A stretch of DNA of 61,867 nucleotides from Nannocystineae bacterium (GTDB lineage Bacteria; Myxococcota_A; Polyangia; Haliangiales; Haliangiaceae). Location of the stretch: contig SLNH01000037.1 of the NCBI GenBank assembly GCA_007133195.1, positions 1-61,867 of the forward strand. The letters are read 5' to 3'. Positions 1-61,867 of this stretch are shown one piece after another. The translations under genes and the position numbers were made by a program. The notes under the pieces are model-generated. The model was given only the letters and a program-made list of their open reading frames with translations. It ran no database searches and had not been told where the DNA came from. How positions within the stretch are numbered: the stretch's first letter is position 1; each line of letters begins with the position of its first letter.

Positions 1-185
1 AAACAATCAGGCTAGCCATAGGGGAGCGGTGCTCGCCCCGACTGGCGAACCTCAGAGCGCCTAGCCCGCGGCGGAGGCTGCCGACAGCCGCTTCCCCGGG
101 CGAAACTCAAATATGTCGGCTACACACGTAGACGCCTGTTCAGAATCATCTTCGGACCCGGGTTCGACTCCCGGCGCCTCCACCA
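1..185 (+). ncRNA. ssrA: tmRNA (ssrA), 3' part only; 5' end lies outside the window
   Basis: tmRNA rescues stalled ribosomes together with SmpB. The last ~70 nt carry the hallmarks of a tmRNA 3' end: the GCTACACACGTAGACGC stretch before the tRNA-like domain, the CTTCGGACCCGGGTTCGACT T-arm and the GCGCCTCCACCA acceptor end with an encoded CCA (183-185). The first bases, AATCAGGCTAG, also resemble the 3' half of the E. coli molecule. The tag-peptide reading frame is upstream of the window. It is not a tRNA, because no D-arm or anticodon arm precedes the T-arm at the right distance. The final bases are reused as an integration site (see 164-186). Confidence 0.88.
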
Positions 186-186
186 T
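164..186. repeat. attL-like direct repeat inside the tmRNA 3' end
   Basis: A 23-bp sequence starting TCGACTCCCGGCGCC is repeated exactly at 2567-2589. This copy is the intact T-arm and acceptor end of the tmRNA. Repeats of this size at a tRNA or tmRNA 3' end are the usual trace of site-specific integration by a tyrosine recombinase; the recombinase itself is not present. Confidence 0.75.
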
Positions 187-760
187 TTTTCGTCACCATT
201 TTCAGCCGTTCTCAAAGCGAGCACGGAAACATCACCGCCACCGAAAGCCCCAGGACACCCTGCATGCTTGCAACGTGGTCCTGGTCCGCGACGAAGAACC
301 GGGGCGCGTGCCGCCGCACTAAGCGCACGTGTACTCGTGCTCATCACCGATCTCCTGCACTGCCGGTACAAGCTCTTCGACGATACTTTGGCCTTACCGG
401 CGCCGAGGTGCCTGGTTCTCCGGACCGTCCCGGATCTCCCTTATGACGGCCGGGGCGAGTAGAGCCGCGCGCCAATCCGAAACGGTCCAGGCCTCGCGAC
501 CCCCGCCACGACGACAGCGCCCTTTGCGTGCCGCGTGCAATCTCTCGGCATTTTAAGTCCGCGAAATTCGCGGGTTTTTCCCTGAGAACTGCACCAAGGC
601 TCTACCAGGGAATGCGTAAGGGCGCGAATCGCCTGGCGAGTTAGGCTTCTGGCCTCGCCGGCGGCCAAGGGTAGGGGCCCTATCCGAGCCGATCGCGCGC
701 GCCGACTCGGCCCTCGAGAATGGAGCGCGAGGGCTCGGATCTGCTGGTAGGTTGCCGGCC
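187..760. other. Non-coding left part of the ssrA island
   Basis: No convincing gene lies in these 574 bases. Short open frames exist on both strands but show no recognisable protein. The only structure seen is the terminator-like hairpin at 557-577. Confidence 0.5.
557..577 (+). terminator. Intrinsic-terminator-like hairpin inside the island
   Basis: CCGCGA and TCGCGG form a 6-bp stem with a 3-nt loop, followed by G and five T. It could end transcription that reads out of the tmRNA gene, whose own terminator has been displaced to 2605-2633. Confidence 0.45.
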
Positions 761-1483
761 ATGGTGACTGACTACGAGGCCCATTCGAAAGCCCTCAGCG
801 AGATCCTCAAACTCGCAGAGCCTCCGCTCGCGATCACGTTCACTGCAGAGGCGCCTCAAGGCGTACCCGCATTCGATGAACCGATGCCCGAGCCGACTGC
901 CGACGGTCGCACCGGTCGCGTGCCCGCCGGATGTGCCTTCTGGGCGCATGGTACGCGCCGCACGTTCGCAACCGCGCCGGAGGATCACGGTAACTGTAAT
1001 GTGGGGAGCCTCACCCACGGCCTTCGCACTCTGGAGCAGGCCGCTCAAGGCGAGGACGTAGCGGCGCTGGTCGAGGCCGGGTGGGTGACGCCCGACATGT
1101 TTCCAGCGATCCCGACGGTGGCCGAGCGACCGGGCGCGATCACGTACGGGCCGCTCTCCGAGACGACCTTCGACCCGGATGTGGTGTTCCTTCGACTCAA
1201 CGCCAAGCAAGCCATGATGCTGCACGCCGCGCTTCCCGATCTCCGCTTTGAAGGCAAGCCGCAGTGCCACATTGTGCCGATCGCCAAGGAGCAGGGCCAG
1301 GTAGCGATTAGCGTCGGTTGCATGCTCAGCCGTGTTCGTACGGGCATGGCCATCTCGGAGCTAACCTGCGCGATTCCCGCAGCGCGTCTCCCCGAAGTCG
1401 TCAACGCGCTCGTCGCGGTCCAAGAGGCGGACGACGCGGTAGGGCGATACGCCGCCGAGGATAAGCGCCGATTTGGGGCGTGA
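761..1483 (+). CDS. DUF169 family protein
   Basis: 240 residues. It matches the uncharacterised DUF169 (COG2043) family: an early segment with LAEPPLAITF, then a CAFW motif with the Cys-Trp pair, ED..NCNVG with a second conserved Cys, a ...THG turn, and a late MAISELTCAIPA strand. The function is unknown; the conserved cysteines would suit metal or cofactor binding, which is conjecture. The start is the ATG at 761; an in-frame TTG three codons earlier is less likely. It is the only intact gene of the ssrA island and stands alone. Confidence 0.75.
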   Translation: MVTDYEAHSKALSEILKLAEPPLAITFTAEAPQGVPAFDEPMPEPTADGRTGRVPAGCAFWAHGTRRTFATAPEDHGNCNVGSLTHGLRTLEQAAQGEDVAALVEAGWVTPDMFPAIPTVAERPGAITYGPLSETTFDPDVVFLRLNAKQAMMLHAALPDLRFEGKPQCHIVPIAKEQGQVAISVGCMLSRVRTGMAISELTCAIPAARLPEVVNALVAVQEADDAVGRYAAEDKRRFGA

Positions 1484-1768
1484 GCGCCGGGAATAGGCAC
1501 TGGCTGAGAGGCGGCCAGGAAGCTGAGGGGTAGGCGGGGGAGCGTTGGACGTTAGGCGCGGATCGCAGAACCACCGCGAAAGGTCTGAAATCTTGGCCTA
1601 TTAAAAGGGCGAGCCGATGGGGCGGGAAACCTGAACGAGTCGTACAGCCGCTATACGACCAGCAGGTCGCCTAGCTGTCGGAAGTCGCCTTGGCGCAGGA
1701 GTCCGCGACCCACAAGCGCCGGCTCCCCGAGCGTATGCTGTCGGCGATAGTCGAGAGGGCCTGAGTAC

Positions 1769-2140
1769 ATGCGAACGAGCGGAACTCCCCACATGGTTGG
1801 CGGATCGGGCAGCGCGATAGCGCTAGAGCGCGTGAAGTTTGTTGACGCCAAGATGAAGGAAGGGTTCCTTCAAGAGCTCTTACACGAAAGCCCCGCGCTG
1901 TTGCCGGTGGCGAGCTTTGATGAACATTTCGGGCCGCTGGCCTCCCTCGGCCGGGAGATCATGGGCATCGATAACCTGTTCATCTCGCCAGCCGGACGCC
2001 TGACCGTGGTGGAGACCAAGCTTTGGCGAAATCCGCAGGCGACGCGCAGGGTGCTGGCCCAGATCCTCGATTACGCCGCCAGGTTGTCGAAGCTTGGCTT
2101 CGAGGAATTGGAGGCGACCTGCCGGCGCGCGGCGGACTGA
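1769..2140 (+). pseudogene. PD-(D/E)XK-type nuclease-like gene, N-terminal fragment
   Basis: The frame encodes GIDNLFISPAGRLTVVETKL followed by WRNPQATRRVLAQILDYA. This is the ExK core of a family of predicted restriction-like nucleases in which a Glu-Thr-Lys motif follows an Asp-containing strand (IDNLF). Such proteins normally continue well beyond this point. Here the frame goes out of register near 2120 and stops at 2138-2140. The preceding 1484-1768 is non-coding. The start is uncertain. A broken gene in a small island is expected; a short active protein cannot be excluded. Confidence 0.5.
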
Positions 2141-2457
2141 TCCTGCTTCGTATGTTCAGGAGCGGCACGGTCCGAGTGACGCCACCCCGGCTGAAGATCG
2201 TTCTCAACAAGTTGGGCTTCGGTGACGCCGAGGTGCTCCGCATCGCGAAACAGCTCCGGGGGCTGTATCCGCAATTGGAAATCAACCCGGGTAAAGACCA
2301 GATCTGCCCACCGATGTCAGCAGCCGAGCTGCTGCCGCGCCTCGATGAGGTGCTGAAGATCTACGCGGATGCCATTGATCGGCTTGAAGCGATCGACCCT
2401 GGCGATGGAGCTGTCGTTAACGATGCCACCCAGGATGACGAGGATGAAGACACGTAA
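2119..2457 (+). pseudogene. C-terminal gene remnant in a second frame, possibly of the same nuclease
   Basis: From about 2119 a different frame reads RGGLILLRMFRSGTVRVTPP and ends with an acidic tail (DDEDEDT). It has ordinary protein-like composition, but its possible upstream start codons overlap the nuclease frame. It is most simply the downstream part of a gene joined to the preceding fragment by an internal deletion or frameshift. No family was recognised for this part. Confidence 0.35.
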
Positions 2458-2566
2458 TCCGGGATGGGGCTGCTCCAGGTGAAGCGCACCGGGTGCCGAA
2501 AAAATCAGCGGGACGCGCTACGCCTTGCCGCAACTCCCGTCGCGGTATCCGCGCGCGGCGTCTTCC

Positions 2567-2589
2567 TCGACTCCCGGCGCCTCCACCAT
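2567..2589. repeat. attR-like direct repeat (displaced tmRNA 3' end)
   Basis: Exact second copy of the 23 bp at 164-186, here without the upstream half of the T-arm: the bases before it (GTCTTCC) differ from the tmRNA (CGGGT). It marks the right end of the island and the original end of the tmRNA gene. Confidence 0.75.
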
Positions 2590-2604
2590 GTTTCCCTCCT
2601 TGCC

Positions 2605-2633
2605 CGCCCGCGGTTACCCCGCGGGCGTTTTTT
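2605..2633 (+). terminator. Intrinsic terminator, originally that of the tmRNA
   Basis: CGCCCGCGG (2605-2613) pairs perfectly with CCGCGGGCG (2619-2627) around a 5-nt loop, followed by six T. It sits 16 bases after the right island repeat, so before integration it would have followed the tmRNA CCA end directly. Confidence 0.85.
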
Positions 2634-2737
2634 CGCGCACTCCGTCGAGCGCGGCGCGGAGCGTGTCGGGCCGGTCGTAATCGATGGCGCGGCTTTCGAC
2701 ACTCGACGCGGCCGAAAGCCCCGATCGTGCGCGGAGC

Positions 2738-3349
2738 TCAGGCGACCTGCATGCTCGGGCGCGCCTGGCAACGCGCGAGCCAAGCAGCGACGTGGGCGTG
2801 GTCGTCCACGGCGCTGCCGGTCCACACGCCGTAGCCGACCACGCTCGCCGCCACGAGGTCGGCGAGTGAAAACGTCTCGCCGAGCAGGTAGTCGCGCCCG
2901 CTCAGGTGGCCATCGAGGACGCGCTTTAACGTCTCGAGCTCGTCGGCGGCGTGCGCTGCGTGCGCTTCGTTTCGCAGCTCCGGGGCGGTGTACTCGCTGG
3001 CCGCGAAGTGCCAGCGCCGGAGGGCCGTTAGATAGGACACGTAGGCGAACACCGACCACGACAGCGCTTGCATGCGCGCGGGGGCGTCCGTGGCGGGCCA
3101 CACCCCGCGCGCGATGCCGAACCGGTCGCCGAGCCACAGGATGATGGCGAGGCCCTCGAACATGGGCGTGCCGTCCGCGACCAAGGTGGGCACCTTGCCG
3201 TTTGGGTTGAGCTTCAAAAACGCCGGATCTTTCTGCTCTCCAGCCGCCAGGTCGACGGGCACGCGCTCGTGCTCGACCTCGAGCTCGGCGAGGGCGGCGG
3301 ACACGGGGGTCGCGCTGGAGTACGGGGCTGCGTAAAACACGATCGACAT
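2738..3349 (-). CDS. Glutathione S-transferase family protein
   Basis: 203 residues, the usual GST size. The N-terminal thioredoxin-like half has MSIVFYAAPYSSATPVSAAL, the NPNGKVPTLV segment with the cis-Pro (VP) and the glutathione-binding MFEGLAII stretch, where the usual E-S pair is E-G. The C-terminal helical half ends with LLGETFSLADLVAASVVGYG, the conserved N-capping motif (FSLAD). It would conjugate or reduce electrophiles with glutathione in the cytoplasm. The ATG at 3349 is chosen because AGGAG lies just upstream; a longer in-frame start exists at 3400. It faces the tmRNA terminator. Confidence 0.88.
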   Translation of the reverse strand: MSIVFYAAPYSSATPVSAALAELEVEHERVPVDLAAGEQKDPAFLKLNPNGKVPTLVADGTPMFEGLAIILWLGDRFGIARGVWPATDAPARMQALSWSVFAYVSYLTALRRWHFAASEYTAPELRNEAHAAHAADELETLKRVLDGHLSGRDYLLGETFSLADLVAASVVGYGVWTGSAVDDHAHVAAWLARCQARPSMQVA

Positions 3350-3580
3350 GGGCTGCTCCTTTCGAGACGGCGGCGAGGCCGCCGCGGTGGGCCTCGGCAA
3401 CGAGGCTTTCGCAGCCTAACGCCGCGCCGTCCGGAGCGCCGCGCCGTCCGCGAGCGCCGCCCCGTCCTGCGCTGGCGACGGTGCGCGCAGGCTGGGATCC
3501 GAACGCGAAAATCTCACGAAGCCGGCACGGCGAAGGCACGGGTAACGCGCGCTTGGTCGCCGGAATTCCCGCCGGGCCTC

Positions 3581-4963
3581 CTAATGCATGTGCGCGTCGG
3601 GGTTGGGCCTGGGGAGCTCGGAGAAGGCCGGGTGCTCGCCCACGCCGCCCGTGAGGATCATGGCGTAGAGAAACGGGCCGAAGCTCGTTCCCTGGCGTCC
3701 GTTTACGAGCACGATCGGCGTGCCGTGGGCGTCGTGCTGCGCGGCGTACTCGATGTCGGCGCGGAGCTTTTCTTCGGTCTCTTCGCTGTCCATGCAGGCG
3801 CGCAGCTCGCTCGGCTCCATATAGGATTCTGCCAGCGAAACGATGCGGTCGGCGCTCAGGTTCCTGGCGTTTTCGAACAGTCGCCCGCTGAAGTCGAAGG
3901 CGTGGTCGTGATCCTCGAGGCAGATGCGCGCGCGCGCCGCGTGGCAGGACGCGGCGTCTTCGCTGTGCCGCTCCACGTGGGGGTTACACGAGCCGTCGAG
4001 CGGGTAGTTGCGGGCATCGACAGAAAACCAGCCCTCCGGGAAAAACTCCTTGAGCTGGCTCATGGTGGCGTGCAGGCGAGCGCAGTGGCCGCACTGCACG
4101 TCGGAAAACTCGGTGATGTGCACGGGCGAGGGCTGACCCATGACCGCCCGCGGTTCGCGCAGCGGGACGTCGGGGGAGCGCTGGTAGATCAGCAGGGAGT
4201 CGGCGAGTCCCTGGCGCTCGGCGCGGCCGAGATCGGAGACGAAGTCGGCGAGCCGGGCGTCCGTCGCCTCGTCGCTCGTTCCCCCGCCCTGCGCGAACCC
4301 CGCCTCGCCGTGCTGGCCGTGGTGGCCCGGCTGTCCGTGGTGCTCGGCGCCCGCCTGCGACAGCGCGGCCTGGCCCGAGGTCACCTCCGGGGTGGGGGTG
4401 CGGATGCCCGGATAGAGCAGGAGCAAAAACGCGGCCAGGGACACGCCGGCCGCTCCCAGCACGCCGGGCTTCGCCGACGGGAACCCGGCGCCGCGCCAGC
4501 CGTACAGCGCGATGGCGGCATAGGCGCCCACGAGGACGTATGTGCCCACGCAGGACAGGCACACGGCGCCTGCGGTGAGGCTGACCGACGCGAGGACCAC
4601 AACCGACACAGCTCCTGCGGCGGCGGTCACGCGGATGGCGGAGACGAGGCTGGCTACGGGCCGGCCCTCCACTTTTCGGAACAGAGCGAAAAGCGGCAGC
4701 CCGAGCGCGACGACGCTCCACACGAGGCCCCAGCCGGCGACGGGGACGCCGGTTACGGCGTGGACGGTGCTTGCAAAGCCCGTGTCCCACACGGTCGCGC
4801 AGTCAAATGCGTCGCCGATGCCGCAAAACGCGGAGCCTCCGCTGCGAACGACGAGGAGCTCCGACCACTGAAACAGCGACCACAAGGCGGCGGCGACGCC
4901 CACGGCCGCGAGTGCAAACAGCGAGCGAGCGCTGGGCGAGGAGGACGCATCTGGCTTGGGCAT
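3581..4963 (-). CDS. VKOR-DsbA fusion (vitamin K epoxide reductase domain plus thioredoxin-fold oxidoreductase)
   Basis: 460 residues that join the two halves of a disulfide-forming pathway. Residues 14-185 hold about five membrane helices with the VKOR signature: the loop cysteines C47 and C55 (AFDCATVW), GVPVAGWG, and the quinone-side C135-LS-C138. A His/Gly-rich linker (about 200-230) leads to a DsbA-like domain with C291-GH-C294 and a cis-Pro near GTPIVLVNG. The soluble domain should sit outside the inner membrane, oxidise exported proteins and pass electrons through VKOR to quinone. It starts divergently from pepF. The same partners are separate proteins or differently ordered fusions in other bacteria. 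Confidence 0.88.
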   Translation of the reverse strand: MPKPDASSSPSARSLFALAAVGVAAALWSLFQWSELLVVRSGGSAFCGIGDAFDCATVWDTGFASTVHAVTGVPVAGWGLVWSVVALGLPLFALFRKVEGRPVASLVSAIRVTAAAGAVSVVVLASVSLTAGAVCLSCVGTYVLVGAYAAIALYGWRGAGFPSAKPGVLGAAGVSLAAFLLLLYPGIRTPTPEVTSGQAALSQAGAEHHGQPGHHGQHGEAGFAQGGGTSDEATDARLADFVSDLGRAERQGLADSLLIYQRSPDVPLREPRAVMGQPSPVHITEFSDVQCGHCARLHATMSQLKEFFPEGWFSVDARNYPLDGSCNPHVERHSEDAASCHAARARICLEDHDHAFDFSGRLFENARNLSADRIVSLAESYMEPSELRACMDSEETEEKLRADIEYAAQHDAHGTPIVLVNGRQGTSFGPFLYAMILTGGVGEHPAFSELPRPNPDAHMH

Positions 4964-5189
4964 GTCCGGGGCAACCTAGCCGACGTTCGGGGCCTTCGCC
5001 ACTCCCCGGGCGCGGCGGAAAAAGGCGCGACGGGGCCCGCTCGGGGGGCGGCGCAAAGCGCGCCGTCGCCGGTCCTGCGCCGGGTCGCGACCGGATTTCC
5101 GTCCGCGCATAGCCGCCGGTCCCCGCTCAGTCGCTCCCGCACGCGCCGGCTGCGGCGGCCTACCGCGCGCCGTGCTACACGAGCACCCT

Positions 5190-7046
5190 ATGAGCGAACC
5201 GACACCGAGCTCGAACGGGGCGACCTCGACCGGCGCCGAGGACGTGCGGTGGGATCTAGACGACCTTTACGGCGGCCTGGACGATCCGAACCTCGACGAA
5301 GATCTGCAGGCGCTCGTCGGGAAGGCAAAGGCCTTCGATGACGCCTACCGCGGCCGCCTGAGCGAGGCCCTAGGCGACGCGCTCCGCGACCAGGCGGCGA
5401 TATCCGCGCTCGGGGACAAGCTGTTCGGCTACTTGTTTTTGCGCCGAAGCACCGACGCCACCAATGAGGCCATTCAAAAGCGGCTCGGTCAGGTTCAAGA
5501 GGCGCTGAGCCGCGCCGAGGCCGATCACCTCAATTTCTTCGAGCACGAGCTCGGCGCGATGGCTGACAGCGATTACGAGGCCGCTGTCGCCCGCGACTCG
5601 GAGGCGGCGAGACACCGCCCGTATCTGGATCACATTCGGGCGAATCGCGACTACCTGCTCGAGGAAAACGTCGAGCGCGCGCTCACCCTGAGGTCGCCTT
5701 TCGGGCCCTCGGAGTGGCAGTCCTACATCGACGAGATGGAGGCCGAGCTTCGCTTCGAAATGGACGGCGAGGAGCATGGCCTGCCCGGAATCCTTCACAT
5801 CATCAACGACGACCCCGACGGCGACCGGCGGGCGCGGGCGCTGTCGGTGTTTTCCGAGGGGCTTTCTGCGCAGCGCTTCGACCGGCTGATGGCGCGCACC
5901 CTGAACGTGGTCATCGGCGCCAAGCGTATCGAGGACGACGAGCGCGGTTACCCCACGCCCATGACCGCGCGCAACATCGGCAATCGCGTGGACGACGACA
6001 CGGTCAAGGCACTCCACGACGCCGTGGCCGAGTACGGCGCCGCGCAATGCCGTAGGTACTACCGCCTGTTGTCCGCGCACCTGGGTGTTCGGCCGCTGAG
6101 GTGGTCCGATCGCAACGCGCCGCTTCCGTTTTCCGACCAGCGCACCGTCCCGTGGCGAGAGTGCGTGGACACCGTCCTCGGTGCCTACGAGTCGTTCAGC
6201 CCGCGCCTTCGCGATCTCGTGGCCCGCATGATCGACAGCAAGTGGGTCGACGCCCCGCCTGCGTCCGGCAAAACCGGCGGCGCGTTCAACCTGGCGCTGT
6301 TGCTACCCTCGGGAGAGCCTCGCGCCTACAACTTTTTAAACTATCTCGGCTCGACCCGCGACGTGATGACGGTGGCCCACGAGGCCGGACACGGCGCCCA
6401 CGGCCTGCTCGCCGCCGAGGCTCAGGGCTCGCTCATGTTTCGGGCGCCGATGGCCTACGCCGAGACCGCGTCGATCTTCGGCGAGATGACCACCTTCCGA
6501 TTCCTCGTGCAGCGCGCCACCTCCGACGAGGAGCGGCTCGCGCTGCTCATGAGCAAGAGCGCCGACCACATAAACACGGTGGTCCGCCAGATCTCGTTTT
6601 CCAACTTCGAGCAGCGCATCCACGCGGCAAGGCGGGCCGGCAAGCTCTCCGTCGAGGACTATAGCCGGACGTGGATGGAGGTGACGCGGGAATTTTACGG
6701 CGACGAGGGCGACCTGTTCACCTATCGCGACGTGGAAAACCTCTGGTCTTACGTCCACCACTTTTTGCGACCGTTTTACGTGTACGCATACGCGTTCGGC
6801 GAGCTGTTCACGCAGTCGCTGTTCGCCATCCAGGATCGGTTCGGCGCCGACTTCGAGGCCATGTATCTGGACCTGCTCCGGGCCGGCGGCACCAAGGACG
6901 CCGTGGGTCTCATGGAGCCATTCGGCCTCGATCCGCGGGAGCCGTCGTTTTGGCGCGGCGGAATCGAGGGCAGCGTCGGCCGCTGGCTCGACGAGGCCGA
7001 GGCGATCTCCAGGCGGCTCGGGGTGGAGGTCCCAGCCGCCGGGTGA
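5190..7046 (+). CDS. pepF: Oligoendopeptidase F family metallopeptidase (M3B)
   Basis: 618 residues, the family's usual length (about 600). The zinc site is H397-EAGH in VAHEAGHGAHG, with the downstream Glu in AMAYAETASIFGE, as in M3 peptidases. The N-terminal part (WDLDDLYGG) matches the PepF/M3 N-terminal helical domain. It should cut oligopeptides in the cytoplasm; no signal peptide is seen. The ATG at 5190 is preferred over a GTG six codons upstream. It ends 11 nt before the following hydrolase gene, so the two are probably cotranscribed. Confidence 0.92.
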   Translation: MSEPTPSSNGATSTGAEDVRWDLDDLYGGLDDPNLDEDLQALVGKAKAFDDAYRGRLSEALGDALRDQAAISALGDKLFGYLFLRRSTDATNEAIQKRLGQVQEALSRAEADHLNFFEHELGAMADSDYEAAVARDSEAARHRPYLDHIRANRDYLLEENVERALTLRSPFGPSEWQSYIDEMEAELRFEMDGEEHGLPGILHIINDDPDGDRRARALSVFSEGLSAQRFDRLMARTLNVVIGAKRIEDDERGYPTPMTARNIGNRVDDDTVKALHDAVAEYGAAQCRRYYRLLSAHLGVRPLRWSDRNAPLPFSDQRTVPWRECVDTVLGAYESFSPRLRDLVARMIDSKWVDAPPASGKTGGAFNLALLLPSGEPRAYNFLNYLGSTRDVMTVAHEAGHGAHGLLAAEAQGSLMFRAPMAYAETASIFGEMTTFRFLVQRATSDEERLALLMSKSADHINTVVRQISFSNFEQRIHAARRAGKLSVEDYSRTWMEVTREFYGDEGDLFTYRDVENLWSYVHHFLRPFYVYAYAFGELFTQSLFAIQDRFGADFEAMYLDLLRAGGTKDAVGLMEPFGLDPREPSFWRGGIEGSVGRWLDEAEAISRRLGVEVPAAG

Positions 7047-7057
7047 GCCGGGCTGCC

Positions 7058-7735
7058 ATGACGGGCGAAACCAGCGAGCGCGAGGTCGCGATCGAGACGG
7101 GCGGCGGGCGCGTGTCCGGGCTGTTCGTTCGGCCCGCGCGGCCGCGGTTTCTGTATGTCTTCGCCCACGGCGCGGGGGCGGGCATGCGCCACGCGTTCAT
7201 GGAGCGCGCGGCCGCGGAGCTCGCGGCGCGCGACGTCGCCACGCTGCGCTATCAGTTCCCCTATGCCGAGGCCGGCCGCAAGCGCCCCGATCGGCCCGCG
7301 GTGCTGATGGACGCGGTGGAGGCCGCCGTGACCGAAGCCCGCGAGCTCGACCAGAGCCTTCCGCTCGTGGCCGGTGGAAAATCGATGGGGGGCCGGATGA
7401 CCTCCCTCCGCCACGCGGAACGGCCGCTTCCCGGCGTGCGCGGGCTCGCGTTTTTCGGCTTTCCGCTCCACCAGCCGGGCAAGCCCGGCATCGCGCGGGC
7501 CGAGCATCTGGACTCGATCGACGTCCCGATGCTGTTTCTCCAGGGAACGCGCGATCGCCTCGCCGACTTGGAGCTCATGCGTGAGGTCACGGGCGGCCTC
7601 GGCCGCCGCGCGACGCTTCACGTCATAGACGGCGGCGACCACTCGTTCGCCGTGCTCAAGCGCTCTGGCCGCACCGCCGACGCGGTCTTCACCGAGCTCG
7701 CCGACGCCTTCGTCCGGTTCGCCGAGCGCCTGTGA
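7058..7735 (+). CDS. Alpha/beta hydrolase of the KANL3/TEX30 type
   Basis: 225 residues. It reads FAHGAGAGMRHAFM (oxyanion region), then LVAGGKSMGGRM with the nucleophilic Ser in GKSMGG, LFLQGTRDRLADL with the acid Asp, and VIDGGDHSFAV with the catalytic His. That is the complete triad of a small serine hydrolase in the order typical of the KANL3/TEX30 group. The substrate is unknown. It follows pepF by 11 nt in the same direction. Confidence 0.8.
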   Translation: MTGETSEREVAIETGGGRVSGLFVRPARPRFLYVFAHGAGAGMRHAFMERAAAELAARDVATLRYQFPYAEAGRKRPDRPAVLMDAVEAAVTEARELDQSLPLVAGGKSMGGRMTSLRHAERPLPGVRGLAFFGFPLHQPGKPGIARAEHLDSIDVPMLFLQGTRDRLADLELMREVTGGLGRRATLHVIDGGDHSFAVLKRSGRTADAVFTELADAFVRFAERL

Positions 7736-7846
7736 GGCCGCATTCGAAATCCGCATCGCTGCGCGATGTGCAGCGTTCATACCACGCCTCGGAGCGCGCG
7801 GCCGATCTTGCGCACCGGCGGCCATTCCCGGGCGCATCTAGTCAGC

Positions 7847-10591
7847 GTGACTGGAGCGCCCCGGCCGAACCTCATGCTCCTCGACGGCCACGGCCTCGCG
7901 TACCGCGCGTTTTACGCCTTCCTCGACCGGCCGCTCCGGACCTCCCGGGGCGAGAACACCTCGGTGCCGTGGGGCGTGACGCGGCTATTTCGCAAGCTCG
8001 TGGCCGACCACGCCCCGACGCACGCCGCCTTCGTGTTCGACGCGGGAAAGAGCTTTAGGGGCGAGCTTTACCCCGGATACAAGGCGACGCGTGACAAGCT
8101 CGCCGACGCGCAGGCCGATGAGCTCACGAGCTCGATGAGGCGGCTTAGGCAGATCCTCGAGGCGCTTCGGGTTCCGGCCGTGGAGGTGCCGGGTTACGAG
8201 GCAGATGACGTGATCGGTACGCTCGCCGCGCGCGCGACCCGGCGCGGGTTCGACGTGGCGATCGTGTCGGGTGACACGGACTTTTACCAGCTCATCGGCC
8301 CGCACGTGGCGGTCATCGAGCCGGGGCGCGGCGGGCGCTCGTTCATCGAGGCGCGCTGGATCGACGGCAACGCGGCCACCGAGCGCATCGGTGTGCCGCC
8401 GGCGCAGGTGGTGGATTACCTCGGGCTCGTGGGCGATCGCTCGGACGGCGTGCCCGGGGTGCGCGGCATCGGCCCGAAAACCGCGATCCAGCTCATCGGC
8501 TCGTTCGGTTCCCTGGACGCGGCGCTCGCGCGCGCGGGTGAGGTGCGGCAAAAACGCGCTCGTGAGGGGCTCGTAACCGGCGCCGGCGATGCCCGGCTAT
8601 CCAGACAGCTCGTCACGATTCGGACCGACGTGCCGGTTTCCGTGGAGCCAGACGCGCTCGCGGTGCGCGCGCCGGATCGCGAGCGCCTGCGCGATGTGTT
8701 CGTGGAGCTCGAATTTCACACGCTTTTGCGCGAGCTCGCGCCGGAGGGCGCCGAGCCGGACGCCTACGAGGTGGCTCGCGGGCAGGTTGCGGCGGCGCGC
8801 GCAGCAAAGCGAGCGCGGGCGGGCGGACGCGTCGGGCTGGCGGTGATCGCGCCTCCGGGGTCGTCGCGCGGCTCCGCCCCGCTCGGGATCGCGCTCGCAC
8901 CCGCGCCGGGCGAGGCCACGTATGTGCCGCTCGAGGCGGGCGGAGAGATCCCCACGGCGGTGCGCGAGCTCCTCGCGGCGAAAGACGTCCAGAAAGTCGG
9001 CCACGATCTCAAGCCGGCGCTCCTGTCGCTTCGCGCTGCCGGCAGCTCGCTCGACGGGCCGCTCGTCGACGTGATGCTCGCGGCCTACTGTCTCGACCCG
9101 TCACGCAGGCAGTACGACATCGAGGCGCTGGCCGTCGAGCAGCTCGGCTACCGCATGCGGTCGGGATCCGACAGCGGGCCGCTGTTCGAACGCCGCCCGG
9201 CCGAGCTCGCGAACATCGCCGGCGAGCGGGCGGACACCGCGATAAGGCTCGCCGATCGGCTGTTGCCCCAGCTGGGCGAAAGCGGCCAGCGGCAGCTCCT
9301 CGACGACATCGAGATGCCTCTCGTCCCGGTTTTGGCCGACATGGAGTGGGAGGGCATCGGCATCGACGAGGGGCTCCTCGAGTCCATCGGGCGCGAGCTC
9401 GAAACCTCGATCGCCGGCGCGCGCCGGCGGGCGCTCGCGGCGGCCGGGCGCGACGAGCTGAATTTGGATTCGCCTGTGCAGCTGCGCCAGGTGTTGTTTC
9501 AGGAGCTCGGCCTGCGGGTCATCAAGCGCACGAAGACCGGCCCGTCCACCGACGCCGACGTGCTCGCGGAGCTGTCGGCCGAGCATCCGTTCCCGGCGCG
9601 CGTGCTCGCCTACCGCGAGCTCGCCGTGCTCAAGTCCACCTTCGTGGACGGGCTCCGGGCGAAGGTCGATTCGCACACCGGCCGCCTTCACACCTCGTTT
9701 CATCAGGCGGTGGCGATCACCGGGCGGCTTTCGAGCTCCGAGCCGAACCTGCAGAACATCCCGGTGAGGACGCAGCTTGGCGCAAGGCTCCGGGAGGCGT
9801 TTACAGCCGGGCCAGGCCGCCTGCTGCTCACCGCGGACTATTCGCAGATCGAACTTCGGGTGTTCGCCCACCTGGCCCGAGATCCGGCGTTCGTGGAGGC
9901 GTTTCGCATGGGGGAGGACATCCACGCCCAGACCGCCGCGCGCGTGTTCGACGTGCCCGCGGACGGGGTCACGCCGCGGATGCGCGAGACCGCCAAGATG
10001 GTGAACTACGCGACTCTGTACGGCCAGGGAGCGCGCGCGCTGGCGCGCCGGCTCGATATCGGCGAGGACGAGGCGGCCGCGTTTCACGCCGACTACTTTT
10101 CGCGCTTCGGACACGTTCGCGCCTATCTCGAGCGGCAGATCCGCCTCGCCCGGGAGCGCGGATTCGTGGAGACGATCTTCGGCCGCCGCCGCTACGTGCC
10201 CGAGCTCCGCTCCAGCGCGCCGCGGGTGCACAACTTCGGGGAGCGCGTGGCGCGGAATACGCCGATCCAGGGGTCGGCGGCCGACCTCATCAAGCTGGCG
10301 ATGATCCGGATCCACGCCCGCCTTCGGGCCGAGCGTGTGCCGTGTCGGATGCTGCTCCAGGTGCACGACGAGCTTCTGTTCGAGGTGGACCGGCACGCGG
10401 CGGGGGATGCGGGGGCGCTTATCGCCCTCGAGATGGAACGCGTCGCCGATCTGTCCGTGCCGCTCGCGGTGGACCTGGGTACGGGGAAGACCTGGTACGA
10501 GACGAAGACCGGCACGGCCGCGCACGCACCGGAGGCGGCGCCCTTGTCGGACCTTTCGCCGGACTTCGAGCCGCCGCGCGCCGACCTGTAA
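7847..10591 (+). CDS. polA: DNA polymerase I
   Basis: 914 residues from the GTG at 7847, which aligns with the usual PolA N-terminus (NLMLLDGHGLAYRAFYA); an ATG at 7874 is the alternative. The 5' nuclease domain (1-290) has YEADDVIGTLA and VSGDTDFYQL. The middle 3'-5' exonuclease-like domain has lost its metal ligands: no DTE motif, HDLKPA in place of NLKYD, and no YxxxD. The polymerase domain has motif A (TADYSQIELR), motif B (RETAKMVNYATLYGQG) and motif C (QVHDELLFE). It therefore repairs and processes Okazaki fragments, probably without proofreading. Position 721 of the O-helix is Tyr where E. coli (Phe762) and Taq (Phe667) have Phe. Confidence 0.96.
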   Translation: MTGAPRPNLMLLDGHGLAYRAFYAFLDRPLRTSRGENTSVPWGVTRLFRKLVADHAPTHAAFVFDAGKSFRGELYPGYKATRDKLADAQADELTSSMRRLRQILEALRVPAVEVPGYEADDVIGTLAARATRRGFDVAIVSGDTDFYQLIGPHVAVIEPGRGGRSFIEARWIDGNAATERIGVPPAQVVDYLGLVGDRSDGVPGVRGIGPKTAIQLIGSFGSLDAALARAGEVRQKRAREGLVTGAGDARLSRQLVTIRTDVPVSVEPDALAVRAPDRERLRDVFVELEFHTLLRELAPEGAEPDAYEVARGQVAAARAAKRARAGGRVGLAVIAPPGSSRGSAPLGIALAPAPGEATYVPLEAGGEIPTAVRELLAAKDVQKVGHDLKPALLSLRAAGSSLDGPLVDVMLAAYCLDPSRRQYDIEALAVEQLGYRMRSGSDSGPLFERRPAELANIAGERADTAIRLADRLLPQLGESGQRQLLDDIEMPLVPVLADMEWEGIGIDEGLLESIGRELETSIAGARRRALAAAGRDELNLDSPVQLRQVLFQELGLRVIKRTKTGPSTDADVLAELSAEHPFPARVLAYRELAVLKSTFVDGLRAKVDSHTGRLHTSFHQAVAITGRLSSSEPNLQNIPVRTQLGARLREAFTAGPGRLLLTADYSQIELRVFAHLARDPAFVEAFRMGEDIHAQTAARVFDVPADGVTPRMRETAKMVNYATLYGQGARALARRLDIGEDEAAAFHADYFSRFGHVRAYLERQIRLARERGFVETIFGRRRYVPELRSSAPRVHNFGERVARNTPIQGSAADLIKLAMIRIHARLRAERVPCRMLLQVHDELLFEVDRHAAGDAGALIALEMERVADLSVPLAVDLGTGKTWYETKTGTAAHAPEAAPLSDLSPDFEPPRADL

Positions 10592-10604
10592 GCCGGCGGC
10601 CAGG

Positions 10605-11504
10605 TCAGTAGTACCAGGGGAACTTGGACCAATCGGGCGGGCGCCTGTCCAAGAACGCGTCGCGCCCCTCCTGTGCCTCGTCGGTCATGTAGGCGAGCCG
10701 GGTGGCCTCCCCCGCGAACATCTGCTGGCCCACGATGCCGTCGTCGACCGCGTTCATCGCGAACTTGAGCATGCGCTGGGCGGTGGGGCTCTTGCCGCAC
10801 ACCCGGCGCGCCCAGTCGAGCGCCACGGTCTCGAGCTCCTCGTGTGGGACGACCGCGTTGACCATGCCCATGCGGTGGGCGTCCTCGGCGCTGTACTCGT
10901 CCCCGAGGAAGAAGATCTCGCGGGCGAATTTTTGGCCTACCTGCCGCGCCAGGTAAGCCGAGCCGAAGCCGCCGTCGAACGAGGCGACGTCGGCGTCGGT
11001 TTGTTTGAACCGGGCGTGCTCGCGGCTGGCGATCGACAGGTCGCACACCACATGGAGGCTGTGGCCTCCGCCGGCCGCCCAGCCCGGGACCGCGCAAATC
11101 ACCACCTTGGGCATGAACCGGATGAGCCGCTGCACCTCGAGGATATGCAGGCGCCCCATCTTGGCCGGGTCGATGGTCTGGGCGGTGTCGCCGTCGGCGT
11201 AGCGGTAACCGTCCCGGCCGCGAATCCGCTGATCGCCGCCCGAGCAAAACGCCCAGCCGCCGTCTTTCGGCGACGGGCCATTGCCCGTGAGCACGACGCA
11301 GCCCACGTCGGAGCTCGTACGCGCGTGCTCGAGGGCGCGGTAGAGCTCGTCTACCGTCTGTGGCCGGAACGCATTTCGGACCTCGGGTCGGTTGAACGCC
11401 ACCCGCACGGCGCCGGTGTCCCGGGCGCGGTGATAGGTTATATCGGAAAGGTCCAGGCCCGGAACCTCGTGCCAGGCGCTCGCGTCGAAGAGCGGAGAGA
11501 ACAT
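10605..11504 (-). CDS. menB: 1,4-dihydroxy-2-naphthoyl-CoA synthase
   Basis: 299 residues of the crotonase fold. Characteristic MenB features are the SGGDQRIRG oxyanion segment, PGWAAGGGHSLHVVCDLSIA, and ASFDGGFGSAYLARQVG. The Gly in FDGG is the residue seen in bicarbonate-dependent (type I) MenB; type II has Asp there. It closes the second ring of menaquinone from O-succinylbenzoyl-CoA. The C-terminus (PPDWSKFPWYY) also resembles MenB. The start is the ATG at 11504, with a purine-rich GGGGGAGGG just before it. No other men genes are in the window. Confidence 0.93.
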   Translation of the reverse strand: MFSPLFDASAWHEVPGLDLSDITYHRARDTGAVRVAFNRPEVRNAFRPQTVDELYRALEHARTSSDVGCVVLTGNGPSPKDGGWAFCSGGDQRIRGRDGYRYADGDTAQTIDPAKMGRLHILEVQRLIRFMPKVVICAVPGWAAGGGHSLHVVCDLSIASREHARFKQTDADVASFDGGFGSAYLARQVGQKFAREIFFLGDEYSAEDAHRMGMVNAVVPHEELETVALDWARRVCGKSPTAQRMLKFAMNAVDDGIVGQQMFAGEATRLAYMTDEAQEGRDAFLDRRPPDWSKFPWYY

Positions 11505-11662
11505 GCCCTCCCCCCTACTGCGAACCGCGCCGGAACGCCAGTCGCGGGCGGAGCTTATCAGCCGGGCGGCGCGGATTCGGCGCGGGCGAGGCGGTGCCTC
11601 GGCGGCTTTTCGGCGGCTCGCGGGCGCGGGATCCGCGACCGCTTTCGTGTTAGGGGAGAGCC

Positions 11663-12094
11663 ATGGCCGACGGCGCGCCGCGATACGCCGGATTCCTGGG
11701 GACCTGGATGCTGGTTCCGGGGAGCTGCGAGTACGAGCAGGGCGATCCCCCGCAGGAGGGCACCTACCGCATCGCCGCGTCCGGCGACGAGCTGGTTTTC
11801 GATATCCGGTGGACCGACGCGGAGGGGAGGCGCGATGCGGCGACATTTCGGGGGCGGCCCGACGGCGCGCCGATCCCGTTCGCCGGGGGCGATCTGGCCG
11901 ACGAGCTCCGCGTCGAGGCGGTCTCGGCGCGGGACTTGCGCAAATCCGCGCTCTACAGGGGCAAAGAGCGCATGATCACGCAGCTACAGCTCGACGAGAC
12001 CGGGGGCGCGATGCGCGTCACCCAGGTGGTGATCTTCCCCGACGGCGGCCACCTCGCGAACGTGAGTATCTACCGCAAGCAGGCTCGCGCGTGA
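11663..12094 (+). CDS. Hypothetical protein, possible lipocalin-like barrel
   Basis: 143 residues with no signal peptide or membrane segment. The opening FLGTWMLVPGSCEYEQGDPP and alternating beta strands (GTYRI, ELVFDIRW, DAATFRG) recall small lipocalin-like or SnoaL-neighbouring barrels, in which a G-x-W near the N-terminus is conserved. This is only a fold impression. A good GGGGAG precedes the ATG. It is divergent from menB and followed by the DUF1015 gene. Confidence 0.55.
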   Translation: MADGAPRYAGFLGTWMLVPGSCEYEQGDPPQEGTYRIAASGDELVFDIRWTDAEGRRDAATFRGRPDGAPIPFAGGDLADELRVEAVSARDLRKSALYRGKERMITQLQLDETGGAMRVTQVVIFPDGGHLANVSIYRKQARA

Positions 12095-12274
12095 GCGAGG
12101 GAGCGCCGGTGGCGAAAGCCCCGGGTATGCCGCGCGGGGCGAGGCCCGAACCGCCCGACCGGGAGGTCCGATCGAGGCTGCTCACCCCGAAGAGCTGTAC
12201 TAGTCTACCCTCCGCTGTCCGCTGCCTACGAGTACAGTCCGGCCGTCCCGACCCCCAGCAGTGAGGATTTTGTC

Positions 12275-13507
12275 ATGGTGCGCGTTCGCCCGTTTCAGGC
12301 TCTCGTTCCGGATCAAGCTAAGGCCGCCATGGTGGCCTCCGTCCCCTACGACGTCATCGACGGCGCCGAGGCCAGGAACATGGCCGAAGGGAACCCGTAC
12401 AGCTTTCTCCACATCGTTCGGTCCGAGATCGATCTGCCCGAGACGATCGATCCCTACGACGCCGCGGTCTACGAAAAGGCGCGCGAAAACCTGCGCCGCT
12501 TCGTTGAGGACGGGATCCTCACCGAAGACCGCGCGCCGACCATGTTCCTGTACCGCCAGGTGATGGGCGATCGCTCTCAGGTGGGACTCGTCGCCTGCTG
12601 CCACATCGACGACTATCTCGCCGACGTCATCAAGAAGCACGAAACCACGCGGCAGGACAAGGAAGACGACCGCACGCGGCACGTCCTTGCCCTAAACGCC
12701 AACCCGGAGCCCGTGTTTCTCACCTACGAGGCGCAGGGTGAGATCACGAGGCTCATGGACGCGGACGCGAGCGAGGCCCCGCTGTTCGACTTTCGGGCGG
12801 ACGACGGCGTTTTGCACACGGTGTGGCGGGTTGCCGATCCCGAAGCCTATGCGCGGGCGTTCGCGGCGGTGGAGTGCGCCTACATCGCCGACGGCCATCA
12901 CCGTTCCGCCAGCGCCGCGCGCGCCGGCGCCGAGCGGCGGCAGGCCGACCCCAACCACACGGGGGACGAGGAATACAACTGGTTCATGACCGTGCTGTTT
13001 CCGCACGATCAGCTCCACATCATGCCCTACAACCGCGTGGTCAAAGATCTGAACGGGCTGGACGACGACGCGCTTTTGGACAGGCTGGCGCGGGTAGGAG
13101 CCCTCGAGCGCGCAGCCGGCGCCAAACAGCCGCCCGGACCGGGGGCCGTGTGCGTCTACCTAGGCGGCTCGTGGCACACCCTGCGGTTCGATCCCGCGCG
13201 CATCGACCGAACGGATCCCGTCGCCTCGCTCGACGTCGCGCTTTTGCAAAGCCTGGTCCTCGCGCCGATCCTCGGCATCGACGACCCGCGCACAGACAAG
13301 CGCATCGACTTCGTCGGCGGCATCCGCGGCCCGGACGAGCTAGAGCGCCTGGTGGACGGCGGCGCGGCGAAAGTCGCCTTCTCCATGTACCCCACCACGG
13401 TGGAGCAGCTCATGGCCGTGTCCGACGAAAACGTCAGCATGCCGCCGAAGTCCACCTGGTTCGAGCCCAAGCTGCGCAGCGGGCTGTTCGTCCACATGCT
13501 CGACTAG
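12275..13507 (+). CDS. DUF1015 family protein
   Basis: 410 residues, the normal length for DUF1015 (COG4198). Family features are PFQALVPD and VASVPYDVID at the N-terminus, NPYSFLHIVR, the central ADGHHRSASAARAG motif and the late IDFVGG. The motif around GHHR suggests a binding or catalytic site, but no reaction is established. In many genomes this family neighbours serine-biosynthesis genes; here it precedes tryptophanase and the link is unknown. A GAGG-type site lies upstream of the ATG. Confidence 0.85.
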   Translation: MVRVRPFQALVPDQAKAAMVASVPYDVIDGAEARNMAEGNPYSFLHIVRSEIDLPETIDPYDAAVYEKARENLRRFVEDGILTEDRAPTMFLYRQVMGDRSQVGLVACCHIDDYLADVIKKHETTRQDKEDDRTRHVLALNANPEPVFLTYEAQGEITRLMDADASEAPLFDFRADDGVLHTVWRVADPEAYARAFAAVECAYIADGHHRSASAARAGAERRQADPNHTGDEEYNWFMTVLFPHDQLHIMPYNRVVKDLNGLDDDALLDRLARVGALERAAGAKQPPGPGAVCVYLGGSWHTLRFDPARIDRTDPVASLDVALLQSLVLAPILGIDDPRTDKRIDFVGGIRGPDELERLVDGGAAKVAFSMYPTTVEQLMAVSDENVSMPPKSTWFEPKLRSGLFVHMLD

Positions 13508-13631
13508 CCCCCCCCCGAATGGGCGTCGGCGGGCGCCGCGGCGAAACCGTCTCGTGCGCCGCCCGGTGCCTCAGGGGCGGCGCCCTGTTCCGAGCGGCTC
13601 CCTCCGCGGATCGGGGAGGCGCGCGCCGCCC

Positions 13632-13660
13632 TTGTCCGTGCGCACGTGGGGCGCGATAGT
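13632..13660 (+). promoter_or_regulatory. Candidate sigma-70 promoter placing the tnaA start at the +1 site
   Basis: TTGTCC and GATAGT, each 4 of 6 to consensus, are separated by exactly 17 nt. The -10 box ends six bases before the tnaA ATG at 13667, so the transcript would be leaderless, in line with the absence of a Shine-Dalgarno sequence. Confidence 0.4.
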
Positions 13661-13666
13661 CCACCC

Positions 13667-15043
13667 ATGCCCCCGCGCACGATCATCGAGCCCTTTCGCA
13701 TCCACTCGGTCGCGCCGCTCCGCATGACCACCGAGGCCGAGCGCCGTGAGGCGATCGGCCGAGCCGGATACAACTTGTTCGCGTTGCGCAGCGAGGATGT
13801 CCTCATCGACCTTCTCACCGACTCCGGCACCGGCGCGATGTCCAGCGAGCAGTGGGCCGACATCCAGCGGGGCGATGAGTCCTACGCCGGCAGCCCGTCG
13901 TGGTATCGATTCGAGTCGGCGGTCAAACAGCTCTTCCCGTTTTCCCACGTGATCCCCACCCACCAGGGACGCGCCGCCGAGAAGATCCTCATGACGGCCC
14001 TCGGCGCGCCGGGCCGCGTGGTCCCGAACAACACCCACTTCGATACCACGCGCGCCAACGTGGAGGCCGCCGGCGCCGAGGCCCTCGACCTGGTCATCGC
14101 CGAGGGCCATGATCCCAGCCTCGATCACCCCTTCAAGGGGAACATGGACCTGGGAAAGCTCGAGGCGCTGCTTCGCGAGCGCGGTAGCGACGTGCCGCTC
14201 GTGTTCGTCACCATCACCAACAACTCGGGCGGCGGACAGCCCGTGTCGCTCGAAAATCTGCGCGGCGTGCGCGAGCTTTGCGATCGCTACGGCGTCCCGC
14301 TTTACCTGGACGCCTGCCGGTTCGCCGAGAACGCCTGGTTCATCCGCGAGCGCGAACAAGGGCAGGGCGAGCGCGAGGTCGCCGACATCGTGCGCGACAT
14401 CGCGTCGCTCGCCGACGGCATGACCATGAGCGCGAAGAAGGACGGTTTGGCCAACATCGGCGGCTGGCTCGCGCTAAACGACGACGAGCTCGCCGCGCGC
14501 TGCCGGAACCTCTTGATCCTCACCGAGGGATTTCCCACCTACGGCGGGCTCGCGGGGCGGGACTTGGACGCCATCGCGCAAGGACTCACCGAAGTCGTTC
14601 AGCACGAATACCTGCGCTACCGGATGCGCTCGACCTGGTACCTCGGCGAGGGCCTCCATCGCGCGGGCGTTCCGGTGGTGCGGCCGGTGGGGGGACACGC
14701 CGTGTATCTCGATGCGCGCGCCTTGCTCCCTCACGTCCCGCCCCTGCAGTACCCGGGGCACGCTCTCGCCTTGGCGCTCTACGAGGCCGGCGGCATCCGC
14801 AGCGGCGAGATCGGCACCGTCATGTTCGGCCGCCAAACCGACGGGAGCGAAAAGCCCGCACCGCTCGATCTCGTGCGCCTCGCCGTGCCCCGGCGCACGT
14901 ACACTCAAAGCCACATCGATTACGTGATCGACGTGTGCGCCGAGGTGGCCGGCCGGGCCAGCGAGCTCGGCGGCTACCGAATCACCGAGGAGCCCCCGGC
15001 GCTCCGGCACTTCACGGCGAAGTTCGAACCCGTGGCGACGTAG
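13667..15043 (+). CDS. tnaA: Tryptophanase (tryptophan indole-lyase)
   Basis: 458 residues of the PLP beta-eliminating lyase family. The PLP lysine is K258 in MSAKKDG. The family also contains tyrosine phenol-lyase; three positions decide for tryptophanase: Asp in HFDTT (Thr in the phenol-lyase), Ile in GEIGTVMFGR (Arg in the phenol-lyase), and His in the C-terminal ALRHFTAKFE (Phe in the phenol-lyase). It would cleave tryptophan to indole, pyruvate and ammonia. The ATG at 13667 matches the E. coli N-terminus (EPFRIHSVAPL). No tnaC-like leader peptide and no tnaB permease are nearby. Confidence 0.9.
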   Translation: MPPRTIIEPFRIHSVAPLRMTTEAERREAIGRAGYNLFALRSEDVLIDLLTDSGTGAMSSEQWADIQRGDESYAGSPSWYRFESAVKQLFPFSHVIPTHQGRAAEKILMTALGAPGRVVPNNTHFDTTRANVEAAGAEALDLVIAEGHDPSLDHPFKGNMDLGKLEALLRERGSDVPLVFVTITNNSGGGQPVSLENLRGVRELCDRYGVPLYLDACRFAENAWFIREREQGQGEREVADIVRDIASLADGMTMSAKKDGLANIGGWLALNDDELAARCRNLLILTEGFPTYGGLAGRDLDAIAQGLTEVVQHEYLRYRMRSTWYLGEGLHRAGVPVVRPVGGHAVYLDARALLPHVPPLQYPGHALALALYEAGGIRSGEIGTVMFGRQTDGSEKPAPLDLVRLAVPRRTYTQSHIDYVIDVCAEVAGRASELGGYRITEEPPALRHFTAKFEPVAT

Positions 15044-15069
15044 ATCAGGGAGGCCCGACGGCGCGGGCC

Positions 15070-15109
15070 CGGATTCGGCGAAGCTCCGCGGCCGGTGACG
15101 CCGAATCCG
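15070..15109. repeat. 11-bp perfect inverted repeat between tnaA and ku
   Basis: CGGATTCGGCG and CGCCGAATCCG flank an 18-nt spacer. There is no T-run, so it is not a standard terminator. It lies 26 nt after tnaA and 56 nt before the first Ku gene and could be a protein-binding site or an mRNA hairpin. Confidence 0.5.
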
Positions 15110-15164
15110 CGAACGACCATCGTGGAGAGCGGGCGGTGTGGGTCTTGCATAAACCCTTCGCCAC

Positions 15165-15950
15165 ATGCCCGCGCGCGCGATGTGGAAAGGGACGATCGCG
15201 TTCGGCGACACGGCGGTTGCGGTGAAGGTGTACTCGGCCGCCACCGAGCAGCGCGTTCACTTCCGCCTGCTTCACGCGGCCGACGGCGTCCCGGTCGAGC
15301 AGAAGATGGTCCACTCGCTCACGGGACAGCCCGTCGCGACCGAGGAGATTCACCGCGGAATCGAAGTCGAGCGCGGCCGATTCGTCATCATGCGACCGGA
15401 GGAGCTCGAGGCGCTTACGCCCGAGGCCGATCGCACGATTCGGGTCACCCGCTTCGTGGAGCCGGCCGAGATCGGAGACGCCTGGTACGCGCGACCGTAC
15501 TACCTGGGCCCCGATGGCGACGACGAAGGGTATTTTTCGCTCGCGGAAGCGCTCGCGGCGCGCGGCGTGGAGGGTGTGGCGCATTGGACCATGCGCAAAA
15601 AGCGCTACGTCGGCTCTTTGCGATCACACAGGGGTCACCTCGCGCTCATCGCGATGCGCCGCGCGGACGAGGTGGTGGAGCTTTCGTCCATCGAGCCCGC
15701 CGAGGCCGAAAAGCCGGCGCCCGAGGAGGCCGCGCTGGCCGAGCAGCTCGTCGCCGCGCTCGCCGGCGACTTCGAGCCGTCGGTTTGGCGAGACCAGCAC
15801 CGCGACCGGGTGCGGGAGCTCGTCGCGCGGCGGGCGAGCGGTGAGGATGTTTCGATCGAGCCACAGGCCGAGGCGCGCGCGCCGGTGCCGCCGCTCACCG
15901 AGGCGCTTCGGGCTGGCCTCGAAGCGGCGCGGGAGGCGCGCGGTGGCTGA
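15165..15950 (+). CDS. ku: Ku protein, first paralogue (NHEJ)
   Basis: 261 residues, the usual bacterial Ku size, with the ring-forming core: AMWKGTIAFGDTAVAVKVYS (equivalent to the SGSISFGLVNVPV strand), VHFRLLH, the EIHRGIEVERGRFVIM segment and the HWTMRKKRYVGSLRSHRGHL stretch. It would load onto double-strand DNA ends and recruit LigD. The basic C-terminal tail common in single Ku proteins is short. Its last 8 nt overlap the second Ku gene, so the two should be made together. Confidence 0.93.
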   Translation: MPARAMWKGTIAFGDTAVAVKVYSAATEQRVHFRLLHAADGVPVEQKMVHSLTGQPVATEEIHRGIEVERGRFVIMRPEELEALTPEADRTIRVTRFVEPAEIGDAWYARPYYLGPDGDDEGYFSLAEALAARGVEGVAHWTMRKKRYVGSLRSHRGHLALIAMRRADEVVELSSIEPAEAEKPAPEEAALAEQLVAALAGDFEPSVWRDQHRDRVRELVARRASGEDVSIEPQAEARAPVPPLTEALRAGLEAAREARGG

Positions 15951-17064
15951 TCGCCGCAAACGACAGGGCGCCCGTGACGGCCGCCAAAAAAGCCGGCGCC
16001 CGGGCCAGGACGGGGAGGGCGAGCGCGGCCGGGATCGTGACCACGGGGAGCGCCGAGACGGCGGCGAGCGGCCCGCGGCGCGCTCGTTTTGGTCCGGCAC
16101 GCTGTCGTTCGGTCTGGTGAGCATTCCGGTGGACGTGCTGAGCGCGACCGCGCGCCGCGGGGTGCCCATGCGGATGCTGGCCGCCGACGGCGCGCCGCTA
16201 AGGCGCCGCTACATCTGCCCGCGAGACGGCGCCGCGCTGCGCGGCGATGACCTCGTGCGGGGTTACGAGTACCAGCGCGGGCGCTTCGTCACGGTGACCG
16301 ACGAGGAGCTCGAGGCGCTCGAGCCAGGCAAGTCCCGCGACATCAGCCTGCGCCGGTTCGTCCCGCGCGAGGCGATCCCGCCGCTGTACTTCGAGCGGTC
16401 CTACTTTTTGGCCCCGTCGGGCGGCTCCGCCAAGGCCTATCACTTGCTCGCCGAAACCATGGCGCAAAGCGGCCGCGCGGGCGTGGCCACGTTCGTGATG
16501 CGGGAAAAGGAGTACCTGGTGGCGATCACCGCCGAGGGCGGCGTGCTCCGCGGCGAAATCCTACGGTTTGCCGACGAGGTGCGAAGCGCCGAGGATATCG
16601 GCCTGCCGGCTCCGGGTGACGGCGATCCGCACCGGACCCAGGCCATCGGCCGCGACATCGACGCGCTGAGGGCCCCGCTCGACCGCGACGAGCTGCGCGA
16701 CCGCGAGGCGGACCTGCTCATCGCGCTCGCCGAGCGCAAGTACGCGGGCGGCACCGACGTGGTGCGCGCGCCGGAGGCGGAGGAAGAAAGCGACGAGCCG
16801 GGCGAGGTCGTCGATCTCATGCAGGTGCTCAAAGAGCGCCTGGGCGCGAGCGCGGAGGCGAAGCCGGCGCAGCGCGCCCCGCGCGGCGGCCAAGCGAGGG
16901 GGGTGGCGGGCGGCGACCGAGCGCGCGCCGACGCGAGCGAGCGCGAGCAAAGCCGCGAGGAGCTCTACGAGCGGGCGCGGGCGCTCGGCATCCGGGGACG
17001 GAGCCGCATGACCAAGGACGAGCTCGCCGACGCGATCAAGTCGGCCGATCGGTTAACCGGCTGA
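15943..17064 (+). CDS. ku: Ku protein, second paralogue with SAP-like C-terminus
   Basis: 373 residues from the GTG at 15943, which has GGGAGG six bases upstream and overlaps the end of the first Ku gene. A basic, low-complexity N-terminal extension (1-46) precedes a second Ku core: SFWSGTLSFGLVSIPVDVLS, YICPRDGAALRGDDLVRGYE, and REKEYLVAITAEGG. After an acidic/basic linker the end reads ELYERARALGIRGRSRMTKD ELADAI, a SAP-like or Rho-N-like helix-extended-helix DNA-binding motif. Sequence divergence from the neighbouring Ku suggests a heterodimer. It is convergent with ligD (27-nt gap). Confidence 0.92.
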   Translation: MADRRKRQGARDGRQKSRRPGQDGEGERGRDRDHGERRDGGERPAARSFWSGTLSFGLVSIPVDVLSATARRGVPMRMLAADGAPLRRRYICPRDGAALRGDDLVRGYEYQRGRFVTVTDEELEALEPGKSRDISLRRFVPREAIPPLYFERSYFLAPSGGSAKAYHLLAETMAQSGRAGVATFVMREKEYLVAITAEGGVLRGEILRFADEVRSAEDIGLPAPGDGDPHRTQAIGRDIDALRAPLDRDELRDREADLLIALAERKYAGGTDVVRAPEAEEESDEPGEVVDLMQVLKERLGASAEAKPAQRAPRGGQARGVAGGDRARADASEREQSREELYERARALGIRGRSRMTKDELADAIKSADRLTG

Positions 17065-17091
17065 GCACATGGCCGGTCGCCCCAGCGCCTG

Positions 17092-19602
17092 TCAGGATCC
17101 GCCGGTGAGGCGGGCGCGGATGGCCGGATCGACGCGCTGCTCACTCTGCAGCATCGCGGCCCATGGATCGCGCGGCTGGGTCGCGAGCCGCGCGCGTAGG
17201 CTGAACACCGTATAAACGGGCCGGGCGTCGGGGGTTAGCTCGTCCCATTCGATCGGCACGGCGACCGGCGCGTCCGGGCGCGCGCGGGTCGAGTAGCTCG
17301 CGATCGCGGTCGAGCCGAACCCGTTTCGCAGATAGTCGATGAAAATCCGGCCGACCCTGCGCTCTTTGAGCGGGTTTATCGTATACAGGCCAGGGTTCCG
17401 ATCGGATGTGAGGCGGGCGACGGCGCGGGTGAGCGCCTTGGCCGCGGGCCACGAAAGCTCTGGCGCGATCGGCACCACCACGTGAAGGCCCTTGCCGCCG
17501 GTGAGGCGCACGAAGCTGTCGAGCCCGAGGCCGCGCAGAATGTCCCTGAGCTCGGTGGCAGCGAACACGACGCTGTCCCAGCCCACCTCGGGGCTCGGGT
17601 CGAGGTCGAAGATGAGCCGGTCAGGCTCGTGAAGGTGGCTCGTTTTCGAGCCCCAGGGGTGGATTTCGAGGCAGCCGAGCTGCGCGAGCGTGACGAGCCC
17701 GGCAACGCTGTCGGCGGTGACGTAGGTCTCCACGGATCCGTCCCGCTCCTGGACGTCGACCGAGCCCAGCGTGCGCGGAACGCCCTCGGCGAGGTGTTTT
17801 TGATAGAAGCACTCGCCGCTCGTCCCTTCGGGACAGCGAAGCAGGGTGAGCGGCCGGCCCTCGATGTGTGGAAGCATGAGGTCGCCTACGCGCTCGTAGT
17901 GGCGCGCGAGGTCGCGCTTGGTGACGCCAGCGTCGCGAAAGTACACCCGAGTGGGGTTCGTGAGCGCCACGTCGCGCGCGCGCGGAGGCGTCTTCGGGTT
18001 CGCCGGTGGCGTGGGCTGCGGCTGCTCTCGGCCGATGTCGGCGGGCGCCTTGTCTTCGCGGAGCCCTTCGAACGAGGACTGGCGGATCACGCCGCCCCGC
18101 GTCCAGCCAGAAAACCGGACTTGTGCGACGAGCTCCGGCTGGGTCCACGTCACCTCGCGCTCTCGCACCGAGTCCGCGCCGACCTCGAGCGGCGCGTCCG
18201 GCCGCTGCAAGGCGCCGAGCCGGCGGGTAAGCTCGCCGAGCGTCTTTTGCGAAAACCCGGTGCCGACCCGGCCGGCGAACGCGAGACGGCCGTGCTCGTC
18301 GTGATAGCCGAGAAGTAGCGCGCCGAAGCCCGCGCGCGAGCCGCGCGGGCGGGTGTAGCCGACCACGACGAACTCTTGGCGCGCGGCGCACTTGATCTTG
18401 ACCCAGTCGCGCCCCCTTCCGGGCCGGTAGCGCGCGTCCGCCCGCTTGGACACCACCCCCTCCACATCGAGCCGACAGACCTGGGCGAAAAACGCCGAGC
18501 CGCGACCGACCACGTGATCGCTGTAGCGGAGCCGCTCCGCCCCGGCGGGCGCGGGCACGAGCAGCCGGCGCGCGATTCGCTTTCGCTCGGTGAGCGGCGC
18601 GCCGGTGAGATCGAAACCGTCTAGGTGCAGAAGGTCGAACACGTAGTAGTGAAGCGGCGCCGCCTTGTCGCCCTCGCCGATCGAGTTTTGCAGCGCTTGA
18701 AAGTCGGCGGTGCCGTCTGGGCGGAGCGCGACCACCTCGCCGTCCAAGATCGCGGAGCTCGCGCGCAGGCGCGCCGCCTCGGCAGCGATGCGCGGCATCC
18801 TGCCCGTCCAGTCGTGGCCTCGGCGCGAGCGCAAAACCGCCCGGCCCCGATCGATGCGGCACTGGATCCGGTAGCCGTCTAGCTTGAGCTCGTGGACCCA
18901 GCCGGCCCCCTCGGGCGGCGCAGTCACGAGGCTGGCCAGCTGGGGGGGTATGAACAGGGGCGGTTCCGCCTCGTGCGCGCCGGGCAGCGAAGCCAGCTCT
19001 TCGGCCCGATCGGGCGCCGCCTCGGCGCGCCACACCCTGCCGCCCGCCTTTCCGACCTCCTCGATGCGCAGCCCGGACAGCGCGCTCTCGGGGCGCTCGC
19101 GCACGATCGCGTCCTTCGTCCCCGGGCGAGCCGCGTCGTCGGCGAGCTTGCGCAAAAGCCACTGCGGCTTGTCCCCGCTGCTCGTGCGCACGAGCAGCCA
19201 CTCGCCGCGCAGCTTTTCGCCGGCGAGCCTGAATCGGAGCTTTCCGGCGCGCAGGGCGCGCGCCGCGTCGCCCCGGGGCGACCACGCGCCCCGATCCCAG
19301 AGCAGCACCGACCCGCCGCCGTACTCGCCCTTGGGGATCGTTCCCTCGAAGTCGGCATATTCGAGCGGATGATCTTCCACCTCGACGGCGAGCCGCTTTT
19401 CGTCCGGATCGAGCGACGGGCCTTTCGGCACGGCCCAGCTCTTCAGCGCGCCGTCGACCTCGAGCCGAAGGTCGTAGTGAAGCTGTCTCGCGGCGTGCTT
19501 TTGCACGGCGAATACGCCCGTGTCCTCGGCTGCGTCGCCGCCAGCCGGCTCCGGGGTGCGGGAGAAGTCGCGCTTTCGGTGGTACTCGCCGAGCGAGCTC
19601 AC
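17092..19602 (-). CDS. ligD: Multifunctional DNA ligase D
   Basis: 836 residues, with the three NHEJ domains in the order phosphoesterase - ligase - polymerase, as in Pseudomonas LigD. The 3'-phosphoesterase (about 25-150) has YDLRLEVDGALKSWAVPKGP and GTIPKGEYGGG. The ATP-dependent ligase (about 205-510) has the nucleotidyl Lys240 in ELKLDGYR and VVSKRADARYRPGRGRDWVK. The primase-type polymerase (about 545-836) has LIFDLDPSPEVGWD and RLTGGKGLHVVVPI. It would process, extend and seal Ku-bound ends. The GTG at 19602 directly precedes the first conserved residues (LGEYHRKRDF); the frame stays open to 19845. Confidence 0.94.
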   Translation of the reverse strand: MSSLGEYHRKRDFSRTPEPAGGDAAEDTGVFAVQKHAARQLHYDLRLEVDGALKSWAVPKGPSLDPDEKRLAVEVEDHPLEYADFEGTIPKGEYGGGSVLLWDRGAWSPRGDAARALRAGKLRFRLAGEKLRGEWLLVRTSSGDKPQWLLRKLADDAARPGTKDAIVRERPESALSGLRIEEVGKAGGRVWRAEAAPDRAEELASLPGAHEAEPPLFIPPQLASLVTAPPEGAGWVHELKLDGYRIQCRIDRGRAVLRSRRGHDWTGRMPRIAAEAARLRASSAILDGEVVALRPDGTADFQALQNSIGEGDKAAPLHYYVFDLLHLDGFDLTGAPLTERKRIARRLLVPAPAGAERLRYSDHVVGRGSAFFAQVCRLDVEGVVSKRADARYRPGRGRDWVKIKCAARQEFVVVGYTRPRGSRAGFGALLLGYHDEHGRLAFAGRVGTGFSQKTLGELTRRLGALQRPDAPLEVGADSVREREVTWTQPELVAQVRFSGWTRGGVIRQSSFEGLREDKAPADIGREQPQPTPPANPKTPPRARDVALTNPTRVYFRDAGVTKRDLARHYERVGDLMLPHIEGRPLTLLRCPEGTSGECFYQKHLAEGVPRTLGSVDVQERDGSVETYVTADSVAGLVTLAQLGCLEIHPWGSKTSHLHEPDRLIFDLDPSPEVGWDSVVFAATELRDILRGLGLDSFVRLTGGKGLHVVVPIAPELSWPAAKALTRAVARLTSDRNPGLYTINPLKERRVGRIFIDYLRNGFGSTAIASYSTRARPDAPVAVPIEWDELTPDARPVYTVFSLRARLATQPRDPWAAMLQSEQRVDPAIRARLTGGS

Positions 19603-19743
19603 CGCCTCACGCGAAGCGAAGAGCGTGCCAGCTCGCGCATGCAGCGGTGATACTCCGAGCTGTGAGTAGCTGTCGTCCCAGTAATGGCAAGGCGGCGTGG
19701 ACGACCTGACGTCCCGTCGTAAGCGCGTGGTATCGTTTGAATC

Positions 19744-21744
19744 GTGCGTCGCGGGATCCGACGGCGGTCTACATCTCACAGCCACAGCGCCCGTGGCTCG
19801 GAGCCCGTGATCCGGTTGCCGGTCCTCGTCGGGGTGACGTCGCACTGGAGCTTCACACGAGCGTTACACCCGCTTACGTTCGGCGCGGGTTGGCTCGCTG
19901 CGCTCGTGTATTACGAACTCTCGGATGCCTCAGCGGATGACTGGGCCCTGTGGCTAGCGGTCGCGGTCCTCGCTGTTCCGGGGATCTGGCTCGTCGCCTA
20001 CGGCATCTTTCACCTCTACGGCTCCATAAACAGGCGCGCGAGCGATATCGTGTTCGCGCCAGATGGCGTCGAGGTCGAAGGCGGGGTGGCAGGTGGGCTC
20101 AAGGTCCCGTGGGAACAGCTCGAGCCCCCCTATGCTCGCGTAGAGACGCGGTCCCACACGCGCTTTTCGGTGTTCCGTCCCATCCGCCCGCTGCTTGGCC
20201 GGCTGTTGGGCCTCGCGAGCTCGCAGTGCTGGAGCCTGTGGCTCGTTTGCGGACAGACCTCTCGACTGGTCGCGAAGGCCGATCGGGCGGTCGAGGCTCG
20301 CGCGATGGAGGCGGCACGCGACTCGATCGTCGCCACGGCGAGGGCGAGGCGCTACGTCGCGGAAGAGCCCGCTGTCCCCGCTCGTGTGCTCCTGTGTCCG
20401 TCGTGTGGGGCCCCTGCCATCCCGGATACGGCCGATGCGGTGCCTTGCCGACACTGCGGGGCAACGGTCCCGGTCGATGCGGAGATGCGCGCGCAGGCGG
20501 CGGGGAGCGAAGCGCTTGCAGAGAGTCGCGAGCACCTGTCGAAAGTCACCCGAAGGCTCATGAGTCAGCCGCGATCGACGCCGACGAACGCCCGGCTCGC
20601 CGCGCTGTGGCTGCTGATGCTCCTGTCGATGCCCGCGAGTGTCGCTCTGTTCATCCTTTACGACACATACCGTGTTCGGGAAATGGTCTGGGGGCTGAAT
20701 CCATGGCTGCTCTGGCTGGTAACGCCCGTGGTGGCGATCAGCGCGGGCGTGATCGGGCGGGCCGCGCTCGTAAACAGGGTTGCCATGCACGTCCTAACCC
20801 TCGGCTTTGGCGCCCTGAAGCCAGCCTACGCCGGTGACAAGCCTCGCTGCCGGCGATGCCATGGTACGCTCTGCGACGCCGAGGTGGCTGGCGTCATTCG
20901 GTGTGGTTACTGTCAGTCGGATAACGTCGCGGGCGTCGATCTCCGCCCGGCTGTCGACAAGGCGCGAGCCGAAAGAAAGTCGCTAGACGAGGTTATCCGC
21001 GCGCACCGACTCGCCAAGGCGCTGTGGGGCGGCGCCGCTGTCATCGCTCTGCTGGTCATCGGCGCGACGTTCGCGACGAGCGCGGCCGCTGTTCAGCATC
21101 TCGTGCCTATGACCCAGGACCTCGTCGGACAACAACAGCGGAGCGCCGACACCCTAAAGCCGCCGATCGTCGATATCGAAGGGCACTACAATGACCGCTA
21201 CCGGGCGCGCGTCGCGGGCTACCTCGAAAACCCCAACGACGTGGTGATTAGCTACTCATCCCCAGAGCTGACGTATTACGACGAGGATGGAAAACGAGTG
21301 CACACGGAGGAGGTGTCCCTGTACCGAGCCCTGCCGCCAGGGTCTCGCGTGCCGTTTTCCGTTTCGAGTCGGCACGTCGAGGACTTCGCGCGCATCGACA
21401 TCGATGCCAAGACCGGCAGGCTACGCCAACCCAGCTCTCCGTGGGCCGAGATCGAGATCCTCGACCACGAGTTCGGTCGCGACGAAGACACCCCCACCGC
21501 GTCGCCTCGCGTGCGCGCGCGCGTCCGTAACCAGACTCCGTATCGGTGCAATGGCGCCACGCTTTACATCGGCTACAAGAGCGAGGACGGCGAGCTGCTC
21601 GACGTGAACCGCCACATGTTCGAGCCTTCCGCGCTAGGGCCCAGCGAGGAAGCCAGCGGGAGCTTCCGCGTGGGGATACTCGGAGAGCGAGGACATCCGG
21701 CGGACGTCGGAGTGTGGGCACGATGCAGGCTCGTGCGGCCGTGA
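19744..21744 (+). CDS. Membrane protein with two zinc ribbons and a C-terminal beta domain, family unknown
   Basis: 666 residues. Two hydrophobic segments near 45-90 are followed by a cytoplasmic-type stretch with a zinc ribbon (CPSC...CRHC, about 218-240). Then come two helices (about 285-350), a second ribbon (CRRC...CGYC, about 370-395), another helix (about 425-445) and a final ~220-residue beta-rich domain that looks like an FxLYD-type extracytoplasmic domain. This alternation suggests a sensor or assembly protein spanning the membrane. I do not recognise a named family. The start is a GTG at 19744; a later GTG near 19807 is possible. It is divergent from ligD. Confidence 0.75.
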   Translation: MRRGIRRRSTSHSHSARGSEPVIRLPVLVGVTSHWSFTRALHPLTFGAGWLAALVYYELSDASADDWALWLAVAVLAVPGIWLVAYGIFHLYGSINRRASDIVFAPDGVEVEGGVAGGLKVPWEQLEPPYARVETRSHTRFSVFRPIRPLLGRLLGLASSQCWSLWLVCGQTSRLVAKADRAVEARAMEAARDSIVATARARRYVAEEPAVPARVLLCPSCGAPAIPDTADAVPCRHCGATVPVDAEMRAQAAGSEALAESREHLSKVTRRLMSQPRSTPTNARLAALWLLMLLSMPASVALFILYDTYRVREMVWGLNPWLLWLVTPVVAISAGVIGRAALVNRVAMHVLTLGFGALKPAYAGDKPRCRRCHGTLCDAEVAGVIRCGYCQSDNVAGVDLRPAVDKARAERKSLDEVIRAHRLAKALWGGAAVIALLVIGATFATSAAAVQHLVPMTQDLVGQQQRSADTLKPPIVDIEGHYNDRYRARVAGYLENPNDVVISYSSPELTYYDEDGKRVHTEEVSLYRALPPGSRVPFSVSSRHVEDFARIDIDAKTGRLRQPSSPWAEIEILDHEFGRDEDTPTASPRVRARVRNQTPYRCNGATLYIGYKSEDGELLDVNRHMFEPSALGPSEEASGSFRVGILGERGHPADVGVWARCRLVRP

Positions 21745-21808
21745 GCGCCGCTCGCGGGGACGTCGTCCATCGCTCCACCGGTCTGGAGCGAACGGGGGGC
21801 GCTTCGTC

Positions 21809-23848
21809 TCAGTAGTCGGGCTCGGAATTGAGCTCTCGCTCGAAAAACAGCGCCATCACCGCGAAAAACACATCCCGGTTTTTGCGCTTGCGAAAGCCGT
21901 GGCCTTCGTCGGGGGCGAGGACATACCAGGACGCGTTTCCGTGGGCGCGCACCGCCTCGACGATCTGCTCGGCCTCGCCGACCGGCACCCGGGGATCATT
22001 TTTGCCGTGGGCGACGAGGAGCGGGCTGCGGATCTGGTCGGCTTGGGTGAGCGGGGAGATGTCGTGCAGAAATTCGCGCATCTTTGGATCGCGCTCGTCG
22101 CCGTATTCGGCCCGGCGCTGGTCTCGGCGGTAGGCGCCCGTGTTCTCGAGGAACGTGACGAAGTGAGAGATTCCCACCATGTTCGAGCCGGCGGCGATGC
22201 GGTCGCCGTACTCGACGAGCGCGGCGAGCACCATGTAGCCGCCGTACGACGCACCGTGAATGCCGACCCGGTCGCCGTCGAGCTTTTCGCTCGAACTGAT
22301 CCAGTCGAGGAGCGCGCCGATGTCGGCCACAGCGTCTGGGCGGCGCTTGCCGTCGTCGAGGCTCCGAAACTCACGGCCGTAGCCGTTGGAGCCGCGGATG
22401 TTCGGCGCGACCACGGCGATCTCGCGTTCGGCGACGAAGTACTGGATGATCGGGTTGAGGCTCGGGCGGTGCTGACCCTCCGGTCCTCCGTGAACCCAGA
22501 CGATCGTCGGGTGGGGACCCGGGCCGGGCGGGGCGTAGACGTAGGCTGGGATCTCGAGGCCGTCGAAGCTCTCGTAGCGGATGAGCTTGGGCTCCACGAA
22601 CTGCTCGGCCTGCGGCAGCCTGCTGTCGGTCCACGCGCGGAGCTCGCGCGTTTCGAGGTCGTAGACGTACGCGTCGCTGGGTCGCGTGGCCGTCGCGAGC
22701 GTGAGCGTTAGGCTGGTCGGTGAGGTGAAGTAGAGCGAGCTGATCACGCCGCGGGGGATGCCGCGGGCTCGGCGATACTCTCCCGTGTCGCGATCGAGGA
22801 GATGCACGCGGCTGGCGCCGTCTTCGTTGGTGACGAAGGCCAAAGATGAACCATCCCTCGAGTAGGCGAAGCGCTCGACGTCCCACGAAAGATCCGGCGT
22901 GAGCTCGCGCGTCGCGTGCGTCTCGAGATCGAGCTCGTAAAGCCCGAGCATGTCGCCGCCGTAGTCGGAGGTGAAGCCGACGCTCTGCTCGCCCGGCACG
23001 AAGCGAGCGTTGCGAAACGCCGCGCCGTCCGCGTCGACCGGAAGCGGCTCGACGGACTCTCGCTTCGTATCGACGATGAAAAACTGCGACTCATCGATGG
23101 AGCGGTAGTGGCGGAGGAGGAGTTGGCGACCGTCACGCGCCCACGGACCGGCGAGCCACTGTCCGTCGCGGCGAACGAGCATTGAGGCGTCGTCGCCTGG
23201 CGCGACGTAAAGGTCCATGTCGGCCGGCGAGCGGCGGTTGTTGGTAAACGCGACCTTGCCGTCGCGCGCGATCCGGAACGGCCCCGACCGCGTGCCGGCC
23301 TCACTGAGCGCGCGCAGCTCGCCGGTGGCGAGGTCTTTCCGAATCACCTGGTAGTTTTCGTCCCCGCCGCGATCGCGGCGCAGCACGAGTTCGCGGCTGC
23401 CCCTCGAGACCGCGGCTTGTGTGATCGGATCTCGCCCGGTGGTGAGCGCGTCGAGCTTTCCACCCGGCTCTCGCACGACGAAGAGCTGCGTGACGCCATC
23501 TTGGCGGCTGCGCACGTAAAGCGGCGCGCCGGCAGGCCCCACACCCGCGAGCTGGGCGCGCCGCGAGGCGAGGTAGGGCGCGAGCTCGGCCGCGAGCTCG
23601 TCAGGGATGTCTGGAACGCCGTCTAAGATCGGGGGGCTGTCGTCGGGATCGGGCGGCTCGGGTTCGAAGTCGAACGCGGTCTCGTTTTTCGGCCCGCCGA
23701 CCACGCCCTTTGCGTTTTCCGGCGGAAGCGGCGCCTCGTCGGACGGCGCCGCCGCCTCGCCCGAACAGGGCGAGGCACACGGGGTGGTCGTGCCCGAGCC
23801 GGCGCAGGCTGCGGCGAACGCGAGCGAAACCAAGATTGCTAGCCGCAT
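21809..23848 (-). CDS. S9 family (prolyl oligopeptidase-type) serine peptidase, predicted lipoprotein
   Basis: 679 residues. MRLAILVSLAFAAAC is a lipoprotein signal with a Cys at the lipobox. A Pro/Asp-rich linker (25-75) leads to a beta-propeller of repeated two-blade strands (about 90-420). The alpha/beta hydrolase domain follows with the nucleophile in HGASYGGYM, the Asp in HGKNDPRVP and the His in APDEGHGF. It would sit at the cell envelope and cut peptides after proline or other residues. The ATG at 23848 is chosen because the signal peptide starts there; the frame extends to 23917. Confidence 0.9.
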   Translation of the reverse strand: MRLAILVSLAFAAACAGSGTTTPCASPCSGEAAAPSDEAPLPPENAKGVVGGPKNETAFDFEPEPPDPDDSPPILDGVPDIPDELAAELAPYLASRRAQLAGVGPAGAPLYVRSRQDGVTQLFVVREPGGKLDALTTGRDPITQAAVSRGSRELVLRRDRGGDENYQVIRKDLATGELRALSEAGTRSGPFRIARDGKVAFTNNRRSPADMDLYVAPGDDASMLVRRDGQWLAGPWARDGRQLLLRHYRSIDESQFFIVDTKRESVEPLPVDADGAAFRNARFVPGEQSVGFTSDYGGDMLGLYELDLETHATRELTPDLSWDVERFAYSRDGSSLAFVTNEDGASRVHLLDRDTGEYRRARGIPRGVISSLYFTSPTSLTLTLATATRPSDAYVYDLETRELRAWTDSRLPQAEQFVEPKLIRYESFDGLEIPAYVYAPPGPGPHPTIVWVHGGPEGQHRPSLNPIIQYFVAEREIAVVAPNIRGSNGYGREFRSLDDGKRRPDAVADIGALLDWISSSEKLDGDRVGIHGASYGGYMVLAALVEYGDRIAAGSNMVGISHFVTFLENTGAYRRDQRRAEYGDERDPKMREFLHDISPLTQADQIRSPLLVAHGKNDPRVPVGEAEQIVEAVRAHGNASWYVLAPDEGHGFRKRKNRDVFFAVMALFFERELNSEPDY

Positions 23849-24125
23849 GGCGCCGACGGTAACAGAGCCACCCTCACCGCTGCTTGCGACGGGGCGGGGG
23901 GGCGCCGGCCGGTGCACTCCGGCGTGCTGTCCGGCGGGCCGCCTGCGCCGCGCGGCGAATATTAGGCACCGGGCTCGGGGGGAGGCGAGGGTCGCCCTGC
24001 CGCTCGCGGCCTCGCGCGCCGGCGAATGGGCCGTTTCGGGGCTTTGGCCAATCTAACTAACTAGGTGAAGAACCGCGCGCAGCGAATCGGGACCTGCCCA
24101 TTCCCGGTTCGCGAAGGAGGACCAA

Positions 24126-24536
24126 GTGAGCTTACAGCCGTATGTGTTTTTCAACGGGACGTGCGAGGAGGCGCTCAAATACTACGCCGAGCTCCTCGGC
24201 GGTCGGATCGAGGCGATGGTCACCTACGGCGAGGCCCCCACGGAGGAGCCGACGCCGCCGGGATTCGAGCGCAAAATCATGCACGCCTACCTCAAGCTGG
24301 GTGACCAAGCCCTGCAGGCGTCAGACGCGCCGCCGGATCACTTCGAGCCCATGAAGGGGTTTTACCTTCAGCTCGGGGTCGCCGAGCCGGGGGAAGCCGA
24401 GCGCGTGTTCGGCGCGCTCGCCGAGGGGGGCGAGGTGCAGATGGCGCTCAAGGAGACGTTTTGGGCGCAAAGCTTCGGCATGCTGGTCGACCGTTTTGGA
24501 GTGCCGTGGATGATCAACTGTAACAAGCCCTCGTAA
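24126..24536 (+). CDS. VOC family protein, PhnB type
   Basis: 136 residues that follow the PhnB-like glyoxalase fold: YVFFNGTCEEALKYYAELLG at the start, a central KIMHAYLKLGDQALQASDAP, and the closing QSFGMLVDRFGVPWMINCNK. The latter is the family's C-terminal signature. The substrate is unknown. The start is GTG, decided by the strong GGAGGA site seven bases upstream. It stands alone after 277 bases without a gene (23849-24125), in which I see no clear feature. Confidence 0.87.
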   Translation: MSLQPYVFFNGTCEEALKYYAELLGGRIEAMVTYGEAPTEEPTPPGFERKIMHAYLKLGDQALQASDAPPDHFEPMKGFYLQLGVAEPGEAERVFGALAEGGEVQMALKETFWAQSFGMLVDRFGVPWMINCNKPS

Positions 24537-24602
24537 CCGGCCCGCTGGCGCGGGAGGGCGCAGACCCGGCCCAGCGGCGCGGGCGCCGTCTCGCGATCCA
24601 CG

Positions 24603-24652
24603 GTAAGTCACAGTAAGCCGCGGTGAGCCATAGTGAGCCGCGGTGAGACGGT
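24603..24652. repeat. Five imperfect 10-bp direct repeats upstream of the YARHG lipoprotein gene
   Basis: The unit GTRAGYCRYR repeats without gaps: GTAAGTCACA, GTAAGCCGCG, GTGAGCCATA, GTGAGCCGCG and a partial GTGAGACGGT. A 10-bp period places each unit on the same DNA face. The array ends 34 bases before the next start codon. Confidence 0.6.
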
Positions 24653-24686
24653 GAGATCGACCCCGGCGATGGCGTACGCTCGGTGA

Positions 24687-26696
24687 ATGTCGAACGCTGA
24701 CCGTATGGCAAGCGCCGAGGCCCGGCGCAGCGTCCTGGTGTGCGCCGTCTCGATCGTCGCCGGGGCGTGCGGCGGTGGGGAGGACCGGCGGGCAGAGGTG
24801 CCGAGCGCACCGGATCGAGCTGACGACCGGCCCGGCGAGCGGCGAGGATTTTCCGGCCCCGAGCTCCTCGATCCGGGCGGCCGGGCGCTCGATGCGCCCG
24901 AGCAGGCCGAGCGCTCGCCGGAACAGGCGCTGCTTGCGAACTACGAGGTTGGAGACATCGAGGGGCCTCCGCAAGAGCGCCTGGCCCGGGAGGATGTGGA
25001 GGGGCGATCGCTTCGCGAGCTGCGGCTTCTTCGCAGCGCCATCCACGCGCAGCACGGCCGCGAGTTTCTGAGCGGCTGGATCGACGACTACATGCGCGCG
25101 CAGGACTGGTACGAACCGGGAGGCTACAGCGGCGATGATCTCACCATGCGCGATCGCCACAACCTCGATCTGATCGGGCAGATCGAGGAGGGGTTTACGC
25201 TTCCGGACCTGCGAAAGCGCCGCGACGCGCTGTTTGCGCCCTACGGCGGGTATCGACAAGACGAGCCGCTGCCAGAGGGCATCGCCGAGACGGTCAAGGC
25301 CGACGAATGGCGCATGATGCGGCGAGCGATCACGGTGCGCAGGCAAAATACCCGGATTCGCCTGGCGAGAGCGCGCGATCGCTTGCCGGAGGAGGGCTGC
25401 CCCGAGCGCGACGCGCTCTCGCGGCTATCGGACGCCTGGGATTTCGTGGCCCCCGTCGCCGCGGACGATCCCCAGCGGACGGCGTTCGGCGAGGTGGCCG
25501 CGCGGGTGGAGACGTGCCTTCGCGAACTCGCCACCGCCGAGCGCGCTCGCGTCCGCGCGCTACGTCGCGAGCACCGCGCGGCGCTCGCAGAGGATCTCCA
25601 AGCTGCGCTCACGGATTCGGGGCCCGATGTGAATGAGATCCAAATCGACGACGCCTATCGGTGGAGGCCAGAGGGCGAGCTCGTCCGCGCCGGCCCCGCC
25701 GTAGCGCTCGTCGCGCGCGCCGATCGCGAGCTCGGCGCCGAGGACGCCGGGCGCATCGCCCGTCGCATCGAACAGATCGGCGCCGGCCGGCCGCTGTCGC
25801 CGGGGGAGATCGGCGTGGAGGTGATTGCGATCGCCCCGGCGCGCGGCGACGCGTACGTCGTTTCGGTGGAGGGCGCACTGCCGGACGCAGAGCTCGCCCA
25901 CAGGCGGCTCGCCAAAGAGGTGTTGCGAGATCCCGCGTGGCTAACCGGTCCTTTCGACTACATTGATCCCGGCCCTGCGCTCGAAGCGCTGTGCCCGAGG
26001 AGCGCCCCCTGTTCGTGTGAGCGCGTGGGCGCCGGGGGCGGGGGCGATCGGTTCGTGAACGAGGCGTCGGCGGCTGTCGATCTGCACGGGGCAGAACCCG
26101 CGAGCGTGGCGGTGACGCTCGCCGGATGTCGCGACGGGGACGGTCGCGACTTGGTGGTTTTGTCCCCGGAGGCCGACGCGCCCGGGGCTGAGCCGGCGCG
26201 CGGAGACGCCGCCGATGACGCCGCTGCCGCCGACGACAATGACGCCGGCGAGAAGGGCCGGGCGCCCGACGCCGCATGGCAGGCGATAGCGCGGGTGCCG
26301 GAGGCGAAAGCCGAGCACTGTGAGGTCGTCTCGCTCGAGCCCTACCGAGACAATCGCGAGGCGCTCGTGTGTGAGGCGCGAAAGCGCCGCCGGGGCACGC
26401 TTTACACCTCGGCCGTCGTGGTCGCGGACCTGGGCGGCGAGCTCGTGCTCGCGCGCACGGGCCGCTACGCCCAGCCCGAGCGCCCGTGCCGTTCGGGTGG
26501 CGAGCGCGTGCGCGGCGTCGAGCTCCAGGCGAATGAAGACGGGCTCGATCTAAAGCTCACCGTCGCCCGCGCCGCCCAGCGCCCGGCGGCGTGCCGCGCG
26601 ACTGATGCGCCGGGGGGCCAGAAGCTCGAAATCGAGCTCGTCGATCACCGCTATAGGCTATCTGGCGGCGAGCTGGAAAGGACCGAGTCGCCGTAG
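24687..26696 (+). CDS. YARHG-domain lipoprotein
   Basis: 669 residues. The N-terminus ends a hydrophobic segment with VSIVAGAC, a lipobox, so export as a lipoprotein is likely; the real start may be the ATG at 24705. Residues ~110-160 hold a YARHG domain: ELRLLRSAIHAQHGREF and a DWYEPGGYSGDDLTMRD stretch, a module thought to act in the extracytoplasmic space. The rest is alpha-helical (about 200-310) and then a Cys-containing beta-rich part with a low-complexity Asp/Ala linker (about 500-530). Its role is unknown. It converges with the HAD gene (17-nt gap). Confidence 0.8.
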   Translation: MSNADRMASAEARRSVLVCAVSIVAGACGGGEDRRAEVPSAPDRADDRPGERRGFSGPELLDPGGRALDAPEQAERSPEQALLANYEVGDIEGPPQERLAREDVEGRSLRELRLLRSAIHAQHGREFLSGWIDDYMRAQDWYEPGGYSGDDLTMRDRHNLDLIGQIEEGFTLPDLRKRRDALFAPYGGYRQDEPLPEGIAETVKADEWRMMRRAITVRRQNTRIRLARARDRLPEEGCPERDALSRLSDAWDFVAPVAADDPQRTAFGEVAARVETCLRELATAERARVRALRREHRAALAEDLQAALTDSGPDVNEIQIDDAYRWRPEGELVRAGPAVALVARADRELGAEDAGRIARRIEQIGAGRPLSPGEIGVEVIAIAPARGDAYVVSVEGALPDAELAHRRLAKEVLRDPAWLTGPFDYIDPGPALEALCPRSAPCSCERVGAGGGGDRFVNEASAAVDLHGAEPASVAVTLAGCRDGDGRDLVVLSPEADAPGAEPARGDAADDAAAADDNDAGEKGRAPDAAWQAIARVPEAKAEHCEVVSLEPYRDNREALVCEARKRRRGTLYTSAVVVADLGGELVLARTGRYAQPERPCRSGGERVRGVELQANEDGLDLKLTVARAAQRPAACRATDAPGGQKLEIELVDHRYRLSGGELERTESP

Positions 26697-26713
26697 CGGC
26701 GGTTTCCGTCCGC

Positions 26714-27382
26714 TCAGTCGCCGTCCCCGTCGAAGGCTCGGACGATCTGCGGGAGCTCGCGGAGATCGGGAACGCGCTGCACGGGCAGGCGGTCCCACAC
26801 GTGGCGCTGATCCGGGGTGTCGCGGGCGAGGAAATGAAGCCCCGTCTCGGCGGCTGCCTCGTAGTCCGTGCGGCCGTCGCCGATGAACAGCGAGCGGGCG
26901 GGCGCGAGCCGGTGCCGCGCCACGACGTCGCGCACGATGTCGGGTTTTTCGCTCGGTGAGCCCCAAATCTCGGCGAAGTAGCTGGCCACCGCGCGGTCCT
27001 CGGCGAGCGCGACCACCTCCTCGGTGGGGGTGCCCGAGACGATAAACAGCGTCAGGTCGGCGGCGAGGTCCTCGAGCGCCCCCGGGATGCCCGGCACGAA
27101 CGGCGCGCATCTTACCTTGTCGTAGACGGCGCGGCTGTATTCCTGCCCGAGCCGCCGACTCTCCGCATCGCTGATTTCTCGGCCCAGCAGGTTCCGATAG
27201 GCCCAGGCAAACTTCACGTAGCGCGACACCCCGAGGTTTTCGAGGTGATAGCGGCGGAAGGCGTCGCGCTGCTCAGGCGTGAGCTCGGGGATGCTGTCGG
27301 CGATCGCCTCGGTCTTGAGATCCGCCGACTCGAGGATCACGCCGTCGAAGTCGAAGAAGATCGCATCGAGGCCGGGATTCAC
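26714..27382 (-). CDS. HAD family hydrolase (phosphatase-like)
   Basis: 222 residues. All four HAD motifs are visible: FFDFDGVILES (nucleophile Asp), LFIVSGTPTEE, the Lys in GSPSEKPDI and LFIGDGRTDYEAA. The cap is helical (type C1), as in phosphoglycolate phosphatase-like enzymes. The substrate is unknown. The GTG at 27382 immediately precedes the first conserved strand (NPGLDAIFFDFDG). Confidence 0.87.
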   Translation of the reverse strand: MNPGLDAIFFDFDGVILESADLKTEAIADSIPELTPEQRDAFRRYHLENLGVSRYVKFAWAYRNLLGREISDAESRRLGQEYSRAVYDKVRCAPFVPGIPGALEDLAADLTLFIVSGTPTEEVVALAEDRAVASYFAEIWGSPSEKPDIVRDVVARHRLAPARSLFIGDGRTDYEAAAETGLHFLARDTPDQRHVWDRLPVQRVPDLRELPQIVRAFDGDGD

Positions 27383-27465
27383 GCTCGAGAGGCTAACACG
27401 CCCGCGCGAGGGAGCACACGCGGCAGCGCCAGCGGCCAACGAACCAGCCTGCTGTGCCCCAGCCG

Positions 27466-28395
27466 CTACGGGGCGAGGGCGGAAAGGAGATTGTCCACGG
27501 CTTCGAGCTCCATGCGGACCCGGCATTCGCGCGCGTAGGTGCCGACGTGCGGCGTGAGCACGGCGTTTTCGAGCTCGATGAGCGGGCCGGTGTAGGGCTC
27601 TTCCTCGAAGCAGTCGATGTAGGCCAGGGCTTCGGGATGTTCGCGAAGGTGAGCGGCGAGCGCGGCCTCGTCGATCAGGCCGCCGCGCGAGGTATTGACC
27701 AGCGCGGCATCGTGCTTCATCCGCGCGAGCTCGCGCGCGCCGACTAAGTGATGGGTCGCTTGGCTGTGGTTCAGATGGAGCGTGACGACGTCGCTCTTTG
27801 CGAGGAGCTCGTCGAAGTCGAGGTAGTGGACCCCGAGCCACTCGGCGGCCGCGAAGTCCTCGTTCGTATCGGTGGCCAGAAGCTTGGCGCCGAACGGGCC
27901 GAGGAGCGTCGCGACGGCGCGGCCGACGCGCCCGAGGCCGACGATCCCCACCGTTTTGCCCCGAAGCAGCCGGCCGGCCGGCTTGGCCCAGCCCTCGCGC
28001 ACGCGCCGATCGGCCTCGGGGATGCGGCGAAGCGCCGCGAGCAGGCCCGCCACCGTGAGCTCGGCCACGGCGTCGATGTGCGCCTCCGGGGTCGATTTGA
28101 CCTCGATACCGAGCTCGCGCGCGGCGGCGCGATCGACGTTGTCCACGCCGGCGCCGACGCGAGAGATGACCCGCAGGTTCGACACCGATGTGAGCACGTC
28201 GCGCGACAGCGGCTCGGTACCGGCGAGCAGGCCCACGGCGTCACGGATGTGGTCCTGGGCTTCGTTAGCCGTGAGCCTGCGACCCTGCGGATTCAGCCGA
28301 GCCTGAAATCCGGCGGCCCGCAGCTTGTCGAGGGGCTCGGTGCTGTGGCTCGCGAACGAGGACGTGGAGATGGCGACGGTGCGCGGCGCTTTCAT
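27466..28395 (-). CDS. D-isomer-specific 2-hydroxyacid dehydrogenase, D-3-phosphoglycerate dehydrogenase-like
   Basis: 309 residues without the C-terminal ACT or ASB domains of long SerA proteins. The NAD site is VGIVGLGRVGRAVA; catalytic residues are Arg in NTSRGGLIDE, Glu in CFEEEPY and His in LTPHVGTY. The SRVGAGVDNVD segment is typical of phosphoglycerate dehydrogenases. It may oxidise 3-phosphoglycerate for serine synthesis, but other hydroxyacids are possible. It lies 83 nt upstream of the HAD gene on the same strand; if the HAD protein were a phosphoserine phosphatase the pair would make sense, which is speculation. Confidence 0.82.
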   Translation of the reverse strand: MKAPRTVAISTSSFASHSTEPLDKLRAAGFQARLNPQGRRLTANEAQDHIRDAVGLLAGTEPLSRDVLTSVSNLRVISRVGAGVDNVDRAAARELGIEVKSTPEAHIDAVAELTVAGLLAALRRIPEADRRVREGWAKPAGRLLRGKTVGIVGLGRVGRAVATLLGPFGAKLLATDTNEDFAAAEWLGVHYLDFDELLAKSDVVTLHLNHSQATHHLVGARELARMKHDAALVNTSRGGLIDEAALAAHLREHPEALAYIDCFEEEPYTGPLIELENAVLTPHVGTYARECRVRMELEAVDNLLSALAP

Positions 28396-28524
28396 GGGCC
28401 CGACTCCCGCTGAGCAGTCTGCCCAGTATGCCCAAATCCCCCGGTGCGGGCGAGGTGTATCGCCGGTGGGCGGCCCGCCTCGCGGGCCCCGGGCGCCGCG
28501 ACCGGCGAGGCGCGGGCGTCCGAG

Positions 28525-29127
28525 CTAGAAAAGCCGCTCGGGGACGTGAATGACGTCGCCGGGGCGCACGAAGAAGTCCGGCGCTTCGGCGTTGCGAATA
28601 TCGGCCACGGGGATGGTGTATTGCACGACCTCTTCGCCGTCCTCGCGTTCGCGGGTCACGGTCACGGAGTTTTGTCGCGCCATGTCTGTAAAGCCACCGG
28701 CGCGAGACAGCGCCTCGATGATCGTCATGCCGTCGGCGTAGGGGATCGTCCCCGGGTTTTGCACCTGACCCGACAGCGACAGCTGCATCGACTGGAATTC
28801 CTCGACCACCACCGACACCTGCGGGTCGATGAGGTAGCCGTCGGCGAGGCGGCGCTGGATTTCCGCCTCGATCTCCTCGGGCGACTTTCCGGCGACTTCG
28901 ACCCTGCCGATCAGGGGAAACGAGATGCTGCCGCCACTGCCCACGCGATAGGTGTTGCTGAGCTCTTCTTGGCGATACACCCGGACCTCGAACGAGTCCC
29001 CTGCGCCTAGCGCGCTGGCCCCCACTGCCGTGGGCTGGGTGGGATAATCGCTGGGCGTGGAGCCCCCGCAGCCGCCGACAAGCGGGACCGCGAGCGCGAT
29101 CAGAATCAGCGCGGTGAGCCTCGTCAT
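28525..29127 (-). CDS. Polysaccharide export lipoprotein (Wza/EpsY-like)
   Basis: 200 residues. MTRLTALILIALAVPLVGGC is a lipoprotein signal; the ATG at 29127 is chosen for this reason. The polysaccharide-export (Poly_export) domain has LGAGDSFEVRVYRQEELS and YRVGSGGSISFPLIGRVEVA. A SLBB domain follows with VQNPGTIPYADGMTIIEALS and the closing FFVRPGDVIHVPERLF. It should form the outer-membrane end of a capsule or exopolysaccharide exporter. The usual Wzc/Wzx/Wzy partners are not in the window; sugar-nucleotide genes lie at 58.3-60.8 kb. Confidence 0.9.
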   Translation of the reverse strand: MTRLTALILIALAVPLVGGCGGSTPSDYPTQPTAVGASALGAGDSFEVRVYRQEELSNTYRVGSGGSISFPLIGRVEVAGKSPEEIEAEIQRRLADGYLIDPQVSVVVEEFQSMQLSLSGQVQNPGTIPYADGMTIIEALSRAGGFTDMARQNSVTVTREREDGEEVVQYTIPVADIRNAEAPDFFVRPGDVIHVPERLF

Positions 29128-29262
29128 GGCCGTGGAATGGCGGTGCCCGGGAGCGTAGGCTGTCGGGGGCACCACCGCAAGTGGTGCCGGCGTGTGAAGC
29201 CGCGTGACGCGGGCCGGCGGGCGCGGCGTGGTCGGGTGCGCGCGCGGGCCGGGCAGGGGCGA

Positions 29263-30243
29263 TCAGGGCTTTAAGATCGCCTTGATGAATCCGGATGGCC
29301 GGCTTTCGAGGCAGTCGAAGGCGTCGGTGATGCGATCGAGCGGGAACGCGGTGCACAAGGGGTCGGGGTGGAGCTCGCCGCGGGCGATCGCGCCCAGCGC
29401 CGCGCGCATGTTGTCCACAAACAGCTCGGGATCCCGGGTGTGAGCGCTGACGACGTCGATCCCGCGGTAATTCCAGGTCTGCATATCCACCGAGCGGCGC
29501 CCGTCGCCGTGAAACCCGGCGATGACCAGGCGGCCGTGGATGCCGATGAGCCCGGATGCTACGTCGAGGGTGCGCTGCAGCCCCGCGGCCTCCACCACCC
29601 GCTCGAAGCCGAGCCGGTCGATCCCCTCGCCGATCCGACGGCTGGCCTCGAGGGCGAGCCCGGCGTGGGCATCGAGCGACAGCGTGGCGGTGGCGCCGAG
29701 GCTCCGGGCGTGCTCGAGCGCTTCGTCGCGGCGCGAGATGGCAAGGACCCGGGCGCCGGCGCCCGCGGCGAGCTCGGTGATGAGCGCGCCCAAAAAGCCG
29801 ATGCCCACCACCGCGACGCTTTGGCCGGCGCGGATGTCTGCCCGCTTGAACGCGCCCACGGCCCCGGCGAGCGCCTCGGCCGGGACGTGACGGTCGCCCA
29901 GCGACTCGGGAATGCGCGCGAGCTGGCTCTCCTCGGCGATGTCGTATTCGGCGAGCGAGCGATTCGACAAAAATCCGACCCGCTCGCCGACGCGCGCCTG
30001 GGTGACCTCGGAGCCCAGCGCCTCCACGCGCCCCCAGCCCTCGTGTCCGGGGACGCCGGCGGGCATCGGGTAGCCGAGCCACGGGCGCCCCTGCCAGTGC
30101 TGGACGCTCGCCGCCGACAGCCCGCAGCCCTTCACGCGCACGAGCACGTGTCGCGGGCCAGGGATGGGCCGTTCCACCTCGAGGACTTCGGCCCGCCTAG
30201 GTTCGGTGAGGACGACCGCGCGCATGAGCTCCGGTTCAGGCAT
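29263..30243 (-). CDS. MDR superfamily zinc-binding alcohol dehydrogenase-like protein
   Basis: 326 residues. Catalytic-zinc residues are present as Cys in VKGCGLSAAS and His-Glu in GVPGHEGWGRV. The four-Cys structural-zinc loop is missing (VGFLSNRSLAEYD). The NAD(P) fold reads VAVVGIGFLGALITELAAGA. The substrate is not predictable. The ATG at 30243 is taken as start; the frame stays open to 30363. It follows the TonB-like gene of the envelope operon on the same strand after 190 nt. Confidence 0.82.
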   Translation of the reverse strand: MPEPELMRAVVLTEPRRAEVLEVERPIPGPRHVLVRVKGCGLSAASVQHWQGRPWLGYPMPAGVPGHEGWGRVEALGSEVTQARVGERVGFLSNRSLAEYDIAEESQLARIPESLGDRHVPAEALAGAVGAFKRADIRAGQSVAVVGIGFLGALITELAAGAGARVLAISRRDEALEHARSLGATATLSLDAHAGLALEASRRIGEGIDRLGFERVVEAAGLQRTLDVASGLIGIHGRLVIAGFHGDGRRSVDMQTWNYRGIDVVSAHTRDPELFVDNMRAALGAIARGELHPDPLCTAFPLDRITDAFDCLESRPSGFIKAILKP

Positions 30244-30362
30244 TGGACCTCGCTGTCGTGGACATCGTCCCGGCGCCCGCCGCAGCGCGCCGCGGGCGGA
30301 GGTAGCTCCGACCGTAGTAGATGCGCGGGCGCCCGGTCCGGGTTTCACGGACCGGGGCCGCA

Positions 30363-30405
30363 CCCAGCGCTCACCGGGCGCCGAGCCCAGCGCTCACCGG
30401 GCGCC
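30363..30405. repeat. 20-bp direct repeat pair in the gap upstream of the MDR gene
   Basis: CCCAGCGCTCACCGGGCGCC occurs at 30363-30382 and again, without change, at 30386-30405 (23-bp period). Each copy contains the palindrome AGCGCT. It lies between the end of the envelope operon and the dehydrogenase start. Confidence 0.7.
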
Positions 30406-30433
30406 TGCGCCGGAACCACCCCGCGGCGCGCTC

Positions 30434-31864
30434 TTACCCGCCCGGCTCGAGCACGAGCGGAATCAAGAAGTCGGCCGATGTCGGGTCGCCGCCGCTGTCG
30501 TGGGGAATCCCGAACCGCCAGCCCGAGGTGAGATCCTCGATGCAGTCATCGACGACACTGTTGAACCCGAACACATCCGCGCGAACGACGCGGCCGGCCG
30601 GGCCGACGGTGAAGTCGAGCTCGACGCGGCCGCCCGCGGTCGGATCCTGGCGAAGCGCGCGCTCGTGGCATCGCTGGATCCCCCGCAGGTAGCGCGAGCG
30701 AATGCGCTGGGCGACGTCGCGGGGGTCGAGGGTCGTGTCGTCGTAGGCCTCGCTGCCGCCCGTAAAATCGGCGCGCGAGGCGATCTGCTCTTCTTCCGGC
30801 GTCCGGTCCAGCCCGTTGCCGTTGCCGGGACCGTCAACATCGGGGCCATCGCCCGTGCCGATGTCTCCCCGGTCGGGGCCGCGGGTTCCCGAGTCGCCCG
30901 GTGAGCCCCCGGCCGCCACGCCGCTGCCGCGCTCGCGTACATCATCGATCGCCTCGTCGAGCGATACGCCCTGGTCGGTCTCCTGCATGGCGCGGTAGGG
31001 GCCGTCCTCGGCCGAGCGGCCGGTGGCGACGGCCAAAAACGCGGTGTCTGCAATCTCCTCGCGCAGCTGCGCCTCGTCCAGGCCCGGATCTTCCTCGCCG
31101 CCCTCATCGTCGGGCTCGGCGGGGCTGTGCTCGGGCTCGGGCGGGGCCTCGGCCACCTCGTCTCCCGGGTCGTCCTCCACCTCGGGCGCCTCGTCGACGT
31201 CTGGAGTCTCGTCGGGCTCCTCGGGCAGATCGAACTCCGGCTCGACCACCCGGGCCTCGTACTGCTCGTCGGCCAGCCGCTGGATCCGCGTTTGGTCCGC
31301 CCGCTCGCGAAACAGCCCCACCGCGGCGACGGACATGTGCAGCGCGATCGAGACGCCGAGAATGATGGCGAGGCGGGTGTCGAAGCGATCGGTGAGGGTC
31401 CCGCGCACCGAGGCCGGCAGGTGCGGGCGCGGCTGCAGCGGGGGTGGCGTGACGAATTGAAACAGAAGCGACAGATCGCCCACCGTCACCTTGCCGCGCG
31501 AGGTGTCGCTGAGCGGGATGACAAAGTGGTCGCCGCGCTTTTGGGCGATCCCCTCCGACTTGAGCTGATCGAAGGTGCGGACCTCGCCGCCGGCGGAGAT
31601 TCGGCCATCCATCCGCTCGCTGATGTGGAGCGTGTACTGGCCTCCCTCGACCACGAACAGGGGCCACCTGAGCGGGAGTCCGCTGATCGGCGCCGAGAAC
31701 GTGTTTTGGATCGACTGCCCGACCGAGACGGTCTCCCGCTCCCGGATCAGCCGCTCCTCCACGAGCGTTCCGCTCAGCACGATGCCGATCCGGAGCGCGC
31801 GCTGCTCGCGCTGCGCGCCGGCGGTCCCGGCGCCGGCTCCGCTGTGTGACCGCGCCCCGTCCAT
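30434..31864 (-). CDS. gltG: TonB-like envelope protein, AgmX/PglI C-terminal type (GltG-like)
   Basis: 476 residues. The cytoplasmic N-terminal part (1-185) holds a beta-rich FHA-like region (LRIGIVLSGTLVEERLI; HISERMDGRISAGGEVRTF). One membrane helix (about 190-210, LAIILGVSIALHMSVAAVGL) leads into a long acidic Pro/Glu/Asp linker (220-290). The C-terminal domain reads YLRGIQRCHERALRQDP and GRVELDFTVGPAGRVVRADV, as in the AgmX/PglI TonB-like domain. Such proteins connect an inner-membrane motor to outer-membrane partners in myxobacterial gliding. The ATG overlaps the preceding stop (TGATG), implying coupled translation. Confidence 0.72.
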   Translation of the reverse strand: MDGARSHSGAGAGTAGAQREQRALRIGIVLSGTLVEERLIRERETVSVGQSIQNTFSAPISGLPLRWPLFVVEGGQYTLHISERMDGRISAGGEVRTFDQLKSEGIAQKRGDHFVIPLSDTSRGKVTVGDLSLLFQFVTPPPLQPRPHLPASVRGTLTDRFDTRLAIILGVSIALHMSVAAVGLFRERADQTRIQRLADEQYEARVVEPEFDLPEEPDETPDVDEAPEVEDDPGDEVAEAPPEPEHSPAEPDDEGGEEDPGLDEAQLREEIADTAFLAVATGRSAEDGPYRAMQETDQGVSLDEAIDDVRERGSGVAAGGSPGDSGTRGPDRGDIGTGDGPDVDGPGNGNGLDRTPEEEQIASRADFTGGSEAYDDTTLDPRDVAQRIRSRYLRGIQRCHERALRQDPTAGGRVELDFTVGPAGRVVRADVFGFNSVVDDCIEDLTSGWRFGIPHDSGGDPTSADFLIPLVLEPGG

Positions 31865-32226
31865 CAGAAGGGTTCCTGGCGAACCTCCCCTTGGATCTTC
31901 GGTAGGAAGTCCTGCTTGAGGTTCTCCCACTGATAGTTGATCGCGGAGGCCTGAAGCACGTAGATGACGTTCGGCCGCGGCACGCGCCCGCAGATGACGA
32001 AATCCTGCTCGATCACGAACACGCGCCGGCCGTCGCGCTCGACCACCCGGTAGTTCGGCTCGGCATCGTCGCCCTCGGCCCTTTGCGCGTGCTGCGCGGC
32101 GCACCCGTCAGCGTCGCCGCCCCCCCCTACCTGCACGCCGCCGCTCGACTGTGCTCGCGCCTCCGCGAACACGAGCAGGGCCAGGATAGCCGCTGCGAGG
32201 GTTGTCATCGTGGTCTTGGCGATCAT
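31864..32226 (-). CDS. Small exported protein in the GltF position
   Basis: 120 residues with a clear Sec signal (MTTLAAAILALLVFAEARAQ). The mature part has two cysteines (DGCAAQ and FVICGR), which could form a disulfide, and ends with a charged stretch. Sequence alone does not identify it; size, signal and position between a TPR lipoprotein and the TonB-like gene match GltF of the Myxococcus cluster. AAGGAG lies upstream of the ATG. Confidence 0.6.
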   Translation of the reverse strand: MIAKTTMTTLAAAILALLVFAEARAQSSGGVQVGGGGDADGCAAQHAQRAEGDDAEPNYRVVERDGRRVFVIEQDFVICGRVPRPNVIYVLQASAINYQWENLKQDFLPKIQGEVRQEPF

Positions 32227-32251
32227 GACGAAAACGCTCTCCTTCGCTGGC

Positions 32252-33451
32252 TCACTGGCGCTCTTCCCGGCGTCGCTCCCGCTCCCGCCGGCGCTCCTCG
32301 CGCTCGATTCGCCGCTCCTCGCGCTCGATGAGATCGCTCACCGCGCTCGCTTGCTCCTCGGCCCGATCGGCGTCGGCACCGGCGGTGCGCTGGTAATTAT
32401 CGAAGTATTCGTCGGCGCGGCGCAATCGCTCGAGCGTCTCGAGGTCGCCGTCTTCGCCGGGGAAGGGGTCCGCGTCGAGATACAGGATGCCCAGATTGTA
32501 ATACGCCGGGGCGTAGTCGCTATCGCGGCTGAGCGCTCGCTCGTAGGCCTGTTCGGCGCGCCGCAGATATTCGGCTCGCCGGTCCGGATCTCCGCGCGGT
32601 CCCTCTAGCTCCGAGGCGCGCCCGCGGTAGGCCGAGCCCAGATTGGTCCACGCCGCCGGACGCTCGTCGTCGAGCCCGCGCGTGAGCCGCTCGTAGACGC
32701 GAATCGCCTCGGGGTAGCGCCGGTTTTCGAGGTAGTGGACGCCCAGGTTGAGGAGCGCGTTTCCGTAGCCCGGCGCCAGCTCGACGGCGCGCTCGTAGGC
32801 TCGCTCTGCGCGCTCTGCGCGATCGGTCGCGTCGTAGACCAGCCCGGCGATGAAGTGATACCGAGGGTGATCCTGCGCGGCCGTCCGCTCCCCGGCCGCG
32901 TCGAGGATCTGCTCGGCCATGTCGTAGTTGTCCTCGATGTAGTGGGCCCACGCGAGGATCAGCATCGCGCGGAGATTCGCTTCGTCGACCGTGAGCGCCT
33001 CGCGCGCCTCGTCCATCGCGCGCGCCACATCCCGGGTATCCCCGCGGAGCGCCGCCTCGGCGCGCTCGAGGTGCTCCGCTGCGGCGCGCTCGGCGGCCCG
33101 CCCCTCCAAGTCGGCCCCCGGGGGAAGCGGGGGATCTTCATCCTCATCGGGCTCCTCGTCAGGCTCCTCGCCAGGATCCTCCGTCCCGGGCGCCTCGCCC
33201 GGGGCCTCGCCTGTATCCGGCACGTCGTCGGCGGGCTCCTCGCCCCGACCCTCGTCGGGCGGAAGCGTGTCCCCAGGCGCGCCGACCTGGCCGTCACCCG
33301 GATCGGCCTCCGCTTCGGGGGCCTTTGGCTCGCGCTCGCTCCCCGCCGCGCACGCCCCGAGCCCGACGCACAAGAAGGCGGCGCATGCCGCGACCCCGAG
33401 CCTCGAAATCGGCGCCGCAAAGCGCCCTGCCGCGCTCACCGAAGGCGTCAT
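32252..33451 (-). CDS. gltE: TPR lipoprotein, AglT/GltE-like
   Basis: 399 residues. The signal ends in FLCVGLGAC (lipobox). An acidic Pro/Glu linker (about 40-105) precedes six or so TPR units (about 110-370), e.g. YEDNYDMAEQILDAAGE, YGNALLNLGVHYLENRRYPE and YAPAYYNLGILYLD. The C-terminus is a highly charged Glu/Arg helix. AglT/GltE of Myxococcus is a TPR lipoprotein at the same place in the operon. The ATG at 33451 overlaps the previous stop by four bases (ATGA). Confidence 0.68.
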   Translation of the reverse strand: MTPSVSAAGRFAAPISRLGVAACAAFLCVGLGACAAGSEREPKAPEAEADPGDGQVGAPGDTLPPDEGRGEEPADDVPDTGEAPGEAPGTEDPGEEPDEEPDEDEDPPLPPGADLEGRAAERAAAEHLERAEAALRGDTRDVARAMDEAREALTVDEANLRAMLILAWAHYIEDNYDMAEQILDAAGERTAAQDHPRYHFIAGLVYDATDRAERAERAYERAVELAPGYGNALLNLGVHYLENRRYPEAIRVYERLTRGLDDERPAAWTNLGSAYRGRASELEGPRGDPDRRAEYLRRAEQAYERALSRDSDYAPAYYNLGILYLDADPFPGEDGDLETLERLRRADEYFDNYQRTAGADADRAEEQASAVSDLIEREERRIEREERRRERERRREERQ

Positions 33452-36400
33452 GGCTCGATCGTCCCCTCCACGATCGGTGTGCGGAGGATCGGGTAATCCT
33501 CCCGAGAGATGAAGTCGTGTAGCCGCGACTCGGCGAGCTCGCTCCACTCGTTGCTGATGCCGGCGCTCCGGGCCGCGTCCAAGACGTCCTCCCACTCCTT
33601 CTGCGCCGCGCGCTGCTTGGGATCCACGAGGTTTTGCTCCAGCGCCTCTTCGTACTGCAAAAGGACCCCTTCTTCCGGATGTTGGCGATCGAGCTGCTCG
33701 ATCCGCCGCGGCGGCGGCGCTCTTAGGATCTTTTGCCCCGACTCGAACAGGGTGTCGCCGACCCGCACGCGCGCGGCCATGCCCCACATGCCGGAGCCGA
33801 ACCGGCCGATGTCTTCATACGACGCGCGGATGTCGGCGGTGAGCTGGTCGAGCTCGTCGAGCACGCGCTCGGCCGCCTCCTCGCTGGCCGGAACCTGGTC
33901 GATGCTATACGGCTCGAACCGCCGCGCGTACTCGCGCTCCGCGAGCTCGAACGCGTATTCGGCCGCCATGTCCGCGGCGTCCGTGCCCCGCGGCTCGCCG
34001 ATCTCCTCCCAGGCCTCGATGGTCTGTCGCCGGTAGCGGTCGGCCGGGTTTTGCTGCCCTGCCTCGTCGTAGAGCTCCGCCGTGCGGTAGTAGCTGAACA
34101 CGTAGTCGGTTTCGTTACCCTCGTCCCGGCCGTACTCGTCCCGCCACGCCGCGTAGGCGCGAGCCGCGTTTTGCGGCTCCCCGGCGGCGCCGTAGGCGCG
34201 CGCGATGGCCCACTGCGCCCGATCCGAGTCGCGGCGATCGGGCTCCTCGTCACGGTAGCGCTCGTAGAGCGAGATCGCCCCGGTGCCCGGCGCGCCCTGC
34301 GGATCGTGATAAACCCGATCGAGCTCGCGCAAAAGCGCCGCGTTGTACAGGGCGTCTAGCCGGATCTCGCTCAGCGAGCGCTCCCCCGGCGGCTCCGGGC
34401 GCTCCGGCTCGGCCGCCACGTCCACCACCTCGAGGTAGGCGTCCACCGCGCGATCGTAGTCGAAGGCGCGCTGGTACGAGACGCCGCGCAAGTACAGCGC
34501 GTCGATGTAGTACTCGCTGTCCTGAAACGCAGCTTCGCCGCTGTCGGTGAACTCCTCGAACAGGCTCACCGCCGTGCGCGGGCGGCCGTCGCGATCGTAG
34601 GCGACCGCCGAGTTGTAAAGCGCCACGGGCCGATTCTCATCCTCCTCGGGCGCCTGCTTGTAGTAGGCGTAAAACGCCTGGCCCGCGTCGTCGTAGCGCT
34701 CGTCCCGGAACAGCGCCTCCGCGTCGCGAAACCGCCGCGAGCGGTTTTGGGCGAGCGCGAGCTCGATGGCCTCCTCGTCGCCGCACTCGTCTTCGATGAA
34801 GCGCGCGTTCGTCGACTCGAAGCGCTCGGTCTCGCCCCGGGCCTCGTAGATCGCCAACAGGCCGTCTTTGGCGCGCGCCGCCTCCTCCTCGCCGCAATAC
34901 CGGTCGAGCACGGTGTCGAAGCGCCCCTCGGCGTCGTCTAGGTGGAGGAACCGATAGGAGATGAGCGCCCCGTGCAGGGCGAGCTGGGCGCCCGCGTCGC
35001 CGGTGGGCTCGTCGATCATCGCCTGATACTCATCGAGCGCCTGTTGCTGCCGGCGGTATAGGTCGGGGATCGTGCGGGGCTCGACGGGCTGGCTCATCGC
35101 CCTCAGGTCTTCGACCGAGGGCGACTCGGGCGCCGGGATCTCGCCGGCCTCGGCGCGCTCGCGAATCGCGCCCTCGTAGGCCTGCACGAGCGAGAGCGCC
35201 GCATCATCGAACCGCGCCTCGCTGAGCTCGCGGCGGTCGCGCACCCACCGGTAGTGCTCCGCGGCCTCCAGGTAGTCGCGAGCGAAAAACCGGGTCTCGG
35301 CGAGGCGGTAGGTGAACTCGTAGGCCTCGGGAGCGGTGGGGTATTCGCGGACGAACCGATCGTAGAGATCGCTCGCCTCGCGGTAGAGATCGAGATAGCG
35401 CTGTTCCGCTTCGTCGCTGGGATCGAGCTCGTAGTCGCGGCGGGCGAGCTGCGCGCGCCGGTGCCGGTTTTCCGCGGCGGCGCGCAGCATGCGCTCCCCG
35501 ATGCGGCGGACGTTTTCCATCGCCTCGCGGTTGGTCTCGTTCGCCGCGTACCACTCGGTGCCGCGCGCGTAGGCGGTGGACAGGCGCGCCGCTTCGGCGT
35601 CGGCAGCGTCGTCGTCGCCGAGCGCCTCGAGCGAGTTGACGAGCTCCTGGTGGACGACCGGGTTGTCGGGGTGAAGAGGGTCCGTCTCGAGGCCGATGCG
35701 GTAGCTGTCGATGGCTTGTTCGTGAGCCTGAAGGATCTGAAACGTCTCTCCGAGCTGGACGAACACGTCGCGCACGTGCGGCTCGTCCAAGCGATCGCCG
35801 TAAAAGTCGAGCGCGCGCTCGAGGCTGCGCGCCGGGTCAGGCTGTTCTTCGAGGGTCCAGGGGTCGGTAAACGACACGGCGATGTACTGGATGGCCTCTG
35901 GCCTGAGCTCGAGGGGGTCCTCGCCCTGGGCGACGAGCTCGTCCGAGTACATCACCGCTTCATCGAAGGCCTCGATGCCGTCCAAGAAGTCGTCATTGCG
36001 GTAATACGACCAGGCGAGCTTGTACAGCGCCTCGTCGTAGTATTCGGAGTCTCGATTTTCGGCCACGCGCCGGTAGGCCGAGATCGCCTCCTCGAGCTCG
36101 CCCGGGGTATTGAAGTGGACGTCGCCCACGCCCCGGACCCATCCCTCCTCGATGAGCTGGGGGTCGTCGCCGAGGCCCTGGCAGCCCGCATAGGGGTCGT
36201 CGAAGGGCTCGTCCCCGCGCATGCGCGCCTCCACATCGCCTGGGGAGGGCTCATCGGGAGGCTCGGCGTTCGGGTCGAAGTGGTTTTCGCAAACGAGGCC
36301 GCGATAGACGGCGAGCGACTCGCGCTCCTCGCCCACCTGGCCGAGATAGTAGCCGAGCAGATACAGCGTCCCGGGCTTTTGCCGGTAGTCGGGAAACCGG

Positions 36401-37053
36401 GTGATCGTCTCCCGCCACATGTCGATGGCGGGGGAGTAATCCGGCCCCTGAAAGTCCGCGAGGCCGCCCTCGTCGCCTTCGGGATCGTCGGGGTCGCCCT
36501 CGGCCTGCGCCGCGAGCACGTCGTCGTCGTCGAAGGCGTCTTCGAATTCGAATTCGGCGCGGTCGAGGTACAGGTTCGCCAAACGGAACATGGCGTCCGG
36601 CGTGTACTCGTCGTGGTCGGGGTGTTCCTCGAGAAACCGCTCGAGCGCCGCGATCGCCTCTACGTGTTGGTTCCGGCGCTGATCGTGGACGACGTCGATC
36701 CGGCTGTCGTAGCGCTCGACGAGCCGCTGCCTGCGGATGTGGTACTCGCGCGACAGAAGCTCGCCGATCCGTTCGTGGTGGTGGTCGGCGACCTCGCGAA
36801 ACCGCTCGAAGGCGTCTCGTTTGCGGTTTAGCGCGCCCTGCTCCTCGGGGGTGAGGTCGGGCGCGTCTGGCGGTCTCAGTCCGGGGACCTGACGCGCCGG
36901 CAACGGGCTTTCGTCGGGGCCGCTTCGCAGATCCTCGTGGCCGGGCGCGCGGGCGTCGTCCGCCCTATCGGACGACGCGGCGATGTCGCCGGACGGCGCG
37001 ACCAGCGTCGCCGCCACCGCCAGGCCGAGCGCAGGGGGCATCACGCGGGTCAA
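33448..37053 (-). CDS. gltD: Large periplasmic TPR protein, AgmU/GltD-like
   Basis: 1201 residues, close to the ~1,200 I recall for Myxococcus AgmU (GltD). A short signal (ALGLAVAATLVAPSGDIAAS) is followed almost entirely by TPR-like repeats, e.g. DEYTPDAMFRLANLYLDRAE, PGTLYLLGYYLGQVGEERES, YYDEALYKLAWSYYRNDDF and RPVALYNSAVAYDRDGRPRT. It probably acts as a periplasmic scaffold. The start is a TTG: AGGAGG lies nine bases upstream (37063-37068) and the TTG overlaps the previous stop (TTGA). GTG 37044 and ATG 37041 are further in. Confidence 0.7.
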   Translation of the reverse strand: MTRVMPPALGLAVAATLVAPSGDIAASSDRADDARAPGHEDLRSGPDESPLPARQVPGLRPPDAPDLTPEEQGALNRKRDAFERFREVADHHHERIGELLSREYHIRRQRLVERYDSRIDVVHDQRRNQHVEAIAALERFLEEHPDHDEYTPDAMFRLANLYLDRAEFEFEDAFDDDDVLAAQAEGDPDDPEGDEGGLADFQGPDYSPAIDMWRETITRFPDYRQKPGTLYLLGYYLGQVGEERESLAVYRGLVCENHFDPNAEPPDEPSPGDVEARMRGDEPFDDPYAGCQGLGDDPQLIEEGWVRGVGDVHFNTPGELEEAISAYRRVAENRDSEYYDEALYKLAWSYYRNDDFLDGIEAFDEAVMYSDELVAQGEDPLELRPEAIQYIAVSFTDPWTLEEQPDPARSLERALDFYGDRLDEPHVRDVFVQLGETFQILQAHEQAIDSYRIGLETDPLHPDNPVVHQELVNSLEALGDDDAADAEAARLSTAYARGTEWYAANETNREAMENVRRIGERMLRAAAENRHRRAQLARRDYELDPSDEAEQRYLDLYREASDLYDRFVREYPTAPEAYEFTYRLAETRFFARDYLEAAEHYRWVRDRRELSEARFDDAALSLVQAYEGAIRERAEAGEIPAPESPSVEDLRAMSQPVEPRTIPDLYRRQQQALDEYQAMIDEPTGDAGAQLALHGALISYRFLHLDDAEGRFDTVLDRYCGEEEAARAKDGLLAIYEARGETERFESTNARFIEDECGDEEAIELALAQNRSRRFRDAEALFRDERYDDAGQAFYAYYKQAPEEDENRPVALYNSAVAYDRDGRPRTAVSLFEEFTDSGEAAFQDSEYYIDALYLRGVSYQRAFDYDRAVDAYLEVVDVAAEPERPEPPGERSLSEIRLDALYNAALLRELDRVYHDPQGAPGTGAISLYERYRDEEPDRRDSDRAQWAIARAYGAAGEPQNAARAYAAWRDEYGRDEGNETDYVFSYYRTAELYDEAGQQNPADRYRRQTIEAWEEIGEPRGTDAADMAAEYAFELAEREYARRFEPYSIDQVPASEEAAERVLDELDQLTADIRASYEDIGRFGSGMWGMAARVRVGDTLFESGQKILRAPPPRRIEQLDRQHPEEGVLLQYEEALEQNLVDPKQRAAQKEWEDVLDAARSAGISNEWSELAESRLHDFISREDYPILRTPIVEGTIEP

Positions 37054-39572
37054 GACGCGTCACCTCCTGCGTCGCTCGCGGCCTCTTCGGCCTCTCGCGC
37101 CCGATCTTCGGCCTCTCGCGCTCGATCCTCGGCCTCTCGCGCCCGGTCGGCCTCGATCACCTCGCGAAACTGCGAGTCGAGCGTCCTGAGCTCTCGGGCC
37201 CGCTCGAGCGTGAGGCTCCGCTCGCGCGCATCGAGCTCCTCTTTTTTGGCCCAGGCCACGTCCACCACGCCGACGTCGGCGCGGATCAGGATGTCCCCGA
37301 ACTCCTCGAGCACGGCGAGCATGCCGCCCCGCAAGACCTCGGCGCCCACTTCGCGGGCGGCGGCCTCGTAGGCTGCGAGCTCCTCGCGGTGGATCTCGAG
37401 CTCTGCGACCTGTTCGGCGAGCTCGTCCTGCACGTCGACGAGGAGTGCTGACGCCAGCTCGTCCACCTGACTCGTGACGCCTTCGAGCTCGCCGAGAATC
37501 GAGCCCGCTCGATCGTGGAGCGAGGCGATCTGGCGCCACTCGGTCTGCCCGTCCTCGCCGATCCGCCCGCCGATCTGGGCGAGCGCCCTGTGCTCGGCGT
37601 CGATCGACGCCCGCAGCTCTTCGTGGAGCTCGCGGGCCCGGCGCTCGCGCTCGTTTCCGGCGCGATCGCGCGCGAGGGTGGCCTCGCGCCTCAGCGCGCG
37701 GAGCTCGCTGCGAAGCTGCTCGATCGTGCGCTCCTCCGCGGCGATGCGCTCGCGGATCTCGGCGACGTCTTCCGGATCCGCATCCGGCATACCGTGGTCT
37801 TCGATGTAGGCGACGAGGGCGGTTAGCTCGGCCTCCGCGCTGCGGACGAGCGCGCGCACGCGGCTGGCTTCGGCGTCTATGTCGTCGTAGCGCTCGCGCG
37901 CCCGCGCGCGGCGTTCCCCGTACGGTGCGTCGGCGTCGGGGAGCTCGGCAATCTCGCGCGCGATCGCGCGCCGCTCGTCGCGGAGCTCGCGCAGTCGCGA
38001 CCCGCTCACGCCGGCCTCGTCGGCGATCTCCTGCTGGCGCGCGCTGAGATCGGCGCGCATGGCCAGCACGCGCTCGGTGGCCTCCGTGGCGCGCGCGCGC
38101 TTTTGCGCCAGCTTCGGGAATACGTTCGCGCGATTTTCGCCGCGTACCGCGCCCTCCACCCGCGCCGCCGACAGCTCGGCGGTTTCGATCTCGGCGCGGA
38201 CGGCCGACAGCTCCTCGCCGATGGCGACGAGCGTGCCGACGTCGGCCTCCTCGCGCAGCCAGGCGACGGCGATTTCGGAAAGCCGCGCGTCGGGCTCGGG
38301 GAGGTCCGCGTCGTGGTCCGCGTCGTGGTCCGATACGTGGCCGGTCACCTGGCCGAAGAACCGGAGCGGATCGTCGTCGTCGCGCACGGCGCTCTCGATC
38401 TCCTCGTGCGCGTCTTCATAGGTGCGCTTGGTCGACTCGAAGATTCGGGTCGCCCGCGCGTACTGCTCGGCGCTGTTTCCACGCTCGCCGATGTCCGCCA
38501 GCTGCTGCGCCCTGCGGATGCGCAGATTCCCCTCGAGGATCCGCACCTCGGGCATGCGCGCCGAGCTCGGATCGGTGAGGCCGAGGAGCTCCAGCGCGCG
38601 CAACGCGCGTTCGAATTGGTCGTTTCGCACGTACACCCACGCCGCTTCGTACAAAGTGTCATCGAAGCGATCCGAGTGACGGGAGACCTCGAGGTAGCGA
38701 TCGATGGCCTGGATCGGCTCGTCGCGCTCGTAGTGGATCCGCGCGAGCGCCAAGTGCCCGAGCTCGATCACGCGGGCCTCGTTGGCGGTCGTGGGCTCGC
38801 GGTCTACGAGATCGGTTAACACGTCGGCGGCCGTGGGGAGCTGGCCGAGGGCCACATAGCTCGCGGCGATGAAGTACTGGGCCTGCAAGTAGCGCTCGGC
38901 GCCCGGCTGGATTTCCTGGAAATGCTCGATGGCCGCGGAGTAATCCTCGGAGAAGTAGGCGTGCCTGCCCTGCGCGTAGGGCACGACGTCACCGCGGTCG
39001 TCGTCGGAAAGGTCGCTGAGCGCCTCCAGCCAGGGGTCGGCGTCGTCGTCGTCGAGCTCGAGGCTGAGCTCGACCAGCCGCCGCAGGGCGCGCACGTAAA
39101 AGCGACTGGCCGATCCCCGCTGTTCGGCGATTTCCGTGAAGTAGGTGCGCGCGGCGACGTGGTCTCCCTTTCTGAACAAAGACTCGCCGAGATAGTAAAG
39201 CGCCGTGTCGTAGCCCGGGGAGTCCGGGTGCTCTTCGACGATGTCGTAGAGCAGCAAGGCGGCGTGGTCGTAGTCACCGCTGCGAAACGCCACGCGGGCG
39301 CTCACCAGGCGCCGCTCCCCTTCTTCGGTGTGGTGGAGCTGGCCGAGGTGTCCGGGGCGTTCGAGTGCCTGCCCTAGCGCGCGCGCCTCCGCCTCGAGCC
39401 CGATGAGCGACTGGCCGATCTCGTCGATCGAATCGGCCGGCGAATCGGCCGGCGAATCGGCCGAATCGGCCCGAGCCACCTGGGCGGCGCCGGCGGCGAA
39501 CACGGCGAGCGCCGCCGTGGCCACGCCTGTGCGGAGGCGCCGGGGCCCCGCGCGCGAAATGCTCATCTTCAC
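37050..39572 (-). CDS. Exported TPR and coiled-coil protein of the glt-like operon
   Basis: 840 residues. After a Sec-type signal (RLRTGVATAALAVFAAGAAQ) come TPR repeats (about 50-360: YDHAALLLYDIVEEHPDSPG, PGAERYLQAQYFIAASYVAL) and a long charged coiled coil (about 430-830). The end consists of AREAEDR repeats. Position suggests a periplasmic structural part of the same machine; GltC of Myxococcus is also a TPR protein, but I cannot claim orthology. The first codon is GTG at 39572 (overlapping the previous stop); an ATG two codons later is equally possible. Confidence 0.75.
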   Translation of the reverse strand: MKMSISRAGPRRLRTGVATAALAVFAAGAAQVARADSADSPADSPADSIDEIGQSLIGLEAEARALGQALERPGHLGQLHHTEEGERRLVSARVAFRSGDYDHAALLLYDIVEEHPDSPGYDTALYYLGESLFRKGDHVAARTYFTEIAEQRGSASRFYVRALRRLVELSLELDDDDADPWLEALSDLSDDDRGDVVPYAQGRHAYFSEDYSAAIEHFQEIQPGAERYLQAQYFIAASYVALGQLPTAADVLTDLVDREPTTANEARVIELGHLALARIHYERDEPIQAIDRYLEVSRHSDRFDDTLYEAAWVYVRNDQFERALRALELLGLTDPSSARMPEVRILEGNLRIRRAQQLADIGERGNSAEQYARATRIFESTKRTYEDAHEEIESAVRDDDDPLRFFGQVTGHVSDHDADHDADLPEPDARLSEIAVAWLREEADVGTLVAIGEELSAVRAEIETAELSAARVEGAVRGENRANVFPKLAQKRARATEATERVLAMRADLSARQQEIADEAGVSGSRLRELRDERRAIAREIAELPDADAPYGERRARARERYDDIDAEASRVRALVRSAEAELTALVAYIEDHGMPDADPEDVAEIRERIAAEERTIEQLRSELRALRREATLARDRAGNERERRARELHEELRASIDAEHRALAQIGGRIGEDGQTEWRQIASLHDRAGSILGELEGVTSQVDELASALLVDVQDELAEQVAELEIHREELAAYEAAAREVGAEVLRGGMLAVLEEFGDILIRADVGVVDVAWAKKEELDARERSLTLERARELRTLDSQFREVIEADRAREAEDRAREAEDRAREAEEAASDAGGDAS
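37063..37068 (-). promoter_or_regulatory. Strong Shine-Dalgarno site that decides the TTG start of the GltD-like gene
   Basis: AGGAGG on the minus strand, nine bases before TTG 37053 and inside the end of the upstream gene. The alternatives GTG 37044 and ATG 37041 lie 18 and 21 bases away, too far for efficient use. Confidence 0.55.
37087..37149. repeat. Three 21-bp in-gene repeats encoding AREAEDR
   Basis: The string TCGGCCTCTCGCGC recurs at 37087, 37108 and 37129 (21-bp period) and encodes the helical AREAEDR heptad repeats at the C-terminus of the coiled-coil protein. Confidence 0.75.
39429..39471. repeat. Short 12-bp tandem repeat just after the signal-peptide codons
   Basis: CGAATCGGCCGG occurs three times in tandem plus a shortened copy and encodes a Pro-Ala-Asp-Ser repeat after the signal peptide, a likely site of length variation by slippage. 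Confidence 0.7.
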
Positions 39573-40471
39573 TCGCCTGCTCGTTCCCCGGCCGATTCGG
39601 TCACGACGTGAAAATCGAGGGCGGGCCGATCCTCGAGCGGCACCGATGCACCGCCGCGCTCGTGCCCGCGCACTTCGACGACGGTTCCCTGTCCTTCGCG
39701 GGCGTTGAACGTGTGGCTGGACCGAACCGTAAACCGATAGTCATCCACGTAGGGAAACACGCCGTAGCCGTGACCCTCGTACTCCGCGATCACGCTGAGG
39801 GTGTGGTTTCCGGGCGGCAGCGGCCCCGAGAGGATCTCGAACTGGTCCTGCTCGTGGAGGTCGTCGCCGCTGCGGGCGAAGATCTGCGTTCCGTCGAGCG
39901 CGTATACGAGGCGCACGAGGCGAAACGCACGGCCCATGTCGTCGATGTGGACGATGGATGCGCGCGCGCCGAGTCCGCCGCCGAGCACGCTTTGCTGCAG
40001 CATTCCGACCTGCGCCTTGGAGCGCCAGGCGCGCTCTTTGAGCGCCTGGACGTCGCGCTGAAGCTGGCGCAGGCGCACGTTTGCCGGCAGGTCATCGTCG
40101 TCGCGGGCGGAGGCGTCGTCGAGCGCGGGCGCGTCGCCCACCTCGGCGGCGTCGTCCACCCCGGCGGCATCGCCCTCCTCGGCGGCGTCGTCCACCTCGG
40201 CGGCGTCGTCCACCTCGCCGTCAGCCGGATCTTCGGCCTCGGGCAGCGCGCCCTCACCACCCGGCGCGTCCGCTTCGAGCGTCGTTTCGGGTTCCGGAGA
40301 TGCGTCCCCGGTGCCCGCTTCGGCGCCTTCCCGCGCGTTATCGGCATCGTCACGTTGGCTCGCCTCGCCGTCTGCGCCGTCGTCTGCGATCGCAATATTT
40401 GAAGCGAGCCCGAGAGTGAGCGCGAGGCCGAGAGCCAAGGCGCCGCGCGCGGCGGAGTCCAATGAGCGCAT
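39569..40471 (-). CDS. Exported acidic-linker protein, first gene of the glt-like operon
   Basis: 300 residues. The signal (GALALGLALTLGLASNIAIA) fits the ATG at 40471, which is preceded by AGGGGG. An Asp/Ala/Glu-rich repeat region (about 30-125) is followed by a helix (RLRQLQRDVQALKERAWRSK) and a beta-rich domain with VHIDDMGRAFRLVRLVYALD and GPLPPGNHTLSVIAEYEGHG. I do not know the family. Its stop overlaps the next gene (GTGA), so it belongs to the same transcript as the TPR genes. Confidence 0.72.
   Translation of the reverse strand: MRSLDSAARGALALGLALTLGLASNIAIADDGADGEASQRDDADNAREGAEAGTGDASPEPETTLEADAPGGEGALPEAEDPADGEVDDAAEVDDAAEEGDAAGVDDAAEVGDAPALDDASARDDDDLPANVRLRQLQRDVQALKERAWRSKAQVGMLQQSVLGGGLGARASIVHIDDMGRAFRLVRLVYALDGTQIFARSGDDLHEQDQFEILSGPLPPGNHTLSVIAEYEGHGYGVFPYVDDYRFTVRSSHTFNAREGQGTVVEVRGHERGGASVPLEDRPALDFHVVTESAGERAGE
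40139..40222. repeat. 18-bp tandem repeats encoding DDAAEV
   Basis: Four full copies and part of a fifth, with the best pair being CACCTCGGCGGCGTCGTC at 40139 and 40193. They encode the acidic linker of the exported protein. Confidence 0.7.
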
Positions 40472-40603
40472 CCTAACCCCCTGCTGGATCAGCGCGGGGC
40501 GGAACAACGACAGCGTACCCGCGCGCATCAATGACTGGCTGTCATTTGTAACACCACGATTTTTCACCATCAAGCTGGTGGGCACGTGTGGTGACAGGCA
40601 CCT

Positions 40604-41614
40604 TTACGGCGCTGGCGGGTCGGACACGAGGGCCCAAAGCTCCTCGAGGATCGCCCGCACGCCGTCGCCCGTGACGGCCGACACGCTGCGCAGGGCGATC
40701 CCGCGCGCGGCGAACTCCTCCTCCCAGACCGGGAACGCTTCCCGCGTCTCCGTGAGATCCCCCTTGTTCAGGGCCACGACCTGAGGGCGGCTCGCGAGGT
40801 CTGGCGAATATTGGGACAGCTCGCGCATGATAGCGTCGTAGTCGGCGAGCGGATCCCGCTCGGGCTCCCCCGGCGAGTCCTGGACGAGGTGAAGGAGCGC
40901 CCGCGTGCGCTCGACGTGGCGCAAAAACCGGTGGCCGAGGCCCACGCCTTCGGAGGCGCCTTCGATGAGCCCGGGGACATCGGCGAGGGTGAGCGCGCGC
41001 ACGTCGTCCAGGTAGACCACCCCCAGGTTCGGGGTGAGGGTGGTGAACGGATAGTCGGCGATCTTGGGGCGCGCGCGGGATGCGCTCGCGATGAACGTGG
41101 ACTTGCCCACGCTGGGGAAGCCGATAATGCCGACGTCGGCCAGGAGCTTCAGGTCGAGGCGAAGGGCCCGCTCCTCGCCGGTGCCGCCGGGCTCGGCGGT
41201 GCGCGGCGCCTGGTTCCACGGGGTGGCGAAGTGAATGTTGCCGAGCCCGCCCTTGCCTCCGCGCGCGGCCACGAATGTGTCTCCGGCGCTGGACATGTCG
41301 GCGAGCAGATCGCCCGTGTCCGCATCGTAGACCATCGTCCCGACGGGGACCCGAAGCTGGAGGTCTTCGCCGCCCCGGCCGGCCTGGTCCTTGCCGCGAC
41401 CGTCCTCGCCGCGCCGCGCGCGATACTCGCGCCGGCCCTTGAACTCGATGAGCGTGGACAACTGGGGGTCGGCCGTGAGGACGACGTCACCCCCTCGTCC
41501 GCCGTCGCCCCCCGACGGCCCGCCGCGGGGAACGAACGCTTCGCGGCGGAACGCGGCGCACCCGTTTCCGCCGTCGCCCGCCTTCACGCGAATGCTGACT
41601 TCATCGACGAACAT
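40604..41614 (-). CDS. obgE: Obg family GTPase
   Basis: 336 residues. The glycine-rich OBG fold is clear (VKAGDGGNGCAAFRREAFVP, GGDGGRGGDVVL, PHC-type GRGGEDLQLRVPVGT). The GTPase domain has GFPSVGKST (G1), DVPGLIEGAS (G3), NKGDL (G4) and SAVTGDGV (G5). It works in 50S subunit maturation and stress control. The ATG at 41614 matches the family N-terminus (MFVDEVSIRVKAGDGG). As in most bacteria it follows rplU and rpmA. Confidence 0.96.
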   Translation of the reverse strand: MFVDEVSIRVKAGDGGNGCAAFRREAFVPRGGPSGGDGGRGGDVVLTADPQLSTLIEFKGRREYRARRGEDGRGKDQAGRGGEDLQLRVPVGTMVYDADTGDLLADMSSAGDTFVAARGGKGGLGNIHFATPWNQAPRTAEPGGTGEERALRLDLKLLADVGIIGFPSVGKSTFIASASRARPKIADYPFTTLTPNLGVVYLDDVRALTLADVPGLIEGASEGVGLGHRFLRHVERTRALLHLVQDSPGEPERDPLADYDAIMRELSQYSPDLASRPQVVALNKGDLTETREAFPVWEEEFAARGIALRSVSAVTGDGVRAILEELWALVSDPPAP

Positions 41615-41756
41615 GGCGGGCGGGACCTTTGCGAGGCTCCTGGAGCAGCTCGCCGAAAAGGCGCTGCTCGCCTCGCCATAAGCGCTCACGATCGCGGCAA
41701 AACGTCACCGCTCGCCGCGCGTATGTGCTCTCGCCGGCGCCGGGGCGCCGACGCCG

Positions 41757-42029
41757 TTAGGAAGCCTGCTCGGAGGTCTGGGGATAGACGGAAACCTGCC
41801 GACGGTGGCGGCGAAACGGCTCGAACTGGACAACCCCGTCTTTGAGCGCAAATAGCGTCCAGTCCTTGCCGACGCCGACGTTTTCGCCGGCCTGGATTCG
41901 GGTGCCGAGCTGGCGCACCAAGATGCTGCCGGCCCGCACGACCTGGCCGTCGAAACGCTTGACGCCGCGCCGCTTCGATTGGGAATCCCGCCCGTTTCGG
42001 GTGGAGCCCTGTCCCTTCTTATGAGCCAT
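41757..42029 (-). CDS. rpmA: 50S ribosomal protein L27
   Basis: 90 residues. [20 protein letters not shown] is the conserved L27 N-terminus, with no extra Firmicutes-type leader; [20 protein letters not shown] also matches. AAGGAGG lies just before the ATG at 42029. It is 10 nt downstream of rplU. Confidence 0.98.
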
Positions 42030-42039
42030 GGTTCCCTCC

Positions 42040-42360
42040 TTATGGAGCGACGACGTCGCTGATGGTAACGGCAGTGTAGTACTGGCGGTGGCCGTAGCGG
42101 CGGCGGTAGCCCTTGCGGCGCCTAGCCTTGTAGACCGAGATCTTCTTGTCGCGCGCCTGCCAGGCGATTTTACCGGTGACCTTGGCGCCCGGGACGGTCG
42201 GCTGGCCGATCTGCACGGCGTCGTCTCCCTCACCGGCCACGAGGCGCACGTCGTCGAACTCCACGGCCTCGCCTTTGTCACCCGGCAACTTTTCGACCGC
42301 GATCGTCTGCCCGGGCTGAACGCGGTACTGTTTGCCCCCGGTTTGAATCACAGCGTACAT
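42040..42360 (-). CDS. rplU: 50S ribosomal protein L21
   Basis: 106 residues. [20 protein letters not shown] is diagnostic, and the C-terminal [20 protein letters not shown] is the rRNA-binding end. First gene of the rplU-rpmA-obg unit, with a good promoter at 42398-42425. Confidence 0.98.
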
Positions 42361-42397
42361 CGCTTCGCTCCGCTCCGCATTGAGGTGGGAATGGCGT

Positions 42398-42425
42398 AGT
42401 TTACTGGCGAGACTCGGGCGGTCAA
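42398..42425 (-). promoter_or_regulatory. Sigma-70 promoter of rplU-rpmA
   Basis: On the minus strand TTGACC (42425-42420) and TAAACT (42403-42398) are 16 nt apart; each matches 5 or 4 of 6 consensus bases. The predicted start of transcription leaves a leader of about 30 nt before rplU. Confidence 0.65.
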
Positions 42426-42465
42426 GCCCCCCGTGCGCCGTTTCAGCTGGCGGCGCACCCGCTCC

Positions 42466-43212
42466 TTACGCTCGCGTTGACCGTTGCTGCGCCACTGATG
42501 AGCCCGCGTCACCGCCGGTATCCGTCACCGGCCTCAGCTCGATCACCTCGCGTTGGTCCGGTTTCGGCACGGCCTGGAGCACCTGGCTGTACCGGTCCAC
42601 GGTCACGGCATGGCGAGCGTCCTCGAGAAACTCGGGGTTTTTGCGGATGCGCCGCTGTACCCGCTCGCTGTCAAAGCAGGACGTGGCCGCGGTTTCGTCG
42701 TCGAAGCTCTCCCCACGCATGAGCTGCGTGAGCGCGGCCGCGCATGCCTCGTCCTCGACCCGCTCCGCCGCCGTGTCGAAGTGGCCGGCGGGGAGAACGG
42801 TGACGCGGTCGCGTGCCCACGCCGTGGCGACCGACGCCGCGGCGCGCAAGTTCGTAAACGACGCCAAATAAACGCGCGTGGTCACCGACAGCGCGGCGCT
42901 TATCGCCTTTGTCCCGTTCGTCGTCACGAGCACAGGCGTGCGCGCGCCGAGATCGATTCGCGCGGCGAGGGCGGGAGAGTTATCGACCTGCTCGTGGGGG
43001 TTGTCCTCGATGCTGAGCTCGCTAAACACGAGGTATCCCTCGGGCTTGGGGGGGAGCCGTCCCAGCGCGTCGGGATGGCCGACGACGAGGATCGGGGACA
43101 CCCGGCTCGCGAGCGCCGCCGCGGTGGATGTCGCGCGGAACACATCGATCACGAGGGCCACGTCGAGATCGTGATCTCCAATATTTGCTGGGTGAAGCCG
43201 GTCGATCCGCAT
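42466..43212 (-). CDS. comB: 2-phosphosulfolactate phosphatase
   Basis: 248 residues of the ComB family. Typical parts are ALVIDVFRATSTAAALASRV near the N-terminus, LVTTNGTKAISAAL, VLPAGHFDTAAERVEDEACA, and a helical end. It removes phosphate from phosphosulfolactate to give (R)-3-sulfolactate, the second step of the phosphoenolpyruvate route to coenzyme M and of sulfolactate formation in Bacillus spores. The ATG at 43212 is used; the frame continues far upstream over comA without any conserved sequence. It is divergent from comA. Confidence 0.87.
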   Translation of the reverse strand: MRIDRLHPANIGDHDLDVALVIDVFRATSTAAALASRVSPILVVGHPDALGRLPPKPEGYLVFSELSIEDNPHEQVDNSPALAARIDLGARTPVLVTTNGTKAISAALSVTTRVYLASFTNLRAAASVATAWARDRVTVLPAGHFDTAAERVEDEACAAALTQLMRGESFDDETAATSCFDSERVQRRIRKNPEFLEDARHAVTVDRYSQVLQAVPKPDQREVIELRPVTDTGGDAGSSVAQQRSTRA

Positions 43213-43413
43213 CTCAATGACCCCCTGCTCGGCGATGACGCCCCACAGCCGGGCGCGGTACGCCCGCGCGCGACAGTCTACCGCGCGAGGCGATAGACGC
43301 GGAAGGGGAGGCGCATCCCGAGCTCCGGCCCCCCATCGCTTCTGGAAGACCGTGAGCATCCCCTTTTGCCTGCACCGCTCCGAGCCGCAGAGAGAGTATG
43401 GTAGGATACCTCC

Positions 43414-44187
43414 ATGACAGGCTCGGCAATTGACCGGCTTCGGTCTGTGCTGCTTGACGTCCCGCGGACCACGAAGCCTCGCGTAGGCGGCGTCACGATG
43501 ATGCTGGACAAGGGGCTCGGGCCGGCCGAGGTGGAGAGCCTCACCGACGTGGCCGCGGATCACATCGATTACGCGAAGATCGCCTGGGGCAGCTCGCTCA
43601 TCACTCGAGACCTCGAACGCAAGCTGGAGCTTTACCGTGCCAGGGACGTGATCCCGACCCTCGGCGGGTCGCTCTTCGAGTATGCGCACCTTCGCGGCCA
43701 GGTCGAGCCTCTCTTGGATTTCGTGAAGGAGGCGAAGCTCTCGATCGAGCTCTCCGACAGCATTTGCCATATTTCCAGGCGAGACAAGCTCGCGTGGATC
43801 GAGCGATTCGCCGCCCATGGCCGCGTGCTCTCCGAGGTGGGGCGAAAGACGGAGCAAGTCGATCAGCCCTGGACCCAGCGCATCGCCGACGAGATCGAGG
43901 CAGGGGCCGAAAAGATCGTGATCGAAGGCCGAGAGATCGGACCGGCCAGCGGCGAGTTCCGCTCCGATTTGGTCGAGCAAATGGTCAGCGAATTTCCCGC
44001 CGAGAAGCTGATATTCGAGGCGCTCGAGCGGAAGCAACAGGTCTCGCTCATCAAGCAACTCGGGCCCGACGTCAACCTCGGCAATATTTTGCCCCACGAC
44101 GTGCTGACGGTCGAGTCGTTCCGCCGCGGGTTGAAGGAGCACACCCTCCTCCACATGCACGACCGCGTAAGCCGATCCGCCCTGTAA
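43414..44187 (+). CDS. comA: Phosphosulfolactate synthase
   Basis: 257 residues with the ComA TIM-barrel signatures: GVTMMLDKGLGPAEVESLTD, YAKIAWGSSLI, TLGGSLFEYA, ISRRDKLAWIERFAAHG, SEVGRKTE, and VIEGREIGPASGEF. It adds sulfite to phosphoenolpyruvate. With ComB encoded next door the sulfolactate route is complete. No ComC, ComDE or archaeal-type coenzyme M genes are in the window, so the end product is open. The stop is 19 nt before ggt. Confidence 0.9.
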   Translation: MTGSAIDRLRSVLLDVPRTTKPRVGGVTMMLDKGLGPAEVESLTDVAADHIDYAKIAWGSSLITRDLERKLELYRARDVIPTLGGSLFEYAHLRGQVEPLLDFVKEAKLSIELSDSICHISRRDKLAWIERFAAHGRVLSEVGRKTEQVDQPWTQRIADEIEAGAEKIVIEGREIGPASGEFRSDLVEQMVSEFPAEKLIFEALERKQQVSLIKQLGPDVNLGNILPHDVLTVESFRRGLKEHTLLHMHDRVSRSAL

Positions 44188-44206
44188 CTTACAGCGCCTG
44201 GTCCTC

Positions 44207-45844
44207 GTGAGCTCTCGCGCCACCATCCCCAACCTCAAGTACGAGCACGGCACCGTCGTATCCTACGACCCTATCGCGTCCGCGATGGGCAGCAGGGTGC
44301 TCCTCGAGGGCGGTAACGCCGTGGATGCGGCGATCGCGACCGGGTTCGCCTTGGCGGTCGTGTATCCGCAGGCCGGAAATTTGGGCGGTGGGGGATTCAT
44401 GATGATCGCCCCGAACGACGGCAACGTGGAGTTTCTCGACTACCGAGAGACCGCGCCGCGCAAGCTGGACGCCGAGCAGCTCATCACGCCGGCGAGCGGT
44501 CTGCGTGCCCCGAGCGTGTTCGGTGCGCTGTCGGTCGGCGTCCCCGGCACCGTCGCCGGTTTCGCGGAAGCACATAAGCGGTACGGCCGGCTGTCGTGGG
44601 ATCGCGTGATCGGCGTCGCCATCGATCTGGCCGAGAACGGGTTTCGGCTCACCACGCGACAGGCGGCCTACTTCTCGCGGTATGCCCAGGATCTCAGTTA
44701 TTTCGACTCCACACGACATTACTTCATGTCGAAAGGAGCCGACTACCTGCCCGGCTCACTCATCCAGCAGCCCCATCTCACCCGCTGCCTCCGCCTGCTC
44801 GCGGATCGCGGGCCCGAGGAGTTTTACGAGGGCAGCATCGCGGAGCTCATCGCCAACGAGATCGAGGCCGGCGGAGGTGTGCTCGATCTCGACGATCTGA
44901 GGGCGTACGAGGCCCACTGGCGGAACCCCATCACGACGCGATTTTTGGGCAAGGAGGTCATCAGCTCGCCCTTCCCGTCGGGCGGAGGCATGGTCATCGC
45001 GCTCACGCTCCGCCTCCTCGAAGCGTCTGGGATAGACGCGCACCCGCCGGGGAGCCTGGCGCGCTACAACCTCCTCGGGCGATGCTTCCGCGTGGCGTTC
45101 TCGCTACGACACCGCTATGCGGCCGATCCAGAGACGCTCACGCCCGAAGACGTCGAAGAGATCGAAAACCTGTTTTCCATGGAACTCAAGGCGGGGGATC
45201 TCGAGCGCTTCACCGAGACCATCGTGAGCCAGGAAACGGCGCACGCCGAATCCCTTGATAAGAACACGACCCACTATTGCGTTCTCGATGCCGAGGGCAA
45301 CGGGGTGTCGAACACGTACAGCCTCAATACGCTCTTCGGCTCGAAGCTGGCGGTCTCGGGGGCGGGGTTTCTTCTGAATAACAGCATCGATGACTTTCGC
45401 ATCGGGGAGAATATCCCCAACTGGTACGGGATCATCGATGGTCCGAGAAATCAGCTCATGCCGGGCCGGCGCCCCGTCGGCTCGATGGCGCCCACCATCG
45501 TCCGCTCGAGTAACCGGCCCGCCGTGGAGCTCCTCATGGGCGGATCCGGAGGCCCCACCATTCCGACGCTGGTGACGCAGGCGATCGTCGGAACGGTCAT
45601 CGACGGCAAGTCGCTCCACGAAGCGCTCGACGCGCCGAGGGTGCACCATCAGTTCCAGAAGGCGGAGCTTTGCGTCGAGGACATGGTGCCGGCCGAAATT
45701 CGCGAGCAGCTCTTCGTGGGAGATCCCGATCCCGTCCGCACGGTGCTCCGGCTCGGCATCGGCGCTGGGATCGAGCGCGATCCCAGCACCGGACGCGTCG
45801 TGGGCGCCCTCGACAAACGCTTCAGCCACTACGCGGTGCTCTAG
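44207..45844 (+). CDS. ggt: Gamma-glutamyltransferase family protein without signal peptide
   Basis: 545 residues. It follows Ggt closely: EGGNAVDAAIATGFALAVVY, PQAGNLGGGGFMM, FLDYRETAPRK (substrate Arg), GVPGTVAGF, the self-processing NTTHYCVLDAEGN with T354 as expected N-terminal nucleophile, LLNNSIDDF and RPVGSMAPTI, LLMGGSGGPTIPTLV. Typical Ggt proteins are exported; this one starts directly at the mature domain (GTG at 44207), so it should work in the cytoplasm. It lies 19 nt after comA on the same strand, which suggests a shared pathway. Confidence 0.9.
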   Translation: MSSRATIPNLKYEHGTVVSYDPIASAMGSRVLLEGGNAVDAAIATGFALAVVYPQAGNLGGGGFMMIAPNDGNVEFLDYRETAPRKLDAEQLITPASGLRAPSVFGALSVGVPGTVAGFAEAHKRYGRLSWDRVIGVAIDLAENGFRLTTRQAAYFSRYAQDLSYFDSTRHYFMSKGADYLPGSLIQQPHLTRCLRLLADRGPEEFYEGSIAELIANEIEAGGGVLDLDDLRAYEAHWRNPITTRFLGKEVISSPFPSGGGMVIALTLRLLEASGIDAHPPGSLARYNLLGRCFRVAFSLRHRYAADPETLTPEDVEEIENLFSMELKAGDLERFTETIVSQETAHAESLDKNTTHYCVLDAEGNGVSNTYSLNTLFGSKLAVSGAGFLLNNSIDDFRIGENIPNWYGIIDGPRNQLMPGRRPVGSMAPTIVRSSNRPAVELLMGGSGGPTIPTLVTQAIVGTVIDGKSLHEALDAPRVHHQFQKAELCVEDMVPAEIREQLFVGDPDPVRTVLRLGIGAGIERDPSTGRVVGALDKRFSHYAVL

Positions 45845-45884
45845 ATAGTGTCCCTAAAATCTGCGTGCCTCTTAGGCACATCCC

Positions 45885-46049
45885 CTAGTGCCTCGACCCA
45901 GGCGTTCTGATCCGTTTGACGGCCCCCTCACGCGCCTCGCTGCGTTGTTCATCAGTCACGTATGGTCAATACGCTCCTTCTTCACGCCTTGCGAGGCACG
46001 CGATGTGGCTCGCCCGAGCAAATCATTACGCCTGGGTCGAGGCACTAGC
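45885..46049. mobile_element. 165-bp palindromic MITE-like element between ggt and gatB
   Basis: The ends are a perfect 21-bp inverted repeat starting CTAGTGCCTCGACCC (45885-45905 and 46029-46049). The inside is also an imperfect palindrome with its tip at CGTAT-GGTCA-ATACG (45959-45973), exactly in the middle, so the whole element can fold into one long hairpin or cruciform. It codes for nothing recognisable. The TAG stop of gatB (46047-46045) lies inside the right end. A smaller hairpin (GTGCCT/AGGCAC, 45865-45879) lies just outside. It may serve as a two-way terminator for the converging genes. Confidence 0.65.
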
Positions 46050-47505
46050 CGGGGGCATCGAGGAGGCGGGTTAGGATCTCGTTGACGGCTTTCGGGTTTG
46101 CCTTGCCGCCGGTGCGTTTCATCACCTGCCCGACGAAAAAGCCGAGCATCTTGTGCTTGCCGCCCCGGTAGGCTTCGACCTGCCCCGGATTCGCCTCGAC
46201 AACCTCGCGAGCGATGGCTTCGATCTCGCCCTGGTCCGTGATTTGGCGCAGCCCCTCGCGTTCGACGATGGCCTCGGCCGGCTCGCCGCTCGCGTACATC
46301 TTCGCGAATACATCTTTGGCGATCTTGCCGCTGATCGTCCCGTCGTCGATGAGCCGAACGAGGCCGGCGAGGGACTCGGGAGACACCGGCGCGCTCGCGG
46401 CGTCCCGGCCCTCGCGCCCGAGCTCGCGCAAAAGCTCCGACTGGATCCAGTTCGCCAGCGCCTTGGCGCCGCTCGCCGCTTTGGTGCTGCTCTCCGCGTA
46501 GGCAGACACCGCCCGATCGAAGTAGTCGGCGAGCGTCCGCTCTTGGGTGAGCGTGCGCGCGTCGTCCTCGGAGAGCCCGTAGTCGCGCACCAGGCGGTCG
46601 AACCGCGCCGCGGGGAGCTCCGGGAGGGAACCTTCCACGCGAGCCAGAAATTCGTCGCTCACCTCGAGCGGAGGCAAATCGGGATCGGGGAAATAGCGGT
46701 AGTCCTCGGCCTCTTCCTTCGATCTCATGGGGTGCGAGACGCCGGCGTCGGCGTCCCACAGGCGAGTCTCTTGCACGATCGTTCCGCCGCCTTCGAGGAT
46801 GCGAGTCTGGCGCCCGATCTCGTTTTCGATGGCTTGTTTGACGAAGCGAAACGAGTTGATGTTCTTGAGCTCGGTGCGCGTGCCGTAGCGCTCGCTGCCG
46901 GCGGGGCGGACCGACACGTTGGCGTCGCAGCGGAGCTGACCCTTTTCCATGTCGCCCCCGGAGACGCCGAGGTAGCGGACGAGCTGGCGCAGAGCGCGCA
47001 TGAACTCCGCCGCCTCGTCGCCCGACCGGATGTCCGGCTCGCTCACGATCTCGCAAAGCGGTACGCCGGCTCGGTTCAGGTCCACCAGCGAATGCCCGCG
47101 GGCGCCGTGGATGCTCTTGCCGGCGTCCTCCTCCATGTGGATGCGGCGCAGGCGCACGGTCCGGGCTTCGCCGCTGCCGCGAAGCTCGACGGCGCCCCCT
47201 TCGCACAGCGGCTGGTCGTATTGGGAGATCTGGTAGCCCTTGGGCAGATCCGGATAGAAGTAGTGCTTGCGCGCGAACCGCGATCGCCGCCGAATCGACG
47301 AGCCCACGGCCGCGCCGAGCTGAATCGCCAGCTCGAGCGCCCGGCCGTTCAGCGCGGGCAGCGCGCCCGGAAGCCCCAAGACCGTCGGGTCGGTGAGCGC
47401 GTTCGGCTCGCTCCCAAAGTCGGTGCTCGACCCCGAAAACAGCTTCGAGGCGGTGGCGAGCTGCACGTGCACCTCGAGCCCGATCACCGCTTCCCACTCA
47501 GCCAT
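46045..47505 (-). CDS. gatB: Aspartyl/glutamyl-tRNA(Asn/Gln) amidotransferase subunit B
   Basis: 486 residues. [20 protein letters not shown] at the start, then [20 protein letters not shown], the cradle-domain [20 protein letters not shown] and the YqeY-like tail ([17 protein letters not shown]) identify GatB. It activates mischarged Glu-tRNA(Gln) or Asp-tRNA(Asn). The ATG at 47505 overlaps the end of gatA by 8 nt. The stop codon lies in the palindromic element, so the original stop may have been replaced, but the C-terminus has normal length. Confidence 0.95.
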
Positions 47506-48985
47506 GGAAAACCTCCGGGGGACGGGCGCCGGCGATCCCCGACGCGCGCTCGTAAGCGGACGCGGCGCGGAGCAGGGTCTCTTCACCGAGCGCCGGCGCG
47601 AGCATCTGCATGCCGATGGGGAGGCCGTTTTGCGTAAACCCGCATGGCACGCTGATCCCCGGCAGGCCGGCGAGATTGCAGCTCAGCGTTAAGACGTCCG
47701 CCATGTACATGTCGAGGGGGGAGTCGGCCCGCGACCCGATCGGGAAGGCCGGGGTGGGCGCGGTGGGCGACAGCACGAGATCGACGTCCTCGAAGGCGCG
47801 GGCGAAGTCGCGGGCGATGAGCGAGCGGACCTTTTGGGCCTTGAGGTAATAGGCGTCGTAGTAGCCCGAGCGGAGCGCGTAGGTGCCGAGCATGATCCGC
47901 CGCTTGACCTCCGGGCCGAAATTTCGTCCACGGGTCTCGCCGTAGACGGCGCCGAGGCCGGCGCCCGGCTCGGCGTCCCGGCGCCCGTAGCGAACGCCGT
48001 CGTAGCGGGCGAGGTTCGACGACGCCTCGGCCGGCGCCAGGAGATAGTAGGTGGGGAGGGCGTAGCGCGAGTGCGGCAGCGAGATCGAGCGGACGGCGGC
48101 GCCTTCGCGCTCGAGCACGCGCCGGGCCTCGTCCACGGCCCGCTCGACCTCGGGATCGAAACCGGTGCCGAGGTGCTCGGCCGAGAATTCGTCCGGTATT
48201 CCGATGGTGAGGCCCTTCGCGCCTCCGTTTAGCGCGTCCCGGTAGCGGGGCACCGGGGCGTCGATGGACGTGGCGTCGCGGGGGTCGGGCCCGGCGATCG
48301 TTTCGAGGAGGAGCGCGGCGTCCTCTGTGGTTCGCGCCAGCGGCCCGACCTGATCGAACGACGAAGCGAACGCCACCACGCCGTAGCGCGACACGCGGCC
48401 GTAGGTGGGCCTAAGCCCCACGATCCCGCAAAACGAGGCCGGCTGCCGGATCGAGCCGCCGGTGTCGGTGCCGAGCGAGGCAGCGCAAAGCCCCGCGGCC
48501 ACCGCCGCGGCGCTACCTCCCGAGGAGCCGCCGGGCACGCGCTGTGGGTCCCACGGGTTTTTGCACACGGCGCGCGAGCTATTTTCGCCGGACGAGCCCA
48601 TCGCGAACTCGTCCATGTTGAGCTTCCCGAGGATCACCGCGCCCGCGCGCCGGAGCCGCTCCACCGCCGTGCCGTCGTAGGGCGGCACCCAACCATCCAG
48701 AATCTTGGACCCGGCGGTCGTGGTCATCCCTTCGGTGACGAGGATGTCTTTGAGCGCGATCGGCACCCCGGCCAGCGGGCCAGGATCTCCACCCTCGGCG
48801 AGCGCGCGGTCGATCGCGCCCGCGCGGGTCAAGGCGCCCTCCGGCTCGAGGTGGAGATAGGCGCCGAGCTCGGAGTGCGCTTCGGCCCGAGCCAGGTAGA
48901 GCTCGGTGAGCTCGCGCGCGCTCACGTCTTTGCGGCGCACCTTGTCGGCCTGCGCCGCCACCCCCGCGAACGCCAAATCGCTCAC
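47498..48985 (-). CDS. gatA: Aspartyl/glutamyl-tRNA amidotransferase subunit A
   Basis: 495 residues of the amidase-signature family. The Ser-cisSer-Lys triad is spread over [15 protein letters not shown] (Lys), [17 protein letters not shown] and [20 protein letters not shown] (both Ser). It supplies ammonia from glutamine for the GatCAB complex. The ATG overlaps the gatC stop by four bases. Confidence 0.96.
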
Positions 48986-49293
48986 GACGACTCCTCTCCC
49001 CGGGACTCGATGACCCGCGGCACGCGAAAGAAATCGTCTTCGGCGTCCGGGGCGGCGCCGACGGCGCGACCGGCGGACAGCGATGCCTCGACCTCGTCGG
49101 AGCGCGGGCGAATCGACATCGGAACCGCGTGTGTCATCGGCTCGACGCCCTCCGTATCGACCTCGGCGAGCGCCTCCATGTGCTCGAGAATCTGGCCCAG
49201 CTCGGCGCCAATCGTGTCGAGCTCCGCGTCCGACAGCTGGAGGCGAGCGAGCTCGGCGACGGCGCGCGTCTCCTCGCGGGTCAGCGTTTTCAT
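48982..49293 (-). CDS. gatC: Aspartyl/glutamyl-tRNA amidotransferase subunit C
   Basis: 103 residues, normal for Gat[21 protein letters not shown], the [18 protein letters not shown] stretch and the closing [11 protein letters not shown] are typical. It ties GatA to GatB. First gene of gatC-gatA-gatB, with overlapping junctions. The ATG at 49293 matches the family start. Confidence 0.93.
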
Positions 49294-49342
49294 CACTCCG
49301 GTGTTACGACGCGACTCGCGCGCACACAAGGAGCGCGCGCGC

Positions 49343-50086
49343 CTACTCGTCGTCGGCCGCCGCGTCCACTCGGCCACCGGGCCGCGCCATGAGCTCGGTG
49401 ACCCGCTCGGTGCCGGCGGTCAGGTGCTCGTCGGCGGCGACGTACGCCGCGCGCGGATCACCGGCCTCGACCGCCTCCACGATGCGGCGATGATGGTCGA
49501 TGACGTCGTCTCGCGGCCCGTTCAAGTGGACGAGGAGCGGGGCGTAGGAGTGGACTGCGTTTCGCACGGTGTTGATGAGCAGGGCCATCATCTGGTTACT
49601 GGCCGCGTGCGACAGGACCACGTAAAAGTCGAAATCGAGCTGGAGCAGGTCGTCGGCGCCAAGGTCGGGCGCCCGGCCACGCTCGGCGAGCTCGCGGAGC
49701 TTGGCAGCGTCCTCGGCACTGCCCCGCTCTGCGGCCAGGCGCGCCACCTCGCGGCCGAAAATCGTACGGAATTCGAGCACGTCGCGGATGATGTCGTGCC
49801 GGCCGCCGGCGGCGAGCGGGATGAGATGAGAGATGATCTCGATGCCCGCCGTCTCCATGAAGTTCTCGATACGGGTGCCGTCGCCCTGGCGGATGCGAAC
49901 GAGGCCGAGGTGCTCGAGCTTCTTGAGGGCCTCGCGGAGCGACGCGCGGTTTACGCCCAGCTGCTTGGCCAACTCCCGTTCGGGCGGCAGCTTTGCGCCC
50001 GGCGAATACTCACCCGACAGGATGAGTGAACGAAGCTGCTCGACGATCTCATCGGCGACGCGGTTCTTCTCGATGGGCTTGATCAT
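49343..50086 (-). CDS. GntR family transcriptional regulator (FadR/FCD subfamily)
   Basis: 247 residues. The winged helix (10-75) reads VADEIVEQLRSLILSGEYSP, GAKLPPERELAKQLGVNRAS and LREALKKLEHLGLVRIRQGDG. The all-helical FCD ligand domain has VLEFRTIFGREVARLAAERG and a metal- or acid-binding set (Asp in LDFDFYVVL, His in LSHAAS, His in VIDHHRRIVEAVEAGD). It probably senses an organic acid and may control itself or the neighbouring 50514 gene. Two tandem TGGTCCA sites lie in the divergent gap. Confidence 0.88.
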   Translation of the reverse strand: MIKPIEKNRVADEIVEQLRSLILSGEYSPGAKLPPERELAKQLGVNRASLREALKKLEHLGLVRIRQGDGTRIENFMETAGIEIISHLIPLAAGGRHDIIRDVLEFRTIFGREVARLAAERGSAEDAAKLRELAERGRAPDLGADDLLQLDFDFYVVLSHAASNQMMALLINTVRNAVHSYAPLLVHLNGPRDDVIDHHRRIVEAVEAGDPRAAYVAADEHLTAGTERVTELMARPGGRVDAAADDE

Positions 50087-50513
50087 GAGCGGGTTTTCCC
50101 TGGCTCAGCAGTCGGAATCCGGAGTGCCGGGCGCCGCGCGAGCGGCCAAGCGTGGGGGCCGGCGCCCGCACGAGGGGACAGGCGCGCCGGGAGCGGGTGC
50201 AGTGTCGCTGAACAGTAGCGCGGCCGATTGGCTCAACCAAGACTGGCAGGGCCGGTTTTTCTGTCCTTGATGGCACCCTCAAGTCACCACATTGGGTGCA
50301 TGGATGGTCCAATGGTCCAGTGGCGATGCCCTGCGCCCTGCGGGTGACTTTGGCTCACCCTCCGAGGCCGCCGCAGGGAGCTCGCAGCGGACGCCCCCGA
50401 GGCGCAGAGTTCGCTACCGAACGCTCGTAAACAGCTTGCGACGGGCGCTGCCGGTTGTGGCGGCGCCGCGGGGCGTGCTAGGTGCTTACGCTCTTCCGAC
50501 AGAGGAGCTTGCC
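50087..50513. other. 427-nt divergent gap between the GntR gene and the small conserved gene
   Basis: No gene is supported here. It holds the possible operator at 50304-50319 and, close to 50514, an AGAGGAG ribosome-binding site. I see no clear -10/-35 pair for either gene. Confidence 0.5.
50304..50319. promoter_or_regulatory. Possible GntR operator: tandem ATGGTCCA
   Basis: ATGGTCCA is repeated head to tail (50304-50311, 50312-50319). TGGTCCA is itself a palindrome around its central base, and many FadR-type regulators bind TGGT/ACCA-like half-sites. The regulator gene starts 218 bases away. Confidence 0.35.
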
Positions 50514-50849
50514 ATGGCCGAGACGATCGACGAGCTCAGTTACGACTACGAAGAAGAAGGGCGCCTTGTGAGGAAGGAGCTCGATCGCCGTATCCTGTCC
50601 AAGGGGGCATGGTCGACGGTGATGTTTCTGTACCAGGAGCTCGACCGGAAGACCGAGGACTGGCGAGCGCCCAAGGTGGCGATCGTCCGCTACAAGAAGT
50701 TCAACGGTCAGTACCGCAAGCAAAGCGGCTTCAATATCTCCAGCGAGAAGCAGGCGCGCGCGATCGTGGACGCAATCGAGCAGTGGTTCGACTCGTCTAG
50801 CGCCGCCAGCGACGCGGACTCCGACGCGGACGCCGCCGGCGCCGAGTGA
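50514..50849 (+). CDS. Small conserved protein of unknown function
   Basis: 111 residues, soluble. The core GAWSTVMFLYQELDRKTEDW, APKVAIVRYKKFNGQYRKQS and FNISSEKQARAIVDAIEQWF resembles a short protein I have met in other Deltaproteobacteria, always unannotated. The basic middle and amphipathic final helix would suit nucleic-acid binding, but this is a guess. The tail is Asp/Ala-rich. The ATG at 50514 has a good AGAGGAG site. Confidence 0.7.
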   Translation: MAETIDELSYDYEEEGRLVRKELDRRILSKGAWSTVMFLYQELDRKTEDWRAPKVAIVRYKKFNGQYRKQSGFNISSEKQARAIVDAIEQWFDSSSAASDADSDADAAGAE

Positions 50850-50864
50850 CCGGGCGCGCCCGGG

Positions 50865-52538
50865 CTAGGAGTTTCGCTTGAGCTTACCGAGGAGCCCGCC
50901 GGTGGAGGTCCGCCTGTGGCGTCCGTCGGTGAGCAGGCGAAGCTCGAGCGAAGCCTCTCGGTGGTCGGGCCGAAGCCGGAGGACGGTTTGGAAGCAGTCG
51001 GCGGCGGTGTCGAGATCGCCGGCGCGCTTCGCGATCTGCCCGCGGTAATAGTGGGCGCGCGGGTTGTTAGGCGCGAGCTCGGCTGCCTTGGTGAGGCGCC
51101 GTAGCACGCCGGCCACTGCCGCATCCTTGTCCCGGGCGAGCGACCACTCGGCCCACGCCGCCAGCGCGTGATGCTCCCCTTCCTCGGGGTTTAGCTCGAG
51201 CGCTTTTTCCAGCTCGCGGGCGGCGGCTTCGAAGTTGCTGTTTCGCAGCGCGCGCTCGCCGCGGCGAGCGTGCTCCTCCGCCGCCATGATGGCCTTTGCC
51301 CTGTCGTCCGCCGCGTCGGGCGGCGCACCGCCGCTGCCCATTCCGCGTTCGTAAGCGGCGCGGGCGGCGGGGTCGTTAAGCACGCCGAACGCCCAATTCA
51401 AGGCGGAAAACACCCGCTGGCTGGCCTGTGTGGTGGGTACGCCGGCCGCCACGAGCTTGTCGGGGTGAAGCTTTTTGGCGAGCGCGAAGTAGGCGCTGTG
51501 AACCTGCGCGGTGGAGGCGGTTCGGTCGATACCGAGCAGCGCAAACGCGTTGGCACCCGCCTTCACTGCCTCGAGCTTGTCCGTGATGAGCTCCTTCAAG
51601 CCGTCCGCATGTGCGCTCGGGGCGGGGGCACTGTTGGGCGCGCGCGTTTCGGCCTCGCGCGCGCGAGCGGGGACGCCGCGAGGCGCGCCCGCGCGGCCCC
51701 CAGGCCCGGCGCCGCGGGATGGAGCGGCGGCGCGTTCGGCTCCTGGCCGGCCGGCTCGGTCCGCGCGCGGCGAAGGCGCCTCGCGTTGCGGAAACGTTAC
51801 GTCGAGGCAGTCAGTGGCCAATAGCGCGTAGAGCACGGCGAGCACGCGGCGCCGATCGCCGCCGTGGCGCATCGCCGTGTGCTCGATGTCCGCCACCGAG
51901 GCAGGCGGCCCGCGCAGCGCATCGACGACGACGGCTTCCCGCTCCGGGACTCGCAGTGCCTTGAGGTTTTGCGCGGCGTCCGCGGCGAGCGATAGCTGCG
52001 CCGTGGCCACGGGCGTTAGCTCTTGCTCGAGCGCCTTCTCGGTGTAGTGGCCGAGCAGGCCGCGAGTGATGAGCCAGCGAGCATCCAGCGGGGCCGCGCC
52101 CAGCTCGTCCTGGGGATGTTCGCATTCCGCGTCGCCCTCGAACGCGAGCTCGGCCCCGCTGAGCGCGAATAGCCGCGCAGCCCGCTGCGCTAGCCACCGC
52201 TGCGCGAGCGCCCGGGCGCCTTCTTCGCCGAGCCCGGCCACGCGGTCGAGCGACGCCAAGAGCTCAGCGGGCGAAGACCCGCCCGGCGCCGCGGCGCGCG
52301 CCGCGCGCACCGCTTCGGGACTCGCGAATCTCGCCGCCAGGGCTACCTGGCCGAGCTCATCAGCGGAAAACGAGCTGTCGGCGCGGGCGATGCGGCCTCC
52401 GCGCCAGCCGAGCGAGACCGCTTGCCCGCTCCCATGAGCACGGAGCACGCCGGTCCAGCGCTCGGCGGCGAGGGCGTACAGGGCGCGCGGCAGCGGTCGT
52501 TTGTGGACTTCGGTGTGCGCGCGACGACTCCGTGCCAT
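50865..52538 (-). CDS. DUF4388-DnaJ-TPR multidomain protein
   Basis: 557 residues. The N-terminal part (about 15-75) looks like DUF4388 (PatA N-terminal type: ALYALAAERWTGVLRAHGSG, VSLGWRGGRIARADSS). A Pro/Ala/Arg-rich linker (about 270-320) leads to a J-domain (about 345-410: FALLGIDRTASTAQVHSAYF, the HPD motif in LHPDKLV). TPR units follow (about 430-530: YYRGQIAKRAGDLDTAADCF). It could bring Hsp70 to a signalling or polarity complex; this architecture is typical of myxobacteria. The ATG at 52538 is chosen; the open frame reaches a GTG at 52631. Confidence 0.82.
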   Translation of the reverse strand: MARSRRAHTEVHKRPLPRALYALAAERWTGVLRAHGSGQAVSLGWRGGRIARADSSFSADELGQVALAARFASPEAVRAARAAAPGGSSPAELLASLDRVAGLGEEGARALAQRWLAQRAARLFALSGAELAFEGDAECEHPQDELGAAPLDARWLITRGLLGHYTEKALEQELTPVATAQLSLAADAAQNLKALRVPEREAVVVDALRGPPASVADIEHTAMRHGGDRRRVLAVLYALLATDCLDVTFPQREAPSPRADRAGRPGAERAAAPSRGAGPGGRAGAPRGVPARAREAETRAPNSAPAPSAHADGLKELITDKLEAVKAGANAFALLGIDRTASTAQVHSAYFALAKKLHPDKLVAAGVPTTQASQRVFSALNWAFGVLNDPAARAAYERGMGSGGAPPDAADDRAKAIMAAEEHARRGERALRNSNFEAAARELEKALELNPEEGEHHALAAWAEWSLARDKDAAVAGVLRRLTKAAELAPNNPRAHYYRGQIAKRAGDLDTAADCFQTVLRLRPDHREASLELRLLTDGRHRRTSTGGLLGKLKRNS

Positions 52539-52871
52539 GATCAGCCTATGCGGCGCTGGTCGTCGCCGGGGTGCCGGGGAACGCCGGCGTGTGAGCCAGC
52601 GCGGCGGTGGGATTTCCCCGGGACGGGGCACCCTCTGGCCTAGCGCGCGGAGCGCTCGGTGCGGCGGCCGGCGTCATGCAAGCGAGCATGGCGAGGGGAA
52701 GCGAGACTTGTCAACGAATGGCGGCGCGGCGGCGAGTCAAGCGCGAGGCAGACCTTTCGCCGCGGGCGCCGCACGGAACGGAAATCTCGTTACAGGGGAT
52801 GTGACGACGGGCTGAAAGCGCCCGCGATTCGCGGTATCCTGCGCTTTGGCCTCCCGTCACGAAAACCGCCT
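52539..52871. other. 333-nt divergent gap between the DnaJ-TPR and PP2C genes
   Basis: Contains no supported gene. It holds a small CATGC/GCATG inverted repeat near 52675-52690 and the PP2C promoter candidate at 52812-52840. Confidence 0.5.
52812..52840 (+). promoter_or_regulatory. Candidate promoter of the PP2C-lipoprotein pair
   Basis: CTGAAA and TATCCT, each 4 of 6 to consensus, with a 17-nt spacer. The predicted leader to the ATG at 52872 is about 25 nt. Confidence 0.4.
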
Positions 52872-53659
<788 letters not shown>

Positions 53660-53663
<4 letters not shown>

Positions 53664-54079
53664 GCGCCGGGCGCGCCAGGTTGATGGCGGTGCTCCTGTC
53701 GGTCGCGATCGCCTCGGTCGCGGGCTGCGCGGACGGGGCGGAGGGAGAGCGAGAGGGCGGTGATCGGGGCGCCGCTGCGCCCGCGCAAACGGACATCCCC
53801 GAGGCGGAGCGGGCGCGCGGCATGGAGGCCTGCGAGCGCTACGCGAAGCGGGTTTGCGCCTGCGCCGAGGCCGAAAGCGCGGGCGACGACCTCGCCGAGC
53901 GCTGTGCGCTGGCCCGGTCGCGTCCCGAGGCTTTGGAGATGACGCTCGGCACCGCCGGTGCGCGCGGCGACCTCGAGCCGCGGGATCGCGCGACCGCCGT
54001 GCGGCAGGCCCAGCAGATCATCCAGCGCTGCTTCGAGGCCGAGGCGGCCCTCGATCCGGCAGAATGCCCCCGGCTTTAG
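53660..54079 (+). CDS. Small Cys-containing lipoprotein
   Basis: 139 residues. VLLSVAIASVAGC is a lipobox. The mature part has several cysteines (MEACERYAKRVCACAEAESA; AERCALAR; IQRCFEAE; DPAECPRL), as in small disulfide-bonded envelope proteins. The function is unknown. The overlap with the PP2C gene makes cotranslation likely. Confidence 0.75.
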
Positions 54080-54100
54080 GGGGGCCCGATGCGCGGCCCG

Positions 54101-55672
54101 TCACGGGTCGCTTTGCGAGAACACGGCGAGCTCCTCATTTTCCAGCGCGACCGCGATGTCGATGTCGGTGCCGGTGAGCGCCCCTACGGCGAGGTCCTCG
54201 ACTCCGCCTGGGAGTCGAAAGACGCCCGCGAGTTCGAAGTCGAGCCCATCGCGCACGTAAACGACCCCCTCCTCTCCGCTCGGGTGCACGCCGATCAACT
54301 CGTCGCGCCCGTCTCCGGTGACGTCGCCGGCCGTGAGCGGCCCCTCGATCGGGATGTCCAGCTCGATCGCCTCGCCGAGCTCGCCATCCTCGTTTTCGAT
54401 GAGCGCCGCCCCCTCGAACGTATCGACGATGACATCCGCGAGGGAGTCCGCGTCGGCGCGCATGGGGGTGAGAGAGCCGGTGGCACCTCCACCGACCTCC
54501 ACGGGAATCGCGCTCTCGTCGTCATAGGGCGCGGGGGCATAGGTGAGCGGGCTGCGCTCGCCTTCGAGCTTGACCACATCGGGGTCGCCAGATCCGGAGA
54601 AATTCGCAAAGCTCGCGTTTTGGGCCGGCGCGAGGCTCGAATTTTCGAACTCCGGCTCGAATTCGCCTTCTTCTTCATGCGCCATCACCACGAGTGACTC
54701 GCTCACGTAAACGAGCCGCTGCTCGTGCCCGGTCACGAACGTGGGATCGGCATTTCGCGGAACCTCGAATTCGTTAACTTGAAGATCGAGGTCATTATCG
54801 ACCTGGATAAACGCGCCGGCTTCGTCGATCCTCGCGACGGCGATCTCTGGGTTTTCCCCGCCCGTGACGTCGCCGACGAAGAGGTCGATGAGCGGGGCGT
54901 CGAAACTACGGCGCACGTCCCCCTCCTCGGTATTGCAAAGCCAAAGGAGTCGCTCTGACGCGAACACACCGACGAGGGTCGGGACCCTCGCGAAGGAGGC
55001 CACTTCGATACGGTCGGCGGGCAACTGGCAGGGCGGCTCGACCTGCTCGAACTCGAGCGACAGCGGCGCGCCTTCGCCCTGAATCGGCGTACTCACGGCG
55101 CCCCCGGGATCGGCGCTGGCTTCGAGCTCCGCCTCCCACGGCTCATCAGTGGGCGGACGGAAGGTGATCGCGAGCTCGCAGCCGTCACCGGCGTCCAAGC
55201 CCGGCGCGCACTCCTCGACCGCAGCCTGGCTGAGCTCGAATGCCTCATCGCCGTCCCCCACTAAGTCGAAGGTGATCTCGCCGGTCGCCTCTTCGCCGAC
55301 GTTTTCCAGCTGCAGGGTGCTTATCGCTTCGTCGCCCACGGGCACATCGCCGAAATCCAGCGGTTCGCCGAAGCTGAGCTCGGCCCCGTCTGGCGCGCCG
55401 CTGTCCGGGTCGGTGCCGGCGTCCGGATCCCCCGCCGCGTCCGGATCCCCCGCCGCGTCCGGATCCCCCGCCGCGTCCGGATCCCCCGGATCGATTCCGG
55501 CATCGGGCCCGCCCGCCTCCGACACGCATGTGCCGCTCGCCTGGTCGCATTCCTGGCCAGGCGGGCATTCGCCCTCGTCTCCGCACGCGAGCCCCTGCGG
55601 GTAGGTGGGGCTGAAGCAAGCCGCCGCGCCCGCGGCCGCGAGCGCGAGGATTCCGAGAAGGGATCGCTGCAT
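54101..55672 (-). CDS. Lipoprotein with Asp/Pro linker, choice-of-anchor-D-like domain and beta-propeller-like repeats
   Basis: 523 residues. The signal ends in LAAAGAAAC. A Cys-rich patch (CGDEGECPPGQECDQASGTC) and a low-complexity DAAGDP linker follow. Then an Ig-like domain of the choice-of-anchor-D/ASPM-SPD2-Hydin type (LDFGDVPVGDEAISTLQLEN). The rest contains FG-GAP/VCBS-like units, e.g. LIDLFVGDVTGGENPEIAVA and PLTAGDVTGDGRDELIGVHP. It is a surface protein of unknown binding partner, third in an operon with a TPR protein and a kinase. The ATG overlaps the preceding stop (TAATG). Confidence 0.8.
   Translation of the reverse strand: MQRSLLGILALAAAGAAACFSPTYPQGLACGDEGECPPGQECDQASGTCVSEAGGPDAGIDPGDPDAAGDPDAAGDPDAAGDPDAGTDPDSGAPDGAELSFGEPLDFGDVPVGDEAISTLQLENVGEEATGEITFDLVGDGDEAFELSQAAVEECAPGLDAGDGCELAITFRPPTDEPWEAELEASADPGGAVSTPIQGEGAPLSLEFEQVEPPCQLPADRIEVASFARVPTLVGVFASERLLWLCNTEEGDVRRSFDAPLIDLFVGDVTGGENPEIAVARIDEAGAFIQVDNDLDLQVNEFEVPRNADPTFVTGHEQRLVYVSESLVVMAHEEEGEFEPEFENSSLAPAQNASFANFSGSGDPDVVKLEGERSPLTYAPAPYDDESAIPVEVGGGATGSLTPMRADADSLADVIVDTFEGAALIENEDGELGEAIELDIPIEGPLTAGDVTGDGRDELIGVHPSGEEGVVYVRDGLDFELAGVFRLPGGVEDLAVGALTGTDIDIAVALENEELAVFSQSDP
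55421..55488. repeat. 18-bp tandem repeat, 3.8 copies, in the lipoprotein linker
   Basis: GTCCGGATCCCCCGCCGC repeats at 55421, 55439, 55457 and, shortened, 55475 without a change. It encodes the DAAGDP linker in frame and could vary in copy number between strains without breaking the gene. Confidence 0.85.
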
Positions 55673-56724
55673 TAGAAGCTCCCCGTAAGTACGACGCCCG
55701 AAGACGATCCGGTGAGGCTCGGCGACAAAGACAGCGCGGAGGGCGAGTCGTCCCGGGTCATGTCCAAAACGTAAAGCGCGGCCCCCGCGGCCAGCGCGGC
55801 GCCGCCCACCGACGTGGCGATGATCATGTTGCGCTGTGCGGCTTCGCCCCGATCGATCTCGTCGTCGAGATCGCCGCTCCACGCCGCGCCCTCACCCTCG
55901 ATCGTACTTTGCGCAGATTGAGCCCGGAGGCCGAAGAACACGCCGGCGCCGAGCCCGAGCGCGCCGGCTCCCATGGTGCTGGCCCCGGCGATGCGGGTCC
56001 CCGACCAGCCACCGCCGGGAGCCGCCTTCTCCGTGGTCATGTCGGCGGCGCCGCGGTCGGTCCTCTCCGTGGTCCCCTCGGCGCCGCGGGAGCCGGTGTC
56101 CTGCTCGGCCTCGAGCTCGGATTCGAGAGTTTGCTGGTGGGCGAGGGCGTCAGCCGCGCGATCGCCGTCCGGGGCGATCTCGAGGTAGCGGTCGTACTCG
56201 GCGATGGCGGCTCGTCGATCGCCGTCCAGGCGGCGGGCCTGCGCGATCTCGTAGACGATGGCGGGATCCCCGCTGATCTCGAAGGCGCGTTTATAAGCGG
56301 CGATGGCGGCCTGGTAGTCGCGCTCGGACATCAGCGAGCGCGCTTCGGACAAGCTCTCGCGCCTCTCCTGTTCGGCGCGCTGGCTTTCGAGCTGCCGCTC
56401 GAGGCTCACCGCCCTGGCGTTCGCCTCGGACACCGCCTGCCCGCGCGGATCTTCCTCCACGTACTCGCGGTAATAGCGAACGGCCTCGTCCTTGTCGCCC
56501 AGCTCTTCGTAAGCCCTGCCGATATTGAACAGGCGGTTCGGGTTGGGATACAGGTCGTAGCTCGCCTTCCACTCCTCGATGGCGTCTTCGTACGCCTCGA
56601 CCCGGAAAAAGGCGCTGGCCTGTTCGTGGTGCTCATCTGCGCGCTGTCGGTCATCGGCCTGCGAGACGCCGGGGGCGCCCGCGACAGCCAGCCCGCAGGC
56701 GAGGGCCAATAGGCCGTATCTCAT
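55672..56724 (-). CDS. TPR protein with two C-terminal membrane helices
   Basis: 350 residues. A signal peptide (LLALACGLAVAGAPGVSQA) precedes TPR units (about 28-200: FRVEAYEDAIEEWKASYDLY, RLFNIGRAYEELGDKDEAVR, YQAAIAAYKRAFEISGDPAI). A polar linker leads to two hydrophobic segments (about 245-265 and 297-315, IATSVGGAALAAGAALYVLD). It lies 11 nt after the kinase gene on the same transcript and may be its envelope partner. Confidence 0.82.
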   Translation of the reverse strand: MRYGLLALACGLAVAGAPGVSQADDRQRADEHHEQASAFFRVEAYEDAIEEWKASYDLYPNPNRLFNIGRAYEELGDKDEAVRYYREYVEEDPRGQAVSEANARAVSLERQLESQRAEQERRESLSEARSLMSERDYQAAIAAYKRAFEISGDPAIVYEIAQARRLDGDRRAAIAEYDRYLEIAPDGDRAADALAHQQTLESELEAEQDTGSRGAEGTTERTDRGAADMTTEKAAPGGGWSGTRIAGASTMGAGALGLGAGVFFGLRAQSAQSTIEGEGAAWSGDLDDEIDRGEAAQRNMIIATSVGGAALAAGAALYVLDMTRDDSPSALSLSPSLTGSSSGVVLTGSF

Positions 56725-56735
56725 CGCGTACCTCT

Positions 56736-58289
56736 CTAATCCAAGATATCGCCCCAGCCGCGGTCCTTCTCTTCGGAGCTGGGCTGGGGATCGGGCTCTG
56801 GGTCGGGCTGGGGTTCGGAGCTCGAGCCGGAAGGGCGCTCTTGTGCCGGCCTCTGCCGCGCGGGTCGCGGCACGCCCTCGAGCTCGACTGTCGCCTCCGC
56901 GTCCTCATCGAGCGAAACCGACAGCGCTTCGTCCTGATAGGCGTCTTTTGCGATCGCGAGGGTGAGCTCGCCGTCCTCCCGCTCTCGCTCGATCTCGAGC
57001 GGCGTGTGCCCGAGCTCGTCGCCGCTGTCGGCATCCGTCACCCGCGCCTCGGGGGGAACCGAGTCGATCGCGATGGTGACAGTTTCGGGCGGGGCGGGCG
57101 CGGCGTCGAATGCGTCCTCGGCCTCCGCGAGCTCCTCCTCGTCCGGCTCGCTGCCGGCGTCCGGCGGCGCGGCCGCCGCCGCGCTCACATCTTCGTCAGG
57201 GTCCGCGGCGGCCGATGTTTCGTCCCCGCTTTCCTCCCCGCCGGCGAGCACGAACGCGCTCACCACGGCCGCGGCCGCGAGCGTCCCCCCGGTCGCCAGC
57301 CCGATGGTGATCCAGCGCCTAGGCGGGCCCTTTGCCGCGTCGCCGCGCTGTCCCGCCGCGCCGCCCAGCGTGGTCGGCGTCGGGCCCTGTGGCGGTTCGG
57401 TGTGCCCGGCCGGCGGCACCGTCGGCACGCGCGGCGGCATCGTGGAGCCGGCGAGCGGGCCCATCACCTCCACCACCTCGCGCATCGACTGCGGGCGATC
57501 GGCCGGATCCTTCGCGAGCATCCACGCGATGGTCGACGCGAGCTCGTCCGGGGCGGTCGGCGAAAACTCGGTGACGCGCGGCGGCTCCTGCATCATGTGC
57601 GCGGCGAGAAGCTCGCCGAGGCCCCCCTCGGTGAAAGGCGGTCGGCCCGCGGTCATCTCGAACATGATGCAGCCCGCCGAGTAGATGTCGCTGCGCCAGT
57701 CGAGCTCCGCAGACCCCCGGCACTGCTCGGGCGACATATACGTAGGCGTGCCCATGAGCGCGCCCGTCCGCGTCTTCAGGGAGACCGAGTTATCGCCCCC
57801 GAGCTTGGCGATGCCGAAGTCCAAAAGTTTGGCTCGCTCGCCGCCGGCGACCGCCGTGTCGGCGACGAGGAACACATTGTCCGGCTTGAGATCGCGGTGG
57901 ATGATCCCGGTGGCGTGGGCGGCGGCCAGGGCGTCGGCGATCTGGCCGCCGAGCCGGGCGACCCGTTCTGGGGCGAGCGGCGCTTCGCGATCGAGCACGG
58001 CCTTCAAGGGCTCGCCCTCGAGGAGCTCCATCACGATGTAGGCGCTGCCGTCATCCAGATAACCGAAGTCGTAGATGTCGACGATACCCGGGTGGCTCAC
58101 CCGCGACGCCGCGCGCGCCTCGTTGAAGAAGCGAGTGACCAGCTCGTCGTTTTTCGAATACTCGGGGAGCAGCACCTTGATCGCCGCCCGCTTCTCCATC
58201 AAGCCGTGCTCGGCGACGTAGACCTTCCCCATCCCGCCTTCGCCGAGCTCGCTCGTGACGGAGTAGTTTCCAACCTTGGTTCCCCGCAT
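56736..58289 (-). CDS. Hanks-type Ser/Thr protein kinase with PEGA-like extracytoplasmic domain
   Basis: 517 residues. The kinase domain (about 8-265) is complete: GEGGMGKVYVAE, AAIKVLLPE (ATP Lys), IIHRDLKPDNVFL, LLDFGIAKLG, GTPTYMSPEQC. One membrane helix (about 322-344, GLATGGTLAAAAVVSAFVLA) follows a Pro-rich juxtamembrane part. Outside lies an acidic stretch and a PEGA-like beta domain (VTIAIDSVPPEARVTDADSG, TPLEIE), then a Pro/Glu tail. The ATG at 58289 fits the family start. It heads a three-gene operon with a TPR protein and a lipoprotein. Confidence 0.92.
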   Translation of the reverse strand: MRGTKVGNYSVTSELGEGGMGKVYVAEHGLMEKRAAIKVLLPEYSKNDELVTRFFNEARAASRVSHPGIVDIYDFGYLDDGSAYIVMELLEGEPLKAVLDREAPLAPERVARLGGQIADALAAAHATGIIHRDLKPDNVFLVADTAVAGGERAKLLDFGIAKLGGDNSVSLKTRTGALMGTPTYMSPEQCRGSAELDWRSDIYSAGCIMFEMTAGRPPFTEGGLGELLAAHMMQEPPRVTEFSPTAPDELASTIAWMLAKDPADRPQSMREVVEVMGPLAGSTMPPRVPTVPPAGHTEPPQGPTPTTLGGAAGQRGDAAKGPPRRWITIGLATGGTLAAAAVVSAFVLAGGEESGDETSAAADPDEDVSAAAAAPPDAGSEPDEEELAEAEDAFDAAPAPPETVTIAIDSVPPEARVTDADSGDELGHTPLEIEREREDGELTLAIAKDAYQDEALSVSLDEDAEATVELEGVPRPARQRPAQERPSGSSSEPQPDPEPDPQPSSEEKDRGWGDILD

Positions 58290-58349
58290 ACGCCGCCCCC
58301 AAAGTACCAAACCTCCTGCCGGAAGCGTACCCCGGCAAAAGGGCGCCTA

Positions 58350-59342
58350 TCACGGCTCGCCGACTGGGACGATCTGGCGGGGCGTGACGATTGCCCCGTC
58401 TACCGGGGTGCTCACGCGGCCGCCGCGCCACACCACGCTTCGCGCGACGGTCGTGTTTTCCTCGACCACAGCGTGATCGCCGATGACGGCGTCGGGACCC
58501 ACGACCGCCCCCTCGCCGATGAAGGCGCGGCGCCCGATGTCCACGGGATGGTAAAGGAGAGCGGTGTTGGCGATGTGCGCGGTGGCGTCCACCCGCGCGA
58601 TCGGCTCGGGCGGGTACCGCACGGAGGCGCCGCGCAGCAGGGCAAGATTGCTCTTGAAGTAGCGGGCCGGGGTCGAGTGCTCGGCGAAGTACGCGGCGTC
58701 GGCCTCGACGTAAGCGCCGACGGGCTCGCCGGCGCGCAGCCACGGCAAGTATCCCTGGCGGATCATGCAGGACTCGCCGTCCGGGAGCCGGCGGACCACC
58801 GACGGGCGCGTGACGTGGACCCCGCAGAACATGTGCTCGCCGCCTCCGAAGACGTCGCGCACCCTGGTTAGCCCCCCCTCTTCGCGCACCTTGAGGGCGC
58901 CCCAGTCCTGGGCGGCCGGATCGCGCCGCACGGCGAGCGTCCCCAGCGCCTCGGGGTCGCGCTCATGCGCGGCGAGCAAGGCGTCGATATCCAGGTCGAA
59001 GATGAGTTTGCCGTTTACCGAAATGAACGGCGCGTCGTCGCCGTGCGGATCGAGGAGGGGGAGCGCGTGCTTGAGGCCGCCGCCGGTGCCGAGGGGGAAC
59101 GATTCGCGCGTGTACTGGATCCGCGCGCCGAACTCGTCGCCGTCGCCGAGCGCCCCCGAGATCAGCTCGCCATGGTGGTGAAGGTTGATGACGATGTCGC
59201 GGATCCCGTAGCGGACGAGCAGCTCGATGTTGTAGCGGACGATCGGAACGCCGCACACGGGGAGGAGGGGCTTGGGCAGCTCGCGGGACAGGGGCCCGAG
59301 TCGCTCGCTCAGGCCGGCGCATAGGATCATCGCGCGTGTCAT
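58350..59342 (-). CDS. Nucleotidyltransferase with left-handed beta-helix tail (NDP-sugar pyrophosphorylase-like)
   Basis: 330 residues. The Rossmann part has AMILCAGLSERLGPLSRELP KPLLPV in the place of the usual G-x-G-T-R-L motif; the LSERL variant keeps the Arg. It continues with IVINLHHHGELI and PLGTGGGLKHALPLL. The tail (about 255-310) shows hexapeptide repeats (HIANTALLYHPVDIGRRAFI, GAVVGPDAVIGDHAVV). It probably makes an activated sugar such as GDP-mannose or UDP/dTDP-glucose; the sugar is unclear. AAGGAG precedes the ATG. It is divergent from ugd. Confidence 0.85.
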   Translation of the reverse strand: MTRAMILCAGLSERLGPLSRELPKPLLPVCGVPIVRYNIELLVRYGIRDIVINLHHHGELISGALGDGDEFGARIQYTRESFPLGTGGGLKHALPLLDPHGDDAPFISVNGKLIFDLDIDALLAAHERDPEALGTLAVRRDPAAQDWGALKVREEGGLTRVRDVFGGGEHMFCGVHVTRPSVVRRLPDGESCMIRQGYLPWLRAGEPVGAYVEADAAYFAEHSTPARYFKSNLALLRGASVRYPPEPIARVDATAHIANTALLYHPVDIGRRAFIGEGAVVGPDAVIGDHAVVEENTTVARSVVWRGGRVSTPVDGAIVTPRQIVPVGEP

Positions 59343-59480
59343 GGGTCTCCTTTTCGTCTCCGCTCACCCGAGGGGCGAAAGCGCAGCATATCCCCGAGGT
59401 GGGCGCACCCCGCACGGGGGACACGCCGGCCGCTCCGCGCCGGGAGCAGGCGTCGCATCCTGTGGTAGCGTGGCGGTGCT

Positions 59481-60803
59481 ATGAGGCTCGCTGTCATCGG
59501 AACGGGCTACGTCGGCTTGGTGGCCGGCGCGGGGTTTGCGGATTTCGGAAACGATGTGACGTGCGTCGACCGGGATGCCGAGCGCATCCGCGCGCTTCGC
59601 GCCGGCAGCGTACCGATTTTCGAGCCGGGGCTCGAGGATTTGGTCCAGAGGAACGCCAGGCGCGGGCGGCTCGCTTTCTCCACCGATACGCGCGAGGCGG
59701 TTGCCGGCGCCGACGCCGTGTTCATCGCCGTAGGGACTCCCGGCGCCGGCGGCGCGGATGCCGCCGATATCGATCAGGTGTTGGGCGCGGCCTCGGAGAT
59801 CGCTCGGGGGCTCACCGCGCCCACGGTCGTCGTGACCAAGAGCACGGTGCCGGTCGGCACCTCGGAGCGCATCCGCGCCGTGATCGGTGCGGAGACGCAC
59901 GTGCCGGTGGCGGTGGCGTCGAACCCGGAGTTCTTGAAGGAAGGCGACGCGGTCGGCGACTTCATGAAACCCGCTCGAATCCTCATCGGAGCCGACGACG
60001 AAGGCGCCATCGAGACCCTGCGCGCCCTTTATGCCCCGTTCGTCCGCACGAGCGATCGCGTTCAAATCATGGACCCGCGGTCCGCGGAGCTCGCGAAGTA
60101 CGCCGCCAATGCGATGCTCGCCACCCGCATCTCGTTTATGAACGAGCTCGCTCTCATGGCCGAGACCGTAGGCGCCGACATCGAGCGCGTAAGGCGCGCG
60201 CTGGGCGCCGATCCTCGCATCGGGCCGAAGTTTCTGTTCCCGGGCCCCGGCTTCGGCGGCTCGTGCTTCCCCAAGGATTTGCGGGCGCTCCTACACACCG
60301 CGCGGGAGGCGGGCTCCTCGCTCCGTGTGGTGGAGGCGGCGCTGGAGGCCAACGAGCGGCAAAAGCGGGTGCTCGGCGCCCGGGTGCGCGCGCACTTCGG
60401 CCGAGAGATCGCCGGCGCGCGCGTCGCGCTGTGGGGGCTCGCTTTCAAGCCCGAGACCGACGACGTGAGGGAGTCGCCGGCCCTGGAGGTGGCGCGGGAT
60501 CTGGCCGAGGCCGGGGCCGAGGTCGTGGGCTACGATCCCGAAGCGGGGTGGGCGGCGCGCGAGGCGCTCGGCGAGGCGCTCGAGCTCGCAAGCGACATGT
60601 ACAGCGCCGCGCAGGGGGCCGACGCCCTGGTCCTCGTCACCGAGTGGCACGAATTCCGCAGGCCAGATTTTCGTCGCCTTCGCGAGGAGATGAAGCGGCC
60701 GGTCGTGTTCGACGGCAGGAACGTTTGGCACCCCGACGAGCTCGCCGCGCTGGGCTTCGCCTACTGCGGCATCGGTCGCCCGACCTCGTCACCCGGTCCG
60801 TAG
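59481..60803 (+). CDS. ugd: UDP-glucose 6-dehydrogenase
   Basis: 440 residues. MRLAVIGTGYVGLVAGAGFA is the NAD site, TKSTVPVGTS and NPEFLKEGDAVGDF are conserved, ELAKYAANAMLATRISFMNE gives the catalytic Lys/Asn, and the nucleophilic Cys is in FGGSCFPKDL. It oxidises UDP-glucose to UDP-glucuronate for acidic polysaccharides. Together with the divergent nucleotidyltransferase and the distant Wza-like gene it supports exopolysaccharide production. Confidence 0.95.
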   Translation: MRLAVIGTGYVGLVAGAGFADFGNDVTCVDRDAERIRALRAGSVPIFEPGLEDLVQRNARRGRLAFSTDTREAVAGADAVFIAVGTPGAGGADAADIDQVLGAASEIARGLTAPTVVVTKSTVPVGTSERIRAVIGAETHVPVAVASNPEFLKEGDAVGDFMKPARILIGADDEGAIETLRALYAPFVRTSDRVQIMDPRSAELAKYAANAMLATRISFMNELALMAETVGADIERVRRALGADPRIGPKFLFPGPGFGGSCFPKDLRALLHTAREAGSSLRVVEAALEANERQKRVLGARVRAHFGREIAGARVALWGLAFKPETDDVRESPALEVARDLAEAGAEVVGYDPEAGWAAREALGEALELASDMYSAAQGADALVLVTEWHEFRRPDFRRLREEMKRPVVFDGRNVWHPDELAALGFAYCGIGRPTSSPGP

Positions 60804-60838
60804 CGCGGGAAGGCGCGGTCGCTCATGGTCAAAGGCAT

Positions 60839-61549
60839 ATGATGTCCAAATCGATGAACCGCTCCACCGCCGCAAAGCGCGCGCCTATCCGCACGGGGTG
60901 GGCTTTGCCCCTCGCCGCGGCGGTCGCCTTCGCCGGCGCGTGCTCGTTTCCGTTCACCACGCCGCAGCGCCAGCTCGACGCGGGCGAGACCGTGCTTCAG
61001 GGCTCCCTGGATCTGCCGGGGTTCGGGCTCATGCCGCGCGCCTCGGGCGGGCTCACGCACGGCGTCGGCGGAGGCGACATCGGAGTTCACCTGGGCACCT
61101 CCGCGTTCACGGGTCACGCGGGCGCGCACGGGCGCGTGTACCTCGATCCCGCCGTCATCTCGCTTCAGGGGACCGTCGCCACCAACTTGGTGTCGTTCGG
61201 TGACCTCGTAAGCTCCGATAACTTCGGATTTTTTACCTCGACGATGCGCATCGGCAACCTGCCGCGACCCTCGCGCGAAGGGAGTCCACAGATCTTTTAC
61301 GGCGGATTCGAGGTCACCGGTTTCATCCCCTATCGGGAGACCTACGAGGGAGACTTCGAGCTGGGCAGCGGAGACTTCGGCACGCTCACCGGCGGCTACG
61401 GCGGTCTCGAGCATCGCGTCTCCGATGCGCTTCATCTTCAGGCGGAGGCTTCCGTGCGCGTTTTGGGCGTCGGCGTAGACGACGGGGCCGCGCTCGTCAC
61501 CGGCCTGTTTTATCCCCAGGTCGGCATGAACCTTCAGTATACGTTTTAG
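60839..61549 (+). CDS. Lipoprotein with beta-barrel-like composition
   Basis: 236 residues starting at ATG 60839 or the adjacent ATG 60842. The signal ends in AVAFAGAC (lipobox). The rest alternates Gly-rich strands and ends in VGMNLQYTF, whose final aromatic residue is like that of outer-membrane barrels. About 200 residues would give a small barrel. Function unknown; it follows ugd by 35 nt in the same direction. Confidence 0.72.
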   Translation: MMSKSMNRSTAAKRAPIRTGWALPLAAAVAFAGACSFPFTTPQRQLDAGETVLQGSLDLPGFGLMPRASGGLTHGVGGGDIGVHLGTSAFTGHAGAHGRVYLDPAVISLQGTVATNLVSFGDLVSSDNFGFFTSTMRIGNLPRPSREGSPQIFYGGFEVTGFIPYRETYEGDFELGSGDFGTLTGGYGGLEHRVSDALHLQAEASVRVLGVGVDDGAALVTGLFYPQVGMNLQYTF

Positions 61550-61561
61550 GAGCATGCCAGG

Positions 61562-61579
61562 GCGGCGACGTGTCGCCGC
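61562..61579. terminator. GC-rich hairpin between converging genes
   Basis: GCGGCGAC and GTCGCCGC are perfectly complementary with almost no loop, 13 bases after the lipoprotein stop. There is no T-run, so it is at best a weak or Rho-assisted terminator. Confidence 0.3.
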
Positions 61580-61643
61580 GGTTTGCGACGACGGCGGCCA
61601 CCCGCCCGAGCGCGACCGGTGGCCACGTTCGCCGCCGAGGGCG

Positions 61644-61867
61644 CTACCACGCCGCGAAGGCCGGATGTCCGGCCTTGACTGCCACGAACGTACCGCGAAG
61701 GCGCGCCGTCACGTCCTCGCCCGCGGTGATTGTCCCCTCGACCACGGCGCGCTTTTCCGTCACCTCCGCCGGGTGTGCGCGGATGACGAGGTCCCGATCC
61801 AGCGGCGTAGGGCGCGTGAGCTCGATCTCGAACTTCGCCGTCACCGTGGTGGGCGGCGTCTCGCTCC
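61644..61867 (-). CDS. Hotdog-fold thioesterase-like protein, C-terminal part cut by the window edge
   Basis: The last 74 residues read TAKFEIELTRPTPLDRDLVI, then RAHPAEVTEKRAVVEGTITA and an end with LRGTFVAVKAGHPAF. This strand pattern is that of PaaI/4HBT thioesterases, C-terminal half. The frame runs off the window at 61867, so start and active-site residues are not seen. It would release acyl groups from CoA. Confidence 0.6.
   Translation of the reverse strand, partial: SETPPTTVTAKFEIELTRPTPLDRDLVIRAHPAEVTEKRAVVEGTITAGEDVTARLRGTFVAVKAGHPAFAAW

Follow-up and report, generated by a model that had tools for sequence, protein, structure and literature searches.

Why does a gamma-glutamyltransferase gene (ggt) lie directly behind comA, with comB diverging from the pair, in a bacterium of the Nannocystineae? 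The question is raised by a stretch of 61,867 nucleotides (the window), which corresponds to contig C292 in a draft genome of 5.6 Mb (496 contigs, 99% complete). To our knowledge, the bacteria that make sulfolactate are not well mapped apart from spore formers and users of coenzyme M, and a conserved comA-comB-ggt unit would be a clear marker for them. Such a unit would also be a test case for an intracellular Ggt, in a compartment where the glutathione pool could be met.

A sequence-only reading of the window had named the three genes, and these identities are borne out by Pfam profiles: ComB matches PF04029 (E=4e-25, 89 bits vs a cut-off of 26), ComA matches PF02679 (E=8e-63, 212 bits vs a cut-off of 25) and Ggt matches PF01019 (E=5e-131). 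Among the NCBIfam equivalog models, Ggt is above the TIGR00066 cut-off (386 vs 358 bits), ComB is below those tried (67 vs 235 bits for the best ComB model) and ComA is below that of TIGR03849 (189 vs 280 bits), an archaeal model that a true bacterial enzyme may miss too. A 595-aa open frame (42466-44253) was rejected as comB in favour of the ATG at 43212, which has a good ribosome site (AGGGGG). The comA stop (44187) and the GTG start of ggt (44207) are separated by 19 nt, in agreement with the spacing first read. The locus (Table 1) is flanked by housekeeping genes, obgE on one side and gatB and gatA on the other, and the G+C content of comA-ggt is about 63-65% vs about 67-71% in the flanks, which is compatible with acquired DNA but no proof of it. 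A promoter scan detected no sigma-70-like promoter in 43213-43413, and promoter and terminator scans yielded nothing further. Elsewhere in the window, three genes lie end to end on the reverse strand (33448-40585), two of them with TPR repeats, and the gene at 37050-39572 has a weak likeness to the gliding protein GltC (72 of 450 bits).

Table 1. Features of the comB/comA-ggt locus, in window positions.
Feature	Positions	Strand	Basis
comB, 2-phosphosulfolactate phosphatase family (PF04029)	42466..43212	-	profile matches; ATG 43212, AGGGGG upstream
comB/comA divergent intergenic region	43213..43413	.	201 bp, from gene coordinates
comA, phosphosulfolactate synthase family (PF02679), loop-deleted clade	43414..44187	+	profile, tree, alignment, model
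comA codons for EGREIGPASGEF, residues 171-182, loop-deletion site	43924..43959	+	alignment
ggt, gamma-glutamyltransferase-type Ntn hydrolase without signal peptide, predicted cytoplasmic	44207..45844	+	profiles, alignment, tree
ggt codon of predicted autoprocessing/catalytic Thr354 (E. coli T391)	45266..45268	+	alignment

ComA is rare: 5 of the 35 genomes from the order encode it, as do 10 of the 318 from the class and 3 of the 379 that were sampled from the phylum. Five Myxococcota ComAs, from the window and from the genomes G006, G015, G476 and G014, form one clade (support 100/99), in which the alignment shows that about 5 residues of the loop following the RESG motif of canonical ComA are missing and that the Ser of this motif, next to an invariant Glu, is replaced by Ile or Val. 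The clade retains all 18 positions (K137 included) that are invariant in a 16-sequence sample of the family comprising, among others, the M. jannaschii, B. subtilis and coenzyme M cluster enzymes. A structural model of moderate confidence (pLDDT 72; four input sequences) has as its best PDB matches 1u83 and 1qwg, which are phosphosulfolactate synthases. As modelled, the fold and core of the clade ComA are of the phosphosulfolactate synthase type, the exact reaction being predicted from these relatives. The reaction of this ComA is uncertain because the loop is lost, and the earlier statement that sulfolactate requires no more than ComA and ComB has to be lowered to a prediction, in view of this loss beside the invariant motif and of the score below the archaeal equivalog cut-off. 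The same loop is likewise missing in two distant plasmid homologues, from Chelativorans and Bradyrhizobium. A separate ComA-like family (L011, L054, L055 and L069), whose three Myxococcota members are at least 64% identical among themselves, possibly does not consist of phosphosulfolactate synthases; its Bradyrhizobium representative (L069) is a distant ComA-like gene located downstream of annotated MmgE/PrpD and PrpF genes. In another genome (G455, L053:6192-7670, reverse strand), ComA and ComB are fused in a single open frame in which both Pfam domains score above their cut-offs.

The lack of an export signal noticed in the sequence-only reading holds as well, as the Ggt frame has no N-terminal extension and starts close to where the mature E. 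coli enzyme does, unlike the canonical Ggt paralogue of the same genome (G000:C319), in which a signal sequence is present. With N-termini judged by eye, the signal is absent in all four comA-linked Ggts, and almost all other Ggts inspected in the order start with lipoprotein or Sec-like segments. The four linked Ggts constitute one clade (100/100) with a long stem; those of G006, G015 and G476 are 49-50% identical to the window Ggt, while the others in the order reach at most 40%. In the alignment (E. coli numbering) they retain T391, R114, N411, D433, S463 and G483/G484, and differ at Q/E430, which is Ser or Thr in all four, and at S462, which is Gly in three. This S462G change was rejected as a defining mark of the linked Ggts, Ser462 being retained in G476. 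R114 and positions 430, 433 and 462/463 are known to belong to the pocket (PMC8062742), and the altered residues at 430 and 462 suggest a changed substrate, although with a pocket that appears partly changed ordinary gamma-glutamyl hydrolysis is also possible.

The comA-ggt pairing is not peculiar to this genome, being found in four genomes that belong to three genera and two families and that display three arrangements, which supports the coupling of a sulfolactate module to ggt proposed at first reading. In the window the order is comB<->comA-ggt; in G006 and G015 (same family, sister genus; matching the public MAGs MGR_bin5 and RYN_365) it is ggt-comA-comB on one strand, with listed frames that overlap at both junctions in G006 and are 1-3 nt apart in G015; in G476, from another family, ggt and comA are arranged head to head, with 50% and 53% identity to their window counterparts, and comB is on a separate contig. 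The trio has no NRPS or ligase gene as a direct neighbour in the window, G006 or G015, and the neighbours of the G476 pair are a glycosyltransferase gene, a penicillin-amidase gene and a line of FAAL/NRPS genes. The clade ComA of G014 (matching RYN_366) is within an NRPS cluster, in a genome with neither ComB nor the linked Ggt type. In a class-wide survey, in which the top four Ggt candidates were scored in each of 318 genomes, the linked type was confined to the four genomes above, all with clade ComA and ComB, and the next best candidates were at 37-40%. The hypergeometric value for this co-occurrence is 1.2e-8, a purely descriptive figure that takes no account of shared ancestry. The linkage is more than chance, as it recurs in three lineages, and a rough chance estimate for three of five genomes lies at about 7e-9 to 6e-8. 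All relatives are draft assemblies, the five clade genomes being 59-99% complete and three of them below 90%.

Outside this clade, the further ComA loci inspected in the phylum encode different ComAs and have no full ggt nearby. A single-sequence ComA search of genome contigs gave no match, and a search with the clade alignment returned three known relatives only. ComAs from plasmid records are at most 37% identical, plasmid Ggts among the matches listed are 34-38% identical, and none of seven plasmid comA neighbourhoods contains an annotated ggt. Two further neighbours were considered and set aside: a HATPase-like gene near comB in G006, G015 and G476, as the G476 protein is 24-28% like the others and the window has no counterpart, and haem-oxygenase-like genes beside the G006 trio, none of which was seen among the neighbours of the G015 trio. 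On the comB contig of G476 (L082:4537-7555), comB overlaps a MATCAP-family gene, which in turn overlaps a glutamate-dehydrogenase-like gene. The G014 NRPS cluster (L063; clade comA at L012:1431-2216) also encodes a circularly permuted ATP-grasp, a thioesterase, a lantibiotic-dehydratase-type protein and a TauD-type dioxygenase.

No description of a comA and ggt gene set was found in the open-access literature (searches were partly swamped by clinical GGT papers), in line with the first reading, which knew of no such pathway. The nearest known module is yitCD (comB-comA) of B. subtilis, where sulfolactate is a major spore component (PMC517825). As in the window, the ComB and ComA genes are together there without coenzyme M genes, although the available part of that report mentions no linked ggt and YitD retains the RESG loop that is missing from the window clade; the yitBA-yisZ operon, for sulfite supply, is inferred in the same part to share the pathway (PMC517825). 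Bacterial coenzyme M clusters (Xanthobacter, Nocardioides, Mycolicibacterium and Methylocystis plasmids) also encode a ComA family enzyme, with lyases and a PLP enzyme as neighbours and without annotated comB or ggt, whereas the trio of the window lacks such neighbours; a PAPS reductase gene is near the Nocardioides cluster. As for Ggt, those of S. aureus (GisABCD-Ggt) and N. meningitidis are reported as cytoplasmic and serve cysteine/sulfur acquisition (PMC10355420, PMC8062742); they act inside the cell, as predicted for the window enzyme. The S. aureus enzyme has no export signal either (PMC10355420), although it is proven to hydrolyse glutathione and is linked to a glutathione importer, not to comA/comB. 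YwrD is also intracellular, without an assigned role (PMC8062742), and LmbA and Ant6 are Ggt homologues recruited to biosynthesis (PMC5519988). These are Ggt-family Ntn hydrolases like that of the window, but they cleave a C-C bond in alkylproline formation, with no ComA partner mentioned.

We are confident that comA, comB and ggt form a conserved unit. This trio very probably works as one functional unit, because the ComA and Ggt clades are special, the linkage is conserved and the Ggt type co-occurs with ComA and ComB, and Ggt likely shares a pathway with ComA/ComB. The best explanation overall, although a tentative one, is a cytoplasmic sulfonate unit in which Ggt would tailor a sulfolactate-derived specialised compound. 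ComA would convert phosphoenolpyruvate and sulfite into phosphosulfolactate and ComB would remove the phosphate to give (R)-3-sulfolactate, as their families predict, and the dedicated cytoplasmic Ggt, an Ntn hydrolase/acyltransferase, would trim or form a glutamyl-like amide of a small molecule of the pathway. Such a specialised compound, and not coenzyme M or cysteate, would be the end product. This tailoring role is supported by the location of the G476 pair beside FAAL/NRPS genes and of the G014 comA within an NRPS cluster, by the precedent of LmbA/Ant6 (PMC5519988) and by the lack of any match to ComC (PF02615) in the five clade genomes (59-99% complete), which argues against an archaeal-type coenzyme M or a ComC-type cysteate route. 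The conjugate of cysteate or a taurine-like amine envisaged earlier loses ground with it, ComC being the usual next enzyme towards an amine. What speaks against tailoring is that the trio lacks a neighbouring NRPS or ligase gene in the window, G006 and G015, that the Ggt pocket is altered in part only, that the loop loss makes the ComA reaction doubtful and that the relatives are all drafts. More doubtful is the extended proposal of an undescribed pathway in which loop-deleted ComA, ComB and a repurposed Ggt would yield a glutamyl- or amide-linked sulfolactate compound, built by NRPSs into lipopeptides in some lineages.

We prefer tailoring of a sulfolactate product to a supply of sulfur from glutathione, in which Ggt would open cytosolic glutathione or gamma-glutamyl-cysteine (or an S-sulfonate) and the sulfur would end as sulfite for ComA. 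This supply, already raised in the sequence-only reading, is possible but rather unlikely: glutathione synthetase is present in all five clade genomes, both bacterial Ggts reported as cytoplasmic serve sulfur acquisition and sulfite-supply genes accompany comA/comB elsewhere (yitBA-yisZ, PMC517825, and the Nocardioides PAPS reductase gene), but none of the five (three of them less than 90% complete) has a match to cysteine dioxygenase (PF05995), which argues against the commonest route from cysteine to sulfite. Moreover, no peptidase or sulfur gene lies beside the trio, the Ggt pocket residues are altered, and hydrolysis of the cell's own glutathione would presumably be a futile cycle. It is unlikely, too, that ComA is not a phosphosulfolactate synthase and performs a related addition to another acceptor, with ComB dephosphorylating the product and Ggt modifying it. 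The clade-wide loop loss with the Ser-to-Ile/Val change, the score below the equivalog cut-off and the two clade members in NRPS clusters would be consistent with this, but the full set of sampled invariant residues, K137 included, is retained, the model matches solved phosphosulfolactate synthases and ComB is present in every genome with the linked Ggt. That ggt and comA/comB are mere neighbours, co-transferred or co-regulated without a common pathway, is improbable, since the linkage survives three arrangements and the co-occurrence is strict across the 318 genomes, even if the lower G+C fits block acquisition and three of the four carriers come from one family.

A different association of comA is found in a plasmid of Legionella lytica (NZ_CP071528.1; L066:5823-8735), where a 970-aa fusion combines a fatty-acyl-AMP-ligase-like domain, a carrier domain and a loop-retaining ComA, with comB after it and a class I/II aminotransferase-fold gene before it, a gene set that suggests an acylated sulfonate product.
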